Shown here piece by piece: positions 1 to 52,133 of a DNA stretch of 52,133 nucleotides. The notes below the pieces were generated by a model. The model saw nothing but the letters and a program-made list of their open reading frames with translations, was not told where the DNA came from and searched no databases. The translations under genes and the position numbers were made by a program. The stretch is from Akkermansia muciniphila (GTDB taxonomy: Bacteria > Verrucomicrobiota > Verrucomicrobiia > Verrucomicrobiales > Akkermansiaceae): assembly GCA_945860285.1 (NCBI GenBank), contig CAMAQB010000012.1:1-52133 (forward strand), read 5' to 3'. The number at the start of each line of letters is the position of its first letter. Position 1 is the stretch's first letter.

Positions 1-1293
1 TAAAGGGACGACTACGCAACCAGCCCGCCGCCTCAAACCATTCAGAACTCCACAGCCAGCTCGCCAAAGTTATGAGATCCACACAGAAAAATCCCGCCTT
101 GATCCGCAGCTTGTTCAATCATCCTGCAGTCGCTTATGCAGCTTGATAAGACGCTAGTATTTTATGGCCGGATTAATAAATTAGGCTAGGTTCTTGAGCG
201 TAAAGGGAGAGGGAGCTAATCAGGTAGAAGAAGATTACAGGTATCGTTTTCATAGTGACATGATGAAATAGTTCCTCTCAGGTGGACGGGGAGTTCAAAA
301 GTTGCAACAAGACGAACGCAACGGCCTTTGGCCTCCCTCCGAAGAAAGCGGCTTGGATCCCGCGGGGCGGGACCGCTGCCTCCCCGGCATTTCGGCTGGT
401 TGGGCAGCAATGTGTTGCGGTCATTGCTGACCGCTTGTTGCGAGAATTTCGACATTCTCGTTCGCTCCGTTAAACGAACAGATCAAATCGTACATTCATT
501 CTAAAAACATCAAGCTCTAATTTTTTGATGATCAGCACGTTGGCAATAGGGCGATTGGTTCGATCCTCGTAAAATATCTACGCGGCAGCGATTACAAAAG
601 CACTAAACAAAAGGACACAATTATGGGGAATTCGACGTGAGATCCAAATAAACGCTCAACAACTGGCAAGGTTCACGAGAACTGCGAAACTCTAAATGTT
701 CAACAAGTGCTTTTCACCACACATTGGAAAATCGACCATCAGATGCTCGTAGTAGGATGCTTCCCGGCGCTGGCCGCGAGGCCGGTGATCAGTTTTGCCA
801 GTTCCTGCTCTGAGACGGGCAAGCGGTCACCGTGCTCATTTGTTGCTATGCCGCTAGGCACCCCAAAGATCGCGAAACCATCATCGACTGGGGTCCCCTC
901 ACCCACTCCCAGCGGCTCAAATTCCAACATCCAACTATGCCGATTCCTCGTGCGAGAACAGTCTCGGCGGTCCAACCTCGCCCCAAACACCCTACTGACC
1001 ATAATTCAATTTACCTAAAAACATGCTCCCCGCCCTGTTCGAAGATTGCCAAAACTCCCCGAGCCTTGCTGCCAAGCGGATCCTTCACTCCCGTTCAGTG
1101 CCGCCCTCAAGCCAATCGCCCGGCTTTTTCACGAGCTGCCGATCTTTGTGCTTGACCGCTGCTGTGTGAACCGCTTGGCTGTGCCGCGGTTAGGTAGGTG
1201 CTTCTTGAACAACAATGTCGCCCCGGTTTCTCCGTGTAGCCCGGCGGCTGCAATAAGACGCATTTGCCCCTCGTATCATTCAAACAATCTCAT
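1..1293. other. Gene-poor stretch before the first gene
   Basis: No convincing coding sequence is visible in this 1.3 kb. The open frames present are short, overlap on both strands and have random-looking composition. The best of them is a minus-strand frame at 739-1002 whose C-terminal half reads like protein but matches nothing I know; it could be a decayed gene fragment. The notable content is a hairpin cluster at about 325-460, listed separately. The stretch may contain the promoter of the glycosyltransferase gene at 1294, but I cannot pick convincing boxes. Confidence 0.5.
325..460. repeat. Cluster of perfect short hairpins, REP-like or structured RNA
   Basis: Four inverted repeats lie within 140 bases. 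GGCC-ttt-GGCC is at about 325-335. TCCCGC-ggg-GCGGGA is at 358-372 and extends outward by AGCGG/CCGCT (347-377) across a bulge. GCGGTCA-ttgc-TGACCGC is at 417-434. CGAGAAT-ttcgac-ATTCTCG is at 441-460. All stems are perfect. No T-run follows any of them, so ordinary terminators are unlikely. A REP/BIME-type element or a small structured RNA would fit; the sequence alone does not decide. Confidence 0.45.
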
Positions 1294-2811
1294 ATGGACA
1301 TTCTCACTTCTCCGCTTTGGTACATTTGTTACCTGCTCGTTCTGGTTGGAATGTCGGGGTACGGGTTCCATCGCCTGACGATCGTCTATCTCTATCTGCG
1401 CCACCGCAACAACAAACCAAAACCGCTGGCGGAGTTCACGGACCTGCCCCTGGTGACCATTCAATTGCCGGTTTTCAACGAAATGCATGTGGTGGACCGA
1501 CTGCTCGACAGCGTGGCGGCCATCGATTATCCCAAGGACAAGCTGCAAATCCAGATCATTGATGACTCCACCGACGAGACCACATCGATTTGCGAAGCAG
1601 GCGCGCAGCGGCTCCGCGACAGCGGATTTGATGCCGAAATGATCCATCGGGATGATCGCACCGGATACAAAGCCGGGGCTTTGGAAAACGCCACCCATCT
1701 GGCCAAGGGAGAATATCTTTTCATATTGGATGCCGACTTCGTGCCGAACGCCGATGTCTTGAAAAAAACCATCCATTATTTCACCGATGAAAAAGTCGGA
1801 CTGATCCAGACCCGCTGGGGTCACCTGAACCGCACCTACAATGTGCTCACCCGGGTGCAGGCGATGTTTCTGGACGGGCATATGGAGTTGGAGCAGACCG
1901 CGCGCAATCGCTCGGGACGTTTCTTCACCTTCAATGGCACTGCGGGAATCTGGAGAAAATCCTGCATTGCCGATGCCGGCGGTTGGGAGCACGACACCCT
2001 AACCGAGGACATGGACCTTTCCTACCGCGCCCAGCTCAAGGGCTGGCGTTTCATTTTCCTCAACGATGTCGAGACACCAGCCGAACTGCCGGTGGACATG
2101 GATGGCTTCAAGAGCCAGCAGCACCGCTGGACCAAGGGTTCCATCCAGGTCTGCAAAAAAGTGCTTCCGGCAATCTGGCGCAGCAATGCCTCGCTGCAAA
2201 TCAAACTGGAGGCAACGGCCCACCTGACTTCCAATTTCGCCTATCTCGCCCTCATCTGCTTGTGTTTCCTGATTTATCCCAATCAGCACAACCGGATCGA
2301 TCTCGGCCCGATCGGATATTATCTGATCAACGGTTCGATTTTTTTCTTCACCACGGTTTCGATCGTCGCGTTCTACCTGACCTCGCAAAAAGCGCTGCGC
2401 CCCGACGCATGGTGGAAGGAAATGCCCTACCTGCCGCTGTTGCTGGCGCTGGGCATTGGCATGTCGATCAACAATGCAAAAGCCGTGATCGAGGCGCTCT
2501 TCAATCATCAGTCGGCGTTCGTCCGCACGCCGAAGTACGGCATTGACCAAAAGCCACGCACCGATTGGAAAAAAAGCAGCTACAAGGCGATCAAGACACT
2601 CACCCCGGTGGTGGAATTTCTGTTCGGCCTGTTCTTCCTTTTTGTTGTGCTGGAGGCAGCGGTTGATAATAAATGGACGTCCGCGATACTTTTACTTCCA
2701 TTTCCCGTAGGATTTTTCTACACTTCGCTGTCCTCTTTGGCACGAATGTTGCCTTCACGTGTTGTGGGGGGGGCTGAAACTGCCGCTTCCCACACCCCTG
2801 ACACAAAATGA
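1294..2811 (+). CDS. Family 2 glycosyltransferase, cellulose-synthase-like, membrane-bound
   Basis: A processive-type GT2 enzyme of 505 residues that should polymerise or transfer a hexose from a nucleotide sugar at the inner membrane. An N-terminal TM segment (about residues 8-30) precedes the GT-A domain. The GT2 signature runs in order: DDSTDE at 90-95, DADF at 146-149, TEDMD with the catalytic Asp near 239, and QQHRW at 275-279 (the QxxRW motif of cellulose/chitin/hyaluronan synthases). Four or so TM helices fill the C-terminal third. No PilZ domain is visible. I chose the ATG at 1294 over the upstream TTG at 1264. The stop codon overlaps the start of the L,D-transpeptidase gene (ATGA), implying translational coupling. 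The product is probably an exopolysaccharide or glycolipid; the sugar cannot be told. Confidence 0.85.
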   Translation: MDILTSPLWYICYLLVLVGMSGYGFHRLTIVYLYLRHRNNKPKPLAEFTDLPLVTIQLPVFNEMHVVDRLLDSVAAIDYPKDKLQIQIIDDSTDETTSICEAGAQRLRDSGFDAEMIHRDDRTGYKAGALENATHLAKGEYLFILDADFVPNADVLKKTIHYFTDEKVGLIQTRWGHLNRTYNVLTRVQAMFLDGHMELEQTARNRSGRFFTFNGTAGIWRKSCIADAGGWEHDTLTEDMDLSYRAQLKGWRFIFLNDVETPAELPVDMDGFKSQQHRWTKGSIQVCKKVLPAIWRSNASLQIKLEATAHLTSNFAYLALICLCFLIYPNQHNRIDLGPIGYYLINGSIFFFTTVSIVAFYLTSQKALRPDAWWKEMPYLPLLLALGIGMSINNAKAVIEALFNHQSAFVRTPKYGIDQKPRTDWKKSSYKAIKTLTPVVEFLFGLFFLFVVLEAAVDNKWTSAILLLPFPVGFFYTSLSSLARMLPSRVVGGAETAASHTPDTK

Positions 2812-3437
2812 AGTTGTTCTCATCCCGGATTGCTCGCTTGGTTTTGGCCCTTTCCTCAGTGGCCTCGGTGTTGTGCCTCTGCCATTGCGGCAGTTCGGTC
2901 GACAGCAGATCGAAAATGATCGTCTCGGTGCGCGATCAAAAAATGCTGCTGACGCAGGATGGCCACCGGGTGAAGTCGTATAAGATCTCGACTTCGAAGT
3001 TCGGCGTGGGCAGCGGCTCGGGAACCAATCGCACTCCTCTTGGCAAAATGGCCGTGGCGAAAAAAATCGGCGGCTCCGCACCCAAGGGAATGGTGTTCAA
3101 ATCGCGCCGACCCACTGGTGAGGTGATCCGCCCGAACACACCGGGTCGTGATCCGATCGTAACACGCATCATGTGGCTCAATGGCAAGGAAAGCCAGAAT
3201 TACAACACCTTCCGCCGCTGCATTTACATCCACGGAACACCCGAGGAATGGCGTCTGGGATCGCCGGCATCCTATGGCTGCATTCGCATGTCTTCCAACG
3301 ATGTGGTCGATCTGTACAACCGAATCGGCGTGGGCGCGGAAGTCCAGGTGATCCGCGGTCCCTTGCATACCGACGCACCGCAACAGGATACCGCCAATGT
3401 TTCGGCAGCCAATGGCGATGCATCAACGGGCGGCTGA
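2808..3437 (+). CDS. L,D-transpeptidase (YkuD domain), exported
   Basis: A 209-residue exported protein with an ErfK/YbiS/YcfS/YnhG (YkuD) fold, which forms 3-3 peptidoglycan cross-links or attaches proteins to the wall. The signature is complete: the conserved His lies in a HGTP motif at residue 142, and the nucleophile Cys158 sits in SYGCIRM. The hydrophobic N-terminus ends in a Cys-rich LCLCHC stretch around residue 27. That may be a poor lipobox, but a simple signal peptide is equally possible. The C-terminal tail of about 25 residues is Ala/Ser/Asn-rich and probably disordered. Its start overlaps the glycosyltransferase stop by four bases, so the two are likely co-translated envelope genes. 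Confidence 0.85.
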   Translation: MKLFSSRIARLVLALSSVASVLCLCHCGSSVDSRSKMIVSVRDQKMLLTQDGHRVKSYKISTSKFGVGSGSGTNRTPLGKMAVAKKIGGSAPKGMVFKSRRPTGEVIRPNTPGRDPIVTRIMWLNGKESQNYNTFRRCIYIHGTPEEWRLGSPASYGCIRMSSNDVVDLYNRIGVGAEVQVIRGPLHTDAPQQDTANVSAANGDASTGG

Positions 3438-3557
3438 TCTCCCGCGTGCTGCGGCAAGACGAGAAAACTGCCGATCCACCCCGCGCAGTCCGAGCATTTC
3501 GGCACCAGGCTGACTTGCGTCTTGCCAGCGGGTCGATCCACCCGTAGCATAGCGCCG

Positions 3558-4745
3558 ATGCCTCTGATGCCTTCTGAACAACTGGAAATCCTCCGATCTG
3601 GCACCGCCAGGATTCTCTCGGAAAAAGAACTCGCGGACAAACTCGCCCTCGGTCGACCACTGCGGGTCAAACTTGGCGTCGACCCCACGGCACCCGACAT
3701 CCATTTCGGTCACACCGTGGCCTTGGAAAAACTGCGCCAGTTCCAGCAACTCGGTCACCAAGCCGTGCTGATCATCGGCGATTTCACCGCCATGATCGGC
3801 GACCCGACAGGACGATCCGCCACCCGGCCTCCGCTGACCAGGGACGATGTGTTGTTCAATGCCGAAACCTACACCAGCCAGGCATTCAAAATCCTCGACC
3901 GCGATAAAACCGAAGTCGTATACAACGGCGAATGGTTCCGTGCGATGACCTACGAGGAGGTGCTGAAACTCAACGGCCGCGTCACCCTTCAGCAGATGCT
4001 GCAGCGCGAGGATTTTCGCAACCGCCTGGACTCCGCACAGGAAGTGCGGCTTCACGAAATCCAGTATCCGATCATGCAGGGCTGGGACTCGGTGATGGTG
4101 CGCAGCGATGTGGAAATCGGCGGCACGGACCAGTTGTTCAACATTCTTGTCGGCCGCGACCTGCAGAAGGAAGAAGGCCAGGCCCAACAGGTGGTCGTGC
4201 TCATGCCCTTGCTCGAAGGCCTCGACGGCGCGAAAAAAATGTCGAAGTCCTACAACAACTACGTCGGTGTGAACGATGCCCCACAGGAAATGTTCGGCAA
4301 ACTGATGAGCATATCCGACGAGCTGATGGACCGTTACTATCAACTGCTGCTTGGTGAGGCTCGCGACATCAACACACATCCGATGGACGCGAAAAAACGG
4401 CTCGCTCAAAAGCTCACCGCCCGTTACCACGATGAACCACTTGCGCTCGCCGCCCGCGAGGAGTGGCAACTGCGTTTTTCGAAAAAAAACCTCGCCGATG
4501 CCGAGTTGCCGAAAATCCCCCTTGCCGGTCTCCCTGCCGATCTAACGGTTCTATCCCTCAGCGCCCACGCTTTTCTCGCCTGTTTCTCAATGGAAAAGTC
4601 GAACAGCGAATTGCGCAAGCAGTTCATCACCACCGGATCGGTTCAGCTCAATGGTGAAAAACTAACAGATCCCGCCGCAACCATGGCACCTGTCGCAGGC
4701 GATGTCTTGAAATTGTCAAAAAAACACGCGGTACGCTTCGTTTAA
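3558..4745 (+). CDS. tyrS: Tyrosyl-tRNA synthetase
   Basis: Charges tRNA-Tyr with tyrosine in the cytoplasm; class I synthetase, 395 residues. The HIGH motif appears as HFGH at 49-52 and the KMSKS loop is exact at 227-231. The Rossmann core carries GDPTGRS, and the C-terminal 60 residues form an S4-like RNA-binding domain (SNSELRKQF...VQLNGEKL). Length and the exact KMSKS fit the bacterial TyrZ-like branch. The ATG at 3558 is preferred because it directly precedes the conserved N-terminus; the frame stays open back to a TTG at 3522, but those residues look like leader. It lies 120 bases after the transpeptidase gene. Confidence 0.95.
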   Translation: MPLMPSEQLEILRSGTARILSEKELADKLALGRPLRVKLGVDPTAPDIHFGHTVALEKLRQFQQLGHQAVLIIGDFTAMIGDPTGRSATRPPLTRDDVLFNAETYTSQAFKILDRDKTEVVYNGEWFRAMTYEEVLKLNGRVTLQQMLQREDFRNRLDSAQEVRLHEIQYPIMQGWDSVMVRSDVEIGGTDQLFNILVGRDLQKEEGQAQQVVVLMPLLEGLDGAKKMSKSYNNYVGVNDAPQEMFGKLMSISDELMDRYYQLLLGEARDINTHPMDAKKRLAQKLTARYHDEPLALAAREEWQLRFSKKNLADAELPKIPLAGLPADLTVLSLSAHAFLACFSMEKSNSELRKQFITTGSVQLNGEKLTDPAATMAPVAGDVLKLSKKHAVRFV

Positions 4746-4771
4746 AAAAGACGCAACGCCCATCCTACACC

Positions 4772-4954
4772 ATGACCACCAAAATCCAGATGCTCGCCGC
4801 GATCCAGTGTTCCTCGGCATTCGGATTCACAGGAGCCGGTGGCCTGGATTTGGTGAGCGATGCGACCATCAACAAACTCCGGGTCGCCATCTCCGCCTCC
4901 AGTGCAACCATCCTTGAAAAACCGCAAACATCCACGAAGCGCACTCCGCATTGA
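4772..4954 (+). CDS. Tiny uncertain ORF between tyrS and the glutaredoxin gene
   Basis: A 60-codon frame with an ATG start fills most of the gap between tyrS and the glutaredoxin gene. Its composition (Ala/Ser/Thr-rich, one hydrophobic patch) is not clearly protein-like and I recognise no domain. It lies on the same strand as both neighbours and ends 20 bases before the next start, which is the only argument for it. It may equally be leader sequence. Confidence 0.15.
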   Translation: MTTKIQMLAAIQCSSAFGFTGAGGLDLVSDATINKLRVAISASSATILEKPQTSTKRTPH

Positions 4955-4974
4955 ACCTAACAACCTGCCGAAAA

Positions 4975-5214
4975 ATGAACCTGCCTGTCCTCTACGTAAA
5001 AAGCAATTGCCCTTGGTGCAATGAAGTGATCGCGTATCTCGATCACAAAAAGATTTTGTATCGAAAAGTGCTTGTCAGCGGCAATGCTGAAGCGATGCAA
5101 GAAATGATCAAACTTTCCGGCCAGAGCAAGGCACCTACCCTAGACTGGAATGGTGAGATTCTTGCCGACTTTGGCGTCGATGAATTGATTCCTTTTCTAA
5201 CACGGGTCCGCTGA
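4975..5214 (+). CDS. Glutaredoxin family protein
   Basis: A 79-residue thioredoxin-fold protein that reduces disulfides with glutathione or a similar thiol. The active site CPWC is at residues 11-14 in the usual place after the first beta-strand. The TVP-type cis-Pro region is seen as KAPTLDW, followed by the short DFGVDEL helix typical of glutaredoxins. I use the ATG at 4975; an in-frame TTG lies at 4951. It is a free-standing single domain and could use a non-glutathione thiol. Confidence 0.85.
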   Translation: MNLPVLYVKSNCPWCNEVIAYLDHKKILYRKVLVSGNAEAMQEMIKLSGQSKAPTLDWNGEILADFGVDELIPFLTRVR

Positions 5215-5296
5215 TTTCACTTCCTGCTCACCAGTGCAGCTGAGATTGACATCGACATGCCGCGCGACTCTCGATAGCGAAAAAACCACCAAACTC

Positions 5297-7441
5297 ATGA
5301 AAAACCAATCCACTACCAGGGCATCCGCCATTCGCTCGTCTCTACTCCTTGCATTGATTAGTTCCGCCCTAGCCGCAGGCATCGATCCCAATCCCTCGCC
5401 GGAGTATCGCAGCCCTGCTGACGAGCTGAAAACCATGGTCCTGCCACCCGGCTACAAATTGCAATTGGTGGCCAGTGAACCGATGATCAAGGAACCGGTC
5501 ACCATCGCCTGGGACGGCAACGGCCGCATGTTTGTTGCCCAGATGGAAACGTACATGCAGGATGCCGATGGCACCAAGGAAAACGAGGCCATCAGCCGGG
5601 TGATGATGCTGACAGACACCAATGGCGACGGCACCATGGACAAGGCATCGGTATTCATCGACAAACTCGTGCTGCCGCGTCTTCTGCTGCCACTGGACGA
5701 CCGCCTGCTCGTGGCCGAAACGTATTCGGATCAAATACACAGCTACCGGGACACCAACAACGACGGCGTCGCCGATGAAAAAATTCTCGTCTATCAGGGC
5801 GGAGCGATCAAAGCCAGGGGGAACCTGGAACATCAGGACAGCGGGCTGGTTTGGAATCTGGACAACTGGATTTACACCAGCATGAGCTGGCAACGACTGC
5901 GGTTTTCGCGTGGCGTGATGGAGACGGACGCATGCCAGAAGGAATTTGCCCAGTGGGGACTGACACAGGACGACATGGGGCGCATGTATTACTCCTCGGC
6001 AGGCATGGAACAGCCGGCATTCGGCTTCCAGATCATGCGCGGCTATGGCAAGGTCGGTCTGAAGGACGAACTCGCTCCCGGCTTCATGGAACCATGGCCG
6101 CTGATCGCAACTCCCGATGTGCAAGGCGGGCCGGGAAAGCTGCGTCCGGACAAGACGCTCAACCATTTTACCGGGTCCTGCGGCCAATCGATCTTCCGCG
6201 GTGACAACCTGCCGAAGGATCTCTACGGCGACCTGTTGATCTGCGAACCCGTCGGTCGTCTAATCCGACGTGCAAAAGCCAACAACGTAGGTGGGAAAAT
6301 CGTGCTCTCAAACGCGTACGACAAGGAGAAAAAAGAATTCATCGCCTCGACCGACCGCAATTTCCGACCGATTCAAACAGCCACCGGACCCGATGGTTGC
6401 CTCTACATTGTTGACATGTACCGCGGCATCATTCAGGAAGGCAACTGGGTGAAAGGATACTTGCGCGACCGAATCCTCGAAGCAGGGTTGGAAAAAAATG
6501 TCGGACGCGGAAGGATCTGGCGGCTTGTCAGCAACGAAACGAAAAAATTGCCCGCGCCGAAAATGTTGGACGAAACCGCGATGCAACTGGGTTCCCACCT
6601 CTCCCACCCGAACGGCTGGTGGCGCGATACGGCGCAAAAACTTCTGGTACTCAAGCGCGATCCCGCAGTGGTCGCGCCACTCAAACAACTGGCCCGCACC
6701 GGCAAGGAGCCATTGGGCCGCATGCACGCACTTTGGACCCTCGAGGGCATGGATGTGATCGATGCCGATTTGCTGGGCGAAAAACTCCGCGACAGCGACC
6801 CCCGGGTGCGCATTGCCGCACTGCGCGTCAGTGAACGGCTGCTGCGTCAGGGCGACAACACCATGTTCACAAAGATCGCCGAACTGGTGAATGACAAGGA
6901 TCCAAACGCGGTCGCGCAGGTCGCTCTCACCGCCGGTTTCAGTCGCAACAAGGAGGCTGCCTCTGGATTGATTCAAAAAATCGAGGATGCCAAGGTCGCG
7001 CCAGACCTGCTGGCCGCTTATAAAAAGAACGGCATCGATCGACTGAACGGGGTCAAGGAATCCAAGCTGACCCGTGGTGGTGAAATCTATGCGTCCTTGT
7101 GCACCAGTTGCCATGGACCGGATGGGAAAGGCTTGGATTCAGGACCGGGCAAACTTGCTCCTCCGCTCGCCGGCGCCGCCATTTCGAATGGTGAAAAAAA
7201 CACCATGATCAAAGTCGTGCTTCACGGTCTCACCGGACCAATCGAAGGCAAAACCTACCTCGGCCAGATCATGGTTCCGATGGCGCAGGAATCGGATCAA
7301 TGGATCGCGGATGTGCTCACCGAAGTCCGCAGCTCGTGGGGCAACAAGGGCGATGCCGTGACTCCAGACGATGTAGCCAAAGTGCGCAAGGCGACGAAAA
7401 ATGTCATGGAACCCTATACGATGGAGACGTTGATGAAGTAG
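5297..7441 (+). CDS. PVC-type membrane-bound dehydrogenase with C-terminal cytochrome c
   Basis: A 714-residue exported protein of the family found in many copies in Planctomycetota and Verrucomicrobiota. A signal peptide (about 1-27) is followed by a beta-propeller of the PQQ-dehydrogenase type. The propeller has Asp-rich repeats such as TDTNGDGTMD and RDTNNDGVAD near 100-170. HEAT-like helices follow (about 430-590), then a mono-heme cytochrome c domain with CTSCHG at 602-607. Members are thought to oxidise sugars or alcohols in the periplasm and pass electrons to a c-type heme, but substrates are mostly unknown. The ATG at 5297 puts the signal peptide at the N-terminus. The gene converges on the glycosyltransferase at 7462, 20 bases away. 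Confidence 0.85.
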   Translation: MKNQSTTRASAIRSSLLLALISSALAAGIDPNPSPEYRSPADELKTMVLPPGYKLQLVASEPMIKEPVTIAWDGNGRMFVAQMETYMQDADGTKENEAISRVMMLTDTNGDGTMDKASVFIDKLVLPRLLLPLDDRLLVAETYSDQIHSYRDTNNDGVADEKILVYQGGAIKARGNLEHQDSGLVWNLDNWIYTSMSWQRLRFSRGVMETDACQKEFAQWGLTQDDMGRMYYSSAGMEQPAFGFQIMRGYGKVGLKDELAPGFMEPWPLIATPDVQGGPGKLRPDKTLNHFTGSCGQSIFRGDNLPKDLYGDLLICEPVGRLIRRAKANNVGGKIVLSNAYDKEKKEFIASTDRNFRPIQTATGPDGCLYIVDMYRGIIQEGNWVKGYLRDRILEAGLEKNVGRGRIWRLVSNETKKLPAPKMLDETAMQLGSHLSHPNGWWRDTAQKLLVLKRDPAVVAPLKQLARTGKEPLGRMHALWTLEGMDVIDADLLGEKLRDSDPRVRIAALRVSERLLRQGDNTMFTKIAELVNDKDPNAVAQVALTAGFSRNKEAASGLIQKIEDAKVAPDLLAAYKKNGIDRLNGVKESKLTRGGEIYASLCTSCHGPDGKGLDSGPGKLAPPLAGAAISNGEKNTMIKVVLHGLTGPIEGKTYLGQIMVPMAQESDQWIADVLTEVRSSWGNKGDAVTPDDVAKVRKATKNVMEPYTMETLMK

Positions 7442-7461
7442 GCCTAAGCGACATGCGAAGC

Positions 7462-8568
7462 TTATTCTTTGCCGATCATCGTCAGCAAGGTGCGGGCGGC
7501 ATGAAGGGAGCCGGAATTTCGGTGGTACACCGCAAGCTGCTTTTTCATGATCCGCCAGTTGGTCCACTGGTCAGCAAGCATGTCAGCCAAAATGGCGGTG
7601 ATCTGCTCCGGAGTTTGGGCGAGTTTTCCGGCACCCAGATGTTCGAGCAATTTCAGGTTGCCCTCTTCCTGGCCGGGCACGAGATGGTAAACGATCATCG
7701 GGCACTGGGCGGCAATGGATTCGTGAACCGTCGCGCCACCGGCCTTGCCGATGATGAGATGGTGGCTGTTCAGGAGGGCGGGAACACGGCGGGTCCAACC
7801 GATCAATTTCACCCGACCAGGGAACTCGCGCTTGATTTCCTTGGCTCGACTGTAAAGAAGCCGCACATTTTTCCCCAAGACAATCGTGATGTGCACGTCT
7901 GCCGAAGCCTGGAGCAATGCCCTTGCCACCCGGCGCACATGCGGCTTTTTAGCGGTGGGAAAATACAGGGCGCGGAAGGGCTTTACGAAAGCGTTCCGAT
8001 CCACGCCCGTCATGCCCGCGAAGTCGGGATGGACCGGAAAGCCGGTATCAAAGATTTTTTCCTTCGGCAATCCTCCGCGCACCATCAGCTCGCACGTCAA
8101 GGCGTCCGTCACAAACCATGCTGTGGTGGGAGCCTTCTTCCAGGATGCGTTGATTTCGATTGAATCCGTAACCACAGTGAAAACCGGACATTTCGGACAT
8201 CCTAGAAGGATTCGGGCGAGATAAAAGGGATACAAAGGGTAGGTGCTGACGACGGCGTCCGGCTGGAAATCCGCCACCATGGAGGCCAGGGCGTTTTCCG
8301 GGCTGCGCATCACCGGGGTGCTTTGACGCGAGAAATCCATGCGGTCGGTGGACAGATAGATGCGATACCACACGCGCGGCATGTGGGTGGTTACGAAGCG
8401 GTAGGCCTTGCAAAGCGTCTTGGTAAGGAACGGCGACCCGAGCATGCAGGGGTCGGCAACCATGGTTTCCGCTCCCAGTTGCCTCAGACCCAGGGCCAGG
8501 TTCCGCGCCGCACTATTATGACCCTCTCCAAATGCGGCGGTGACAATCAGAATGCGTGCGGCGGGCAT
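7462..8568 (-). CDS. MGDG-synthase/UgtP-like glycosyltransferase (GT28 type)
   Basis: A 368-residue GT-B enzyme of the family containing plant monogalactosyldiacylglycerol synthase and Bacillus UgtP, which put a sugar on diacylglycerol. The N-terminus shows the acceptor-side GEGHNSAA motif (residues 14-21). The second Rossmann domain carries GKAGGATVHESIA and PGQEEGN, the nucleotide-sugar-binding signature of GT28. There is no signal peptide or TM helix, consistent with a peripheral membrane enzyme on the cytoplasmic face. It is divergent, across 71 bases, from a membrane protein and an LtaS-like enzyme. That suggests, without proving, a shared role in glycolipid or envelope polymer synthesis. 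Confidence 0.8.
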   Translation of the reverse strand: MPAARILIVTAAFGEGHNSAARNLALGLRQLGAETMVADPCMLGSPFLTKTLCKAYRFVTTHMPRVWYRIYLSTDRMDFSRQSTPVMRSPENALASMVADFQPDAVVSTYPLYPFYLARILLGCPKCPVFTVVTDSIEINASWKKAPTTAWFVTDALTCELMVRGGLPKEKIFDTGFPVHPDFAGMTGVDRNAFVKPFRALYFPTAKKPHVRRVARALLQASADVHITIVLGKNVRLLYSRAKEIKREFPGRVKLIGWTRRVPALLNSHHLIIGKAGGATVHESIAAQCPMIVYHLVPGQEEGNLKLLEHLGAGKLAQTPEQITAILADMLADQWTNWRIMKKQLAVYHRNSGSLHAARTLLTMIGKE

Positions 8569-8639
8569 GCATCGATTTACACAAGCTGGAGGATTGCGTC
8601 GAACATGTTTTTCGCATATTCTTTGCGGGCGCCAAAAAA

Positions 8640-9770
8640 ATGGACGAAGAAGAAGAGATCATCAAACTGGAACTTGAGGAACTTACCGTGCCCCGGGAAC
8701 GCAAGGTCCGTCTTGGGGAACTCAAAAAAAACCACCTGGAACAACTTTCCGATTCCGCTAGAAAAAACAAAGCGCCCGAACTCAGGATTCTCGACGATGA
8801 GCCCGAGGAAATCATTGAGGAGATCGAACCAGTTACGGAAGAAAAAAAACGGCACTTTTTCGAAGGGAAGAGCGTGGATTATACCATCGATCAAATCCTC
8901 CAAACCAACACCATCGATCCCGACACGATGGAAAAGGAATGGGGTTCGGAAAGCTGGAAAATCCTGCCCGGTTGGGTGATGCTGTTTTCATTGCTGGTGC
9001 TCAGTGCTCTGGGCTATGCGGTTTATCTGCTGATGAACATGAGCGAGCACGAAGTAAAAAAAATCGAAGCGGGCAAAGCGCAAGTGGATGAATATGCTAT
9101 CGAAACCGCGCGCGCGGAAACCCTCGTCAAGGCAATCGACACCACCGTTCGGCAGTATCTTGCGGCTGAAACCCTCGCGGAAAAACTTCGCTATGTCAGG
9201 CACGCCGATGTCATCAAGATGCGGATGGAAACCCACTACGCAAGCCATCCTCTCACGCCTGCCAAGTGCCGGGTTGTCACGGACTACAGCCCGTTCACAA
9301 TTGGCAACAGGACATTTTGGCGTGTCGTCGCCCCCGTTGGTAACGGGAGGGGGGAGGCAATTTTGCTGGAGCAACTCTCCGACACCCTGGTGCAGGTCGA
9401 TTGGGAAAGCCATGTTCATTACCAGCCCATGGAATGGGACCGATACATCGCCGAGAAGCCAACTGCATCAATGGCGTTCCGCGCAGATCCTGAGCCAGCC
9501 TTTCATTATCAAGGCGAGTTCGCGGACGAACTGCGTTGGGCCTGCTACCAGCTCAGCGAAAAATCGAGTTCTCGATCACTGTTCGGCTTTGTTTTGCGCG
9601 GCAGCGCGGCTCATGTGCTGATCGAACAATGTCTGGCCAAAAAAGGAAAAACCATGATCCTGCGGCTGCAATTCGCCAAAGCGATCAAATTACAGGATTG
9701 CGTGGTGATCGACAAAGTCATTAGCCCTATCATCTTCCGGATCGATCCACCCTCTTCCCCAACGGATTAA
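8640..9770 (+). CDS. Single-pass membrane protein of unknown function
   Basis: A 376-residue protein I do not recognise. The first 110 residues are highly charged with strings of Glu and Lys and look partly coiled or disordered. One clear TM helix is at 111-133. The C-terminal 240 residues form an extracytoplasmic region with a helical start (about 135-190) and then mixed alpha/beta sequence with many aromatic residues. I take the ATG at 8640. The stop codon directly abuts the start of the next gene (TAA then ATG at 9771), so the two are almost certainly one operon. It may be a partner or assembly factor of the LtaS-like enzyme; that is inference from position only. Confidence 0.7.
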   Translation: MDEEEEIIKLELEELTVPRERKVRLGELKKNHLEQLSDSARKNKAPELRILDDEPEEIIEEIEPVTEEKKRHFFEGKSVDYTIDQILQTNTIDPDTMEKEWGSESWKILPGWVMLFSLLVLSALGYAVYLLMNMSEHEVKKIEAGKAQVDEYAIETARAETLVKAIDTTVRQYLAAETLAEKLRYVRHADVIKMRMETHYASHPLTPAKCRVVTDYSPFTIGNRTFWRVVAPVGNGRGEAILLEQLSDTLVQVDWESHVHYQPMEWDRYIAEKPTASMAFRADPEPAFHYQGEFADELRWACYQLSEKSSSRSLFGFVLRGSAAHVLIEQCLAKKGKTMILRLQFAKAIKLQDCVVIDKVISPIIFRIDPPSSPTD

Positions 9771-11927
9771 ATGAACGGGAAAGTCATACGCCGGAGATAC
9801 TGTGGCTGGGGCATCGCCGCATTCCTTTGCCTGGAGTACATCCGCGGTGTTGTCAGATTGGCGACAAGCTCGGGAAGCATGGACAACAAGTTCTGCGCTC
9901 TGGCGCGCGAAAAACACCTGCTGTTCCTGATCACCGAAAACCTTTATGCCGGTATCGCCTACGTCCTGCTCGGCCTCGCCGCTTTCCTGATCGTGATTCC
10001 GCTGTGGACAGCCTGGGAAAAGCGCTGCCGGCCCCATGCCTTCCTGTCCGCTGCAAGAGCGTTTGTCATTACATTTCTTCTGCACGGCTTTTTCGTGCTG
10101 CGTCTGTTGGAAACGCGTCCGTATTTCCTCAACGAGTCGGAGTACGGCTACTGGTATTATCACATCAGCGATTGGTTTCCATCGTGGCTCGCAACGGCCG
10201 TTTTCACATGGCTGCCGCTCGGCTACCTTGCCTTCCTTGTTTTCTGGTATCTTTTGCGCTGGGCCAAAAAACCGCTCACGAGAATGGCGTTCGCGGCATC
10301 GGTTCTCCTGGGCTGCGCGGCATTTATTCTATCCGAACAAAACGGGCCGATTCCTTCACTGCGGACGGGCGGCGGCGAACCGCAAAAAAAATGGAATGTC
10401 ATCATCATCGGATCCGACTCACTGCGGGCCGACCGACTGGGCCTCAGCGGCTACGTGCCGTATCGCAACGACGGACCCGCCGCCGGAGGAGTGTCGCCTG
10501 TCATCGACGAGCTGGCGAAAAGCTCGCAGGTTTTCCAGCAGTGCTTCACCCCGATCGCCTCCACTCTGGAATCAAACACCTCGTTGCACTCATCCCTTTA
10601 CCCCCACAGCCACGGATTCCGCCACATGTATCCGGGAAAACAACAAGTCGCGGCAACCACGGAGATCATCGAACCGATCAGCACCGTGCTCCGCAGGCAG
10701 GGATACCACACCATGGCCATCGGCGATTGGTGCGCCGGATTCTACCAAATGATGCCGCTCGGTCATGAGGATGTGTGCGTTTCCAATTTCGACAGTTTCA
10801 AAATCTACATGAGCCAGGCCGTGATCATGGCCCACTTCGCAATTCCCCTTTACTTCGACAATCCGCTCGGTTTCCGCATTTTCCCCGAAATTGAATCGTT
10901 CGCCCAGTTTGTCACTCCCGAGGTCGTAACCTCCCGGGTGAAGCGAAAAATCTCGGAAATGGCGGAAAAACGCCAGCCCTTTTTCGCCCACGTGTTTTAC
11001 TCCTGCAACCATCTCCCGTATCGATGCACGCAACCCTACAACAGCATGTTTGCCGATCCCTCCTATGTCGGAAAAAACAAAAGCTCGGTCGACTTTGACA
11101 TCAATGAATTCATCGGCGGCACCAACCTTGAGGACAAGTGGAACAAGCTCAGCCCGGCCGATACCAGACAAATCTCCGCCCTGTATGACGGCTGTACCAG
11201 GCAGTTCGACGACTGCGTGGGTCGTATCCTCGATTGCCTGAAAACCAACGGTCTCGACGAGAACACCATTATCATCATTAGTTCGGACCACGGCGATGAT
11301 CTCTACGAACCAGGGGCCACCCTCGGGCACGGGCTGAGTTTTCATGGCGGCGACCAGGCCAACCACATTCCGATGATCGTGCACGTGCCCGGCGTGGCGG
11401 CGCAGCAATTCCCTCAAACCGTGCGCAGCATCGATGTCGCACCCAGCGTGCTCGACCTGTTAGGGATCGAGAAACCGGCGAAATGGGAGGGTCGAAGCTT
11501 CGCGCCCTGGATCTCAGATCGCAACACCGCGACAGCAAGGCCGTTTTACGCGGAGACCGGTTTCCCTTTCATCCAATTCCGCGTCGGTCACGTGCAGCGC
11601 CCCCACCTCCCGCCGATGGATGAATTGACCTTCATCGATGAGTCTTACGATTATCATTTCGTGCTCAAGCCCGAATACGAAAAAGCCCTGGTCGATGCCA
11701 AGGAGCGGATGCTGCGGACCGAGCGGTGGAAAATCACTCTCACTCCCACGGCGGAAGGCGGCAGGTATTACCAGTTGTTTCACCTGCCGGATGACCAACA
11801 TTGCGAACACGATGTCGCCGCCGACCGTGCCGACGTGCTGGAGCCGATGAAACGGGCCATTGACCGATGGGTCGATGAAAAAGTCGAGACCGGTATTGCC
11901 GAGATCTTCCCACAGGGTGAACCGTAG
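9771..11927 (+). CDS. Five-TM sulfatase-fold protein with Thr nucleophile position (LtaS-like)
   Basis: A 718-residue protein with about five N-terminal TM helices (roughly 10-28, 57-83, 88-113, 140-166 and 172-190) and an extracytoplasmic alkaline-phosphatase/sulfatase domain. The first metal site is visible at GSDSLRADR (Asp216) and the second at SSDHGD (506-511). At the nucleophile position the protein reads STLESNTSLHSSLYP, so Thr265 replaces the formylglycine Cys of true sulfatases and no CxPSR is present. A Thr nucleophile and five TM helices are features of lipoteichoic acid synthase and phosphoethanolamine transferases, so phosphoglycerol or phosphoethanolamine transfer to a surface glycolipid is more likely than sulfate hydrolysis. 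It directly follows the membrane protein gene. Confidence 0.7.
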   Translation: MNGKVIRRRYCGWGIAAFLCLEYIRGVVRLATSSGSMDNKFCALAREKHLLFLITENLYAGIAYVLLGLAAFLIVIPLWTAWEKRCRPHAFLSAARAFVITFLLHGFFVLRLLETRPYFLNESEYGYWYYHISDWFPSWLATAVFTWLPLGYLAFLVFWYLLRWAKKPLTRMAFAASVLLGCAAFILSEQNGPIPSLRTGGGEPQKKWNVIIIGSDSLRADRLGLSGYVPYRNDGPAAGGVSPVIDELAKSSQVFQQCFTPIASTLESNTSLHSSLYPHSHGFRHMYPGKQQVAATTEIIEPISTVLRRQGYHTMAIGDWCAGFYQMMPLGHEDVCVSNFDSFKIYMSQAVIMAHFAIPLYFDNPLGFRIFPEIESFAQFVTPEVVTSRVKRKISEMAEKRQPFFAHVFYSCNHLPYRCTQPYNSMFADPSYVGKNKSSVDFDINEFIGGTNLEDKWNKLSPADTRQISALYDGCTRQFDDCVGRILDCLKTNGLDENTIIIISSDHGDDLYEPGATLGHGLSFHGGDQANHIPMIVHVPGVAAQQFPQTVRSIDVAPSVLDLLGIEKPAKWEGRSFAPWISDRNTATARPFYAETGFPFIQFRVGHVQRPHLPPMDELTFIDESYDYHFVLKPEYEKALVDAKERMLRTERWKITLTPTAEGGRYYQLFHLPDDQHCEHDVAADRADVLEPMKRAIDRWVDEKVETGIAEIFPQGEP

Positions 11928-11992
11928 CCGGTCATCAACGCGCGCTGGATTGGCTGAAAAACTCAAGCGAAGACGCCCGTATACCCTTTCCC

Positions 11993-14900
11993 ATGAACCA
12001 AGCCGACACATTCCGACTTCTCTTCCTCGCTTCCTGCGGAACCGCGCTCGCCGTTCCTCCGGGCTTCAAAATCCAGACGTACGCGGAATACCCCAACGTC
12101 AATTATCCCACCGCTCTCTCGGCTGCCGCAAACGGCGATGTCTATGTTTCCTCAGACCCCAACGGCTCGCTCGGCCACATCAAAGGCTATGGCAAGGTGA
12201 TCCGCTGCCGCGACACCAACAACGATGGCAAGGCGGACGAATACAAGGACTTTGTTCCGGTCCTGCATTCCCCGCGAGGCGGGCATTTTCTCGGCGACAC
12301 GCTTTACATCATCCACCCCCCGTTCCTTTCCGCCTTCATCGACAAAAACCTCGACGGTGTTTCCGACGAGCAAAAAGTCCTGGTGGAAGGCTTCGGTTGG
12401 GGCATCGAACATCCGCGCGGCGCCGACCACACCACCAACGGCGTGCGCATGGGCATCGACGGCTGGCTCTATGTGGCCGTGGGCGACTTCGGCATGCCTG
12501 ATGCCAAGGGTGCTGACGGCACTCGCTATACATTGATGGGCGGTGGCGTTGTTCGCGTGCGACCCGATGGTTCGGAAATGGAGCCCTACGCGCTCTTCTG
12601 CCGCAACATTTGCGATGTCGCGATCTCCCCTACCCTCGACCTGTTTTCCCGCGACAACACCAACGACGGCAAAGGCTGGAACACGCGGCTGCACCACTTC
12701 GTGCAGTATGCCAATCACGGCTATCCAAAATTCTATCACAATTTCAAGGATGAAATGCTCGCGCCAATCGCCGACTACGGCGGCGGCTCGGGAACTGGAG
12801 CGCTCTATCTCCAGGAGCCCAATTTCCCGGAGGGATTTGGCGAAACTCTCTTTACTTGCGACTGGACCACGGGTAAATTCCTGCGTCACCCGCTCGCGCC
12901 TTTTGAAGCGACATTTGTCGCCGACCAGATCGAGTTTCATTCGAACGAACACGCGATCGACATCGATGTCGATGGCTCACAGCGCATCTACCTGGCCGAC
13001 TGGCGGGGCGGTGGATTTTCTTATGGCGGCGATGGCAAGGCAGTCGGACTCGTTCAGCAAGTCGTGGTGGAAAACGCCACACACGAGGTCTTCCCCGATG
13101 TGCGCAAGCTGAGCGATGCCAACCTTGTCAAAGGAATCGCTTCCCCTTCTGCGGTCGCTCGACTGGAGACACAGCGGGAGATCATCCGCCGCGGCAGCAA
13201 ACCCGCTTTCGCGAGTGCCCTGACCTCCTACATGAAGGACAGCAAACTTCCGCTCGGCGCGCGTGTCGCCGCGATCTTCACATACAAACAAATGGCGGGA
13301 GCTGCAGCCACCAAGGAACTGGCGGTGCTTACCGCGGATGCCGGCGTTCGCGAATTCGCACTGCGCGCCTTGGCCGACCGGAAAAAAGAACTCGCCGATG
13401 TGCCGGTGAAACCATTTCTCGATGGCTTGAAGGATGCCAATCCACGGGTGCAGCGCCAAGCGATGATCGGTCTGGCTCGACTCGGGAAAAGTTCTGCCGC
13501 CACCGCGATTCTCGCCGCCGCCGCAACCTTTGAAAGTGACCCTGCCAAATTGAAACCCGGCAAACAATTCGCTCAAAACGAACACTACACCCTGCCCCAC
13601 ATCGCCGTTCAGTGTCTCATCGAACTCAACGCCTCAAAAGAATGTCTGGCCGCTCTGGAGCAGTCGCCCCTGCAACGCAACGCCCTGCTCGCCCTCCAAC
13701 AAATGCACACCAAGGACACGGTCGATGGCCTCATAACGGTGGCCACCAACACCACCGACAATGCATTGCGCGTCGGGGCCCTCGGGGCCCTCGCAAGACT
13801 GATGCATGTTGAAAAACCCTGGGACCTCAAGGCGTGGTGGAGCACCCGCCCCGATGACCGCGGTCCCTATTTCGAACCAATCCCATGGGAGGCATCCGAA
13901 CGCATCAAAGCCGCGTTGGAAGCCAACTTTGCCAAGGTCGGTGAAAGCGACCGCAAACCACTGATGGATGTTTTTGCCAAAAACCGCCTCGACGTTGCCA
14001 AACTCAATTTGCTCAACAAGGATCCCGTCGCCACGGCACTGGGCCAAGCACAGCCGGACGAGCCTTCGACCGCCGTTCTCGTGAATGCCGCGAAAGACAC
14101 AAAACTGCCTTGGCCGCGGCGCATCGAATGTTACAACGCCGTTCTCCGCAGCAACAACGACAAGACCACCGGCCATCGCCTCGATATCCTTGCCGCATGG
14201 CTTGAGGATGCGAACCGCGACAAGTCCGCCGATCAATTGATCACCGACTTCGTCAATGAAACCAGCCGCGGCAACGAGGTCGGCAAACTCAACGATCTCG
14301 CGAAAAAATCCGGTGACTCGGCCGCGCACATCGCCTGGCGGGCATTGATCACGGTGCTGAACTCACCGCTGGCCAAAGAGGAAGCCAAAAAGCAGGTGCG
14401 CGATATCGCGGACAAAAACCCGATGGAAGTGGGATTTTTTCTCGCCCTCGCCGATCTGAAAACCCCTGGTTTCGAAAAGCAAATCGAAGCCGGCATTCAT
14501 TTCGACAATGAAAAAACAATCAAGGCCGCCACCGCGGCCAAGGAGGCAATCACAGCTGCATCAGTTTCGCAGGATGGCAAAAAGGTGGCTGATCTCAAAG
14601 TCGACGAGGTGAAAAAAATCGCCATGGAAAGCAAAGGCGACATCGCGAACGGTGCCAAACATTTCACCGCGCTTGGATGCATCGCCTGCCACAGCATCGA
14701 CCCCGCCGCCGCGCAAAAAGGTCCGTATCTCGGTGCGGCCGGTGCCAAGTTCCAGCGCGACTACCTGATTGAATCGGTGCTCGATCCCGGCAAGGTTGTA
14801 GCCCAAGGTTTTCAAACCTCGGTGTTTACCATGAAGGACAATTCCTCGAAAATGGGCTTCGTCACTGCCGAACAGGACGGAGTGATCACCCTGCGCGACA

Positions 14901-15058
14901 TCACCGGCGCGCCAAGCCAGATCAAACGGGCTGATGTCAAGGAGGAACAACATCCGGGCACCAGCATGATGCCGCCGGGACTCGCTTCCGGACTGACGCC
15001 CAGTCAATTCACCGACCTGATCGAGTACCTGATTTCGTTGAAACAAGCGGGGGGCTGA
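11993..15058 (+). CDS. PVC-type membrane-bound dehydrogenase with HEAT repeats and cytochrome c
   Basis: A 1,021-residue exported paralogue of the protein at 5297. A short signal peptide ends around AVPPG at residue 20-24. The beta-propeller (about 25-350) has Asp-rich DTNNDGKAD and DKNLDGVSD blades. A long alpha-solenoid of HEAT-like repeats (about 370-880) is followed by a cytochrome c domain with CIACHS at 896-901. Met-rich MMPPG further on may supply the second heme ligand. Likely a periplasmic oxidoreductase donating to the respiratory chain; substrate unknown. The gap of 65 bases from the LtaS-like gene leaves a separate promoter possible. Confidence 0.85.
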   Translation: MNQADTFRLLFLASCGTALAVPPGFKIQTYAEYPNVNYPTALSAAANGDVYVSSDPNGSLGHIKGYGKVIRCRDTNNDGKADEYKDFVPVLHSPRGGHFLGDTLYIIHPPFLSAFIDKNLDGVSDEQKVLVEGFGWGIEHPRGADHTTNGVRMGIDGWLYVAVGDFGMPDAKGADGTRYTLMGGGVVRVRPDGSEMEPYALFCRNICDVAISPTLDLFSRDNTNDGKGWNTRLHHFVQYANHGYPKFYHNFKDEMLAPIADYGGGSGTGALYLQEPNFPEGFGETLFTCDWTTGKFLRHPLAPFEATFVADQIEFHSNEHAIDIDVDGSQRIYLADWRGGGFSYGGDGKAVGLVQQVVVENATHEVFPDVRKLSDANLVKGIASPSAVARLETQREIIRRGSKPAFASALTSYMKDSKLPLGARVAAIFTYKQMAGAAATKELAVLTADAGVREFALRALADRKKELADVPVKPFLDGLKDANPRVQRQAMIGLARLGKSSAATAILAAAATFESDPAKLKPGKQFAQNEHYTLPHIAVQCLIELNASKECLAALEQSPLQRNALLALQQMHTKDTVDGLITVATNTTDNALRVGALGALARLMHVEKPWDLKAWWSTRPDDRGPYFEPIPWEASERIKAALEANFAKVGESDRKPLMDVFAKNRLDVAKLNLLNKDPVATALGQAQPDEPSTAVLVNAAKDTKLPWPRRIECYNAVLRSNNDKTTGHRLDILAAWLEDANRDKSADQLITDFVNETSRGNEVGKLNDLAKKSGDSAAHIAWRALITVLNSPLAKEEAKKQVRDIADKNPMEVGFFLALADLKTPGFEKQIEAGIHFDNEKTIKAATAAKEAITAASVSQDGKKVADLKVDEVKKIAMESKGDIANGAKHFTALGCIACHSIDPAAAQKGPYLGAAGAKFQRDYLIESVLDPGKVVAQGFQTSVFTMKDNSSKMGFVTAEQDGVITLRDITGAPSQIKRADVKEEQHPGTSMMPPGLASGLTPSQFTDLIEYLISLKQAGG

Positions 15059-15123
15059 TGGAGGGCGGTTGCCTCCCGCCCGCTCTCTTCGCAATGCATT
15101 GAAATGGAGAAAGCCGCGCTTTA

Positions 15124-15537
15124 CTACTCCTCGTCCATGTATTTCTTGTGGCCTTCCTTTTTCAAGGCCTTGGCTTCGGTGATCAACTTGGTGACATCAT
15201 CGGCCTTGTTGTTCAAAAATGCCGTTTCAATATCGCAAAACAAAGCGAGCGCCTGCGCCATCATTTTCCGGTAATCGGCCAGGGCCTTGGCGCGCGCGGC
15301 GGCATCGGGCATGTCCGCAATCAACTCCGGAACAAGCGGGATCGACTTGACGATGCCCTCCTGAGCTTCGCGAGCCATAGCCGCACCCTTGGTCGAGTCC
15401 GTCTCTTTGCCCAGCGCCTTCATCGCGTCATTCGTCGTCGTCATCGCCTTGGCAAGAGGGCTGTCCTCATCGGCCCTGATCTGACTAACAAATCCCGCAG
15501 CAAACATCAAAACTGTCAATGTGGTAAGCAATTTCAT
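15124..15537 (-). CDS. Cytochrome b562 family protein
   Basis: A 137-residue exported protein with a signal peptide (about 1-22) and a predicted four-helix bundle. By eye the N-terminal helix LAKAMTTTNDAMKALGK lines up with E. coli cytochrome b562 LEDNMETLNDNLKVIEK, placing Met32 on the axial Met ligand. The end ALKKEGHKKY matches the His-ligand helix (RNAYHQKY), placing His130 on the axial His. There is no CxxCH, so heme would be noncovalent b-type. The ATG at 15537 gives the cleanest signal peptide. It converges on the large cytochrome c dehydrogenase gene, so it could be its electron partner; that is inference. Confidence 0.7.
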   Translation of the reverse strand: MKLLTTLTVLMFAAGFVSQIRADEDSPLAKAMTTTNDAMKALGKETDSTKGAAMAREAQEGIVKSIPLVPELIADMPDAAARAKALADYRKMMAQALALFCDIETAFLNNKADDVTKLITEAKALKKEGHKKYMDEE

Positions 15538-15649
15538 AACAAGGAAAATACGTAGCCGACTGTCGGCATCTGTCAAATCGCAAGAACGGAAAATCCCGAC
15601 ATGCATGAGTGGAAGTCATCGTCGCCCCGCCACATGCCCATCATGATGA

Positions 15650-16150
15650 TCATTCGCTTCTCAGATGCTTCGGTCCCTCGGACGGCTTGGGAATCCTGCG
15701 CAACTGGTCGAAATCCCCTTCCTCGCAACAGCGGACAAATCCCTCGGCATAACTCTTCAGCCGATCCCACGAGTCGCGTATCTGCGAGGCTTCTTCCCGG
15801 CTGATCGAGTTGTCGAGAGCAGCGACGGAGATCTTATTGAGCATCTGCGAAAACTGACTGATGATTTCATGTGTGGCCGGAAGCACCTCGAATCCTTTTT
15901 TGCCGGAGCTTTCGGGATTGCGCAAAAAACACCCTCCGGCTTGTTGGCACAACCACTCGACAATCGCTTCGTCCTGGCTGAGTTCGACCAACTGCGCCAC
16001 GCGGTCCAGGGGATTGCGGTTGCCCGCAGTCGACGCGGCGGGATTTTCCGCCCATTTGTATACTAGCGACAAAGAAAGGCCCAGTTCCGCAGCGATCGCC
16101 TTGGGACTGACCTGCTCGAACATTTTGCGCAGAACTTCATAGCTTTCCAT
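15650..16150 (-). CDS. HTH DNA-binding protein, phage CII-like regulator
   Basis: A 166-residue protein whose first 45 residues form a helix-turn-helix (SPKAIAAELGLSLSLVYKW). The rest is helical, with a Cys-containing segment (WLCQQAGGCF) and a long helix rich in Glu and Arg. This architecture resembles the 'phage regulatory CII' type proteins found singly in many Proteobacteria and Verrucomicrobia, though no phage genes are nearby. The start is the ATG at 16150. No operator is apparent. The target is unknown; autoregulation is common in such proteins. Confidence 0.55.
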   Translation of the reverse strand: MESYEVLRKMFEQVSPKAIAAELGLSLSLVYKWAENPAASTAGNRNPLDRVAQLVELSQDEAIVEWLCQQAGGCFLRNPESSGKKGFEVLPATHEIISQFSQMLNKISVAALDNSISREEASQIRDSWDRLKSYAEGFVRCCEEGDFDQLRRIPKPSEGPKHLRSE

Positions 16151-17748
<1,598 letters not shown>

Positions 17749-17769
17749 TCGACGAACAATAATCGATTC

Positions 17770-17807
17770 AACCCGGTCAGTCCCCGTGCTGCCCGGTTTT
17801 TTCTTTT
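17770..17807 (+). terminator. Probable Rho-independent terminator of gap
   Basis: An imperfect stem (AACCCGG with CCCGGTT, one mismatch, plus CAG/CTG inside) is followed directly by TTTTTTCTTTT, 22 bases after the gap stop codon and before rsmB. Confidence 0.6.
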
Positions 17808-17872
17808 CCGCATGAGGGCTGGACGGGACTTGAAACGTTGACAGAAGATCGCGCTTGCAGTCTGGTGATCCG

Positions 17873-19102
17873 GTGCCTGCACAACACAACATCCGCCGCG
17901 CCGCCCATGCGGCCTTGCATTCCTGGTCAAAGGGTCACGATTACGCGGAAACCCTGGTCGAACGCCATGCCCAGCGCTATCAGCTTTCCAGCCCCGACCG
18001 CGGGCTGCTCCACGCCATCCTGTTCGGAGTGCTCCGCCACCGGCGCGTGCTCGATCATTTCATCGCGGAATTGCGCAAGGGCAAACTCGACCCCGATGCC
18101 CGCGATCTGCTGCGCATCGGGCTGTTTCAAATCCTGATCCTCAACATCGCGGACCACGCCGCCGTCAATGAAACCGTCGAAGCCGGCAAGTCGAACATCC
18201 GCGGACTGCTGAACGCGGTGCTGCGAAGGGCGGCGGGACAAAAAAACAAACTGCTGGAAACCATCGACGACCTCTCGCCTGCGGAGAAATTCTCCCATCC
18301 CGACTGGTTGTTCAAACGATGGAAAAAACATTTCGGCCTGGAAAATGCCATCGAGCTGATGCAGTGGAACCAGCTGCCGGCGGAAAATTTCGCCCGTTTC
18401 AATCCGCTATGCCATCTCCCCTGCCCGCTGGTGGACGAGTTGCCCGGGCAGCCGGGATTTTTCGCGATCGAAGGAGCCGTGCCGATGAATCTGATCCGCG
18501 AGGGAGTCATCTACATGCAGGATCCGGCGACCCGGCATTGTGTGGAAATGCTTGCCCCCCGCCCCGGGGAGACCGTGTTGGATGCCTGCGCGGCGCCGGG
18601 GGGAAAAGCCGCGCTGATCGCGGCGGCCATGAACAACCACGGCCGATTGATCGCGACCGACTCCAACGAAAAACGCCTGCCGCGATTGCAAGAAAACCTC
18701 GAACGTCTTCATGTCACCTGCGCCGAGATTTCCCTGCACGACTGGTTGACTCCGGCTCCGGCGGAATGGCACGGACGATTCGATGCCATCCTGCTCGATG
18801 TTCCCTGCTCGAACACCGGCGTGCTTCGCCGGCGTGTCGATGCCCGCTGGCGACTGCAACCGCGCGACCTCTCCGACCTTCCGCTGGTGCAGGAAAAAAT
18901 TCTCGAAAACGCCCTGCCCTGCCTCAAGGACGGCGGGCGGATCGTTTATTCGACGTGTTCGATCGAACCCGAGGAGAACATCGATCTGGTCAAACGGTTT
19001 GTGGATGCCCACCCGCAGTTCACTCTAACAAGTCACCGGCAGATTCTTCCGTTTCAGGATAACACCGATGGCGCATTTTGCGCGCTCCTGCAAAAATCGT
19101 AG
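17873..19102 (+). CDS. rsmB: 16S rRNA (cytosine-967-C5)-methyltransferase RsmB
   Basis: Methylates C967 of 16S rRNA using SAM. An N-terminal NusB-like RNA-binding domain (about 1-130) precedes the Rossmann methyltransferase. Motif I is DACAAPGGK near 236-244. The two catalytic cysteines of the RsmB/NOL1 family are present: Cys312 in DVPCSNTG and Cys362 in STCSIEPEEN. I prefer the GTG at 17873; the frame also starts at a TTG at 17855. 409 residues, slightly short of E. coli RsmB. It follows gap but is separated by a terminator. Confidence 0.9.
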   Translation: MPAQHNIRRAAHAALHSWSKGHDYAETLVERHAQRYQLSSPDRGLLHAILFGVLRHRRVLDHFIAELRKGKLDPDARDLLRIGLFQILILNIADHAAVNETVEAGKSNIRGLLNAVLRRAAGQKNKLLETIDDLSPAEKFSHPDWLFKRWKKHFGLENAIELMQWNQLPAENFARFNPLCHLPCPLVDELPGQPGFFAIEGAVPMNLIREGVIYMQDPATRHCVEMLAPRPGETVLDACAAPGGKAALIAAAMNNHGRLIATDSNEKRLPRLQENLERLHVTCAEISLHDWLTPAPAEWHGRFDAILLDVPCSNTGVLRRRVDARWRLQPRDLSDLPLVQEKILENALPCLKDGGRIVYSTCSIEPEENIDLVKRFVDAHPQFTLTSHRQILPFQDNTDGAFCALLQKS

Positions 19103-19111
19103 TCCATCGAC

Positions 19112-19336
19112 TCAAAACAAGTCGGTGGATGTCACCGAGTTCTGCTCGCGCGATCCCAGCATCAGTGCTTGTTCGACCACCCGTTCGGACGAGGAATCGA
19201 AGCGGAAAGAGTGGCAATTGGGACAAGTGACCGAAACAAGCGTCACGATCGAATCACATCCTTCGCAGATTTTGTAAGCGGAAGGATTCGCCGCAATCTT
19301 CTGCGCTTTCTCTTTTCTTGATTCGGGCGGATTCAT
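19112..19336 (-). CDS. Small zinc-ribbon protein
   Basis: A 74-residue protein with two Cys pairs, CEGC and CPNC, spaced by about 13 residues as in a rubredoxin-like zinc ribbon, followed by an acidic and helical tail. I do not recognise a named family. It lies downstream of rpsT on the same strand, beyond rpsT's strong terminator, so it may depend on read-through or its own promoter. It converges on rsmB, nine bases away. Confidence 0.65.
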   Translation of the reverse strand: MNPPESRKEKAQKIAANPSAYKICEGCDSIVTLVSVTCPNCHSFRFDSSSERVVEQALMLGSREQNSVTSTDLF

Positions 19337-19352
19337 GAAATGCAACAGGACG

Positions 19353-19382
19353 AAAAAACGGACAAGGTCGTGACCTTGTCCG
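19353..19382 (-). terminator. Rho-independent terminator after rpsT
   Basis: On the minus strand a perfect 11-bp stem CGGACAAGGTC / GACCTTGTCCG with a two-base centre is followed by TTTTTT. It starts 27 bases after the rpsT stop codon. Because the palindrome is near-perfect it is a strong hairpin. Confidence 0.85.
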
Positions 19383-19409
19383 CAACGTTTCCGGCGAGCA
19401 GGCGGGATA

Positions 19410-19676
19410 TCAGGCTCCCGCTGTGGCAAGAGCCTTGGCAGCTTTGCTCTTGATGTTCGCGGCTTTGTTACCGTGAATCAGATTGGTTTTTGCGGCTTTG
19501 TCCACAGCTGAGGAGAGTTCACTAACAGCAGTCGCTGCTGCGGCTTTGTCGCCACTGGTGACAGCACTGAGAACTTTCTTACGAAGAGTCCGGATACGGC
19601 TCTTGACGGCACGGTTGCGATCCGTGCGGACCTCGGTCTGACGAATGCGTTTTTTGGCGGATTTGGTGTGGGCCAT
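19410..19676 (-). CDS. rpsT: 30S ribosomal protein S20
   Basis: An 88-residue, Lys/Arg/Ala-rich helical protein that binds 16S rRNA during early 30S assembly. The N-terminus MAHTKSAKKRIRQ and the segment RNRAVKSRIRTLRKK are typical of S20, and the end NLIHGNKAANIKSKAAK matches the conserved C-terminal helix. The ATG at 19676 is clear. The promoter and terminator are both visible, so it is transcribed alone. Confidence 0.95.
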   Translation of the reverse strand: MAHTKSAKKRIRQTEVRTDRNRAVKSRIRTLRKKVLSAVTSGDKAAAATAVSELSSAVDKAAKTNLIHGNKAANIKSKAAKALATAGA

Positions 19677-19727
19677 GATGAATGAAAGGAAAGGCGGTTC
19701 GTGAAATTCCGCTATCGCGGGGCGCAC

Positions 19728-19755
19728 AAAGTAAATCTTTGATCAGGCAAGTCAA
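19728..19755 (-). promoter_or_regulatory. Probable rpsT promoter
   Basis: Read on the minus strand: TTGACT, a 16-base spacer, then TACTTT, about 50 bases upstream of the rpsT start. The spacer length matches the proposed gap promoter. Confidence 0.45.
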
Positions 19756-19973
19756 TAAAAAAGCCGCGAAACTCCATAAAAAAAATGGACAGAAAATATT
19801 GTGAGAAATTCCCGTCACATTCGCATTTTAGCATTGCTTTGCCAGCCAATTGAAGAATAGTCCACTTATCTTGATTATTTACGTGTACGCCTTCCCCAAT
19901 TCAAACCGATGCACCGGCCCGCTCCGTGATCATTTTTTTGATTCCGGAGCTTGCCATTTCCCAAAATAAAACA

Positions 19974-21503
19974 ATGATCCACCGCCAAGAAACAACCGAG
20001 CCAAGACTGTTCCCAGATATCGCACCCGTGACCAGCAAAAGAAAACAATCACCGAAAAGCACGGGCATTTCCGATCCTGTCGACTATGGCCTCATCGCCC
20101 CGTCGCAACTGGTGAAAAATTTCGTGTTGGACACCAACGTCCTGCTCCATGACCCGGCTTGTCTGGGTCGTTTCAAGGACAACCACATCTGCGTGCCTGC
20201 CGACGTCCTGGCGGAGTTGGACAAATTCAAAAGCGAGCAGACCGAGCGCGGAGCGAATGCCCGCAAGGTACACCGCATGCTGATGGAGATGTTTTCCGGC
20301 ACCCAGAATGTCACCCACGGCGTGCCCACCGACGGCGGAGGCACGGTGCGCATGGTCATCTATGACCCCGCGATCTGTCCGAAGAATTTGGAGAGCCTGA
20401 ATCAATTCCGACGGATTTTTCCCGACCAGGAGCGCATGGACCACCGCATTCTCGCCTGTGTGCTGTTGATTTCCCAATACAATTCCGCCCCCGTGGTGCT
20501 GGTGACGAAGGACCTGAACATGCACCTCAAGGCGCGCTCGGTCGGCCTGGAATGCCAGGACTACATGAACGACAAGGTCAATCCGGAGGACGTGGCGTAT
20601 TACGACGTCAAGAAAATCAGCGTCGATCCCACGGAACTGCAGCGCTTCGCCAGCAGCAGCGAACTTGACTTGGACGAGGATCGCATCAATGGTCTGACGA
20701 TCAATGAATATGTCTTGCTCGATGCCGGGGAGAATCATCAGATGCCGGCCAGGGTTGACTCGCGCGGCATGCTGGTGAGGTTGCTGTGCCCCGATGTCCT
20801 GAAAATTCCCGATGGTCACAATTTGAAGCCGCTGAATCTCGGTCAGAAATGCCTGATCGACGCGCTGCTCAACCCGGACATTTCGCTGGTCACCTGCTTC
20901 GGCCACGCCGGCACCGGAAAAACCCTGGTCGCGGTGGCGGTGGGCTTGCACGAAATGTTCAACCGCCGCTACAACGGTGTCACCATCAGCCGCCCGGTGG
21001 TGGCCATGGGCGATCAACTCGGTTTCCTGCCCGGCACTTTGGAGGAAAAAATGCGTCCGTGGTTGCAACCGATTCACGACGCGCTCGACCTCTTAATGCG
21101 CCCGACCATGCCTCCCGGACCACGGCGCAAGCAAATGAAAAAAGACACACCGGACCCCAAGGTGAAAAAGCCCTGGGAAATGCTCATGGAGCAAGGGATC
21201 ATCGAAATCGAGGCACTGTGCTACATCCGCGGTCGCTCGATCCCCAACCGCTTTTTCATTCTCGACGAAGCCCAGCAACTCACCCCGCAGGAAGCAAAAA
21301 CCGTGGTCACGCGGATGAGCCGGGGTTCGAAACTGGTGCTGGTGGGCGACCCCGCGCAGATCGACAACCCCTACGTGGACAGTCGCAGCAACGGTCTCGT
21401 TTACACCCGCAACCGCTTGAAAGGCCAGTCGTTCACCGCGCACGTGGCATTGACACGCGGCGAGCGCTCGGAGCTTGCGGATGTCGGTGCGCGCTTGATG
21501 TGA
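19974..21503 (+). CDS. PIN-domain PhoH-like ATPase
   Basis: A 509-residue fusion of an N-terminal PIN ribonuclease domain and a C-terminal PhoH ATPase, the architecture of PhoH2/YlaK proteins thought to unwind and cleave RNA. The PIN domain begins with FVLDTNVLLHDP near residue 50 and carries further acidic residues (AELDKF, ERMDHRI, VTKDLN). The ATPase has Walker A GHAGTGKT at 310-317 and Walker B FFILDEAQQL. A linker of about 30 residues rich in Lys and Pro sits inside the PhoH domain. I prefer the ATG at 19974 to the GTG at 19926. In mycobacteria PhoH2 pairs with an antitoxin; none is evident here. Confidence 0.85.
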   Translation: MIHRQETTEPRLFPDIAPVTSKRKQSPKSTGISDPVDYGLIAPSQLVKNFVLDTNVLLHDPACLGRFKDNHICVPADVLAELDKFKSEQTERGANARKVHRMLMEMFSGTQNVTHGVPTDGGGTVRMVIYDPAICPKNLESLNQFRRIFPDQERMDHRILACVLLISQYNSAPVVLVTKDLNMHLKARSVGLECQDYMNDKVNPEDVAYYDVKKISVDPTELQRFASSSELDLDEDRINGLTINEYVLLDAGENHQMPARVDSRGMLVRLLCPDVLKIPDGHNLKPLNLGQKCLIDALLNPDISLVTCFGHAGTGKTLVAVAVGLHEMFNRRYNGVTISRPVVAMGDQLGFLPGTLEEKMRPWLQPIHDALDLLMRPTMPPGPRRKQMKKDTPDPKVKKPWEMLMEQGIIEIEALCYIRGRSIPNRFFILDEAQQLTPQEAKTVVTRMSRGSKLVLVGDPAQIDNPYVDSRSNGLVYTRNRLKGQSFTAHVALTRGERSELADVGARLM

Positions 21504-21825
21504 TAGAGGCGGACCGGAAAAATCGGGCCGGAGGTTGTATGCTTCCGGCCCAGGCATCCCCCGTGAGTAAATGGAGGGAAGATCAATGTATGATTGATGA
21601 ATTTTGATTTTTGAAGGGTGTTGGGAAATGCGAAGGCGCAATCCGATCAACAATCACGTGAAGCCCCACACAACACCGGAACTCGCATGCAAGATGCGTG
21701 CAATCCCGACGGTATTGTTTCCGCCGGTGTAATGTTGTTGCCGGGCCTTCAAGATGAAATGAGTTTTGGAGTCCATCCATCGTTCCGAACTATTCAATCC
21801 TCCCGAAGACAAACGCTACTGATTT
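21504..21825. other. Intergenic region with a GC-rich hairpin
   Basis: No gene seen. A hairpin at 21525-21551 (GGGCCGGA / TCCGGCCC, 11-base loop) lies 22 bases after the PhoH-like gene. On the plus strand no T-run follows; on the minus strand it is followed by GATTTTT. It may serve as a terminator or mRNA 3' end stabiliser. Confidence 0.4.
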
Positions 21826-24669
21826 ATGCACACCCACACAGTTAGATCATTATTCCTCACCACCCTCGCGCTCCCAGCCATCGCCTGCGCCCAGCCTGCG
21901 GTCGCGCCCGACCCCGGCGGCATTCTGCGCAAACCCATCCCCGACAAATTGGTGGTGCTCACCTTCGATGATGCATGCGCCAGTGGTTATACCGTGGTGG
22001 CTCCAATCCTGAAACCTTTGGGATTCAATGCATCGTTTTATGTCTGCGATTTCGATTCGTTCAAAACGCGCAAGGACTGGTATCTGACCTATCGGCAGAT
22101 GATCGATCTGGATCGCAGAGGATTTGAAATCGGCAACCACACGGTGGGTCATGGCGGAGGTTTGGACAATTATCTGGCCATGGAAGATCAGTTGTTCGCG
22201 AATGGCGGCCCGAGAATGACGACCGTCTGCTGGCCACTCTACGGCGTGGTCTGGAACATCTGTCCGGATCTCGCCAAGCGCGGTTACACCTTCGGCCGGG
22301 GAGGACATGAACGTCCGTACAGACCAACGATCGACAGTCCTTTTGATGTGCCGTCGTTCACGATCACGGAAAGTCAGCCGATCGAGGCGTTCGTTAAAAA
22401 AGCGCAACAGGCCTGCCAGGGCCGGGTGGTCGTCTATTGTTTCCATGGTGTGCCGGACATGGAACACGGGGCCGTGGGAGTTGAGCCCGCGACCTTCAAG
22501 GTGATGATGCAGTATCTGAAGGACAACAACTACAAGTGCATCGCCATGCGCGACCTGGCCGAATACATTGATCCGGCAAAAGCCGCGAAACTGCCGCCGC
22601 CGCCCAACGAGGTAAAGGCAGAAGAGCCCTTCCTGACCAACAAAGACGACAAGCCGTGCGGAGTGGTTGTGAAGGCAGCCAAGAGCAATGTTGAGCCTGG
22701 GAAAAATGCCCTTGTCCGCAAGTCAAACGACATGTTGATCACCCATGCCCCAGCTGTGACGGCGATCAAGAGTGACAGTCCAAACGTGTTCACATGGAAC
22801 AAGGCGGAAGCCGGCAACTGGAGCGATGAAGCAAAATGGTCGAACAATTTGTCCAACAAGTCGGCACCGGTCATGGCGGGTCAACCGGACTATGTTCTCA
22901 ATTTCGACCAGCCGGGGAAATACAGTGTCACGCACGACCTTGATGCGGGATTCATGCTCAACCGGCTCAATTTGGGTATTGGCAATGGAAACGCACTGAC
23001 GCTGACCGGCAAAGGCATGAAGTTCACCGGAACAGCGCCTTGTATCAGACAAAGTTCAGCGTTTACAACTGACAAAATAGCAACGCCCTTGAACCTGGCG
23101 GCGGATGTCGCCGTGAATTTAATCGCCGGCGGTGGACGTGTGGAGCTCGATGGCCTGATCTCAGGTGCCGGCGGCCTGGTCTTGAATGGTGGCAGCGGCA
23201 ATGAAAACGGCGAACTCAACGGCGGGCCTAACCAGCATTTCAGCACCTTGTCCCTCAACTGTGCGTCCAACACCTACAGCGGTGGCACCATCATCAACGG
23301 CGGAACACTTCGCCTGGCCTCGAACAGCACGCTGGGAACCGGACCGGTAACTCTAAATGAAGGGGCTGGCCTTGCGCCGGGCCAGGGCAATGCCAGCAAT
23401 GGGTTGATCTTGAATGGTGGCACGATCGATGCCGGCAAACTCGATTGGAATGCCCCGATCACCTTGAATGGAAACACCCGCATCGCCGGTCATCAAGTGA
23501 ATTTCAACAATGCCAGCGGCGCAATGACCGGGCCCGGTGGTTTTACCGTGATTGGCACTTGGATTGCCTTTGCGAGGGGGAATGACAGCAAGCTGTGTCT
23601 CTGGGGAACCAACACCTATACAGGCCCGACCATCGTTCACCAGGGTGCGCTTTTTGTAAAGAAAGCCACGGCCCTTTACAATGCGGATCCAACTCAATGG
23701 ACCCCGACCAGAATCAGTGTCCACCCCGCTGCCACGTTGGTAATCAGCACAGGTGGCCCGGGCGAGTTCAGCGGTGAACAAATTTGCACGTTGCTCAGGA
23801 ATCTTACCGCAGCGGTCAACAACAACGGCTTGATGGAGCGCGCCACTTTGTGCCTGGATACCTCGAACGCCAAGAAGCCGGTCACGGTCCCGGCCAACAT
23901 TGCCGATTCGAAGGGACCCGGCGGCGGCGCGTTTCTCCTTAAAAAAATCGGGGCTGGAACGTTGCAGCTTTCAGGCAAGAATACTTATACAGGCCAGACC
24001 AAGCTTGAAAGCGGTGCGTTGAGCATTGCATCATTCAACAGCCATACCAAGGGCAAGAATGTGGCCAGCAGCAGCCTCGGCGCGCCGACGGATATTGAGA
24101 GCGGCGAGATCGTCATCGGGGAGGATGGGAAGGAAAGTGATTGCACCCTGATCTATACAGGACCGGGCGAAACCACCGACCGCGTGATCAATCTCGTGGG
24201 CAAGAAATCAGCCGTCACCTTTGATCAATCAGGCTCCGGCATGTTCAAGCTCACCAGCACATTTGTGATCTCCGGCTATGGCACCGACAAGACGATCGTG
24301 CTGATGGGTGACACTGCCGGCACAGGTGAGATCGCCGGAAACCTTTTCAATCCTCATGACCGGGCGGGCAAGGCAATCACTGCCGTCACCAAATCCGGCT
24401 CGGGCACCTGGGTGCTCTCCGGAACCAACACTTACAGCGGCGCGACAACCGTGAAGCAGGGCACCTTGTCGATTGCGAGCGCGAAAAGTCTCGGCGAGAA
24501 GACCGATGTTTATCTCTCGGAAGGAGCTACGCTGGAGCTGGGCTTCAAGGGTGAATTGAAGATCGGGAAACTCTATCTTGACGGTAAGGAGCAGCCCGCC
24601 GGCACATTCAGCGCGGAGAACGCTCCAAAGTATATCAAAGGCAAAGGGGTTTTGAAAAGTTCCTCATGA
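21826..24669 (+). CDS. Secreted polysaccharide deacetylase fused to autotransporter-associated beta-strand repeats
   Basis: 947 residues. After a signal peptide (about 1-22) comes a NodB-type deacetylase domain. LTFDDA puts the metal/catalytic Asp pair at 48-49, and HTVGH at 105-109 gives the two metal His. CFHGV near residue 207 gives the His of motif 5. From about 320 the protein is a right-handed beta-helix of Gly/Asn/Thr-rich 'autotransporter-associated beta strand' repeats, such as GAGTLQLSGKNTYTGQT near 709 and GSGTWVLSGTNTYSGAT near 857. No C-terminal autotransporter barrel or obvious sorting signal is present. It probably removes N- or O-acetyl groups from an external polysaccharide while held by the beta-helix. 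Confidence 0.8.
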   Translation: MHTHTVRSLFLTTLALPAIACAQPAVAPDPGGILRKPIPDKLVVLTFDDACASGYTVVAPILKPLGFNASFYVCDFDSFKTRKDWYLTYRQMIDLDRRGFEIGNHTVGHGGGLDNYLAMEDQLFANGGPRMTTVCWPLYGVVWNICPDLAKRGYTFGRGGHERPYRPTIDSPFDVPSFTITESQPIEAFVKKAQQACQGRVVVYCFHGVPDMEHGAVGVEPATFKVMMQYLKDNNYKCIAMRDLAEYIDPAKAAKLPPPPNEVKAEEPFLTNKDDKPCGVVVKAAKSNVEPGKNALVRKSNDMLITHAPAVTAIKSDSPNVFTWNKAEAGNWSDEAKWSNNLSNKSAPVMAGQPDYVLNFDQPGKYSVTHDLDAGFMLNRLNLGIGNGNALTLTGKGMKFTGTAPCIRQSSAFTTDKIATPLNLAADVAVNLIAGGGRVELDGLISGAGGLVLNGGSGNENGELNGGPNQHFSTLSLNCASNTYSGGTIINGGTLRLASNSTLGTGPVTLNEGAGLAPGQGNASNGLILNGGTIDAGKLDWNAPITLNGNTRIAGHQVNFNNASGAMTGPGGFTVIGTWIAFARGNDSKLCLWGTNTYTGPTIVHQGALFVKKATALYNADPTQWTPTRISVHPAATLVISTGGPGEFSGEQICTLLRNLTAAVNNNGLMERATLCLDTSNAKKPVTVPANIADSKGPGGGAFLLKKIGAGTLQLSGKNTYTGQTKLESGALSIASFNSHTKGKNVASSSLGAPTDIESGEIVIGEDGKESDCTLIYTGPGETTDRVINLVGKKSAVTFDQSGSGMFKLTSTFVISGYGTDKTIVLMGDTAGTGEIAGNLFNPHDRAGKAITAVTKSGSGTWVLSGTNTYSGATTVKQGTLSIASAKSLGEKTDVYLSEGATLELGFKGELKIGKLYLDGKEQPAGTFSAENAPKYIKGKGVLKSSS

Positions 24670-24876
24670 AAAGCCGGTTTAGAATCTAACAGTAAAAGAA
24701 GCTCGGGCGCAAAGCAATCACAGCAGGAACAAAATGTAAGGCAGCAGCCACGACGACAAGTGCGGCTTCATCGCCTGCGGTTCCGGTCAAAGCAGCCCAA
24801 CCTGCTGTTCGCTCCACTCCGCGCTCGACGGGAAGTGCAATGCTTCAAGGGCACTGAACCCGGGGATTTTTTCGCC

Positions 24877-25677
24877 TCACAGTTGGAAATTTTTCGCCTG
24901 CGCGAGAAACTTCGCGGGATTGTGGTAGATCACCTTCTCGATGAATTCCGCGCTGTGTTCGCGACGTTTCATCTCCAGCGCGCATTTCGGCACCGCCATG
25001 GGATCGGAAACACCCCAGTCGCAAGCCGAGTTCAGCCACAACCGCTCCGTGCCCAGGGTTTCGAGCATGTCGATGGCACGATTCGGCGTGCATTTCGATT
25101 CCGGATACAAGGTCATGCCCGCCCAGTAGCCCTGATCCAACACCAGAGCGGCTGTGTGTTCTTCGACGTGATCGATGATCACCTTTTCGCGGTTCAAGCG
25201 GGAAAAATTCGCCAACGCATCGAGAATCATCCGGGTGCCCTTTTTTTTGTCCTCCAGATGGGGCGTGTGAATGAGGATCGGCAGGTCGTGTTCGAGCGCG
25301 ATCTGCACGTGCTCTTCAAATATGATCCGTTCATTACGGGTGTTTTTGTTGAGCCCGATTTCACCGATGCCGAGCACGGATTTCTTTTCCAGGAATTCCG
25401 GAATCAAGCTCATCACTTCGCGGGCGAAAACCGGGTCATCGGCCTCTTTGGGATTGATGCACAGCCAGCAATAATGTTTGATGCCGAACCTCTCCGCGCG
25501 CCTCGGTTCATACTCGGTCAACTGCCGGAAATAATCGAAAAATCCCTGGGCCGACGAACGATCAAATCCCGCCCAGAACGCCGGCTCGCACAAAATTTCA
25601 CAGCCGGCAAGGGCGAGCTTGAGGTAGTCGTCGGTGGTCCGACTGACCATGTGGGCGTGAGGTTCGATGTATTTCAC
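24877..25677 (-). CDS. TatD-like metal-dependent hydrolase
   Basis: A 266-residue TIM-barrel amidohydrolase-superfamily protein. Metal ligands are visible in order: HAH at residues 7-9, GEIGLN (Glu), HTPH, IDHVEEH and the late Asp in SACDWG. This is the TatD layout, but the sequence is closer to the TatD-like proteins seen next to biosynthetic clusters than to the TatD DNase. The start overlaps the stop of the small upstream gene (ATGA at 25674-25677), implying coupled translation. One known setting for such a pair is the ebo gene cluster (a TatD-like protein beside a small EboA protein); no other ebo genes are in the window. Confidence 0.75.
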   Translation of the reverse strand: MKYIEPHAHMVSRTTDDYLKLALAGCEILCEPAFWAGFDRSSAQGFFDYFRQLTEYEPRRAERFGIKHYCWLCINPKEADDPVFAREVMSLIPEFLEKKSVLGIGEIGLNKNTRNERIIFEEHVQIALEHDLPILIHTPHLEDKKKGTRMILDALANFSRLNREKVIIDHVEEHTAALVLDQGYWAGMTLYPESKCTPNRAIDMLETLGTERLWLNSACDWGVSDPMAVPKCALEMKRREHSAEFIEKVIYHNPAKFLAQAKNFQL

Positions 25678-25955
25678 CGCGCACCTCCTTGTTGCGGCAG
25701 AGGCGCGCCGAAGGCACCCTGGAAAGGTGCCGATTCCAGCAGTTCGGTTGAATCATCCGACAGCAAATCCAGCACCGCCTTTGCCCGGTCGGAGCGCTTT
25801 TCCAATAAAATCGGCACCGCGGCGCGCAAGGCGAGATCGCGATAATCGTCGGGCCCGTCGTGACGATCCATGCGGTCGAAAAAAGCGGCGAGATCGATCA
25901 ATTGACAGCGTGCATTCATGAAATGCAGGTCGGCGATTTTTTTCTTATCGGGCAT
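25674..25955 (-). CDS. Small protein coupled to the TatD-like hydrolase
   Basis: A 93-residue protein if it starts at the ATG at 25955; ATGs at 25994 and 25919 are also possible. The sequence is helical and charged (Asp/Arg-rich) with a Gly/Gln-rich tail, and I recognise no domain with certainty. The segment ALRAAVPILLEKR faintly recalls the helical repeats of EboA proteins, which sit beside TatD-like proteins in ebo clusters; this is a weak comparison from memory. Its stop overlaps the hydrolase start by four bases. Confidence 0.5.
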   Translation of the reverse strand: MPDKKKIADLHFMNARCQLIDLAAFFDRMDRHDGPDDYRDLALRAAVPILLEKRSDRAKAVLDLLSDDSTELLESAPFQGAFGAPLPQQGGAR

Positions 25956-26121
25956 GCGTAGACTGTAATCAAGGATGACAAAATGTCCAAACAAGATTCA
26001 GCCAGCAAGCAAAGAATAGGCATGCGTCCGATGATGTCACATTACATTAATTATTAAATCTCCCGGAAAATCACGCTTGCCGCCGGGAAAAAAGCAGTGC
26101 ATCCTCGAACACCCCTTGTTC

Positions 26122-28629
26122 ATGGCCAAAAACGAAAACATCATGCGCGGATCGCTTCCGGAACCCGACAAGCGAAACAGCGAGATTATCGGCATTCTGC
26201 TGATGCTGGGCGGGGTGATTTCGTTCCTGTCGCTGGTGTCCTACAGTCCGCGCGATCTGCCGGTGGCGGGGATGCTGCAGAGCTTCACCAGCGCCAGCCA
26301 AGCGGTGTCGCCGCGCCACAATTTCATCGGTCCGGTCGGTGCCATGGTGGGTGCGATGCAGATTATTTTGCTCGGCGGCGCGGGATATCTCGTGCCGATC
26401 GCCCTGCTGTGGTTTGGCGTGGCAAAATTGTTCTTCAACGCGAGACTGTGGGTGCGCACCGTCCTGGGTTTCGCGATCCTGATCCTCAGTGCGGCCGCGC
26501 TGTTGCAGATCACCGATACCTTTTTCCTCAGCTGGGAAAAAAGCTACCTGATTCCCGGTCCCGGCGGACTGTTTGGCAAGGGCCTTGGCAGCTATTTTTT
26601 TGCCATGTTGCTGGGAAAAACCGGTTCGACACTGCTGCTGGCCACCCTGTATTTCATCGCCTTGATCATGATCACCGGACTGCCACCGCTGCAGTTTTTG
26701 CGCGCCTGTTACATCCTGGTCCGCAAAAAGGTAAGGGCCCGGCTCGACTCGAAAAACGCGGTCAAACTCGCCGCACAGCGAGAGGCGGACAAAATCGCCG
26801 AGCGCGAGGCGGAAAAAGAACGTCGCAAGCGCGACCGCCAGGTGGCCAATGCCGCCAATGGCAACGGCGACGATTCCGCTGGCAAAGCCCGACCGCTTTT
26901 CCAGCCCAGCGCGACGGAGGCCCAGCAGTTTCTGCAACTCAGCACCACGCCGCCGCCGAAGATCATCGATGCCTCCACGCGCCGCAGCACCGCTCCGCAG
27001 CCGGGCGACAAACCATTCGAGCGCAAGCTGAAAACCGATCTAACCCTTTCGACCACGGGATTTGAAAACTACGAACTCCCCGGCTTCGATTTGTTGGATA
27101 TCGACGACACCGCCGATGCGCCCGAAGCCGACAAGGAGGAACTGCTTTCCATTCAGAAAAACATCATCGAAACCCTGAAATCGTTCGGCATCGAAGTGTC
27201 GCCGGGCGACATCACCCGCGGCCCGACGATTACTCGCTACGAAATCTACCCCGCGATCGGACTTCGGGTTTCCCGCATCGCCCAGTTGGAAGCCGATCTC
27301 GCCCGCGCGACCCGGGCCGAGCGCATCAACATCCTCGCACCGATTCCCGGCAAGGACACCGTGGGCATCGAAATCGCCAACACCAACAAGGTCGCTGTGC
27401 CGTTGCGCGAATTGTTGCAGGACCCGGAATTCCGCTCGGCGAAGAAAAAAATTCCTCTCGCGCTCGGCAAGGATGTCTATGGCAAAACCGTCATCGGCGA
27501 CCTCGCCGCCATGCCACACTTGCTCGTGGCCGGTGCGACAGGTTCCGGAAAATCGGTGTGCATCAATTCGATCATCGCCTCGATCCTTTTCAAATTCGGC
27601 CCGGATGAACTGCGCTTCATTATGGTCGATCCCAAGGTGGTGGAAATGCAGATTTACAACAAACTGCCCCATCTGGTCGTGCCGGTGGTAACCGACCCGA
27701 AAAAGACCGTCGCCGCCTTGAAATGGGTGGTGAACGAGATGGAAAAACGCTACCGCATTTTCGCCAAGGTCGGCGTGCGGAATTTCGACGGCTACAACAA
27801 CCGGGTGCGCGAGGACAAAACCCTGATGGCCGATCTGCCCTTCACAGAACCTGAACCGGAACCCGAGCCGGATCTGGACGCGATTGAATCGATCGCCAGC
27901 GCCCTGGAGTCCGGCGAACTCGGACCCGAGGAAGACGAGGATCTGCTGGTGCCGGATGACGATCAAATTCCCGACCGCTTTCCATACATCGTGGTGTTGA
28001 TCGACGAGTTGGCGGACCTGATGCAGACCGCGCCCGCCGATGTCGAGGGCTGTATCGCCCGCATCGCCCAGAAAGCGCGGGCGGCCGGAATTCATTTGAT
28101 CATCGCAACGCAGACCCCGCGCGCCGATGTGGTTACGGGCATCATCAAGGCCAACATCCCCTGTCGCATCGCCTTCCAGGTCTCTTCACAACTCGACTCC
28201 CGCGTGATCCTCGACACCAAAGGCGCGGACAAACTCGTCGGCAAGGGCGACATGCTCTACCTGCCACCCGGCTCCGCCAAGTTGGAACGCTCTCAGGGTG
28301 CCTTCGTTTCCGATGCCGAGGTGGAACGGCTGGTCGAGCACTGTGCGCAATTCGGCAAGCCCAATTTCGAAAGCGACATTCACAAGGCCATCGAGACCGG
28401 CAATTTCGGCGAGGGCGACGACGGCGATGAATCCGATGTCGATGAAGGGCTGGTCATCAAATGCATCGAAGTCGTGCGTCAGGAGCAGAAGGCCAGCACC
28501 TCGTTGCTGCAACGGCGCTTGCGGCTCGGATATACCCGCGCGGCGCGGATGATGGATATTCTGGAAACCCGTGGCCTCATCGGCCCCGGCGAAGGAGCCA
28601 AACCGCGCGAGGTGTTTCTCAAGGATTGA
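26122..28629 (+). CDS. ftsK: DNA translocase FtsK/SpoIIIE
   Basis: Pumps chromosomal DNA through the closing septum and aligns the dif region. 835 residues. The N-terminus has four or five TM helices (about 22-41, 68-104, 112-131, 155-184), then a charged linker, the alpha/beta motor and a winged-helix gamma domain at about 778-835 (LLQRRLRLGYTRAARMM). Walker A GATGSGKS is at 471-478 and Walker B VVLIDELADLM near 623-633. Between the two lies an acidic insertion of about 40 residues (576-613) starting with an EPEPEPEP run. The ATG at 26122 is chosen over an upstream TTG at 26077. The gene is followed by a repeat-rich intergenic region. Confidence 0.93.
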   Translation: MAKNENIMRGSLPEPDKRNSEIIGILLMLGGVISFLSLVSYSPRDLPVAGMLQSFTSASQAVSPRHNFIGPVGAMVGAMQIILLGGAGYLVPIALLWFGVAKLFFNARLWVRTVLGFAILILSAAALLQITDTFFLSWEKSYLIPGPGGLFGKGLGSYFFAMLLGKTGSTLLLATLYFIALIMITGLPPLQFLRACYILVRKKVRARLDSKNAVKLAAQREADKIAEREAEKERRKRDRQVANAANGNGDDSAGKARPLFQPSATEAQQFLQLSTTPPPKIIDASTRRSTAPQPGDKPFERKLKTDLTLSTTGFENYELPGFDLLDIDDTADAPEADKEELLSIQKNIIETLKSFGIEVSPGDITRGPTITRYEIYPAIGLRVSRIAQLEADLARATRAERINILAPIPGKDTVGIEIANTNKVAVPLRELLQDPEFRSAKKKIPLALGKDVYGKTVIGDLAAMPHLLVAGATGSGKSVCINSIIASILFKFGPDELRFIMVDPKVVEMQIYNKLPHLVVPVVTDPKKTVAALKWVVNEMEKRYRIFAKVGVRNFDGYNNRVREDKTLMADLPFTEPEPEPEPDLDAIESIASALESGELGPEEDEDLLVPDDDQIPDRFPYIVVLIDELADLMQTAPADVEGCIARIAQKARAAGIHLIIATQTPRADVVTGIIKANIPCRIAFQVSSQLDSRVILDTKGADKLVGKGDMLYLPPGSAKLERSQGAFVSDAEVERLVEHCAQFGKPNFESDIHKAIETGNFGEGDDGDESDVDEGLVIKCIEVVRQEQKASTSLLQRRLRLGYTRAARMMDILETRGLIGPGEGAKPREVFLKD

Positions 28630-28751
28630 CAAAGGCCAGTCGATACGAAACCCACTTGAGTCATCCGGCGGACTGCGTTCCCTGCGTCCTCGCTGGCAAA
28701 TCTCCCCCCAGCGAGTGCCGATCGGCCACCGCACAGGCGCCATTTTCGCCT

Positions 28752-28910
28752 TCTCCCGAGTAAAAAGGTCGATCTCCCGAGTAAAAAGGTCTATCTACCG
28801 AGTAAAAAGGCCGATCAACCGAGTAAAAAGGTCGATCTCCCGAGAAAAAAGGCCGATCTCCCGAGTAAAAAGGCCGATCTCCCGAGTAAAAAGGTCGATC
28901 TCCCGAGAAA
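28752..28910. repeat. 21-bp minisatellite, seven full copies plus a partial
   Basis: Tandem units of about TCTCCCGAGTAAAAAGGTCG plus a final A start at 28752, 28773, 28794, 28815, 28836, 28857 and 28878, with a partial eighth at 28899. Variation is limited to GGTC/GGCC, TCTCC/TCTAC/TCAAC and GAGTAAAA/GAGAAAAA. There are no spacers, so it is not a CRISPR. Confidence 0.9.
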
Positions 28911-29275
28911 TGAACAGCACCAGCCGAGAATTTTTCTCCGCTGGCGCTGTAGAGAAGCCCAAGAATCGATCCAGCGGGTTATGGCGTCTGTTGGGAAGCC
29001 ATCAACATCTTTACATGATTTCAAGCCTTTTGCTTCTCACTCAGCAATGCTCACCGATCACTTCGAGTGCGTATATAAGCCTGAGAACCCCAATCCGCGA
29101 ATCGCTCGTCTACGGAGCCTGTTATGGTAATCGCGTGAGGCAAAGCCTTTTACGCGACGCGACACACGCATCCTGAGAGTTTCCTTGCTATCACCGAGTT
29201 TTTAGCATTTTCTATTCAAGTCCTCCACGTCTTTTCGATGTAACGCGCTAAATTCAGTCCATGAGATACACGCCG

Positions 29276-29381
29276 TCACCCGCATGTATGATTCTGTTCT
29301 TTGGTATGTCATCAGGCGCGTTTGCCCGACAACATTAGTGATCCATCACCCTCATGTATGATTCTGTTCTTTTGTATGTCA
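29276..29381 (+). repeat. Two 36-bp direct repeats 70 bp apart
   Basis: The copies at 29276-29311 and 29346-29381 differ at two positions. Both contain CATGTATGATTCTGTTCTTT and end in GTATGTCA. The sequence between them shows no gene. This looks like a remnant of a duplication or of a small mobile repeat. Confidence 0.75.
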
Positions 29382-29402
29382 AAACGGATGGCAAGCGAAG
29401 AG

Positions 29403-29446
29403 ACAGGCTGGAAGCCTGTTTGCCGAGACAGGCGAGGACGCCTGTC
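29403..29446. repeat. Paired palindromes, dispersed-repeat type
   Basis: ACAGGCT-gga-AGCCTGT at 29403-29419 and GACAGGCG-agga-CGCCTGTC at 29427-29446 are two perfect hairpins eight bases apart. From memory, this 'caggctggaagcctg' type of sequence recurs in intergenic DNA of Verrucomicrobia and Planctomycetes, sometimes annotated as spurious small proteins containing GWKPV. I cannot verify copy number here. Confidence 0.6.
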
Positions 29447-29596
29447 TTCCCAAGTTATGATGACGCTCAGCATAGTAGGAGTTGATCTTCTTGCCATTGG
29501 CTGCGGCGGTCGCCGAATTTCATTGAAGAGCACTGCTCCAAACGGTCACAACCTTGCGGCTGACTCACGTCGCTGAACTTTGACGTTGCTGACATT

Positions 29597-29965
29597 ATGA
29601 AGCGCATAGCGATCATTGCTCTCATTCTTTCATTTCTGCTCTGTGGGCTCCTGTATTTTTCTGGGATCGTTGGGTCCTCTCGGGCACGTTTCGAGCGCGA
29701 TCACAGCATCAAATTGCCCACGGCTGCGACTGAAATTACTTGTGACCCATTCATTTCGCTGTCGTGTTTGTGGGACTCTGGGGAAAGCGCTTCGTTCGTT
29801 ATGCTTCAAAAGGATTTGGATGACGTAATTCGCCAATTTAACAATACCAGGATATCGCCCGAAGGATTGCGCGGCGTTTCAAAGGATGGAAATATCGTTG
29901 CAATCTCTACTGAGGAGCGATCTAACGGCGAGCTGCGCGTCACCATCAAAACCACATGGAACTAA
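29597..29965 (+). CDS. Small membrane-anchored or secreted protein of unknown function
   Basis: 122 residues with one N-terminal hydrophobic segment (about 4-25), which may be an anchor or signal peptide (a Cys at 16 could be a lipobox but the context is poor). The rest is a compact alpha/beta sequence with one more Cys pair (TCDPFISLSC). No family recognised. It stands alone between repeats and rnpB, and its base composition is more AT-rich than its neighbours. That fits an acquired orphan gene, but the protein-like composition and clear ATG argue that it is real. Confidence 0.5.
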   Translation: MKRIAIIALILSFLLCGLLYFSGIVGSSRARFERDHSIKLPTAATEITCDPFISLSCLWDSGESASFVMLQKDLDDVIRQFNNTRISPEGLRGVSKDGNIVAISTEERSNGELRVTIKTTWN

Positions 29966-30092
29966 CACAAACAGCGAACCAGGCGAGTCACGCATTACGA
30001 CTTATGCACCCCGGCGTTTCGTTTGATTCCTAGCTTGATCGCCCTGCGGGGTCGATGGGGTAATTAGTGCTCGCATCCGCGAGCAGCGTGGT

Positions 30093-30098
30093 TACAAT
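30093..30098 (+). promoter_or_regulatory. Possible -10 box of rnpB
   Basis: TACAAT is at 30093-30098, about six bases before the inferred 5' end of the RNase P RNA. A matching -35 box is not obvious. A GCTCGC/GCGAGC hairpin lies just upstream. Confidence 0.35.
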
Positions 30099-30103
30099 GC
30101 CCC

Positions 30104-30498
30104 TGCCGTTTCCCGGATGGTCGCAGTTTGTTGCAAAACAGGTTGAGGAAAGTCCGGACACCGCAGGGTAGCGTGCCCCGTGAAAAGTGGGGACGGGAAG
30201 ATCGCGAGAGATTCCCGATGGAAAGTGCCGCAGAAAATATACCGCCGATGGTCCCGCGCAAGCGGGAATCAGGCAAGGGTGAAATGGTGGGGTAAGAGCC
30301 CACCGCGCCGAGGGCAACCGAGGTGGCAGGGCAAACCCCACGTGGTGCAAGACAGAACAGGGGAGAGCGACCCGCTCACATCTCCGGGTAATAGTCGCAC
30401 TCCGCGCAAGCGGGGTCCTGCGCAAGCAGGGAGAGAAATGACCGTCGATGGCGACCGCAAGGCCGCCGGGACAGAATCCGGCTTACAGGGAAACGGCA
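30104..30498 (+). ncRNA. rnpB: RNase P RNA, class A
   Basis: The catalytic RNA that trims the 5' leader of pre-tRNAs. The conserved block GAGGAAAGTCCGGACACC (about 30146) and the 3' block ACAGAATCCGGCTTA (about 30471-30485) are both present, as are the internal AAGGGTGAAA and GGTAAGAGCCCACCGC segments of the core. The terminal P1 helix pairs TGCCGTTTCCC at 30104-30114 with GGGAAACGGCA at 30488-30498, which sets the ends. Hairpins capped by GCAA tetraloops (CCGC-GCAA-GCGG, CCTGC-GCAA-GCAGG) occur where class A RNAs have L14 and L18 GNRA loops. Length about 395 nt is normal. Coding frames across it are spurious. Confidence 0.93.
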
Positions 30499-30523
30499 AT
30501 CCCCCTGCCCTGACTCCGCCCGC

Positions 30524-31900
30524 TCACTTGGCAAGCGCGCGCGGATGATCTACTTTTCCCAGCGGTCGCGTGCCCGGACCGGCTGTCGTTTTGCCGAGAT
30601 CACTTTCCGTGGCATCGGCGATCGCTTGCAAACGTTTCACCACATCGGGATGGGCGGCGGCGATGTTTTTTGATTCACCGATGTCCGACGCAAGGTCGTA
30701 CAGTTCGCCCTTGGCAAGATGCAGTTTCCAGTTTTCCTGTCGCACCGCTTCCAGCACCAGCCCTTTGAAATAGAGAAACTCCTTGTGCGGTGGTTCGGTA
30801 TCTTTCCCACCGGTCAAAACCGGCCAAAGATTCCTGCCGTCGATTTTGCGTCCGGCATCGATCGTTCCCCCGCTCAGTGCGACAAAGGTCGGCAGGATGT
30901 CGAACATTCCGCAGATCGCGTCGCATTCCGAAGCGGCGGGGATTTTCCCGGGCCACCAGGCGAGGCAGGGCTCGCGCATGCCACCTTCCCAAGTGCTGCC
31001 TTTCTGGCCGCGCAGGGGTTTGTTGACCGAGTATCCCGTGCCGCCGTTGTCACTAACGAAAATCACCAGGGTTTTATCGCCGAGTCCCTTTTCGCGCAGT
31101 GAGTTCAGTATTTCGCCGACACTCCAGTCCATCTCCTCGACCCAATCGCCGAACAGGCCGTTTTTTGATTTGCCGCGGAATTTTTCCCCCGGATACAGCG
31201 GCCAGTGCACGGCATTGTGGGCCAGGTAGAGGAAAAACGGGCGCTGTTGGTTTGCCTTGATGAAGGCGAGCGCTTCTTCGGTGTAGCGGGCAACCAGGGT
31301 TTCCTGATCGCGCGCCAACACGGTCTGGATCACGGTTTCGTTGCGCATCAGCGGCAACGGTGGCTGGCCATCGCCTTCTTTCGGCAGCGGCTGGCCGAAG
31401 TTGCTTTTCACACCGTCGCGGGCCGGCCCCATGTCGTTGGAGTAGGGAAGTCCGAACCAGGAATCGAAACCCTGCCGCGTCGGCAGGAACTCCAACTGAT
31501 CGCCAAGATGCCACTTGCCAACCATGCCGGTCGCGTATCCCCGCGCCTTCAAGGCTTCCGCAACGGTGATTTCAGCAGTCGCAAGCCCCTGGGCAGAAAT
31601 CGGAAAAAGCACGTGGGGAATCGGCAGCACCCGTTTCGGGTAACACCCGGTCATCAGCGCGGCCCGCGACGGCGAACAAACCGGCGCGCCGTAAAAACTG
31701 GTGACCTTGCAGCCCTCGCGCGCCATGCGATCCAGGTTCGGGGTGCGGTTCAAGGTCGAACCGAACGGACCGATGTCCGCATACCCGAGGTCATCGATGT
31801 TGATGATGACGAAATTCGGTTTGACCTCCTCCGCGGCCTCCATCGTCAATGCGGAAACGACCAGACAACTGAGCCAGCGCGCGATTTTCATCATGGTCAT
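30524..31900 (-). CDS. Secreted arylsulfatase-type sulfatase
   Basis: 458 residues with a signal peptide (about 1-22). It hydrolyses a sulfate ester, probably on an algal or host polysaccharide. The formylglycine site CSPSRAALMTG has Cys75, the residue converted by FGE or an anaerobic maturase. The metal site NIDDLGY is at 34-40 and KWHLG and SDNGG are intact, so it should be active. The start ATG at 31900 overlaps the stop of the GH43-like gene by four bases, and the pair is the end of a four-gene minus-strand operon. It ends 25 bases from rnpB, in the opposite direction. Confidence 0.9.
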   Translation of the reverse strand: MTMMKIARWLSCLVVSALTMEAAEEVKPNFVIINIDDLGYADIGPFGSTLNRTPNLDRMAREGCKVTSFYGAPVCSPSRAALMTGCYPKRVLPIPHVLFPISAQGLATAEITVAEALKARGYATGMVGKWHLGDQLEFLPTRQGFDSWFGLPYSNDMGPARDGVKSNFGQPLPKEGDGQPPLPLMRNETVIQTVLARDQETLVARYTEEALAFIKANQQRPFFLYLAHNAVHWPLYPGEKFRGKSKNGLFGDWVEEMDWSVGEILNSLREKGLGDKTLVIFVSDNGGTGYSVNKPLRGQKGSTWEGGMREPCLAWWPGKIPAASECDAICGMFDILPTFVALSGGTIDAGRKIDGRNLWPVLTGGKDTEPPHKEFLYFKGLVLEAVRQENWKLHLAKGELYDLASDIGESKNIAAAHPDVVKRLQAIADATESDLGKTTAGPGTRPLGKVDHPRALAK

Positions 31901-32808
31901 TTTTTTTCTGCGGCCGCAGGAATCGGCTGTTTCGCGAGTCCGACATCGAACCGCTTGCCATTGTCGCGCGTGCCTTGGAAATAAAACCAGTACTCATTGC
32001 CTTGAATGAGAATGTCGCCGTGGCACAGCGCGCCGCGGGCGAATTGCGGCGTGTTGATGTTGATCCTGCCTTTATCGGTGAAAGGTTTGGCGAGATCGCT
32101 GGTGGTGTATTCCTTGCAGTATTCGCCGTTCAGGGAAAAGCCGATGCAGCCGAAAAGCCGATAGGTGGAGCCCTCCTTGACCAGCACACTGCCTTCTCCC
32201 GTGGCCCCGGTGGCAACGGGGGGCGACCAATCGATCAGGTTTGACGAAGTGACATAATGAATGCTGTCGCCGCCGGAGGTATAGAAAAGATAGTAGGTGC
32301 CGTTTTCCAGATAGACAAACGGGTCGTTGCACTTGCCCTGGTGCAACACCGGATTTTTCGGACCCTTTGTCCAATTTTTGAGATCGGTGGATGTGGCGTA
32401 ACCGGTGGTGACACCCTTGCCCGCCCCGGCGTAGTAAAGATAATACACGCCGTCCTTCAAAATCGGCTTGGCCGGGGCCTGCGGACGGGTGTCGTCCCAC
32501 TCGCCCGCTTTGCCTTTTGCGATCGCAACACCCTGTCTGGTCCAGTTGATGCCGTCGGGCGAAGTCGCGTAATCGATTCTCGGTTCACCCTGCCCGCCGT
32601 TGCCGGTGTCCTGCCAAGGGTTGGCGCTGGTGTAATACATGTAATACGTGTCCCCCGCCTTGATGATCGAAGGATCCTTCGCCCACTGGTCCACAGGGTC
32701 GGTATACACCGGCTTTTCCTCTGCTTTCCAGGCATCGTCGACCGCAGAGGCCATTAGCTGGAAGCCGCAGCACAGCAACGCCACCGCCTCGAAGACCGCT
32801 TTTTTCAT
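31897..32808 (-). CDS. Secreted GH43-like five-bladed beta-propeller glycosidase
   Basis: 303 residues with a signal peptide (about 1-22). The repeated blade pattern 'DPSIIKAGDTYYMYYTS' and 'NDPFVYLENGTYYLFYTS' is that of GH43/GH62/GH32/GH117-type propellers. The first Asp would be the catalytic base, and an acidic residue later (TGEGSV) may be the acid. The substrate is probably an arabinoside, xyloside or galactoside; sequence alone does not say which. The ATG at 32808 gives a clean signal peptide. It is five bases downstream of the SGNH gene and overlaps the sulfatase gene, so it belongs to the same operon. Confidence 0.75.
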   Translation of the reverse strand: MKKAVFEAVALLCCGFQLMASAVDDAWKAEEKPVYTDPVDQWAKDPSIIKAGDTYYMYYTSANPWQDTGNGGQGEPRIDYATSPDGINWTRQGVAIAKGKAGEWDDTRPQAPAKPILKDGVYYLYYAGAGKGVTTGYATSTDLKNWTKGPKNPVLHQGKCNDPFVYLENGTYYLFYTSGGDSIHYVTSSNLIDWSPPVATGATGEGSVLVKEGSTYRLFGCIGFSLNGEYCKEYTTSDLAKPFTDKGRININTPQFARGALCHGDILIQGNEYWFYFQGTRDNGKRFDVGLAKQPIPAAAEKK

Positions 32809-32813
32809 CGCAA

Positions 32814-33575
32814 CTATAGGGCGGATACTCTTTTGGTCATGAGCTTTTCGACGATCGGAGCCACCGCCTTGCCCCATTCCTCATACCCTTCCCGGCTCAA
32901 ATGCACGGTGTCGGCAAACATGTTGGGCAGCATCTTTTTGTCCTTGTCCTGCAATTTCGCACCGAAATCAAAATAGCCGATCATGTCGCGGTCGGCGAGT
33001 TTGGCGATGCCGGCATTGATGGCGCTGGTCTTGTCGTAAGGCGTTCCGGCGGAGGGCAGGATGCCGAGAATCAGGATGCGCGACTTCGGGCATTTCTCAC
33101 GCAGCCGCTTGACCACAATCGAAACTCCGAACGTGACTTCCTCCGCGGTATTCATGCCCTGGTTGTTTGTGCCTATCATCAGCACGATCAGCTTGGGCGT
33201 GCAGTCCTTCAATTCGCCGTCATCGAGACGCAGCAGGACATTTTCGCAGCGGTCGCCGCCGATGCCGAAGTTGGCGCATTTGTATTTGCCGAAGTACTTG
33301 CCGAAAATATCACCCGGCCACATCTGGGTGATCGAGTCGCCGAGGAAGCAGAGATCGAAATCGTTTTTCTTGGTGCGTTCGAGATATTCACCGTGCATGC
33401 GCCAATACCAGCGCACGCCGCCGGGCACCGGCTTGCTGGGGTCGTTGGGCGATGTGAGGTTGAAGTTTTTGTCGGCAAACGCTGGCGCGGCCTGCAAGCC
33501 GGGAGTCATGCCGAACTGCGCCATAGCGAGCAGGAGACATGCCATTGTACCGAAGTGGTTTTTCTGTTTGGTCAT
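32814..33575 (-). CDS. Secreted SGNH/GDSL hydrolase
   Basis: 253 residues with a signal peptide (about 1-30). The four SGNH blocks are all present: GDSI with Ser81, GIGGDR with the oxyanion Gly near 106, GTNN with Asn137-138, and DTVHLS with Asp222/His225. This is the PAF-acetylhydrolase-like subfamily; likely jobs are removing acetyl or other acyl groups from a polysaccharide. Its operon companions (GH43-like, sulfatase) support a role in degrading an acetylated, sulfated glycan. It follows the cytochrome-like gene by 37 bases. Confidence 0.88.
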   Translation of the reverse strand: MTKQKNHFGTMACLLLAMAQFGMTPGLQAAPAFADKNFNLTSPNDPSKPVPGGVRWYWRMHGEYLERTKKNDFDLCFLGDSITQMWPGDIFGKYFGKYKCANFGIGGDRCENVLLRLDDGELKDCTPKLIVLMIGTNNQGMNTAEEVTFGVSIVVKRLREKCPKSRILILGILPSAGTPYDKTSAINAGIAKLADRDMIGYFDFGAKLQDKDKKMLPNMFADTVHLSREGYEEWGKAVAPIVEKLMTKRVSAL

Positions 33576-33612
33576 AATGGATGTTGTCTACGATGGAACA
33601 GCGCTTGCTATT

Positions 33613-34848
33613 TCACCAAATGCCGGTGTCGTCAAGGATTTTCGCCGTGCGCCGACGTTCGGACAGTTTCATGTCGGGATACCCATCGTCAATGGCATCG
33701 GCTTCGATTACTTTTTTCAGGCCCTGGAGCACGCGGGATTTCACCGCATCGGGAAGTCCGGCGAATGCCTCGGAATAGATCATGAAAGAGCAGCGGTTCT
33801 TGAAAAGGCGGCTGTTCAATTGAAAGTCAGCCAGCGACATGCCTTCCGGGGTCCGGGGGATGAGCGCCGCAAACTGTTTTTGAAATGTTTCATCGCCCTG
33901 GATACCGTCATCACCGATGGCAGCCTCTCCTTTGAACAAAAACCACTCGACGATCTTCCGTGCCGCCTGATCCGCCACGCGCCCCGCGGAACCGCTGTCG
34001 GGGTCGGCATCGGGATCAATCGCCTTGCTCAAAAAATACGTACGCTTGTAATTCATCGTCGCCGCCGTCAGCAGGTTGTGCGCCTGACACTGATGCTCCA
34101 GCACCATCAACGAAACGATGTCGCTGGTCGCACAGGGGTAATTGCGGATGTCGATTTTCCCCCGCATGTCGGGCCAGGCGAAGGCCTGTGGAAGTTCGGA
34201 CCGACCATCGACATAGGTGCGATTGCCGAGATGGGGCAGCGCGATCGAGCCGGTCACGTAATACCCGCCCCAGCGTTCGGCGACCGGCGTTTCATGGGTG
34301 ACCAGGCCCGATCCGAAGGACAGCAGCGCGTGACCATCCTGATCCGGAAAAACCGATCGCACCAGCATGCCCGGAACGTTTTCGGTGCGACCGGTGCCGT
34401 GACACGACAGGCAGTCGCTGGTATCGCGTTCGATGCCGACCGCCTTCCCGGCGTGTCCCAAGTCGACAAGGTAATAAACCGGCCCGAGGTTTTTCTCCTG
34501 GATGATGACTTCCATCAGCCCGCCGGGAACATAACCGCAGTAGCAATTCAGCGAGTGGAACAGGGCCCGCGGATTGCCGGGGTTGATGAGCCAGTTCTGT
34601 TTGCTGGTTTTGGAAAACACCAGCACCTGCGATGCCTCGGGCACCTTCAAGGCGGCCAGCACCTCCCGAACCCGTTCGAGCACCGTCCCACCGCGCAATT
34701 TGCCATCGTCACGCTGCCATTGCAGTGCCAGCTCCGCCAAGCGATCCCGCGCGGGAGTCTCGGAGTAGCGAAGGGGCGGCTGATCCCACAAGTCCTGCTG
34801 CGCCGACAATCGGCCGACAAACAATAGAATCAATCCAGTACGTTTCAT
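33613..34848 (-). CDS. Secreted protein with one CxxCH heme site, unknown function
   Basis: 411 residues, N-terminal signal peptide (about 1-17). A single heme-c motif CLSCHG lies at 146-151 in the middle of the chain, not at an end as usual. It is preceded by the Cys-rich HSLNCYCGYVPGG (98-110). The later sequence has conserved-looking aromatic and Gly patches (GGYYVTGSI, HLGNRTYVDG) and a helical C-terminal third. I do not recognise a named family. Only one CxxCH is present, so it would carry one covalent heme. It is the first gene of the minus-strand operon with the hydrolases. Confidence 0.7.
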   Translation of the reverse strand: MKRTGLILLFVGRLSAQQDLWDQPPLRYSETPARDRLAELALQWQRDDGKLRGGTVLERVREVLAALKVPEASQVLVFSKTSKQNWLINPGNPRALFHSLNCYCGYVPGGLMEVIIQEKNLGPVYYLVDLGHAGKAVGIERDTSDCLSCHGTGRTENVPGMLVRSVFPDQDGHALLSFGSGLVTHETPVAERWGGYYVTGSIALPHLGNRTYVDGRSELPQAFAWPDMRGKIDIRNYPCATSDIVSLMVLEHQCQAHNLLTAATMNYKRTYFLSKAIDPDADPDSGSAGRVADQAARKIVEWFLFKGEAAIGDDGIQGDETFQKQFAALIPRTPEGMSLADFQLNSRLFKNRCSFMIYSEAFAGLPDAVKSRVLQGLKKVIEADAIDDGYPDMKLSERRRTAKILDDTGIW

Positions 34849-35108
34849 GAAAAATTCCCAGCCTTACTACCGAAGCAACGCCGAACAACTCTCAGCATAT
34901 CTTCTGATTTCCCACGCAGAAAGAGATGCCGGACAGATTCCGCACGATTGCCTTTTTTGCAACAAGCCACGGCCGATGAACCCGATTTTTCTTGTCATCC
35001 AACCTGCCGGAACTACTCTTCATCCGTCAATGCCGGAACTGTCAGCGGTGAAATCAAGGCGCGCGAAGACAACTGGATCATCCCCGATTTCCAAATCACT
35101 GCCAAAAG

Positions 35109-38100
35109 ATGAAAGTAATAAAACTCTCAGAATGGGCCGCCCAGGCACTCAATCAAAAAATTGATTCCGAGCTGAGGGCGAGCTTGGAACAAGTGGAAAA
35201 TTGGCATGCAAAAAATGTGCGGGTCCTTTACGGGCCTCATTTGTATTTCGCATTCCGTGTTCAAAACTCGCACTCGTACCATCAAATCGAATTGTTTCCG
35301 TATTTCGCCAAACCAACATCTTCATTGGAGCTTCTCGGCTACATCCGTTGCCAACTGATCCGAAGCGGCTTGCGATGCAATCCAACAATGGAAAAGTTGT
35401 TGGCAAAGGTGCCCTTGGATGAAACTATGCACCAGTGGATCGATTCTTTGGAAGCGGAAAAATGGCACAATTACCTTGAGGATCTTTCGGATCAAGGCAA
35501 ACTCGTTGAAGTGCCCTTGCCGCAACTCCGCCTGATGCTCTTGGAAAAACACGCGGAAATCATGCTTGCCCAGCCGGATACGGACAACTTCAAAAAAGCC
35601 ACACTCACAAAAATGCGTGACTTATTCCGCAGCTATCAATCGGGTTCGGCGGCACACATGGACACGTCGACATACGCGATCCTTGAAACTTCCTTTGACC
35701 GCTACAAAAATGTTGGCCAGGTGCAAGTGGACTATGCCAGCGAAAATTTCATCCGCTGCCTGCACACCCTTTTTCGGAATAAGGAGAACATCGGCAGCTA
35801 CATTGTGGATGACAACAATCAACCCCTGATGATTCAGGACCAGGAGCTGAAATGGAAACTCACCGAGCCCGACGGCAAGAACAATTCATTCACGCTGGGA
35901 CTTGTTTGCGAAAACGCTCCTCCAAGCATGAACATCGTTGCCGGAGTCGTGGGCCCGCAATGTTATGTTTTGACCACGAAAACAATCTACCCCATCGAAA
36001 AGTGGAATCTCGCCGCCGGAGCCATCATGTTTCCCATGGTGATACCCGCTGCGGCAATGACAACCAAAGTCGGCTATCAATTCCTGCACAAACTGGGCGT
36101 GGAAATACCAAGCCTGATTCAGGAAAAAATTGTCACCCTGATACCGAAAATTTACGTGAAGGCGAGGATCATCAAGCACAACCACCAGGTCTCCTCCATT
36201 TTCCGAATCAGTGCCTATGGCTCGCTGGCAAATAAAACCCCGCATTATGTATGGACGCAGAATGGCTGGCAGGAAACACGGGAAAAACACATCACACCAA
36301 GAAATCAAATCGCAACCATCGACGATGATGCTCTGAAAAAATCAGCCGCCTGGATGGCGCAACTGCCGCTCCGCACCAACATTTATGGCGGTACTAACCA
36401 TCATGAAATGCGGGTCAGCAAGTCATTTCCCGATCAATTCATCGAGTGGATGAAAAACAAACCTGTCTGTGTGGAATGCCAGTTGGATGCGGAACTGAAA
36501 CAACTCCTCGAAGGCCTGATCACAGGCGACATCTCATTGGAGATTCAGGAATCAACCAATGGCATTGATTGGTTTGACATTCACGTCAATGTCACTCTAT
36601 CCGACACCTCACTCAGCGAAAAGGAGGTGGAACTGCTTCTCAAGGCCAAGGGCAAATGGGTCATGCTGCCGGAAAAAGGATGGCGCAAGCTGGAATATTC
36701 CATCAATGAAGAAACGGCTAAAGAACTGGCCGACATCGGTCTGTCCGCACACGATTTTTCGGGAGAAAAACACCGCCTGCACGCGCTGCAACTTTCCTCC
36801 ATGGCGCAGCGCAAGTCCAAACTCCTGCCCGGAGAAGCCCACAAGCTCGTGACCCGCCGCATCGAGGACATCCAGACGCGCGTCAGTCCGGAACAACCGC
36901 CGTGTGTGAATGCGACATTGCGCCCCTACCAGATGGAAGGCTTCCACTTCCTCGCGTATCTCAGCAAAAATCAGTTCGGCGGCGTTCTCGCGGACGACAT
37001 GGGCCTGGGAAAAACCCTGCAAGCGCTTACATGGATCGCCTGGCTGCGCAGCACCCAGGACATGACGAAACCATCACTAGTCATCGCCCCGAAGTCGGTC
37101 CAGGAAAACTGGCACAGCGAAGCAAGGAAATTTTTCCCCGAACTGCGGGGCCTGGTCTGGAAGACGGGCGAAATCGCAACGGACCTGGAGACCGACATGT
37201 TTGATCTGCTCATCGTAAACTACGCACAGCTTCGCAACCAGAAAGAACTGCTCACCCGCAAGGAATGGGGCGCGGTCATTGTCGACGAAGCGCAAAACAT
37301 CAAAAACCCCACCTCGCTCAGCACCCAGGCGTGTTGTGACTTGCCGTCGGAATACCGCCTGGCCCTGACCGGAACGCCGATCGAAAACCGACTCATGGAT
37401 CTGTGGTCGATCTTTTCTTTTGCGATGCCCGGCGTGCTGGGAACAAGAGCTTCGTTCTCGAAAACCTTCGACAAAAAGGATGACCCGCTGGCCCGGCGCC
37501 GCCTGTCCGCCCGCACCCGGCCGTTCCTGCTCCGACGCACGAAAAATGAAGTGGCCAAGGAGCTTCCCGAGCGAATCGAAGAAGACCTCAGCATCACCAT
37601 GGAAGGCGTGCAGTTGAGACTCTATCAAGCGGAACTCAAACGCGCCAGGGCCCACCTGCTGAAGGCCAAGCTGCCCAGTCAACTTGACAAGATGCGCTTT
37701 CACATCCTCACCAGCCTGCTGCGTTTGCGCCAGATCTGCTGCCATACCGCACTGCTCGGCATAGAAGCAAACGATGCCCCGGCGCAGGTATCGAAAGCTC
37801 GGAAAAAAGCCAAAAAAATCGTCGACCTAGACAGCGGCGCGAGTGCGAAACTGGAAGCGTTGATGGATCTGTTGGAACCGATCATGGAAGAAGGCCAGAA
37901 GATTCTGGTGTTCTCGCAATTCGTCGACATGTTGGAAATCATCCGTCGCTCTGTTGATGAACGCGGTTGGAAAAATTTCACACTGACCGGCAAAACCGAA
38001 GATCGCGGCGATTTGGTGGATGACTTCCAATCCACTGAAGGCAGCGCCATTTTTCTCATCAGCCTGAAGGCGGGCGGCTCGGGCCTCAATCTCACCGCCG

Positions 38101-38357
38101 CAAGTTACGTGGTCATCTTCGACCCTTGGTGGAATCCCGCCGTGGAAGCCCAGGCGATCGACCGCACCCACCGCATCGGCCAGAAACGAACGGTCATCGC
38201 CTACCGCCTGGTGGTGCAAAACAGCATCGAACAAAAAATCCGCGATCTCCAAAAACAAAAGTCAAACCTGGCAAATGACATCCTGGGCGAAGAAAGTTTC
38301 GCCCGCTCCCTCACCCTCGACGATTTCAACTTCCTGCTCGGCAGCAACGACGACTGA
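35109..38357 (+). CDS. SNF2-family DEAD/DEAH-like ATPase (first of two)
   Basis: 1,082 residues. The C-terminal 480 residues are a full SNF2 motor: Walker A ADDMGLGKT at 628-636, motif II DEAQN at 726-730, SGTP-like TGTPIENR, LLRRTK, and the second RecA lobe with FSQFVDML, SLKAGGSGLNLT and DRTHRIGQ. The N-terminal 600 residues are an unrelated, mostly helical region of unknown fold with no SWIM finger visible. It likely moves on dsDNA, but its cargo is unknown. It is 24 bases upstream of a second SNF2 gene and divergent from the cytochrome gene. Confidence 0.85.
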   Translation: MKVIKLSEWAAQALNQKIDSELRASLEQVENWHAKNVRVLYGPHLYFAFRVQNSHSYHQIELFPYFAKPTSSLELLGYIRCQLIRSGLRCNPTMEKLLAKVPLDETMHQWIDSLEAEKWHNYLEDLSDQGKLVEVPLPQLRLMLLEKHAEIMLAQPDTDNFKKATLTKMRDLFRSYQSGSAAHMDTSTYAILETSFDRYKNVGQVQVDYASENFIRCLHTLFRNKENIGSYIVDDNNQPLMIQDQELKWKLTEPDGKNNSFTLGLVCENAPPSMNIVAGVVGPQCYVLTTKTIYPIEKWNLAAGAIMFPMVIPAAAMTTKVGYQFLHKLGVEIPSLIQEKIVTLIPKIYVKARIIKHNHQVSSIFRISAYGSLANKTPHYVWTQNGWQETREKHITPRNQIATIDDDALKKSAAWMAQLPLRTNIYGGTNHHEMRVSKSFPDQFIEWMKNKPVCVECQLDAELKQLLEGLITGDISLEIQESTNGIDWFDIHVNVTLSDTSLSEKEVELLLKAKGKWVMLPEKGWRKLEYSINEETAKELADIGLSAHDFSGEKHRLHALQLSSMAQRKSKLLPGEAHKLVTRRIEDIQTRVSPEQPPCVNATLRPYQMEGFHFLAYLSKNQFGGVLADDMGLGKTLQALTWIAWLRSTQDMTKPSLVIAPKSVQENWHSEARKFFPELRGLVWKTGEIATDLETDMFDLLIVNYAQLRNQKELLTRKEWGAVIVDEAQNIKNPTSLSTQACCDLPSEYRLALTGTPIENRLMDLWSIFSFAMPGVLGTRASFSKTFDKKDDPLARRRLSARTRPFLLRRTKNEVAKELPERIEEDLSITMEGVQLRLYQAELKRARAHLLKAKLPSQLDKMRFHILTSLLRLRQICCHTALLGIEANDAPAQVSKARKKAKKIVDLDSGASAKLEALMDLLEPIMEEGQKILVFSQFVDMLEIIRRSVDERGWKNFTLTGKTEDRGDLVDDFQSTEGSAIFLISLKAGGSGLNLTAASYVVIFDPWWNPAVEAQAIDRTHRIGQKRTVIAYRLVVQNSIEQKIRDLQKQKSNLANDILGEESFARSLTLDDFNFLLGSNDD

Positions 38358-38380
38358 GCAAATCACTGGTTTTCCGGGGA

Positions 38381-41209
38381 TTGCACTATGGGGTCAACAG
38401 TGATGATGCGGAAAGTCCCGTCGATTTCACCCGCTCGGTGCTTGCCAATGAGGTCCGACTGATCGAACATCGCCGCATGGATCATGCTGGCGCGCTTCAA
38501 GAGTTCTTGCTGCTCGAAGCATGGCGGGATCGTTTCGACGACGACATCCTGATACTCGGAAAAAAACTGGCGCGCGAGAGGAAGATCGGCGAGTTGCACG
38601 CGGAAGAGATTGATGAGACGAACTTCACCATCACCGCCGCATGCCTTACGGCACCACAAGCCCGCATGGAGATCAACTACTGGCTCAACAAGGGCGAATG
38701 GGACATGGACTGCTCGTGCTCCTGCCATGTTGCGCATTTTTGCGAACACACTGCGGCGGCGATGTTTGTCCTTGCGATGAACAACAACCTGCGACGCCTG
38801 CTCGAGGGCAACGACCCTGCAACGCGCAGTGCACCAGCCCTGCCCGCGGCCAGCAGTCTGCTGCCGAGTGACGATCCGGAGGTCCCTGCATTGCTCAGCG
38901 CCCCCAGCTTCCGCCTCGATATCTGCCGCGAAACAGTGAAGGACCGCAACGCATCGATCATCTGCCAATATCTCGGTGAAAAAGAACCCGCCGAATGGGT
39001 TTTTGCGCGTGCGGTGGCGAAATACGGGGATTACGAACTGCCCTTGTTTTCTTCTCACCCGGAACAACAGCGGTTGATGAAGGATCGCAACGGGGCCCCC
39101 GTGATGGTGCGTCGCGACCGTGCTGCGGAAACGATCGCCGCACTGCAACTGCGCGACATCGGTCTCGGGGCCTTCGATGCATCACCGATGTTGCGGTTTT
39201 TGCATGGAGCCAACAAAAAGGAACTGCCTGCCGACAGCCCCTGGCTGCCGCCACTGCCGCCTTCGGCCTCCGCACCGTATTGGCACCAGTTCCGGGCGAT
39301 ACATGTGCCGCGTTTGCTGCAACAGGGATGGGCGGTGAGCTTCACCGACAACGTGGGCCACCTCGTCCATGACACCGCGCCGGACGACTGGATGACCCAG
39401 CTTGAGGAGGATCCGGACCAACGCGGCTGGTTCAGTCTGTCCGTGGGATTCCAGGTTGACGGCAAACGCTATGATCTGATGCCGATCCTCGCCAATCTGC
39501 TGGAGGATGACTACCTGGAGGAAACACTCGACCGACCGGACAACGGGTTTGTGCTCGCTCCCCTGCCCGACGGCGCGGCGCTGAAAATTCCGTTAGGCCG
39601 GGTGAGGGCGATCCTCAAGCACCTGTCCGCGTTGATCGATCCGCAACATCCATCGGCGGTGAGACTGCACGCGCTCGATGCCGCAGCGCTGGCGGCCGTT
39701 GAAGAACTGGGACTCGACACCCCTCCGTCGCTGGTGGAATTGCGCGACAAGATCAACAACTTTGGTGGCATCGAGGAAATCCCCTCGCCGCCTGGTTTGC
39801 GCGCGACGATGCGCGATTACCAGATCACCGGATTCCGCTGGATGCAGTTTCTCGCCGCCCACGGACTGCACGGTGTTCTCGCCGATGACATGGGGCTCGG
39901 AAAAACCATGCAGACCCTGGCGCATCTTCTAACGGAAAAAGAAAGCGGACGCAGCCGGGGACTGCCCAGCTTGGTTGTGGCGCCCACTTCCGTCGTGCCG
40001 AACTGGCGGGCCGAGGCGTTGAAGTTCGCCCCCTCGCTGCGCATCCTCGTTCTTACAGGTTCGGATCGCGCCCGGTATTTCCGCAGCATCCCGCACGCCG
40101 ATGTGGTGCTCACCTCTTTCGCCCTGCTGCAGCGCGACATCGCAAAACTCGCCAAGCAGCCCTTTCATCTGGCGATTCTCGATGAGGCCCAGTACATCAA
40201 AAACCCCCGCGCGCTGGTCGCCCAGGCCGCCTGCAAGCTGCAAGCCCGCCATCGACTCTGCCTGTCCGGCACTCCAGTGGAAAACCACCTCGGCGAGCTG
40301 TGGAGCCTGATGCGTTTTCTCATGCCGGGTTTTCTCGGCAGCGAAAAATCCTTCAACTCCCGCTTCCGCAAGGCCATCGAAAAACAGGGCGATACCGCGC
40401 GTTTCGACGCACTCAAACGCCGCGTGGCACCGCTGATCCTGCGTCGCACCAAGGACGAAGTCGCCAAGGAGCTGCCGCCGAAAACGACGCTGGTGCATTT
40501 GATCGAACTGCACACCCCGCAAAAGGACGTCTATGAAACCATCCGCGCGACCATGGACAAACGGGTACGCGAAGCCATCGCCGCCCGCGGCATCGAACAG
40601 TCGCAGATCCTTTTTCTCGACGCCCTGCTCAAGTTGCGCCAGCTCTGCTGCCATCCGCGCCTGCTGCCCGATGAGTTTTCCAACAGGATCTCCGTTTCGG
40701 CCAAACTCGATTTTCTAACAGAACTTCTCGCGACCCTGCTGGAGGAAGGACGGAGGATATTGTTGTTCTCGCAATTCACCAGCATGCTGGCGATCATCGA
40801 ACAACATTTGCGGCAGCAGAAAATCCCCTACCTCATCCTGACCGGCGCCAGCAAGGATCGGGGCGAGTTGGTCGAGCAGTTTCAAACCGGAAAAGTCCCG
40901 CTGTTTTTGATCTCCCTCAAGGCCGGCGGCACCGGGTTGAATCTCACCGCCGCCGACACCGTGATCCACTACGATCCGTGGTGGAACCCCGCCGCCGAGG
41001 CCCAGGCCACCGACCGCGCGTATCGCATCGGCCAGGACAAACCGGTGTTCGTGCACAAACTACTCTGCGAAAACACCGTCGAACAGCGCATCCACCTGCT
41101 CCAGCAGGAAAAAGCCCAACTCGCGAACACCCTGCTCAGTCAAGCCGGCGGCAGCGCCCGCCTCGACCACGCCACCCTAACGCAATTGCTGGCACCGCTG
41201 GAGAAATGA
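38381..41209 (+). CDS. SNF2-family ATPase with SWIM zinc finger (second of two)
   Basis: About 942 residues; the start is uncertain (TTG at 38381, GTG at 38438 or ATG at 38477; no clear ribosome site). A SWIM zinc finger is at about 113-123 (CSCHVAHFCEH, pattern CxCx5CxH). The region from about 125 to 470 is an ancillary domain of the bacterial SNF2 associated type. The motor has Walker A ADDMGLGKT at 501-509, DEAQ at 601-604, SGTPVEN, LRRTK, FSQFTSML, SLKAGGTGLNLT and DRAYRIGQ. It lies 23 bases after the first SNF2 gene. Members are poorly characterised; some are found in defence islands. Confidence 0.85.
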   Translation: MHYGVNSDDAESPVDFTRSVLANEVRLIEHRRMDHAGALQEFLLLEAWRDRFDDDILILGKKLARERKIGELHAEEIDETNFTITAACLTAPQARMEINYWLNKGEWDMDCSCSCHVAHFCEHTAAAMFVLAMNNNLRRLLEGNDPATRSAPALPAASSLLPSDDPEVPALLSAPSFRLDICRETVKDRNASIICQYLGEKEPAEWVFARAVAKYGDYELPLFSSHPEQQRLMKDRNGAPVMVRRDRAAETIAALQLRDIGLGAFDASPMLRFLHGANKKELPADSPWLPPLPPSASAPYWHQFRAIHVPRLLQQGWAVSFTDNVGHLVHDTAPDDWMTQLEEDPDQRGWFSLSVGFQVDGKRYDLMPILANLLEDDYLEETLDRPDNGFVLAPLPDGAALKIPLGRVRAILKHLSALIDPQHPSAVRLHALDAAALAAVEELGLDTPPSLVELRDKINNFGGIEEIPSPPGLRATMRDYQITGFRWMQFLAAHGLHGVLADDMGLGKTMQTLAHLLTEKESGRSRGLPSLVVAPTSVVPNWRAEALKFAPSLRILVLTGSDRARYFRSIPHADVVLTSFALLQRDIAKLAKQPFHLAILDEAQYIKNPRALVAQAACKLQARHRLCLSGTPVENHLGELWSLMRFLMPGFLGSEKSFNSRFRKAIEKQGDTARFDALKRRVAPLILRRTKDEVAKELPPKTTLVHLIELHTPQKDVYETIRATMDKRVREAIAARGIEQSQILFLDALLKLRQLCCHPRLLPDEFSNRISVSAKLDFLTELLATLLEEGRRILLFSQFTSMLAIIEQHLRQQKIPYLILTGASKDRGELVEQFQTGKVPLFLISLKAGGTGLNLTAADTVIHYDPWWNPAAEAQATDRAYRIGQDKPVFVHKLLCENTVEQRIHLLQQEKAQLANTLLSQAGGSARLDHATLTQLLAPLEK

Positions 41210-41336
41210 GCCATCAGCGGCATGACTGAGCCGTCATGATCCGCTTCCGCATCTCAAACGATGTGATGCAAAAAATTTGAAAACAGAACCCGTCGCAGCC
41301 GGCAGGTTTCATAAAGTCAACGACGAAGCTCCCTGG

Positions 41337-42545
41337 CTATTTTTCCTCAGCTGCCTTCGCAGTCGGTTCGGCTGGCTTTTTGGCTTCGCCGATCTGTGCG
41401 GGAGTTGCGGGAGTTGCGGGAGTTGGGGCGGCGGTGACGGGTTTGCCATCCCAGTTTTTGCCCATCGGCGGGATACCGCCTCTGGCGATGTAGAAATAGG
41501 GATCGAACGCTTTTTTGGCGGACTCGATGTAGGCAAGGGCTTCGGCGATGGTGTAGTAGTTGCCGTAATTGGAAATCGCGACGCGGCTGGGACGCTCGAC
41601 ATCGGTGTAATAGCCATATTTATCGATGCGGCCCTTGATGCTCGGAATCGCTTTTTCGATGTACTCGCGGATCTTTGTCTCGTCCGCATAGTTGTCGGCC
41701 AGTTGATCGAAGGGACCGTCGTAGTAATCGTTGCGCAGGACGCTGATCTTCCGGATCGTCGTCAGGACTTTGCGGTCGCCATTCTTTTTGTCAACCCAGT
41801 AAATGAAACCGGAGCGCTCGCCGACGATGGCATCTTCGCTGATGGGTTTGAAATTTTCCGCCATGCCGACTTCTTCGTTGAGCACCCAAATGAAGTAATT
41901 GTTTTCGGTATTGAAGAGGAGGAAAAACTGATTGCCGCTTTCGTCGAAGGTGCGTTGCACGAAGACTTCGTTTTTGGGCAGGGTGAATTTTTTCGGCGGC
42001 GTTTGCGGCAGTTTGTTGAGGTTGAAAATGACGGTTTTTTTATTGTAACTCACCGACCATTTGAATTCGTCGTCGCCAACGCGCTTGACGATGAGTCCGT
42101 CGCCCTCGGTGAAATATTTGGCGTGCGAGATTTCCTTTTCATTGGGGCCGGAGGGGAATTCCTCAAACTCCGCGTATCCAAAACTTAGGACTCCACGCTC
42201 GCGGCGACCGCTGGGCAGGCGTATGTTGCCATAGATTTCACGACCACTTATTTCCATTTTCCAATAGTAATAATTTTCGGTGGGATAGACGATGACTTCG
42301 TCCGGCAGGCGGGAGAAAACTTCCCAGAAAAAGGCATCGGGTTCGCTGAGGATTTTATCGAGCGAGCGGTCATGCCAGGCTTCGACCAAATGTTGGGAGA
42401 GAAGCAATTTGGGCTTTTCCTCACCGACTACGCTGGAGGTTTTCGCTTCCTCTTGTTGTTTTTCCACTGCGGCAGGTTTGTTTTCCGCGGCAAGGAATGG
42501 AGAGAGGGTGAGAAGGATCGCGATGGTCGGAATAGGTGGCTTCAT
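41337..42545 (-). CDS. Secreted protein of unknown function, charged N-terminus, Pro/Ala/Thr tail
   Basis: 402 residues. Signal peptide about 1-20, then a Glu/Lys/Gln-rich stretch, then a 300-residue mixed alpha/beta domain with many aromatic residues that I do not recognise. The C-terminus ends in a PATPATPAQ tail, encoded by a three-fold 9-bp repeat around 41400-41428, and a Lys/Glu-rich end. It lies downstream of the repeat-protein gene on the same strand but past that gene's terminator, so it is probably expressed separately. The ATG at 42545 was chosen for the signal peptide. Confidence 0.6.
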   Translation of the reverse strand: MKPPIPTIAILLTLSPFLAAENKPAAVEKQQEEAKTSSVVGEEKPKLLLSQHLVEAWHDRSLDKILSEPDAFFWEVFSRLPDEVIVYPTENYYYWKMEISGREIYGNIRLPSGRRERGVLSFGYAEFEEFPSGPNEKEISHAKYFTEGDGLIVKRVGDDEFKWSVSYNKKTVIFNLNKLPQTPPKKFTLPKNEVFVQRTFDESGNQFFLLFNTENNYFIWVLNEEVGMAENFKPISEDAIVGERSGFIYWVDKKNGDRKVLTTIRKISVLRNDYYDGPFDQLADNYADETKIREYIEKAIPSIKGRIDKYGYYTDVERPSRVAISNYGNYYTIAEALAYIESAKKAFDPYFYIARGGIPPMGKNWDGKPVTAAPTPATPATPAQIGEAKKPAEPTAKAAEEK

Positions 42546-42575
42546 GATGTGGAGTGTGGATGGACGGGGCTTGGC

Positions 42576-42624
42576 AAAAAGAAATAAAGCCGCCGCCTCG
42601 GAAAAAATGGCCGAAGGCGGCGGC
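42576..42624 (-). terminator. Rho-independent terminator of the octapeptide-repeat gene
   Basis: On the minus strand GCCGCCGCCT pairs with AGGCGGCGGC across a 16-base loop and is followed by TTTATTTCTTTTT. It begins 18 bases after the repeat gene's stop and lies before the next gene. Confidence 0.8.
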
Positions 42625-42642
42625 TGTGCAAGTGGTTGGTGA

Positions 42643-45600
42643 CTATTGATCGGTTTGATCGCCGGGCACGACAACAGCGCGGTAGAATGCGCGTGGTGTG
42701 CCACGCTTGACGGGTTGTTTGTATTCGGTGCTGTCGGCATTGGCAGCGCCGGTTACGGTCGTAAGCAGGGTCCATGGTCCGTTCAGGTCGGGCGCGCAGT
42801 AGATGCGGTAGCGCACGCCGGGAGCGGATTTGAAGCGGATGCAAATCTCACCATCGACGATCTTGACTTCAGCCACGGCGAAACGGGAGCCAGGGTCGCC
42901 TGGATTGGTCCGCGCGTCGTGCTCTTCGCCATTGCTCTGGCCATCACCATCTCCATCCAACGCGGGGTCTGTGATTCCCGTGATACGCTCCCAGTCGTCG
43001 TCGAGTCCGTTGTTGTTGCCGTCATTTCCTACCCGTGAACGCAGGACGGAATGGACGGCGGATTTTGCGGGCTCGTGATGAACGGAACTGGTAGGCTCGT
43101 GAACAACCGAACGCTCTGGCAAATGGAGCTGGGATACCGTGACGTTGTGCATCTGTGATTTCAACGCGGTGTGCAGGTTGCTCTTGTCCGCACTGTGCGT
43201 TGAAGAGAAGACCGTGCTGTGGACGGTGGACTTCGCGGGATCATGCTGCTGGGAACGAGCGGTGTCGTGCACACCGGAATCGGAAGCGCTGTGAACAAGC
43301 GACTTCAGCGGATCATGGGCAACGGAGTGCGCGGCGGTATGCACGGTGGAAACCGCAGGATCATGTCCGGTGGACGATACGGCATCGTGCTGACCGGAGC
43401 TCAGGGTGTCGTGAAGAACCGACCGCTGGGGATCGTGCTGCACGGACTTGTCCGGATGATGCACAGCGGACCATGCGGGGTCGTGCTGCTGGGATAGCAG
43501 GATGGCATGGGTGTCCGAGCGCAATGGATCGTGCTCCACCGACTGGGACGGAACATGGATCATGGACAAGCCGGGGTCGTGCTGGACGGAGAGCGCCGTG
43601 ACGTGTTGTTGGGAATCCACGGGCGCATGGAGCACCGACTGACCGGCGGTATGACCGGCGGAGTGCTCAGGGCGATGGAGTTTGGAACACACGGGGTCAT
43701 GAAGGACCGACTCCGCAGTCAGGTGAATCCGTGAGTGATACACATCGTGAATGTTTGACTCCAGCGCGTTGTGCTGGACCGAGAGGTCGAGCTTATGGCA
43801 GGTGGAGCAGGCCGGATCATGCAGGGCGGAAGTCGCCGTATTGTGTTGCGAACTGAGTGCCACATCATGGCAATGGGAACGCAGCACCGCATGGGTGTTG
43901 GATTGGGCGACATCATGAGCTTGCGAGAGGGCAGGCTGGTGGTTGATGGCGGAATGCACCGGATTATGCTGGGTGCTCAGCACCGGATCATGCTGCCTCG
44001 AGCACAATGGCGAATGGAATTTTGAAACCAATTCATCGTGGAAGCTCGATTCGACAGGCTGGTGGATTTTCGAACTCGATGGTGTGTGGATGGCGCTTTC
44101 CTCGGGCGTATGGTGTTGCGACCAGTGGGGATCGTGCAGCAGGGATGCGCAATCCTGGTGCAGGCGCGAGAGGTTGATCGCATGGATGCGGGAAATGGCG
44201 GGGTCGTGCTGCTGTGAGGTGGCCGTATTGTGTTCCATCGACCAGAACGGATCGTGTGCGTGGGATTTGATCGGGTCATGCTGGTTGGAAACGGTGGGCT
44301 GATGGACCATCGATCTGGCGGGATCATGCTGGGCCGACGTTGCCGGATCATGTTTGTCCGACAGCACCGGTGCGTGCACGGCAGAGCGAATCGGATCATG
44401 CTGCAGGGAAATGTCGGGCTTATGCATGTCTGAAACAGCCGGGTCATGCTGCTGGGATTTCTCCACTTGATGCTGGTTGGAGTCTGCCGGGGCGTGAGCC
44501 ACCGAGATCACCGGATCGTGCTGCACAGAGAGTGCCGTGGTGTGGATGTTCGACCTGGCGGGATCATGCTGAACAGATTGCGCAGTTTGATGGGTGCTCG
44601 ACCACAAAATATCGTGGCCTTGGGACTTTACCGGATTGTGCTGATTGGACAGGGTCACAGCATGTTGGCCGGACACGGCGGCATCGTGCGACACCGATTG
44701 CCCCGTCTGGTGTTGCGCGGATTGATTGACCGTGTGCAGTCTGGTGCGCAGGACGTCGTGCATCAACGAGCGTTCGACATTGTGCTGACCCCGCGAGGTG
44801 GTGGGGTTGTGCCCTAAGACAGAGAGTGCTGGCCAGTGGCCTTGCTGGGACTGTGAAGCAAGGTGCTGCTTGGAGCGCACGGCATCGTGCAGCGCGGACT
44901 GGGCAGTTTGGTGATTGAGCATGGAGAGCTCCGGCCGGTGCTGGACAGACTGCAGCGTATTGTGTTGCGCGGACATCAATGGCGTGTGGGCCAGCGACAG
45001 CAGCGGTTGGTGCACTTTGGATTTTTCCGGTAGATGCACCACCGATAAAGTTGGATCATGCTGCGCAGAGAGGGTGACCACGTGCTGCACGGACCTGTCT
45101 GGCATGTGCTGTGCGGAAACATCCGGCGAATGCTGCGTCGAGGTACCTGCCACATGCATGGCGGAAACCGCGGGAGCGTGGATGTCCGACTTCGCAGGTT
45201 CGTGTTGCTGGGAACTTGCCGTCGTGTGGATATTCGACCGGGCCGGATCATGCTGCGAGCTGCTGGCAGCCGTGTGCATGCCGGACCAGTGGGGATCGTG
45301 GCCGTGGGAAAGCACGGGATCATGCATGTTCGATTTCTCGGCATTGTGCAACATGGAGATATCCGTCTGATGGGTGTTCGACCACTCGGTGGAGTGGACG
45401 ATGCTGCGGAAGGTGTCGTGCGTCACGGAGAAGAACGGCTGATGCACTTGCGATATGGCGGCATCGTGCTGCTGGCTGTTCGTCGGCAAATGTTGCTGGG
45501 AAATGGCGGGACGATGCACTTTGGAGCGCAGCGGCTCATGCTGGGCACTGAGGGTGGCACTGTGAACCACGGACAACGTCGCGGCGTGCTGATTGCTCAA

Positions 45601-46995
45601 AACACTATCGTGCCCTCCAGAACGAATCACATCGTGGATGACCGAACCCGTCGGATCATGCTGACCGGAAGCCGTAGCCTCGTGAATCACAGATACACCA
45701 GGATCGTGAAGCACCGACGAACTCGTCGAGTGAGTGGCGGAAATTGAGGGGTGATGGACACCGGAACGGATCGGATCATGGTTCGCAGATGTCGCTGTAT
45801 CATGCAACTGGGATGCCAGAGGTGTATGAATGTGCGAAATCAGGGGATCGTGTGCCGCTGACAAACTTGCGACGTGGACCCGACTCAAATCGCTGTTGTG
45901 GGTGTTGGAAGCCCCCGGATCATGCTGGCTGCTTTGGGCTGGCTGATGAGCGCCAGACAATACCGGATCGTGTCCAATGTTGCTCAGAGAAGGCTGGTGC
46001 ATATTCGAGCGCAGCGGCGAATGCAGGATAGATTCCTCGGGCTTGTGCTGGCCGGAAACGGTTGCCTGGTGCACGTTGGAAACGGCCGGATCATGCTGGC
46101 CGCTGAGTGCGGTGTCGTGCTGCTTGGAAGCAAACGGGCTGTGCAGAACGGAAACAGCAGCGTCGTGTTGGGCCGACTTCACCGGATGATGAACCAACGA
46201 GTCTTCCGGTTTGTGCTGGGCGGAAACCGCCGTATCGTGCATGCCGGACCAATGCGGGTCGTGCAGGGTGGAGACCAGCGCATCGTGGTTTTGCGAAGCC
46301 AGCGGCTGATGAACACCGGACTGCGTGGGGTCATGCGTGCCGGACTGCGAGGGTTCGTGCTGCTGGGACTGGACCGGAGTGTGCACGGCGGATTCTTCGG
46401 GTTTGTGCTGAACGCTCAGAGTGGCCGTGTGAACACGGGAAATGGCGGGGTCGTGCTGCTGCGCGGAAATGTCCGCGTCATGCTGTTGGGAGGCCGTGGT
46501 GTCGTGCATTCCCGACCAATGCGGATCGTGGATGACCGAGGTGAGGGATTGGTGGAACTGGGATCGTGCGGGATCGTGCGCGTTGGAATTTTCCGGAGCA
46601 TGCTGGCCCGACTGCGTGGCATCGTGCTGCGACGACTGCGTGGTGCTGTGCATCGAAGACTTCAGCGGGTCATGCTGCTGGGAGATTGTCGGCTGGTGAA
46701 TGGCCGAACTTGTCGGATCATGCTGCGCGGAAAGACCCGCATCGTGTTGGTCCGAGGCGACAGGATCGTGAATGTCCGACTTTGCCTGGTCGTGATTGGC
46801 CGAACTTGCGGCACTATGCACCTGGCTTTTGGCCGGGTCATGCTGCGAGGAGACAGCGGCATTGTGCTGAACGGAATTCTCAGGCTTGTGGAGTGCGGAA
46901 CGGACGGCGCTATGGACCGGGTCTTGGGCGCTTGCGGCGGTGAACGCGAACAACGGGAATAATAGAAGCGTTAGGTTGGAGTTTCTGTTTTTCAT
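42643..46995 (-). CDS. Giant secreted octapeptide-repeat protein with a His in every unit
   Basis: 1,450 residues from the ATG at 46995, with a signal peptide ending near FTAASAQ (residue 24). The frame is open further upstream to 47193, but that part is not signal-like. Residues 28-1320 are 161 head-to-tail octapeptides of the form H-x-x-x-x-S-x-x. By my manual count His is invariant (161 of 161), Ser at position 6 is missing once (Thr), and Asp follows His in about 65 copies. Pro is common at position 3 and Gln common at position 8. Seven units carry one extra residue. The C-terminal 130 residues hold an Asp/Asn/Gly-rich calcium-type loop (DGDGDGQSNGEEHDARTNPGD) shortened here to DGDGDGQ..TNPGDPGS, then a beta-sandwich-like domain ending in RAFYRAVV, as in other verrucomicrobial surface proteins. 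Function unknown. Confidence 0.85.
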   Translation of the reverse strand: MKNRNSNLTLLLFPLFAFTAASAQDPVHSAVRSALHKPENSVQHNAAVSSQHDPAKSQVHSAASSANHDQAKSDIHDPVASDQHDAGLSAQHDPTSSAIHQPTISQQHDPLKSSMHSTTQSSQHDATQSGQHAPENSNAHDPARSQFHQSLTSVIHDPHWSGMHDTTASQQHDADISAQQHDPAISRVHTATLSVQHKPEESAVHTPVQSQQHEPSQSGTHDPTQSGVHQPLASQNHDALVSTLHDPHWSGMHDTAVSAQHKPEDSLVHHPVKSAQHDAAVSVLHSPFASKQHDTALSGQHDPAVSNVHQATVSGQHKPEESILHSPLRSNMHQPSLSNIGHDPVLSGAHQPAQSSQHDPGASNTHNSDLSRVHVASLSAAHDPLISHIHTPLASQLHDTATSANHDPIRSGVHHPSISATHSTSSSVLHDPGVSVIHEATASGQHDPTGSVIHDVIRSGGHDSVLSNQHAATLSVVHSATLSAQHEPLRSKVHRPAISQQHLPTNSQQHDAAISQVHQPFFSVTHDTFRSIVHSTEWSNTHQTDISMLHNAEKSNMHDPVLSHGHDPHWSGMHTAASSSQHDPARSNIHTTASSQQHEPAKSDIHAPAVSAMHVAGTSTQHSPDVSAQHMPDRSVQHVVTLSAQHDPTLSVVHLPEKSKVHQPLLSLAHTPLMSAQHNTLQSVQHRPELSMLNHQTAQSALHDAVRSKQHLASQSQQGHWPALSVLGHNPTTSRGQHNVERSLMHDVLRTRLHTVNQSAQHQTGQSVSHDAAVSGQHAVTLSNQHNPVKSQGHDILWSSTHQTAQSVQHDPARSNIHTTALSVQHDPVISVAHAPADSNQHQVEKSQQHDPAVSDMHKPDISLQHDPIRSAVHAPVLSDKHDPATSAQHDPARSMVHQPTVSNQHDPIKSHAHDPFWSMEHNTATSQQHDPAISRIHAINLSRLHQDCASLLHDPHWSQHHTPEESAIHTPSSSKIHQPVESSFHDELVSKFHSPLCSRQHDPVLSTQHNPVHSAINHQPALSQAHDVAQSNTHAVLRSHCHDVALSSQHNTATSALHDPACSTCHKLDLSVQHNALESNIHDVYHSRIHLTAESVLHDPVCSKLHRPEHSAGHTAGQSVLHAPVDSQQHVTALSVQHDPGLSMIHVPSQSVEHDPLRSDTHAILLSQQHDPAWSAVHHPDKSVQHDPQRSVLHDTLSSGQHDAVSSTGHDPAVSTVHTAAHSVAHDPLKSLVHSASDSGVHDTARSQQHDPAKSTVHSTVFSSTHSADKSNLHTALKSQMHNVTVSQLHLPERSVVHEPTSSVHHEPAKSAVHSVLRSRVGNDGNNNGLDDDWERITGITDPALDGDGDGQSNGEEHDARTNPGDPGSRFAVAEVKIVDGEICIRFKSAPGVRYRIYCAPDLNGPWTLLTTVTGAANADSTEYKQPVKRGTPRAFYRAVVVPGDQTDQ
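43036..46914 (-). repeat. 161 tandem octapeptide-coding (24-bp) units
   Basis: The unit is 24 bp in phase with the gene. Copies are strongly diverged at DNA level while His and Ser codons persist. Some larger blocks recur nearly unchanged: HDPHWSGMH appears three times and HDPARSNIHTTA twice, and KPEE/KPED units three times. That points to past segmental duplication within the array. On the other strand the same DNA is open in long frames as a by-product of the period. Confidence 0.9.
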
Positions 46996-47597
46996 GAGAT
47001 TGCGTGGATTGGGTTGCGCATCAGTCATCAGTTGGGATTTAACCCCGACCAATGCTTGCAAATAGGTTCTGAAGAAGCGAAGACAATCCACGAAATACAA
47101 AATCCCCACCCCCCAAGCAATCTTTTTTTTCCGTACCAGCGAAAAAAAATAAAAAAATCCAGAGAGAGAGGCTGAGCAACTGCCAGTTGTCATGATTTGT
47201 TCCTTGATAAATCGTGAAAAAATGCCCGGAACACCCCTCTACCCGGATGTGAGTGTGTCGAAATTGTCACACCGAAAATCACAAAAAATCAATCCAGCAT
47301 ATTGCAAAAGTCGATTCCACCGCAACGAACCAATCGGAGCCGACTTCGCCGCTTACCGGCAGCCTCACCGCCGCGTTAATCTATGGAGAAAGCAAGCCCG
47401 ACAGCTCAGTGCTTTGTCTCCGTGCCCGAATCTTTCGGGAAATCCCGCCCGATTTTTCTGCATTCGTGATCCTGCGTTTGCTTTTAGGCTAGACACGGCG
47501 AAGATGCGGTGCTCTCCTGCGCTCGCGTTTGTACATTTCGGATTCCATTCCCTTTATTCTCAGCCGCGACCATCGACAGTTACCAGACACAACATTT
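46996..47597. other. Divergent intergenic region upstream of the repeat gene and the third dehydrogenase
   Basis: About 600 bases with no convincing gene. It contains T-rich and CT-repeat stretches near 47120-47170 on the minus strand. It should hold the promoters of the repeat gene (minus) and the dehydrogenase at 47598 (plus); I cannot name boxes with confidence. Confidence 0.45.
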
Positions 47598-50459
47598 ATG
47601 AAATCTATCACCCATCGTGCCAAAAAACCGCTGCGATTGAAGAACGTGCTGCTTGCGGCCCTGTTCGCCTGCCTAGCCGCCACTGGCATTACTGCTTATG
47701 CCAAAGAAACGAAAGACCCCACCGATGTCACCGCGACCGTGGCCGCCGCCGTCAAGGACGAGAGCCTCAGCATCAACGCTAGCAACGAACTGTTCGGCGA
47801 CACCGCAAATGGCGTCTCCAAAAAGCTGACGATCGAATACCGTTTTGACAACGAGAAGCACACCAGCGAGGCGAATGAGGGCGGAAAAATCCAAATCGCG
47901 GCACCGGCGGGCAAAAAGCTGGTCATCACCAAGGCCATCTACGGCCCCGCGGATGGTTCCAAGCCGGTCAGTGCGGGTGCAATCACCGAAGACCCCGGTT
48001 CGGTTCTCGAAACCCTGCCTGGATTCAAGATCGAACATGTGCTCCGGGCCAATGGCGCCAAAAACGGTTCGTGGATTTGCATGGCCAAGGACCCGAAAGG
48101 CCGCCTGCTTCTCGGAGGCCAGAGTGGCCAGCCGATCACCCGGGTGACGCTGAAAAACGGCGCGGTCGAAAAGGAGGAAATCCTGCGCATTCCCGTCAGT
48201 GAAACGATGGGCATGCTCTACGTGGGCAACGTGCTCTACATCAACGGCAACGGCAGCAAGGGCTTCGCGCTCTACCGCTGCAAGGACACCAAGGGCGACG
48301 ACAGCTATGACGATGTCGAATTCCTCCGCACCTGGCCCGGCGGCTCCGGCGAACACGGTGCCCACGCGCTCGTACTCGGTGCCGACAAGATGCTCTACGC
48401 GGTGTGCGGCAATTTCACCGACCCGCCGAAGGATGTCGCAGAAAGTTCGCCGCACCGCAGTTATGCAGACGACCTTGCCATCAAGCGCATGGAAGATGGC
48501 AATGGCTTCGGTGCGGGCCGTCTGCCGCCCGGCGGATTTGTCTGCCGCATGGATCTCGATGGCAAGAATGCCGAATTGTTCTCCGCCGGTCAGCGCAACA
48601 ACTACGATGTCGCCTTCAATGCCGATGGCGAATTGTTCGGTTACGACAGCGACATGGAATGGGACTGGGGCAGCCCTTGGTATCGTCCGACCCGCGTGTT
48701 CCATTCGGTGCGCGGTGGCGACCAGGGTTTCCGCGAGGGCAGCGCGAAATGGCCTGAATACTACGCCGACGGCCTGCCGGCGACTGTGAACATCGGCGTT
48801 GGCTGCCCGACCGGCGTGGTCTTCGGCACCGGAGCGAAATTCCCCGCCAAATATCAAAAAGCGTTCTATATCTGCGATTGGACCTATGGCCGCCTGATCG
48901 CCGTGCATTTGACCCCGAATGGCGCCAGTTACAATGCTACTCAGGAGAATTTCGTTGCTCCCAAATCGCTGAAAGGCAAGTCCGGAAAAACGCCGCTCAA
49001 CCTCACCGATTTGTTGATTGGCGACGATGGCGCGATGTATTTCACCGTCGGCGGTCGCGGCACCCAGGCGGACCTGTATCGGGTTACCTACACCGGCAGC
49101 GGCAATGCCGTGCTCACGGAAGCCCAACTCAAGGACAAGGAAGGCAGCGAAGCGCGCGGCTTCCGCCACAAACTGGAAGCGATGAACGTCAAAGCGGATC
49201 CCAAGACTGTCGAAGTCGCCTGGTCGCAATTGCGCAGTCCCGACCGCTTCATCCGCTATGCCGCGCGCATGGCGATTGAGCGCAATCCTGTCAGCGAGTG
49301 GCAGGCCAAGGCCCTTGCCGAGAAACAACCCGATGCCGCATTCACCGCATTGCTCGCTCTGGCCCGGCTCGGCGGTGCCGATACCCAGCCTGCGATCCTG
49401 AAGGCGCTGGCTGCGTTCCCCTCCGCCAAACTCACGGAAGAGCAACAGCTCAACAAAATCCGTGTCATCCAGGTATCAATCGCCCGTCAGGGAGTCCCCG
49501 CCGGTGCCGATGCCCAGTCCGTGATTGCCGATCTCGACCCGCTCTATCCTGCGAAGTCGGAAAGTCTCAATCGCGAACTCAGCCAAACCCTTCTCGCACT
49601 CGAAGCACCAACGGCGGTCGCCAAGACAGTCGCTCTGCTCAAATCCGCCGCTACTCAGGAAGAACAGCTCATCTATGCCGTGGCACTACGAAAAGTCAAA
49701 ACCGGTTGGAGCGCGGACCTGCACAAGGATTATCTGGGATGGTTTGCCGACGGACGCCCGAAACAACATCCGGAATTTGTCACCCAGTGGTTCACGGATG
49801 TGGGAATCGGTTTCAACAACGGTTCGAGTTATGGCAATTTCATCAATAAACTAAAGCAGGAGGCCATGTCACTGCTGACCCCGGCGGAAGTCGCCGCGCT
49901 GGGTGATTTGAACAAACCCAAAGAGGAAACCAAGGCACCGGTGGAAGTGCGCAAGCTGGTCAAGGATTGGAAAACCGCCGACCTGCAACCGCTGCTCGAC
50001 AAGGTCGGCAAGGGCCGTGATTTCGCCCGCGGCAAAGCGGCCTACGCAAGCGCCCAGTGCATTCTCTGCCACCGCTACGGCGATTCGGGGGGCGCGGTCG
50101 CTCCTGACCTGACCAACGTCGCCACCCGCTTCAAACGCCAGGACCTTCTCGAGTCGATCACCGAACCATCAAAGGTCGTTTCCGAACAATACACCAACAG
50201 CATCCTCAAAATGGCCGATGGCAACATGGTGATGGGTCGCATCACCGGTGAAACCGCGGACAAGGTCACACTCGTGCCCAATCCCTTCGACCCGGCCACT
50301 GTGACTGTCAACAAAGCGGACATCAAATCGCGCGAAATGTCGAAGCTTTCCATCATGCCACAGGGTTTGCTCAATACCCACACGGAGGAGGAAATCCTCG
50401 ACCTGCTTGCTTACCTCGAATCGATGGGTGATCCAAAGCACCCGAATTTTAGCAAGTGA
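47598..50459 (+). CDS. PVC-type membrane-bound dehydrogenase with N-terminal extra domain and cytochrome c
   Basis: 953 residues, third paralogue of the family in the window. The ATG at 47598 precedes a signal/anchor segment (about 15-32). An extra beta-rich domain occupies about 35-130. The beta-propeller follows (about 130-520), then HEAT-like helices, then a cytochrome c domain with CILCHR at 821-826. PQGLL further on may hold the distal Met region (IMPQG). Probably a periplasmic oxidoreductase of unknown substrate. A hairpin follows the stop. Confidence 0.85.
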   Translation: MKSITHRAKKPLRLKNVLLAALFACLAATGITAYAKETKDPTDVTATVAAAVKDESLSINASNELFGDTANGVSKKLTIEYRFDNEKHTSEANEGGKIQIAAPAGKKLVITKAIYGPADGSKPVSAGAITEDPGSVLETLPGFKIEHVLRANGAKNGSWICMAKDPKGRLLLGGQSGQPITRVTLKNGAVEKEEILRIPVSETMGMLYVGNVLYINGNGSKGFALYRCKDTKGDDSYDDVEFLRTWPGGSGEHGAHALVLGADKMLYAVCGNFTDPPKDVAESSPHRSYADDLAIKRMEDGNGFGAGRLPPGGFVCRMDLDGKNAELFSAGQRNNYDVAFNADGELFGYDSDMEWDWGSPWYRPTRVFHSVRGGDQGFREGSAKWPEYYADGLPATVNIGVGCPTGVVFGTGAKFPAKYQKAFYICDWTYGRLIAVHLTPNGASYNATQENFVAPKSLKGKSGKTPLNLTDLLIGDDGAMYFTVGGRGTQADLYRVTYTGSGNAVLTEAQLKDKEGSEARGFRHKLEAMNVKADPKTVEVAWSQLRSPDRFIRYAARMAIERNPVSEWQAKALAEKQPDAAFTALLALARLGGADTQPAILKALAAFPSAKLTEEQQLNKIRVIQVSIARQGVPAGADAQSVIADLDPLYPAKSESLNRELSQTLLALEAPTAVAKTVALLKSAATQEEQLIYAVALRKVKTGWSADLHKDYLGWFADGRPKQHPEFVTQWFTDVGIGFNNGSSYGNFINKLKQEAMSLLTPAEVAALGDLNKPKEETKAPVEVRKLVKDWKTADLQPLLDKVGKGRDFARGKAAYASAQCILCHRYGDSGGAVAPDLTNVATRFKRQDLLESITEPSKVVSEQYTNSILKMADGNMVMGRITGETADKVTLVPNPFDPATVTVNKADIKSREMSKLSIMPQGLLNTHTEEEILDLLAYLESMGDPKHPNFSK

Positions 50460-50468
50460 CGCCCGATT

Positions 50469-50518
50469 GGCTTGTCGACCCGGACTTCATGGTAGGTCCG
50501 CGGTCGACCGGGCAAGCC
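50469..50518. terminator. Hairpin after the third dehydrogenase gene
   Basis: GGCTTG/CAAGCC, TCGACC/GGTCGA and GGAC/GTCC stack into one long, slightly bulged stem from 50469 to 50518. Only a weak T-run (ATTTTG) follows. It may be a terminator or a dispersed palindrome. Confidence 0.45.
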
Positions 50519-50582
50519 CGATTTTGAAAAAAATCACGGCGCGGCACTGGATATTTTCCCGTTCTGTTTTACTTGTCCGTCG

Positions 50583-51332
50583 ATGAAATTCCTTGCCCCT
50601 GCCCTGCTTGTCGTGTGCTGCTCTTTTCCGGCCTTTGCCGGATTTGCGGAACTGGTGAAATCCGGCGATGTGCACGATGCCCGCAGCGAGTCCGACGCGG
50701 CGCTCCAGTATTATCTTCCCGCCGAAAAAATCAATCCGAACAACGGCGCGCTGTTGGTGAAAATATCCCGCCAATATGCCCTGCGGATGAACGACCTGCC
50801 GAACAAGGCGGACAAGATCGCATCCGGCAAAACCGCGCTGGCCTATGCCGAACGCGCCGTCGTCGCCACCCCCCGCGATTGCGATTCGCATCTCGCGCTG
50901 GCCATCTGCCTTGGCAAACTGACCCCCTACATCGGTGCGAAGGAAAAAATCGAAGCCTCGCGCCGCATCAAAACCGCCGCGGACCGGGCGGTTGCGCTCG
51001 ATTCCAGGAACGACTACGCCTGGCACCTGCTCGGGCGCTGGCATCAATCGCTCGCCAACATCGGCGGCACCACCCGCATGCTCGCCGGAGCGATCTACGG
51101 CGGACTGCCTGCCGCCTCCAACGACGAGGCGGTGATGTGCTTCAAAAAATCCATTTCACTCAACCCGAAACGCCTGATCCACTTCATCGAACTCGGTCGC
51201 ACTTATGCAATGATGGGCCGCAAAGCTGAAGCAAAAGATTACCTCGAGCAGGGGCTTTCGATGCCTGAAAAAGAAAAAGATGATGCTGAAACGAAACAGC
51301 GAGGCAGGGAATCCCTGAAAGAGCTGTCCTGA
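50583..51332 (+). CDS. Secreted TPR-repeat protein
   Basis: 249 residues: signal peptide (about 1-20), then helical TPR-like pairs (DARSESDAALQYYLPAEKINPNN, AYAERAVVATPRD, ADRAVALDSRNDYAWHLLGRWH and FKKSISLNPKRLIHFIELGRTYAMMGRKAEA in broken form). The general look resembles RMD/FAM82-type TPR proteins of bacteria. It should bind a protein partner in the periplasm; the partner is unknown. The lysine- and glutamate-rich tail is probably disordered. It lies between the dehydrogenase and mlaA on the same strand, about 120 bases from the first. Confidence 0.7.
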   Translation: MKFLAPALLVVCCSFPAFAGFAELVKSGDVHDARSESDAALQYYLPAEKINPNNGALLVKISRQYALRMNDLPNKADKIASGKTALAYAERAVVATPRDCDSHLALAICLGKLTPYIGAKEKIEASRRIKTAADRAVALDSRNDYAWHLLGRWHQSLANIGGTTRMLAGAIYGGLPAASNDEAVMCFKKSISLNPKRLIHFIELGRTYAMMGRKAEAKDYLEQGLSMPEKEKDDAETKQRGRESLKELS

Positions 51333-51473
51333 CAAATAACACCGGGCGACCCCGCTTCGCCACTGGCGGTTCCGCACTTTCCCCCAGCGACGGCGCTTGG
51401 CGAAACAAACAACGAACCCGCCCTTTACGGAGGGGTAAATTGTGCTAGCCTGCTCACCCCCTCACCCCTCGAC

Positions 51474-52133
51474 ATGATAGATCCGTCCCCTAGTAAACGA
51501 CACGCGCTGTCGACACGGTCGCGTTCTCGCGGACATTTTTTTTCCATCTCCTCACTCATTGCCGCGGGCCTGGTTGGATGTTCTACGCTAACGACGCGAC
51601 AAGGCGATCATCCCGTCGATGCGCTTGCGATTCAGCCGACCCGCCGTGCTCCGGTGAATCCCGAGTTCATCGCCGACCCCTTCGAGCCCGTGAACCGCGG
51701 CGTTTGGGCGGTGAATCGCGGCATCCTCGTCGGTGTCTTGCAGCCGACCGGACGCTTCTACCGCGGCGTGGTTCCCAAACCAGCACGACAGTCGGTGCGC
51801 AATTTCACGAGCAACATCACCTATCCGGGAAGATTGATCAACAACGTCCTGCAATGTCGCTGGAGCGGCGCGGGTGACGAATCACTGCGCTTTCTCTGCA
51901 ACACCACGGCGGGCGTTGGCGGATTGTTCGACGTGGCCAGCAAGTGGAACATCCCCAAATCCGAGGCAAACTTCGGTCAAACGTTCAGTCGCTGGGGCTG
52001 GCAGCCGGGCACCTACGTGATGCTGCCGTTTTTGGGGCCCAGCGACGACAGCCATGCTCTAGGCACCGCCGGCGATGAACTCGCGAACCCGCTGAACTAT
52101 TCCTACCTGTATCTCTCGCTGACCGCGCGCAAC
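51474..52133 (+). CDS. mlaA: MlaA/VacJ-family lipoprotein (3' end beyond window)
   Basis: At least 220 codons, open to the window edge. The N-terminus has a lipobox LVGC with Cys36. The body shows the MlaA signature in order: DPFEPVNRGVWAVNRG, YPGRLINNVLQ, RFLCNTTAGVGGLFD and FGQTFSRWGWQPGTYVMLPFLGPS. MlaA is an outer-membrane doughnut that removes phospholipids from the outer leaflet and hands them to the MlaC shuttle. The start was chosen at the ATG at 51474. Presence of MlaA implies a diderm cell. No other mla gene is in the window. Confidence 0.9.
   Translation, partial: MIDPSPSKRHALSTRSRSRGHFFSISSLIAAGLVGCSTLTTRQGDHPVDALAIQPTRRAPVNPEFIADPFEPVNRGVWAVNRGILVGVLQPTGRFYRGVVPKPARQSVRNFTSNITYPGRLINNVLQCRWSGAGDESLRFLCNTTAGVGGLFDVASKWNIPKSEANFGQTFSRWGWQPGTYVMLPFLGPSDDSHALGTAGDELANPLNYSYLYLSLTARN

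Follow-up and report, generated by a model that had tools for sequence, protein, structure and literature searches.

The octad-array gene and its protein

The window, the whole stretch of 52,133 nucleotides that was analysed, is one entire contig of a 3.7-Mb genome that is 98% complete. The octad-array gene is located on the minus strand (42643-46995), with its repeat array internal to the contig. It encodes a protein of 1450 residues, beginning MKNRNSNLTLLLFPLFAFTAASAQ, which has an open frame, a signal-peptide-like start and a shared C-terminal module. The predicted signal peptide (MKNRNSNLTLLLFPLFAFTAASA, residues 1-23, 46927-46995), as read from the sequence, is followed by an array of 161 octads of the form H-x4-S-x2 (residues 28-1322, 43030-46914), corresponding to about 32 copies of a 40-residue super-repeat of five octads (see below). 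The rest of the protein contains a TSP3/EF-hand-like calcium-loop segment (NDGNNNGLDDDWE...DGDGDGQSNGEE, residues 1323-1373, 42877-43029) and a six-stranded Ig/FnIII-like β domain (residues 1374-1442, 42670-42876). A probable intrinsic terminator, consisting of a GC-rich hairpin and then a T-rich tail (42575-42624), lies between this gene and the partner gene (41337-42545), which encodes a predicted secreted protein of 402 residues. All of these features are on the minus strand.

In the window, the array gene has two SNF2 helicases and one PVC-type haem protein as neighbors. The SNF2-type helicases are adjacent to each other (35109-38357 and 38381-41209, with 1082 and 942 residues, respectively). 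Three large PVC-type haem/cytochrome proteins are found on this one contig (5234-7441, 11993-15058 and 47529-50459), two of them with DUF7133 above the cut-off. Further away, on the plus strand (21826-24669), there is a 947-residue protein with a polysaccharide deacetylase domain and PATR autotransporter-type repeats.

The sequence-only reading had described 161 units with His in every copy and Ser in all but one, and these counts are confirmed (161/161 for His and 160/161 for Ser, with Thr in unit 90). The array is 1295 residues long, not 1,293. The unit has eight residues in 154 cases and nine (one extra) in the other seven, and the 154 regular units comprise 151 different sequences. Pro is present at position 3 in about half of the units. 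The array is hydrophilic (GRAVY -0.73) and contains 178 His residues in total. Met accounts for 1.3% of the array and is not conserved at any position of its octads, and the whole protein has 8 Cys residues. Repeated CxxCH motifs, a trait of multihaem cytochromes and haem-binding repeats, are not found in the array, where a single CSTCH occurs across the 161 octads.

At the DNA level, a 7-unit pattern has 126 matches in the array and none in 100 shuffles. The best 96-base self-match in the array is 0.71, compared to 0.65-0.70 in arrays of shuffled units, and the DNA self-identity is at the level expected from the fixed His and Ser alone. Both residues use mixed codons (CAC 97 and CAT 64 for His, TCN 145 and AGY 15 for Ser), and the identity of the third position of the His codons at lag 1 is 0.55, where the codon counts predict about 0.52. 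Synonymous positions are near saturation, and two residues per octad have stayed fixed. As His and Ser stay in place over codons with randomised third positions, strong selection acts on the protein, in agreement with the role that had been suspected from the strict conservation of the two residues. The self-identity and the mixed codons also indicate that the array is not a product of recent slippage, as had been judged from the divergence of the copies.

The assignment of a calcium-type loop and a terminal β domain holds as well. Pfam PF18884 (TSP3_bac) is found in 16 of the 22 aligned members of the C-terminal domain, and the window member itself has no Pfam match. In the alignments (A3 and A4), the module has the DxDxDG calcium loops, a conserved Glu residue and GT(N/D)P, followed by the β domain. 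This TSP3_bac-containing module constitutes the last ~125 residues of the protein. It is present in 46 of 57 related genomes, and is also attached to subtilase-like and other proteins. AlphaFold predicts the C-terminus with confidence (116 residues with pLDDT of at least 90), as two short helices and six strands. The helices belong to the calcium-loop segment (pLDDT above 90) and the strands to the β domain (pLDDT about 95). Foldseek finds matches to FnIII/Ig folds and the SiiE adhesin, with weak E values, and by sequence the C-terminal profile weakly matches a biofilm-associated surface protein.

The octads themselves have low pLDDT values in the models, 35.9 for 16 octads (eight repeat rows in the alignment, in a chunk that contained a phase slip) and about 43-53 over the octads for 14 octads plus the C-terminus (five in-phase rows). 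Given that both alignments are shallow, these values are taken as neither proof of disorder nor support for a solenoid.

The 40-residue super-repeat

Between octads, the hydropathy of position 8 has a positive correlation at lags 5 and 10 (z 5.4 and 2.4, respectively) and a negative one at lags 1 and 4. A cyclic hidden-phase model with five phases has a log-likelihood of 222.5 for the window protein, compared to a maximum of 179.4 in eight shuffles. The models with 2-4 and 6-9 phases show no excess over the shuffles in this protein, and the ten-phase model exceeds them only marginally. Periods of two, three or four octads were rejected on this basis. The octads are therefore organized into a 40-residue super-repeat, as the five-phase fit is far above the shuffles.

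The consensus of the super-repeat is HDPARSNV HQPALSVQ HDPLRSVL HDPLWSAQ HDTALSVQ, or approximately HDPAxSxV-HxPALSxQ-HDPLRSxL-HDPLWSxQ-HDxALSxQ with the variable positions marked. Two consecutive in-phase super-repeats (10 octads) are located at 44089-44328 on the minus strand, and this block is the best match of profile A5 (E 2.5e-34). The phase has no association with the codon choice for His, Ser, Asp or Pro (p 0.22-0.73), and it is associated with that for Gln (p 0.002). There are 8 phase slips in the window protein.

Relatives and the partner gene

The profile search of Verrucomicrobiota proposed in the sequence-only reading leads to two true relatives, G794 and G953. The first profile (A1, 64 residues), built without regard to phase, produced only antisense or tandem-repeat noise in 388 genomes of the phylum. 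Profile A5, which covers two in-phase super-repeats, found only noise besides its own gene in 387 genomes of the order, and one true relative, G794, in 285 genomes of the class. A search around the order of G794 (245 genomes) added G953. The two genomes belong to other families than the window genome, and both have the C-terminal module and an adjacent downstream homologue of the partner.

The G794 protein has 2782 residues and 301 octads, with His in 301/301 and Ser in 300/301, and ends in the same C-terminal module as the window protein. Its array (L378) is split by a non-repeat segment of about 200 residues (~1740-1944), possibly a globular domain. The G953 protein has 2662 residues, with about 273 octads and several inserts. 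As its octads were gathered by an H-x4-S/T rule, its own His and Ser counts are non-independent evidence. Short non-octad inserts interrupt this array (L394) at residues ~694-890, including the near-duplicate pair DDDLIFLVPEYNP / EEDIVFLTPEFNP.

The super-repeat is found in all three proteins. The five-phase log-likelihood in G794 is 470.6, against a shuffled maximum of 192.2, and this array has 13 phase slips. The phase model trained on G794 only decodes the window protein with z 8.0, and 102 of the 161 phases match its own assignment, compared to about 32 expected. In the reverse direction, the window-protein model decodes G794 with z 4.8, and 232 of 301 phases agree. G953 is decoded by both models, with z 8.7 (G794) and z 5.8 (window protein). 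The hydrophobic fraction at position 8 in the five successive octads is 0.81/0.22/0.77/0.27/0.24, 0.83/0.45/0.93/0.19/0.46 and 0.81/0.38/0.92/0.37/0.31 in the three proteins. In their common pattern, octads 1 and 3 have hydrophobic residues at position 8, and octads 3 and 4 have a bulky residue at position 4. Asp at position 2 is present in about 40% of the octads overall and avoided in octad 2, where its fraction is about 0.1 in each of the three proteins. As judged from the sequences, the five-octad super-repeat is ancestral to the three array proteins, and the common pattern argues that the 40-residue unit has a structural or binding meaning.

The other matches were set aside. G064, G714, G039 and G1051 are antisense or simple tandem repeats, and G823, G886 and G968 have only short matches. 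G931, with a short uniform repeat, was not accepted either. It encodes a small protein (L395:1242-1625, plus strand) whose start is signal-like and whose H-x4-S-x2 octads, about ten and nearly identical to each other (GAHQAPKSGAHQAPKS), may represent a young or convergent array with the same octad spacing. Tblastn against plasmids and phages gave composition matches only (the CopB region, Rhodovastum and Lactococcus), and short tandem repeats dominate among the matches listed for the generic 7-unit DNA pattern in genome and viral collections.

The array is absent from the nine other genomes of the genus of the window genome (by DNA pattern and by profile), from the orthologous neighborhood in G003, and from G896, which is in the same genus as G794. 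This rare and patchy distribution is consistent with transfer or loss.

The partner protein is 54% identical to its G794 copy and 58% to its G953 copy, and it adjoins the array gene in all three array loci. It has no match in Pfam, NCBIfam or the PDB. Among the 285 genomes of the class, only two have the array and only two the partner, and these are the same pair, the window genome (G000) and G794. Given the former, the chance that the one other partner match coincides is 1/284. It is likely that the array and the partner form a two-gene unit. Two observations count against a strict link. Five genomes of another family (f3) have more distant partner homologues (about 45-49% identical, best match per genome), with no octad array beside the partner or elsewhere, so that the partner is not strictly tied to the array. 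Moreover, the probable terminator lies between the two genes in the window genome. Its hairpin has a predicted RNA folding energy of -27.7 kcal/mol (z -4.8), and does not appear in the output of the terminator scan, whose loop limit is 8. In G794 and G953, the array and partner genes have no comparable terminator-like hairpin between them.

Type II secretion genes are located downstream in G794, on the opposite strand, and a partner copy in G056 is near two T2SSE-type ATPase genes. This proximity may be a weak hint at the export route.

The five-phase H-x4-S-x2 octads, the TSP3/Ig-like C-terminus and the downstream partner are all present in the window genome, G794 and G953. The octad repeat has no match in Pfam, NCBIfam or, by profile search, the PDB, and a literature search found nothing relevant, in line with the earlier impression of an unrecognised protein type. 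The octad-array proteins are very likely a real, undescribed protein family. The original description of the array stands for the octads. It had missed the seven nine-residue units, as well as the super-repeat, the relatives and the downstream partner, and these last three are new here.

Possible functions and comparison with known systems

We favor a model in which a rare Verrucomicrobiota locus of two genes encodes the array protein as its repeat subunit. The chain would extend as a long and regular fibre or stalk, on the cell surface or beyond it, a location suggested by the signal peptide, which was read by eye. The His and Ser residues of each octad may hold the same local turn or ladder, and a packing stripe that recurs every 40 residues could arise from the bulky side chains, which occupy position 8 in octads 1 and 3 and position 4 in octads 3 and 4. 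The reach of the fibre would be set by the length of the array, and the partner may cap, anchor or assemble it. An extended extracellular fibre, with His and Ser as periodic structural positions and acting with the partner, has in our estimate about an even chance of being the correct reading. The hydrophilic composition and the lack of a confident AlphaFold fold for the octads count against it, as does the tolerance of phase slips, which a rigid 40-residue coil should resist. In a bolder version, which we consider unlikely, the 40-residue repeats would be a fibrous fold of a new kind, with a His/Ser ladder running through it continuously, and would assemble with a dedicated partner into a long extracellular filament with metal- or pH-set stability or ligand binding.

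The same low pLDDT values, together with the Pro residues at position 3 and the tolerated slips and inserts, would also suit a mostly disordered, extended spacer or tether, in which the octad is a short linear motif and its Ser, perhaps also its His, is a site of modification or partner docking. On the other hand, AlphaFold performs poorly on orphan repeats when the alignment is shallow, and a conserved super-repeat with fixed bulky residues, in an array where the DNA-level memory is erased, exceeds the need of a tether, although spaced docking motifs could suffice. A tether of this kind is possible but doubtful. The plain low-complexity spacer raised in the sequence-only reading is disfavored, as the families share a conserved super-repeat of 40 residues, in which individual octads have their own characteristic residues.

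The invariant His at fixed spacing in three proteins, and its abundance in the window array, could instead point to a multivalent ligand sponge, with transition metal or haem bound by the octad His, helped by Asp-2 or Ser, at 80-160 sites per molecule. Octapeptide repeats with regular His (plus Met) are present in CopB of Cupriavidus, where they bind copper. However, Ser aside, there is no second invariant metal ligand in the octads, as Asp-2 occurs in about 40% of the octads and is nearly absent in octad 2, and Met and Cys are scarce. At none of the three loci is a metal or haem transport gene seen beside the array, and the nearby PVC-type haem gene is retained in G003 without the array. We regard the sponge as improbable. 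An artefact, whether from recent tandem slippage, an incorrect frame or low-complexity similarity without meaning for the protein, has next to no probability and is already refuted by the relatives. Pattern scans of public collections do yield many short DNA tandem repeats resembling the octad, but the open frame starts with a signal peptide and ends in a known C-terminal module, the DNA self-identity is at chance with two Ser codon families in use, and the homologues share the architecture and the neighbor.

With these proteins, the exported repertoire of a little-studied phylum gains an undescribed tandem-repeat family and its conserved neighbor gene. In three proteins, and across more than 700 octads, two residues per octad are almost perfectly conserved as the rest drifts, which makes the array a clean natural experiment on the residues that hold such a repeat together. 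If the repeats fold, their architecture would be one for which sequence profiles find no PDB match. Metal binding would place them among the densest periodic His arrays, to our knowledge.

Several known systems share features with the array protein. The copper octapeptides of CopA/CopB also have eight residues and regular His, and the tblastn match to CopB is by composition, and most of it lies in a different frame, ahead of the annotated start of CopB. Their repeats are Met-rich (DHSKMQGM type) and few in copy number, whereas the octad array is Met-poor with near-invariant Ser, and the DHxxMxxM octads are not found in it. The linked cop genes (multicopper oxidase, CopC and CopD), present at the Cupriavidus locus, are absent among the neighbors of the array. 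In ice-nucleation proteins, octapeptides likewise build a long array with higher-order periodicity. These octads are of the Gly/Ala/Thr type and form 16-residue β-solenoid coils, with a 16/48-residue order. In comparison, the array protein has H-x4-S units with a 40-residue order, and no PDB profile match. The last ~125 residues belong with the TSP3_bac modules of Verrucomicrobiota, which are common accessory modules and do not define the octad protein. Adhesins of the Bap/SiiE type have repeats that are globular Ig/β domains, unlike the 8/40-residue His/Ser unit, which has no sequence match to them. They resemble the octad protein in being secreted, with a very long tandem array, a calcium loop and an Ig-like β domain.
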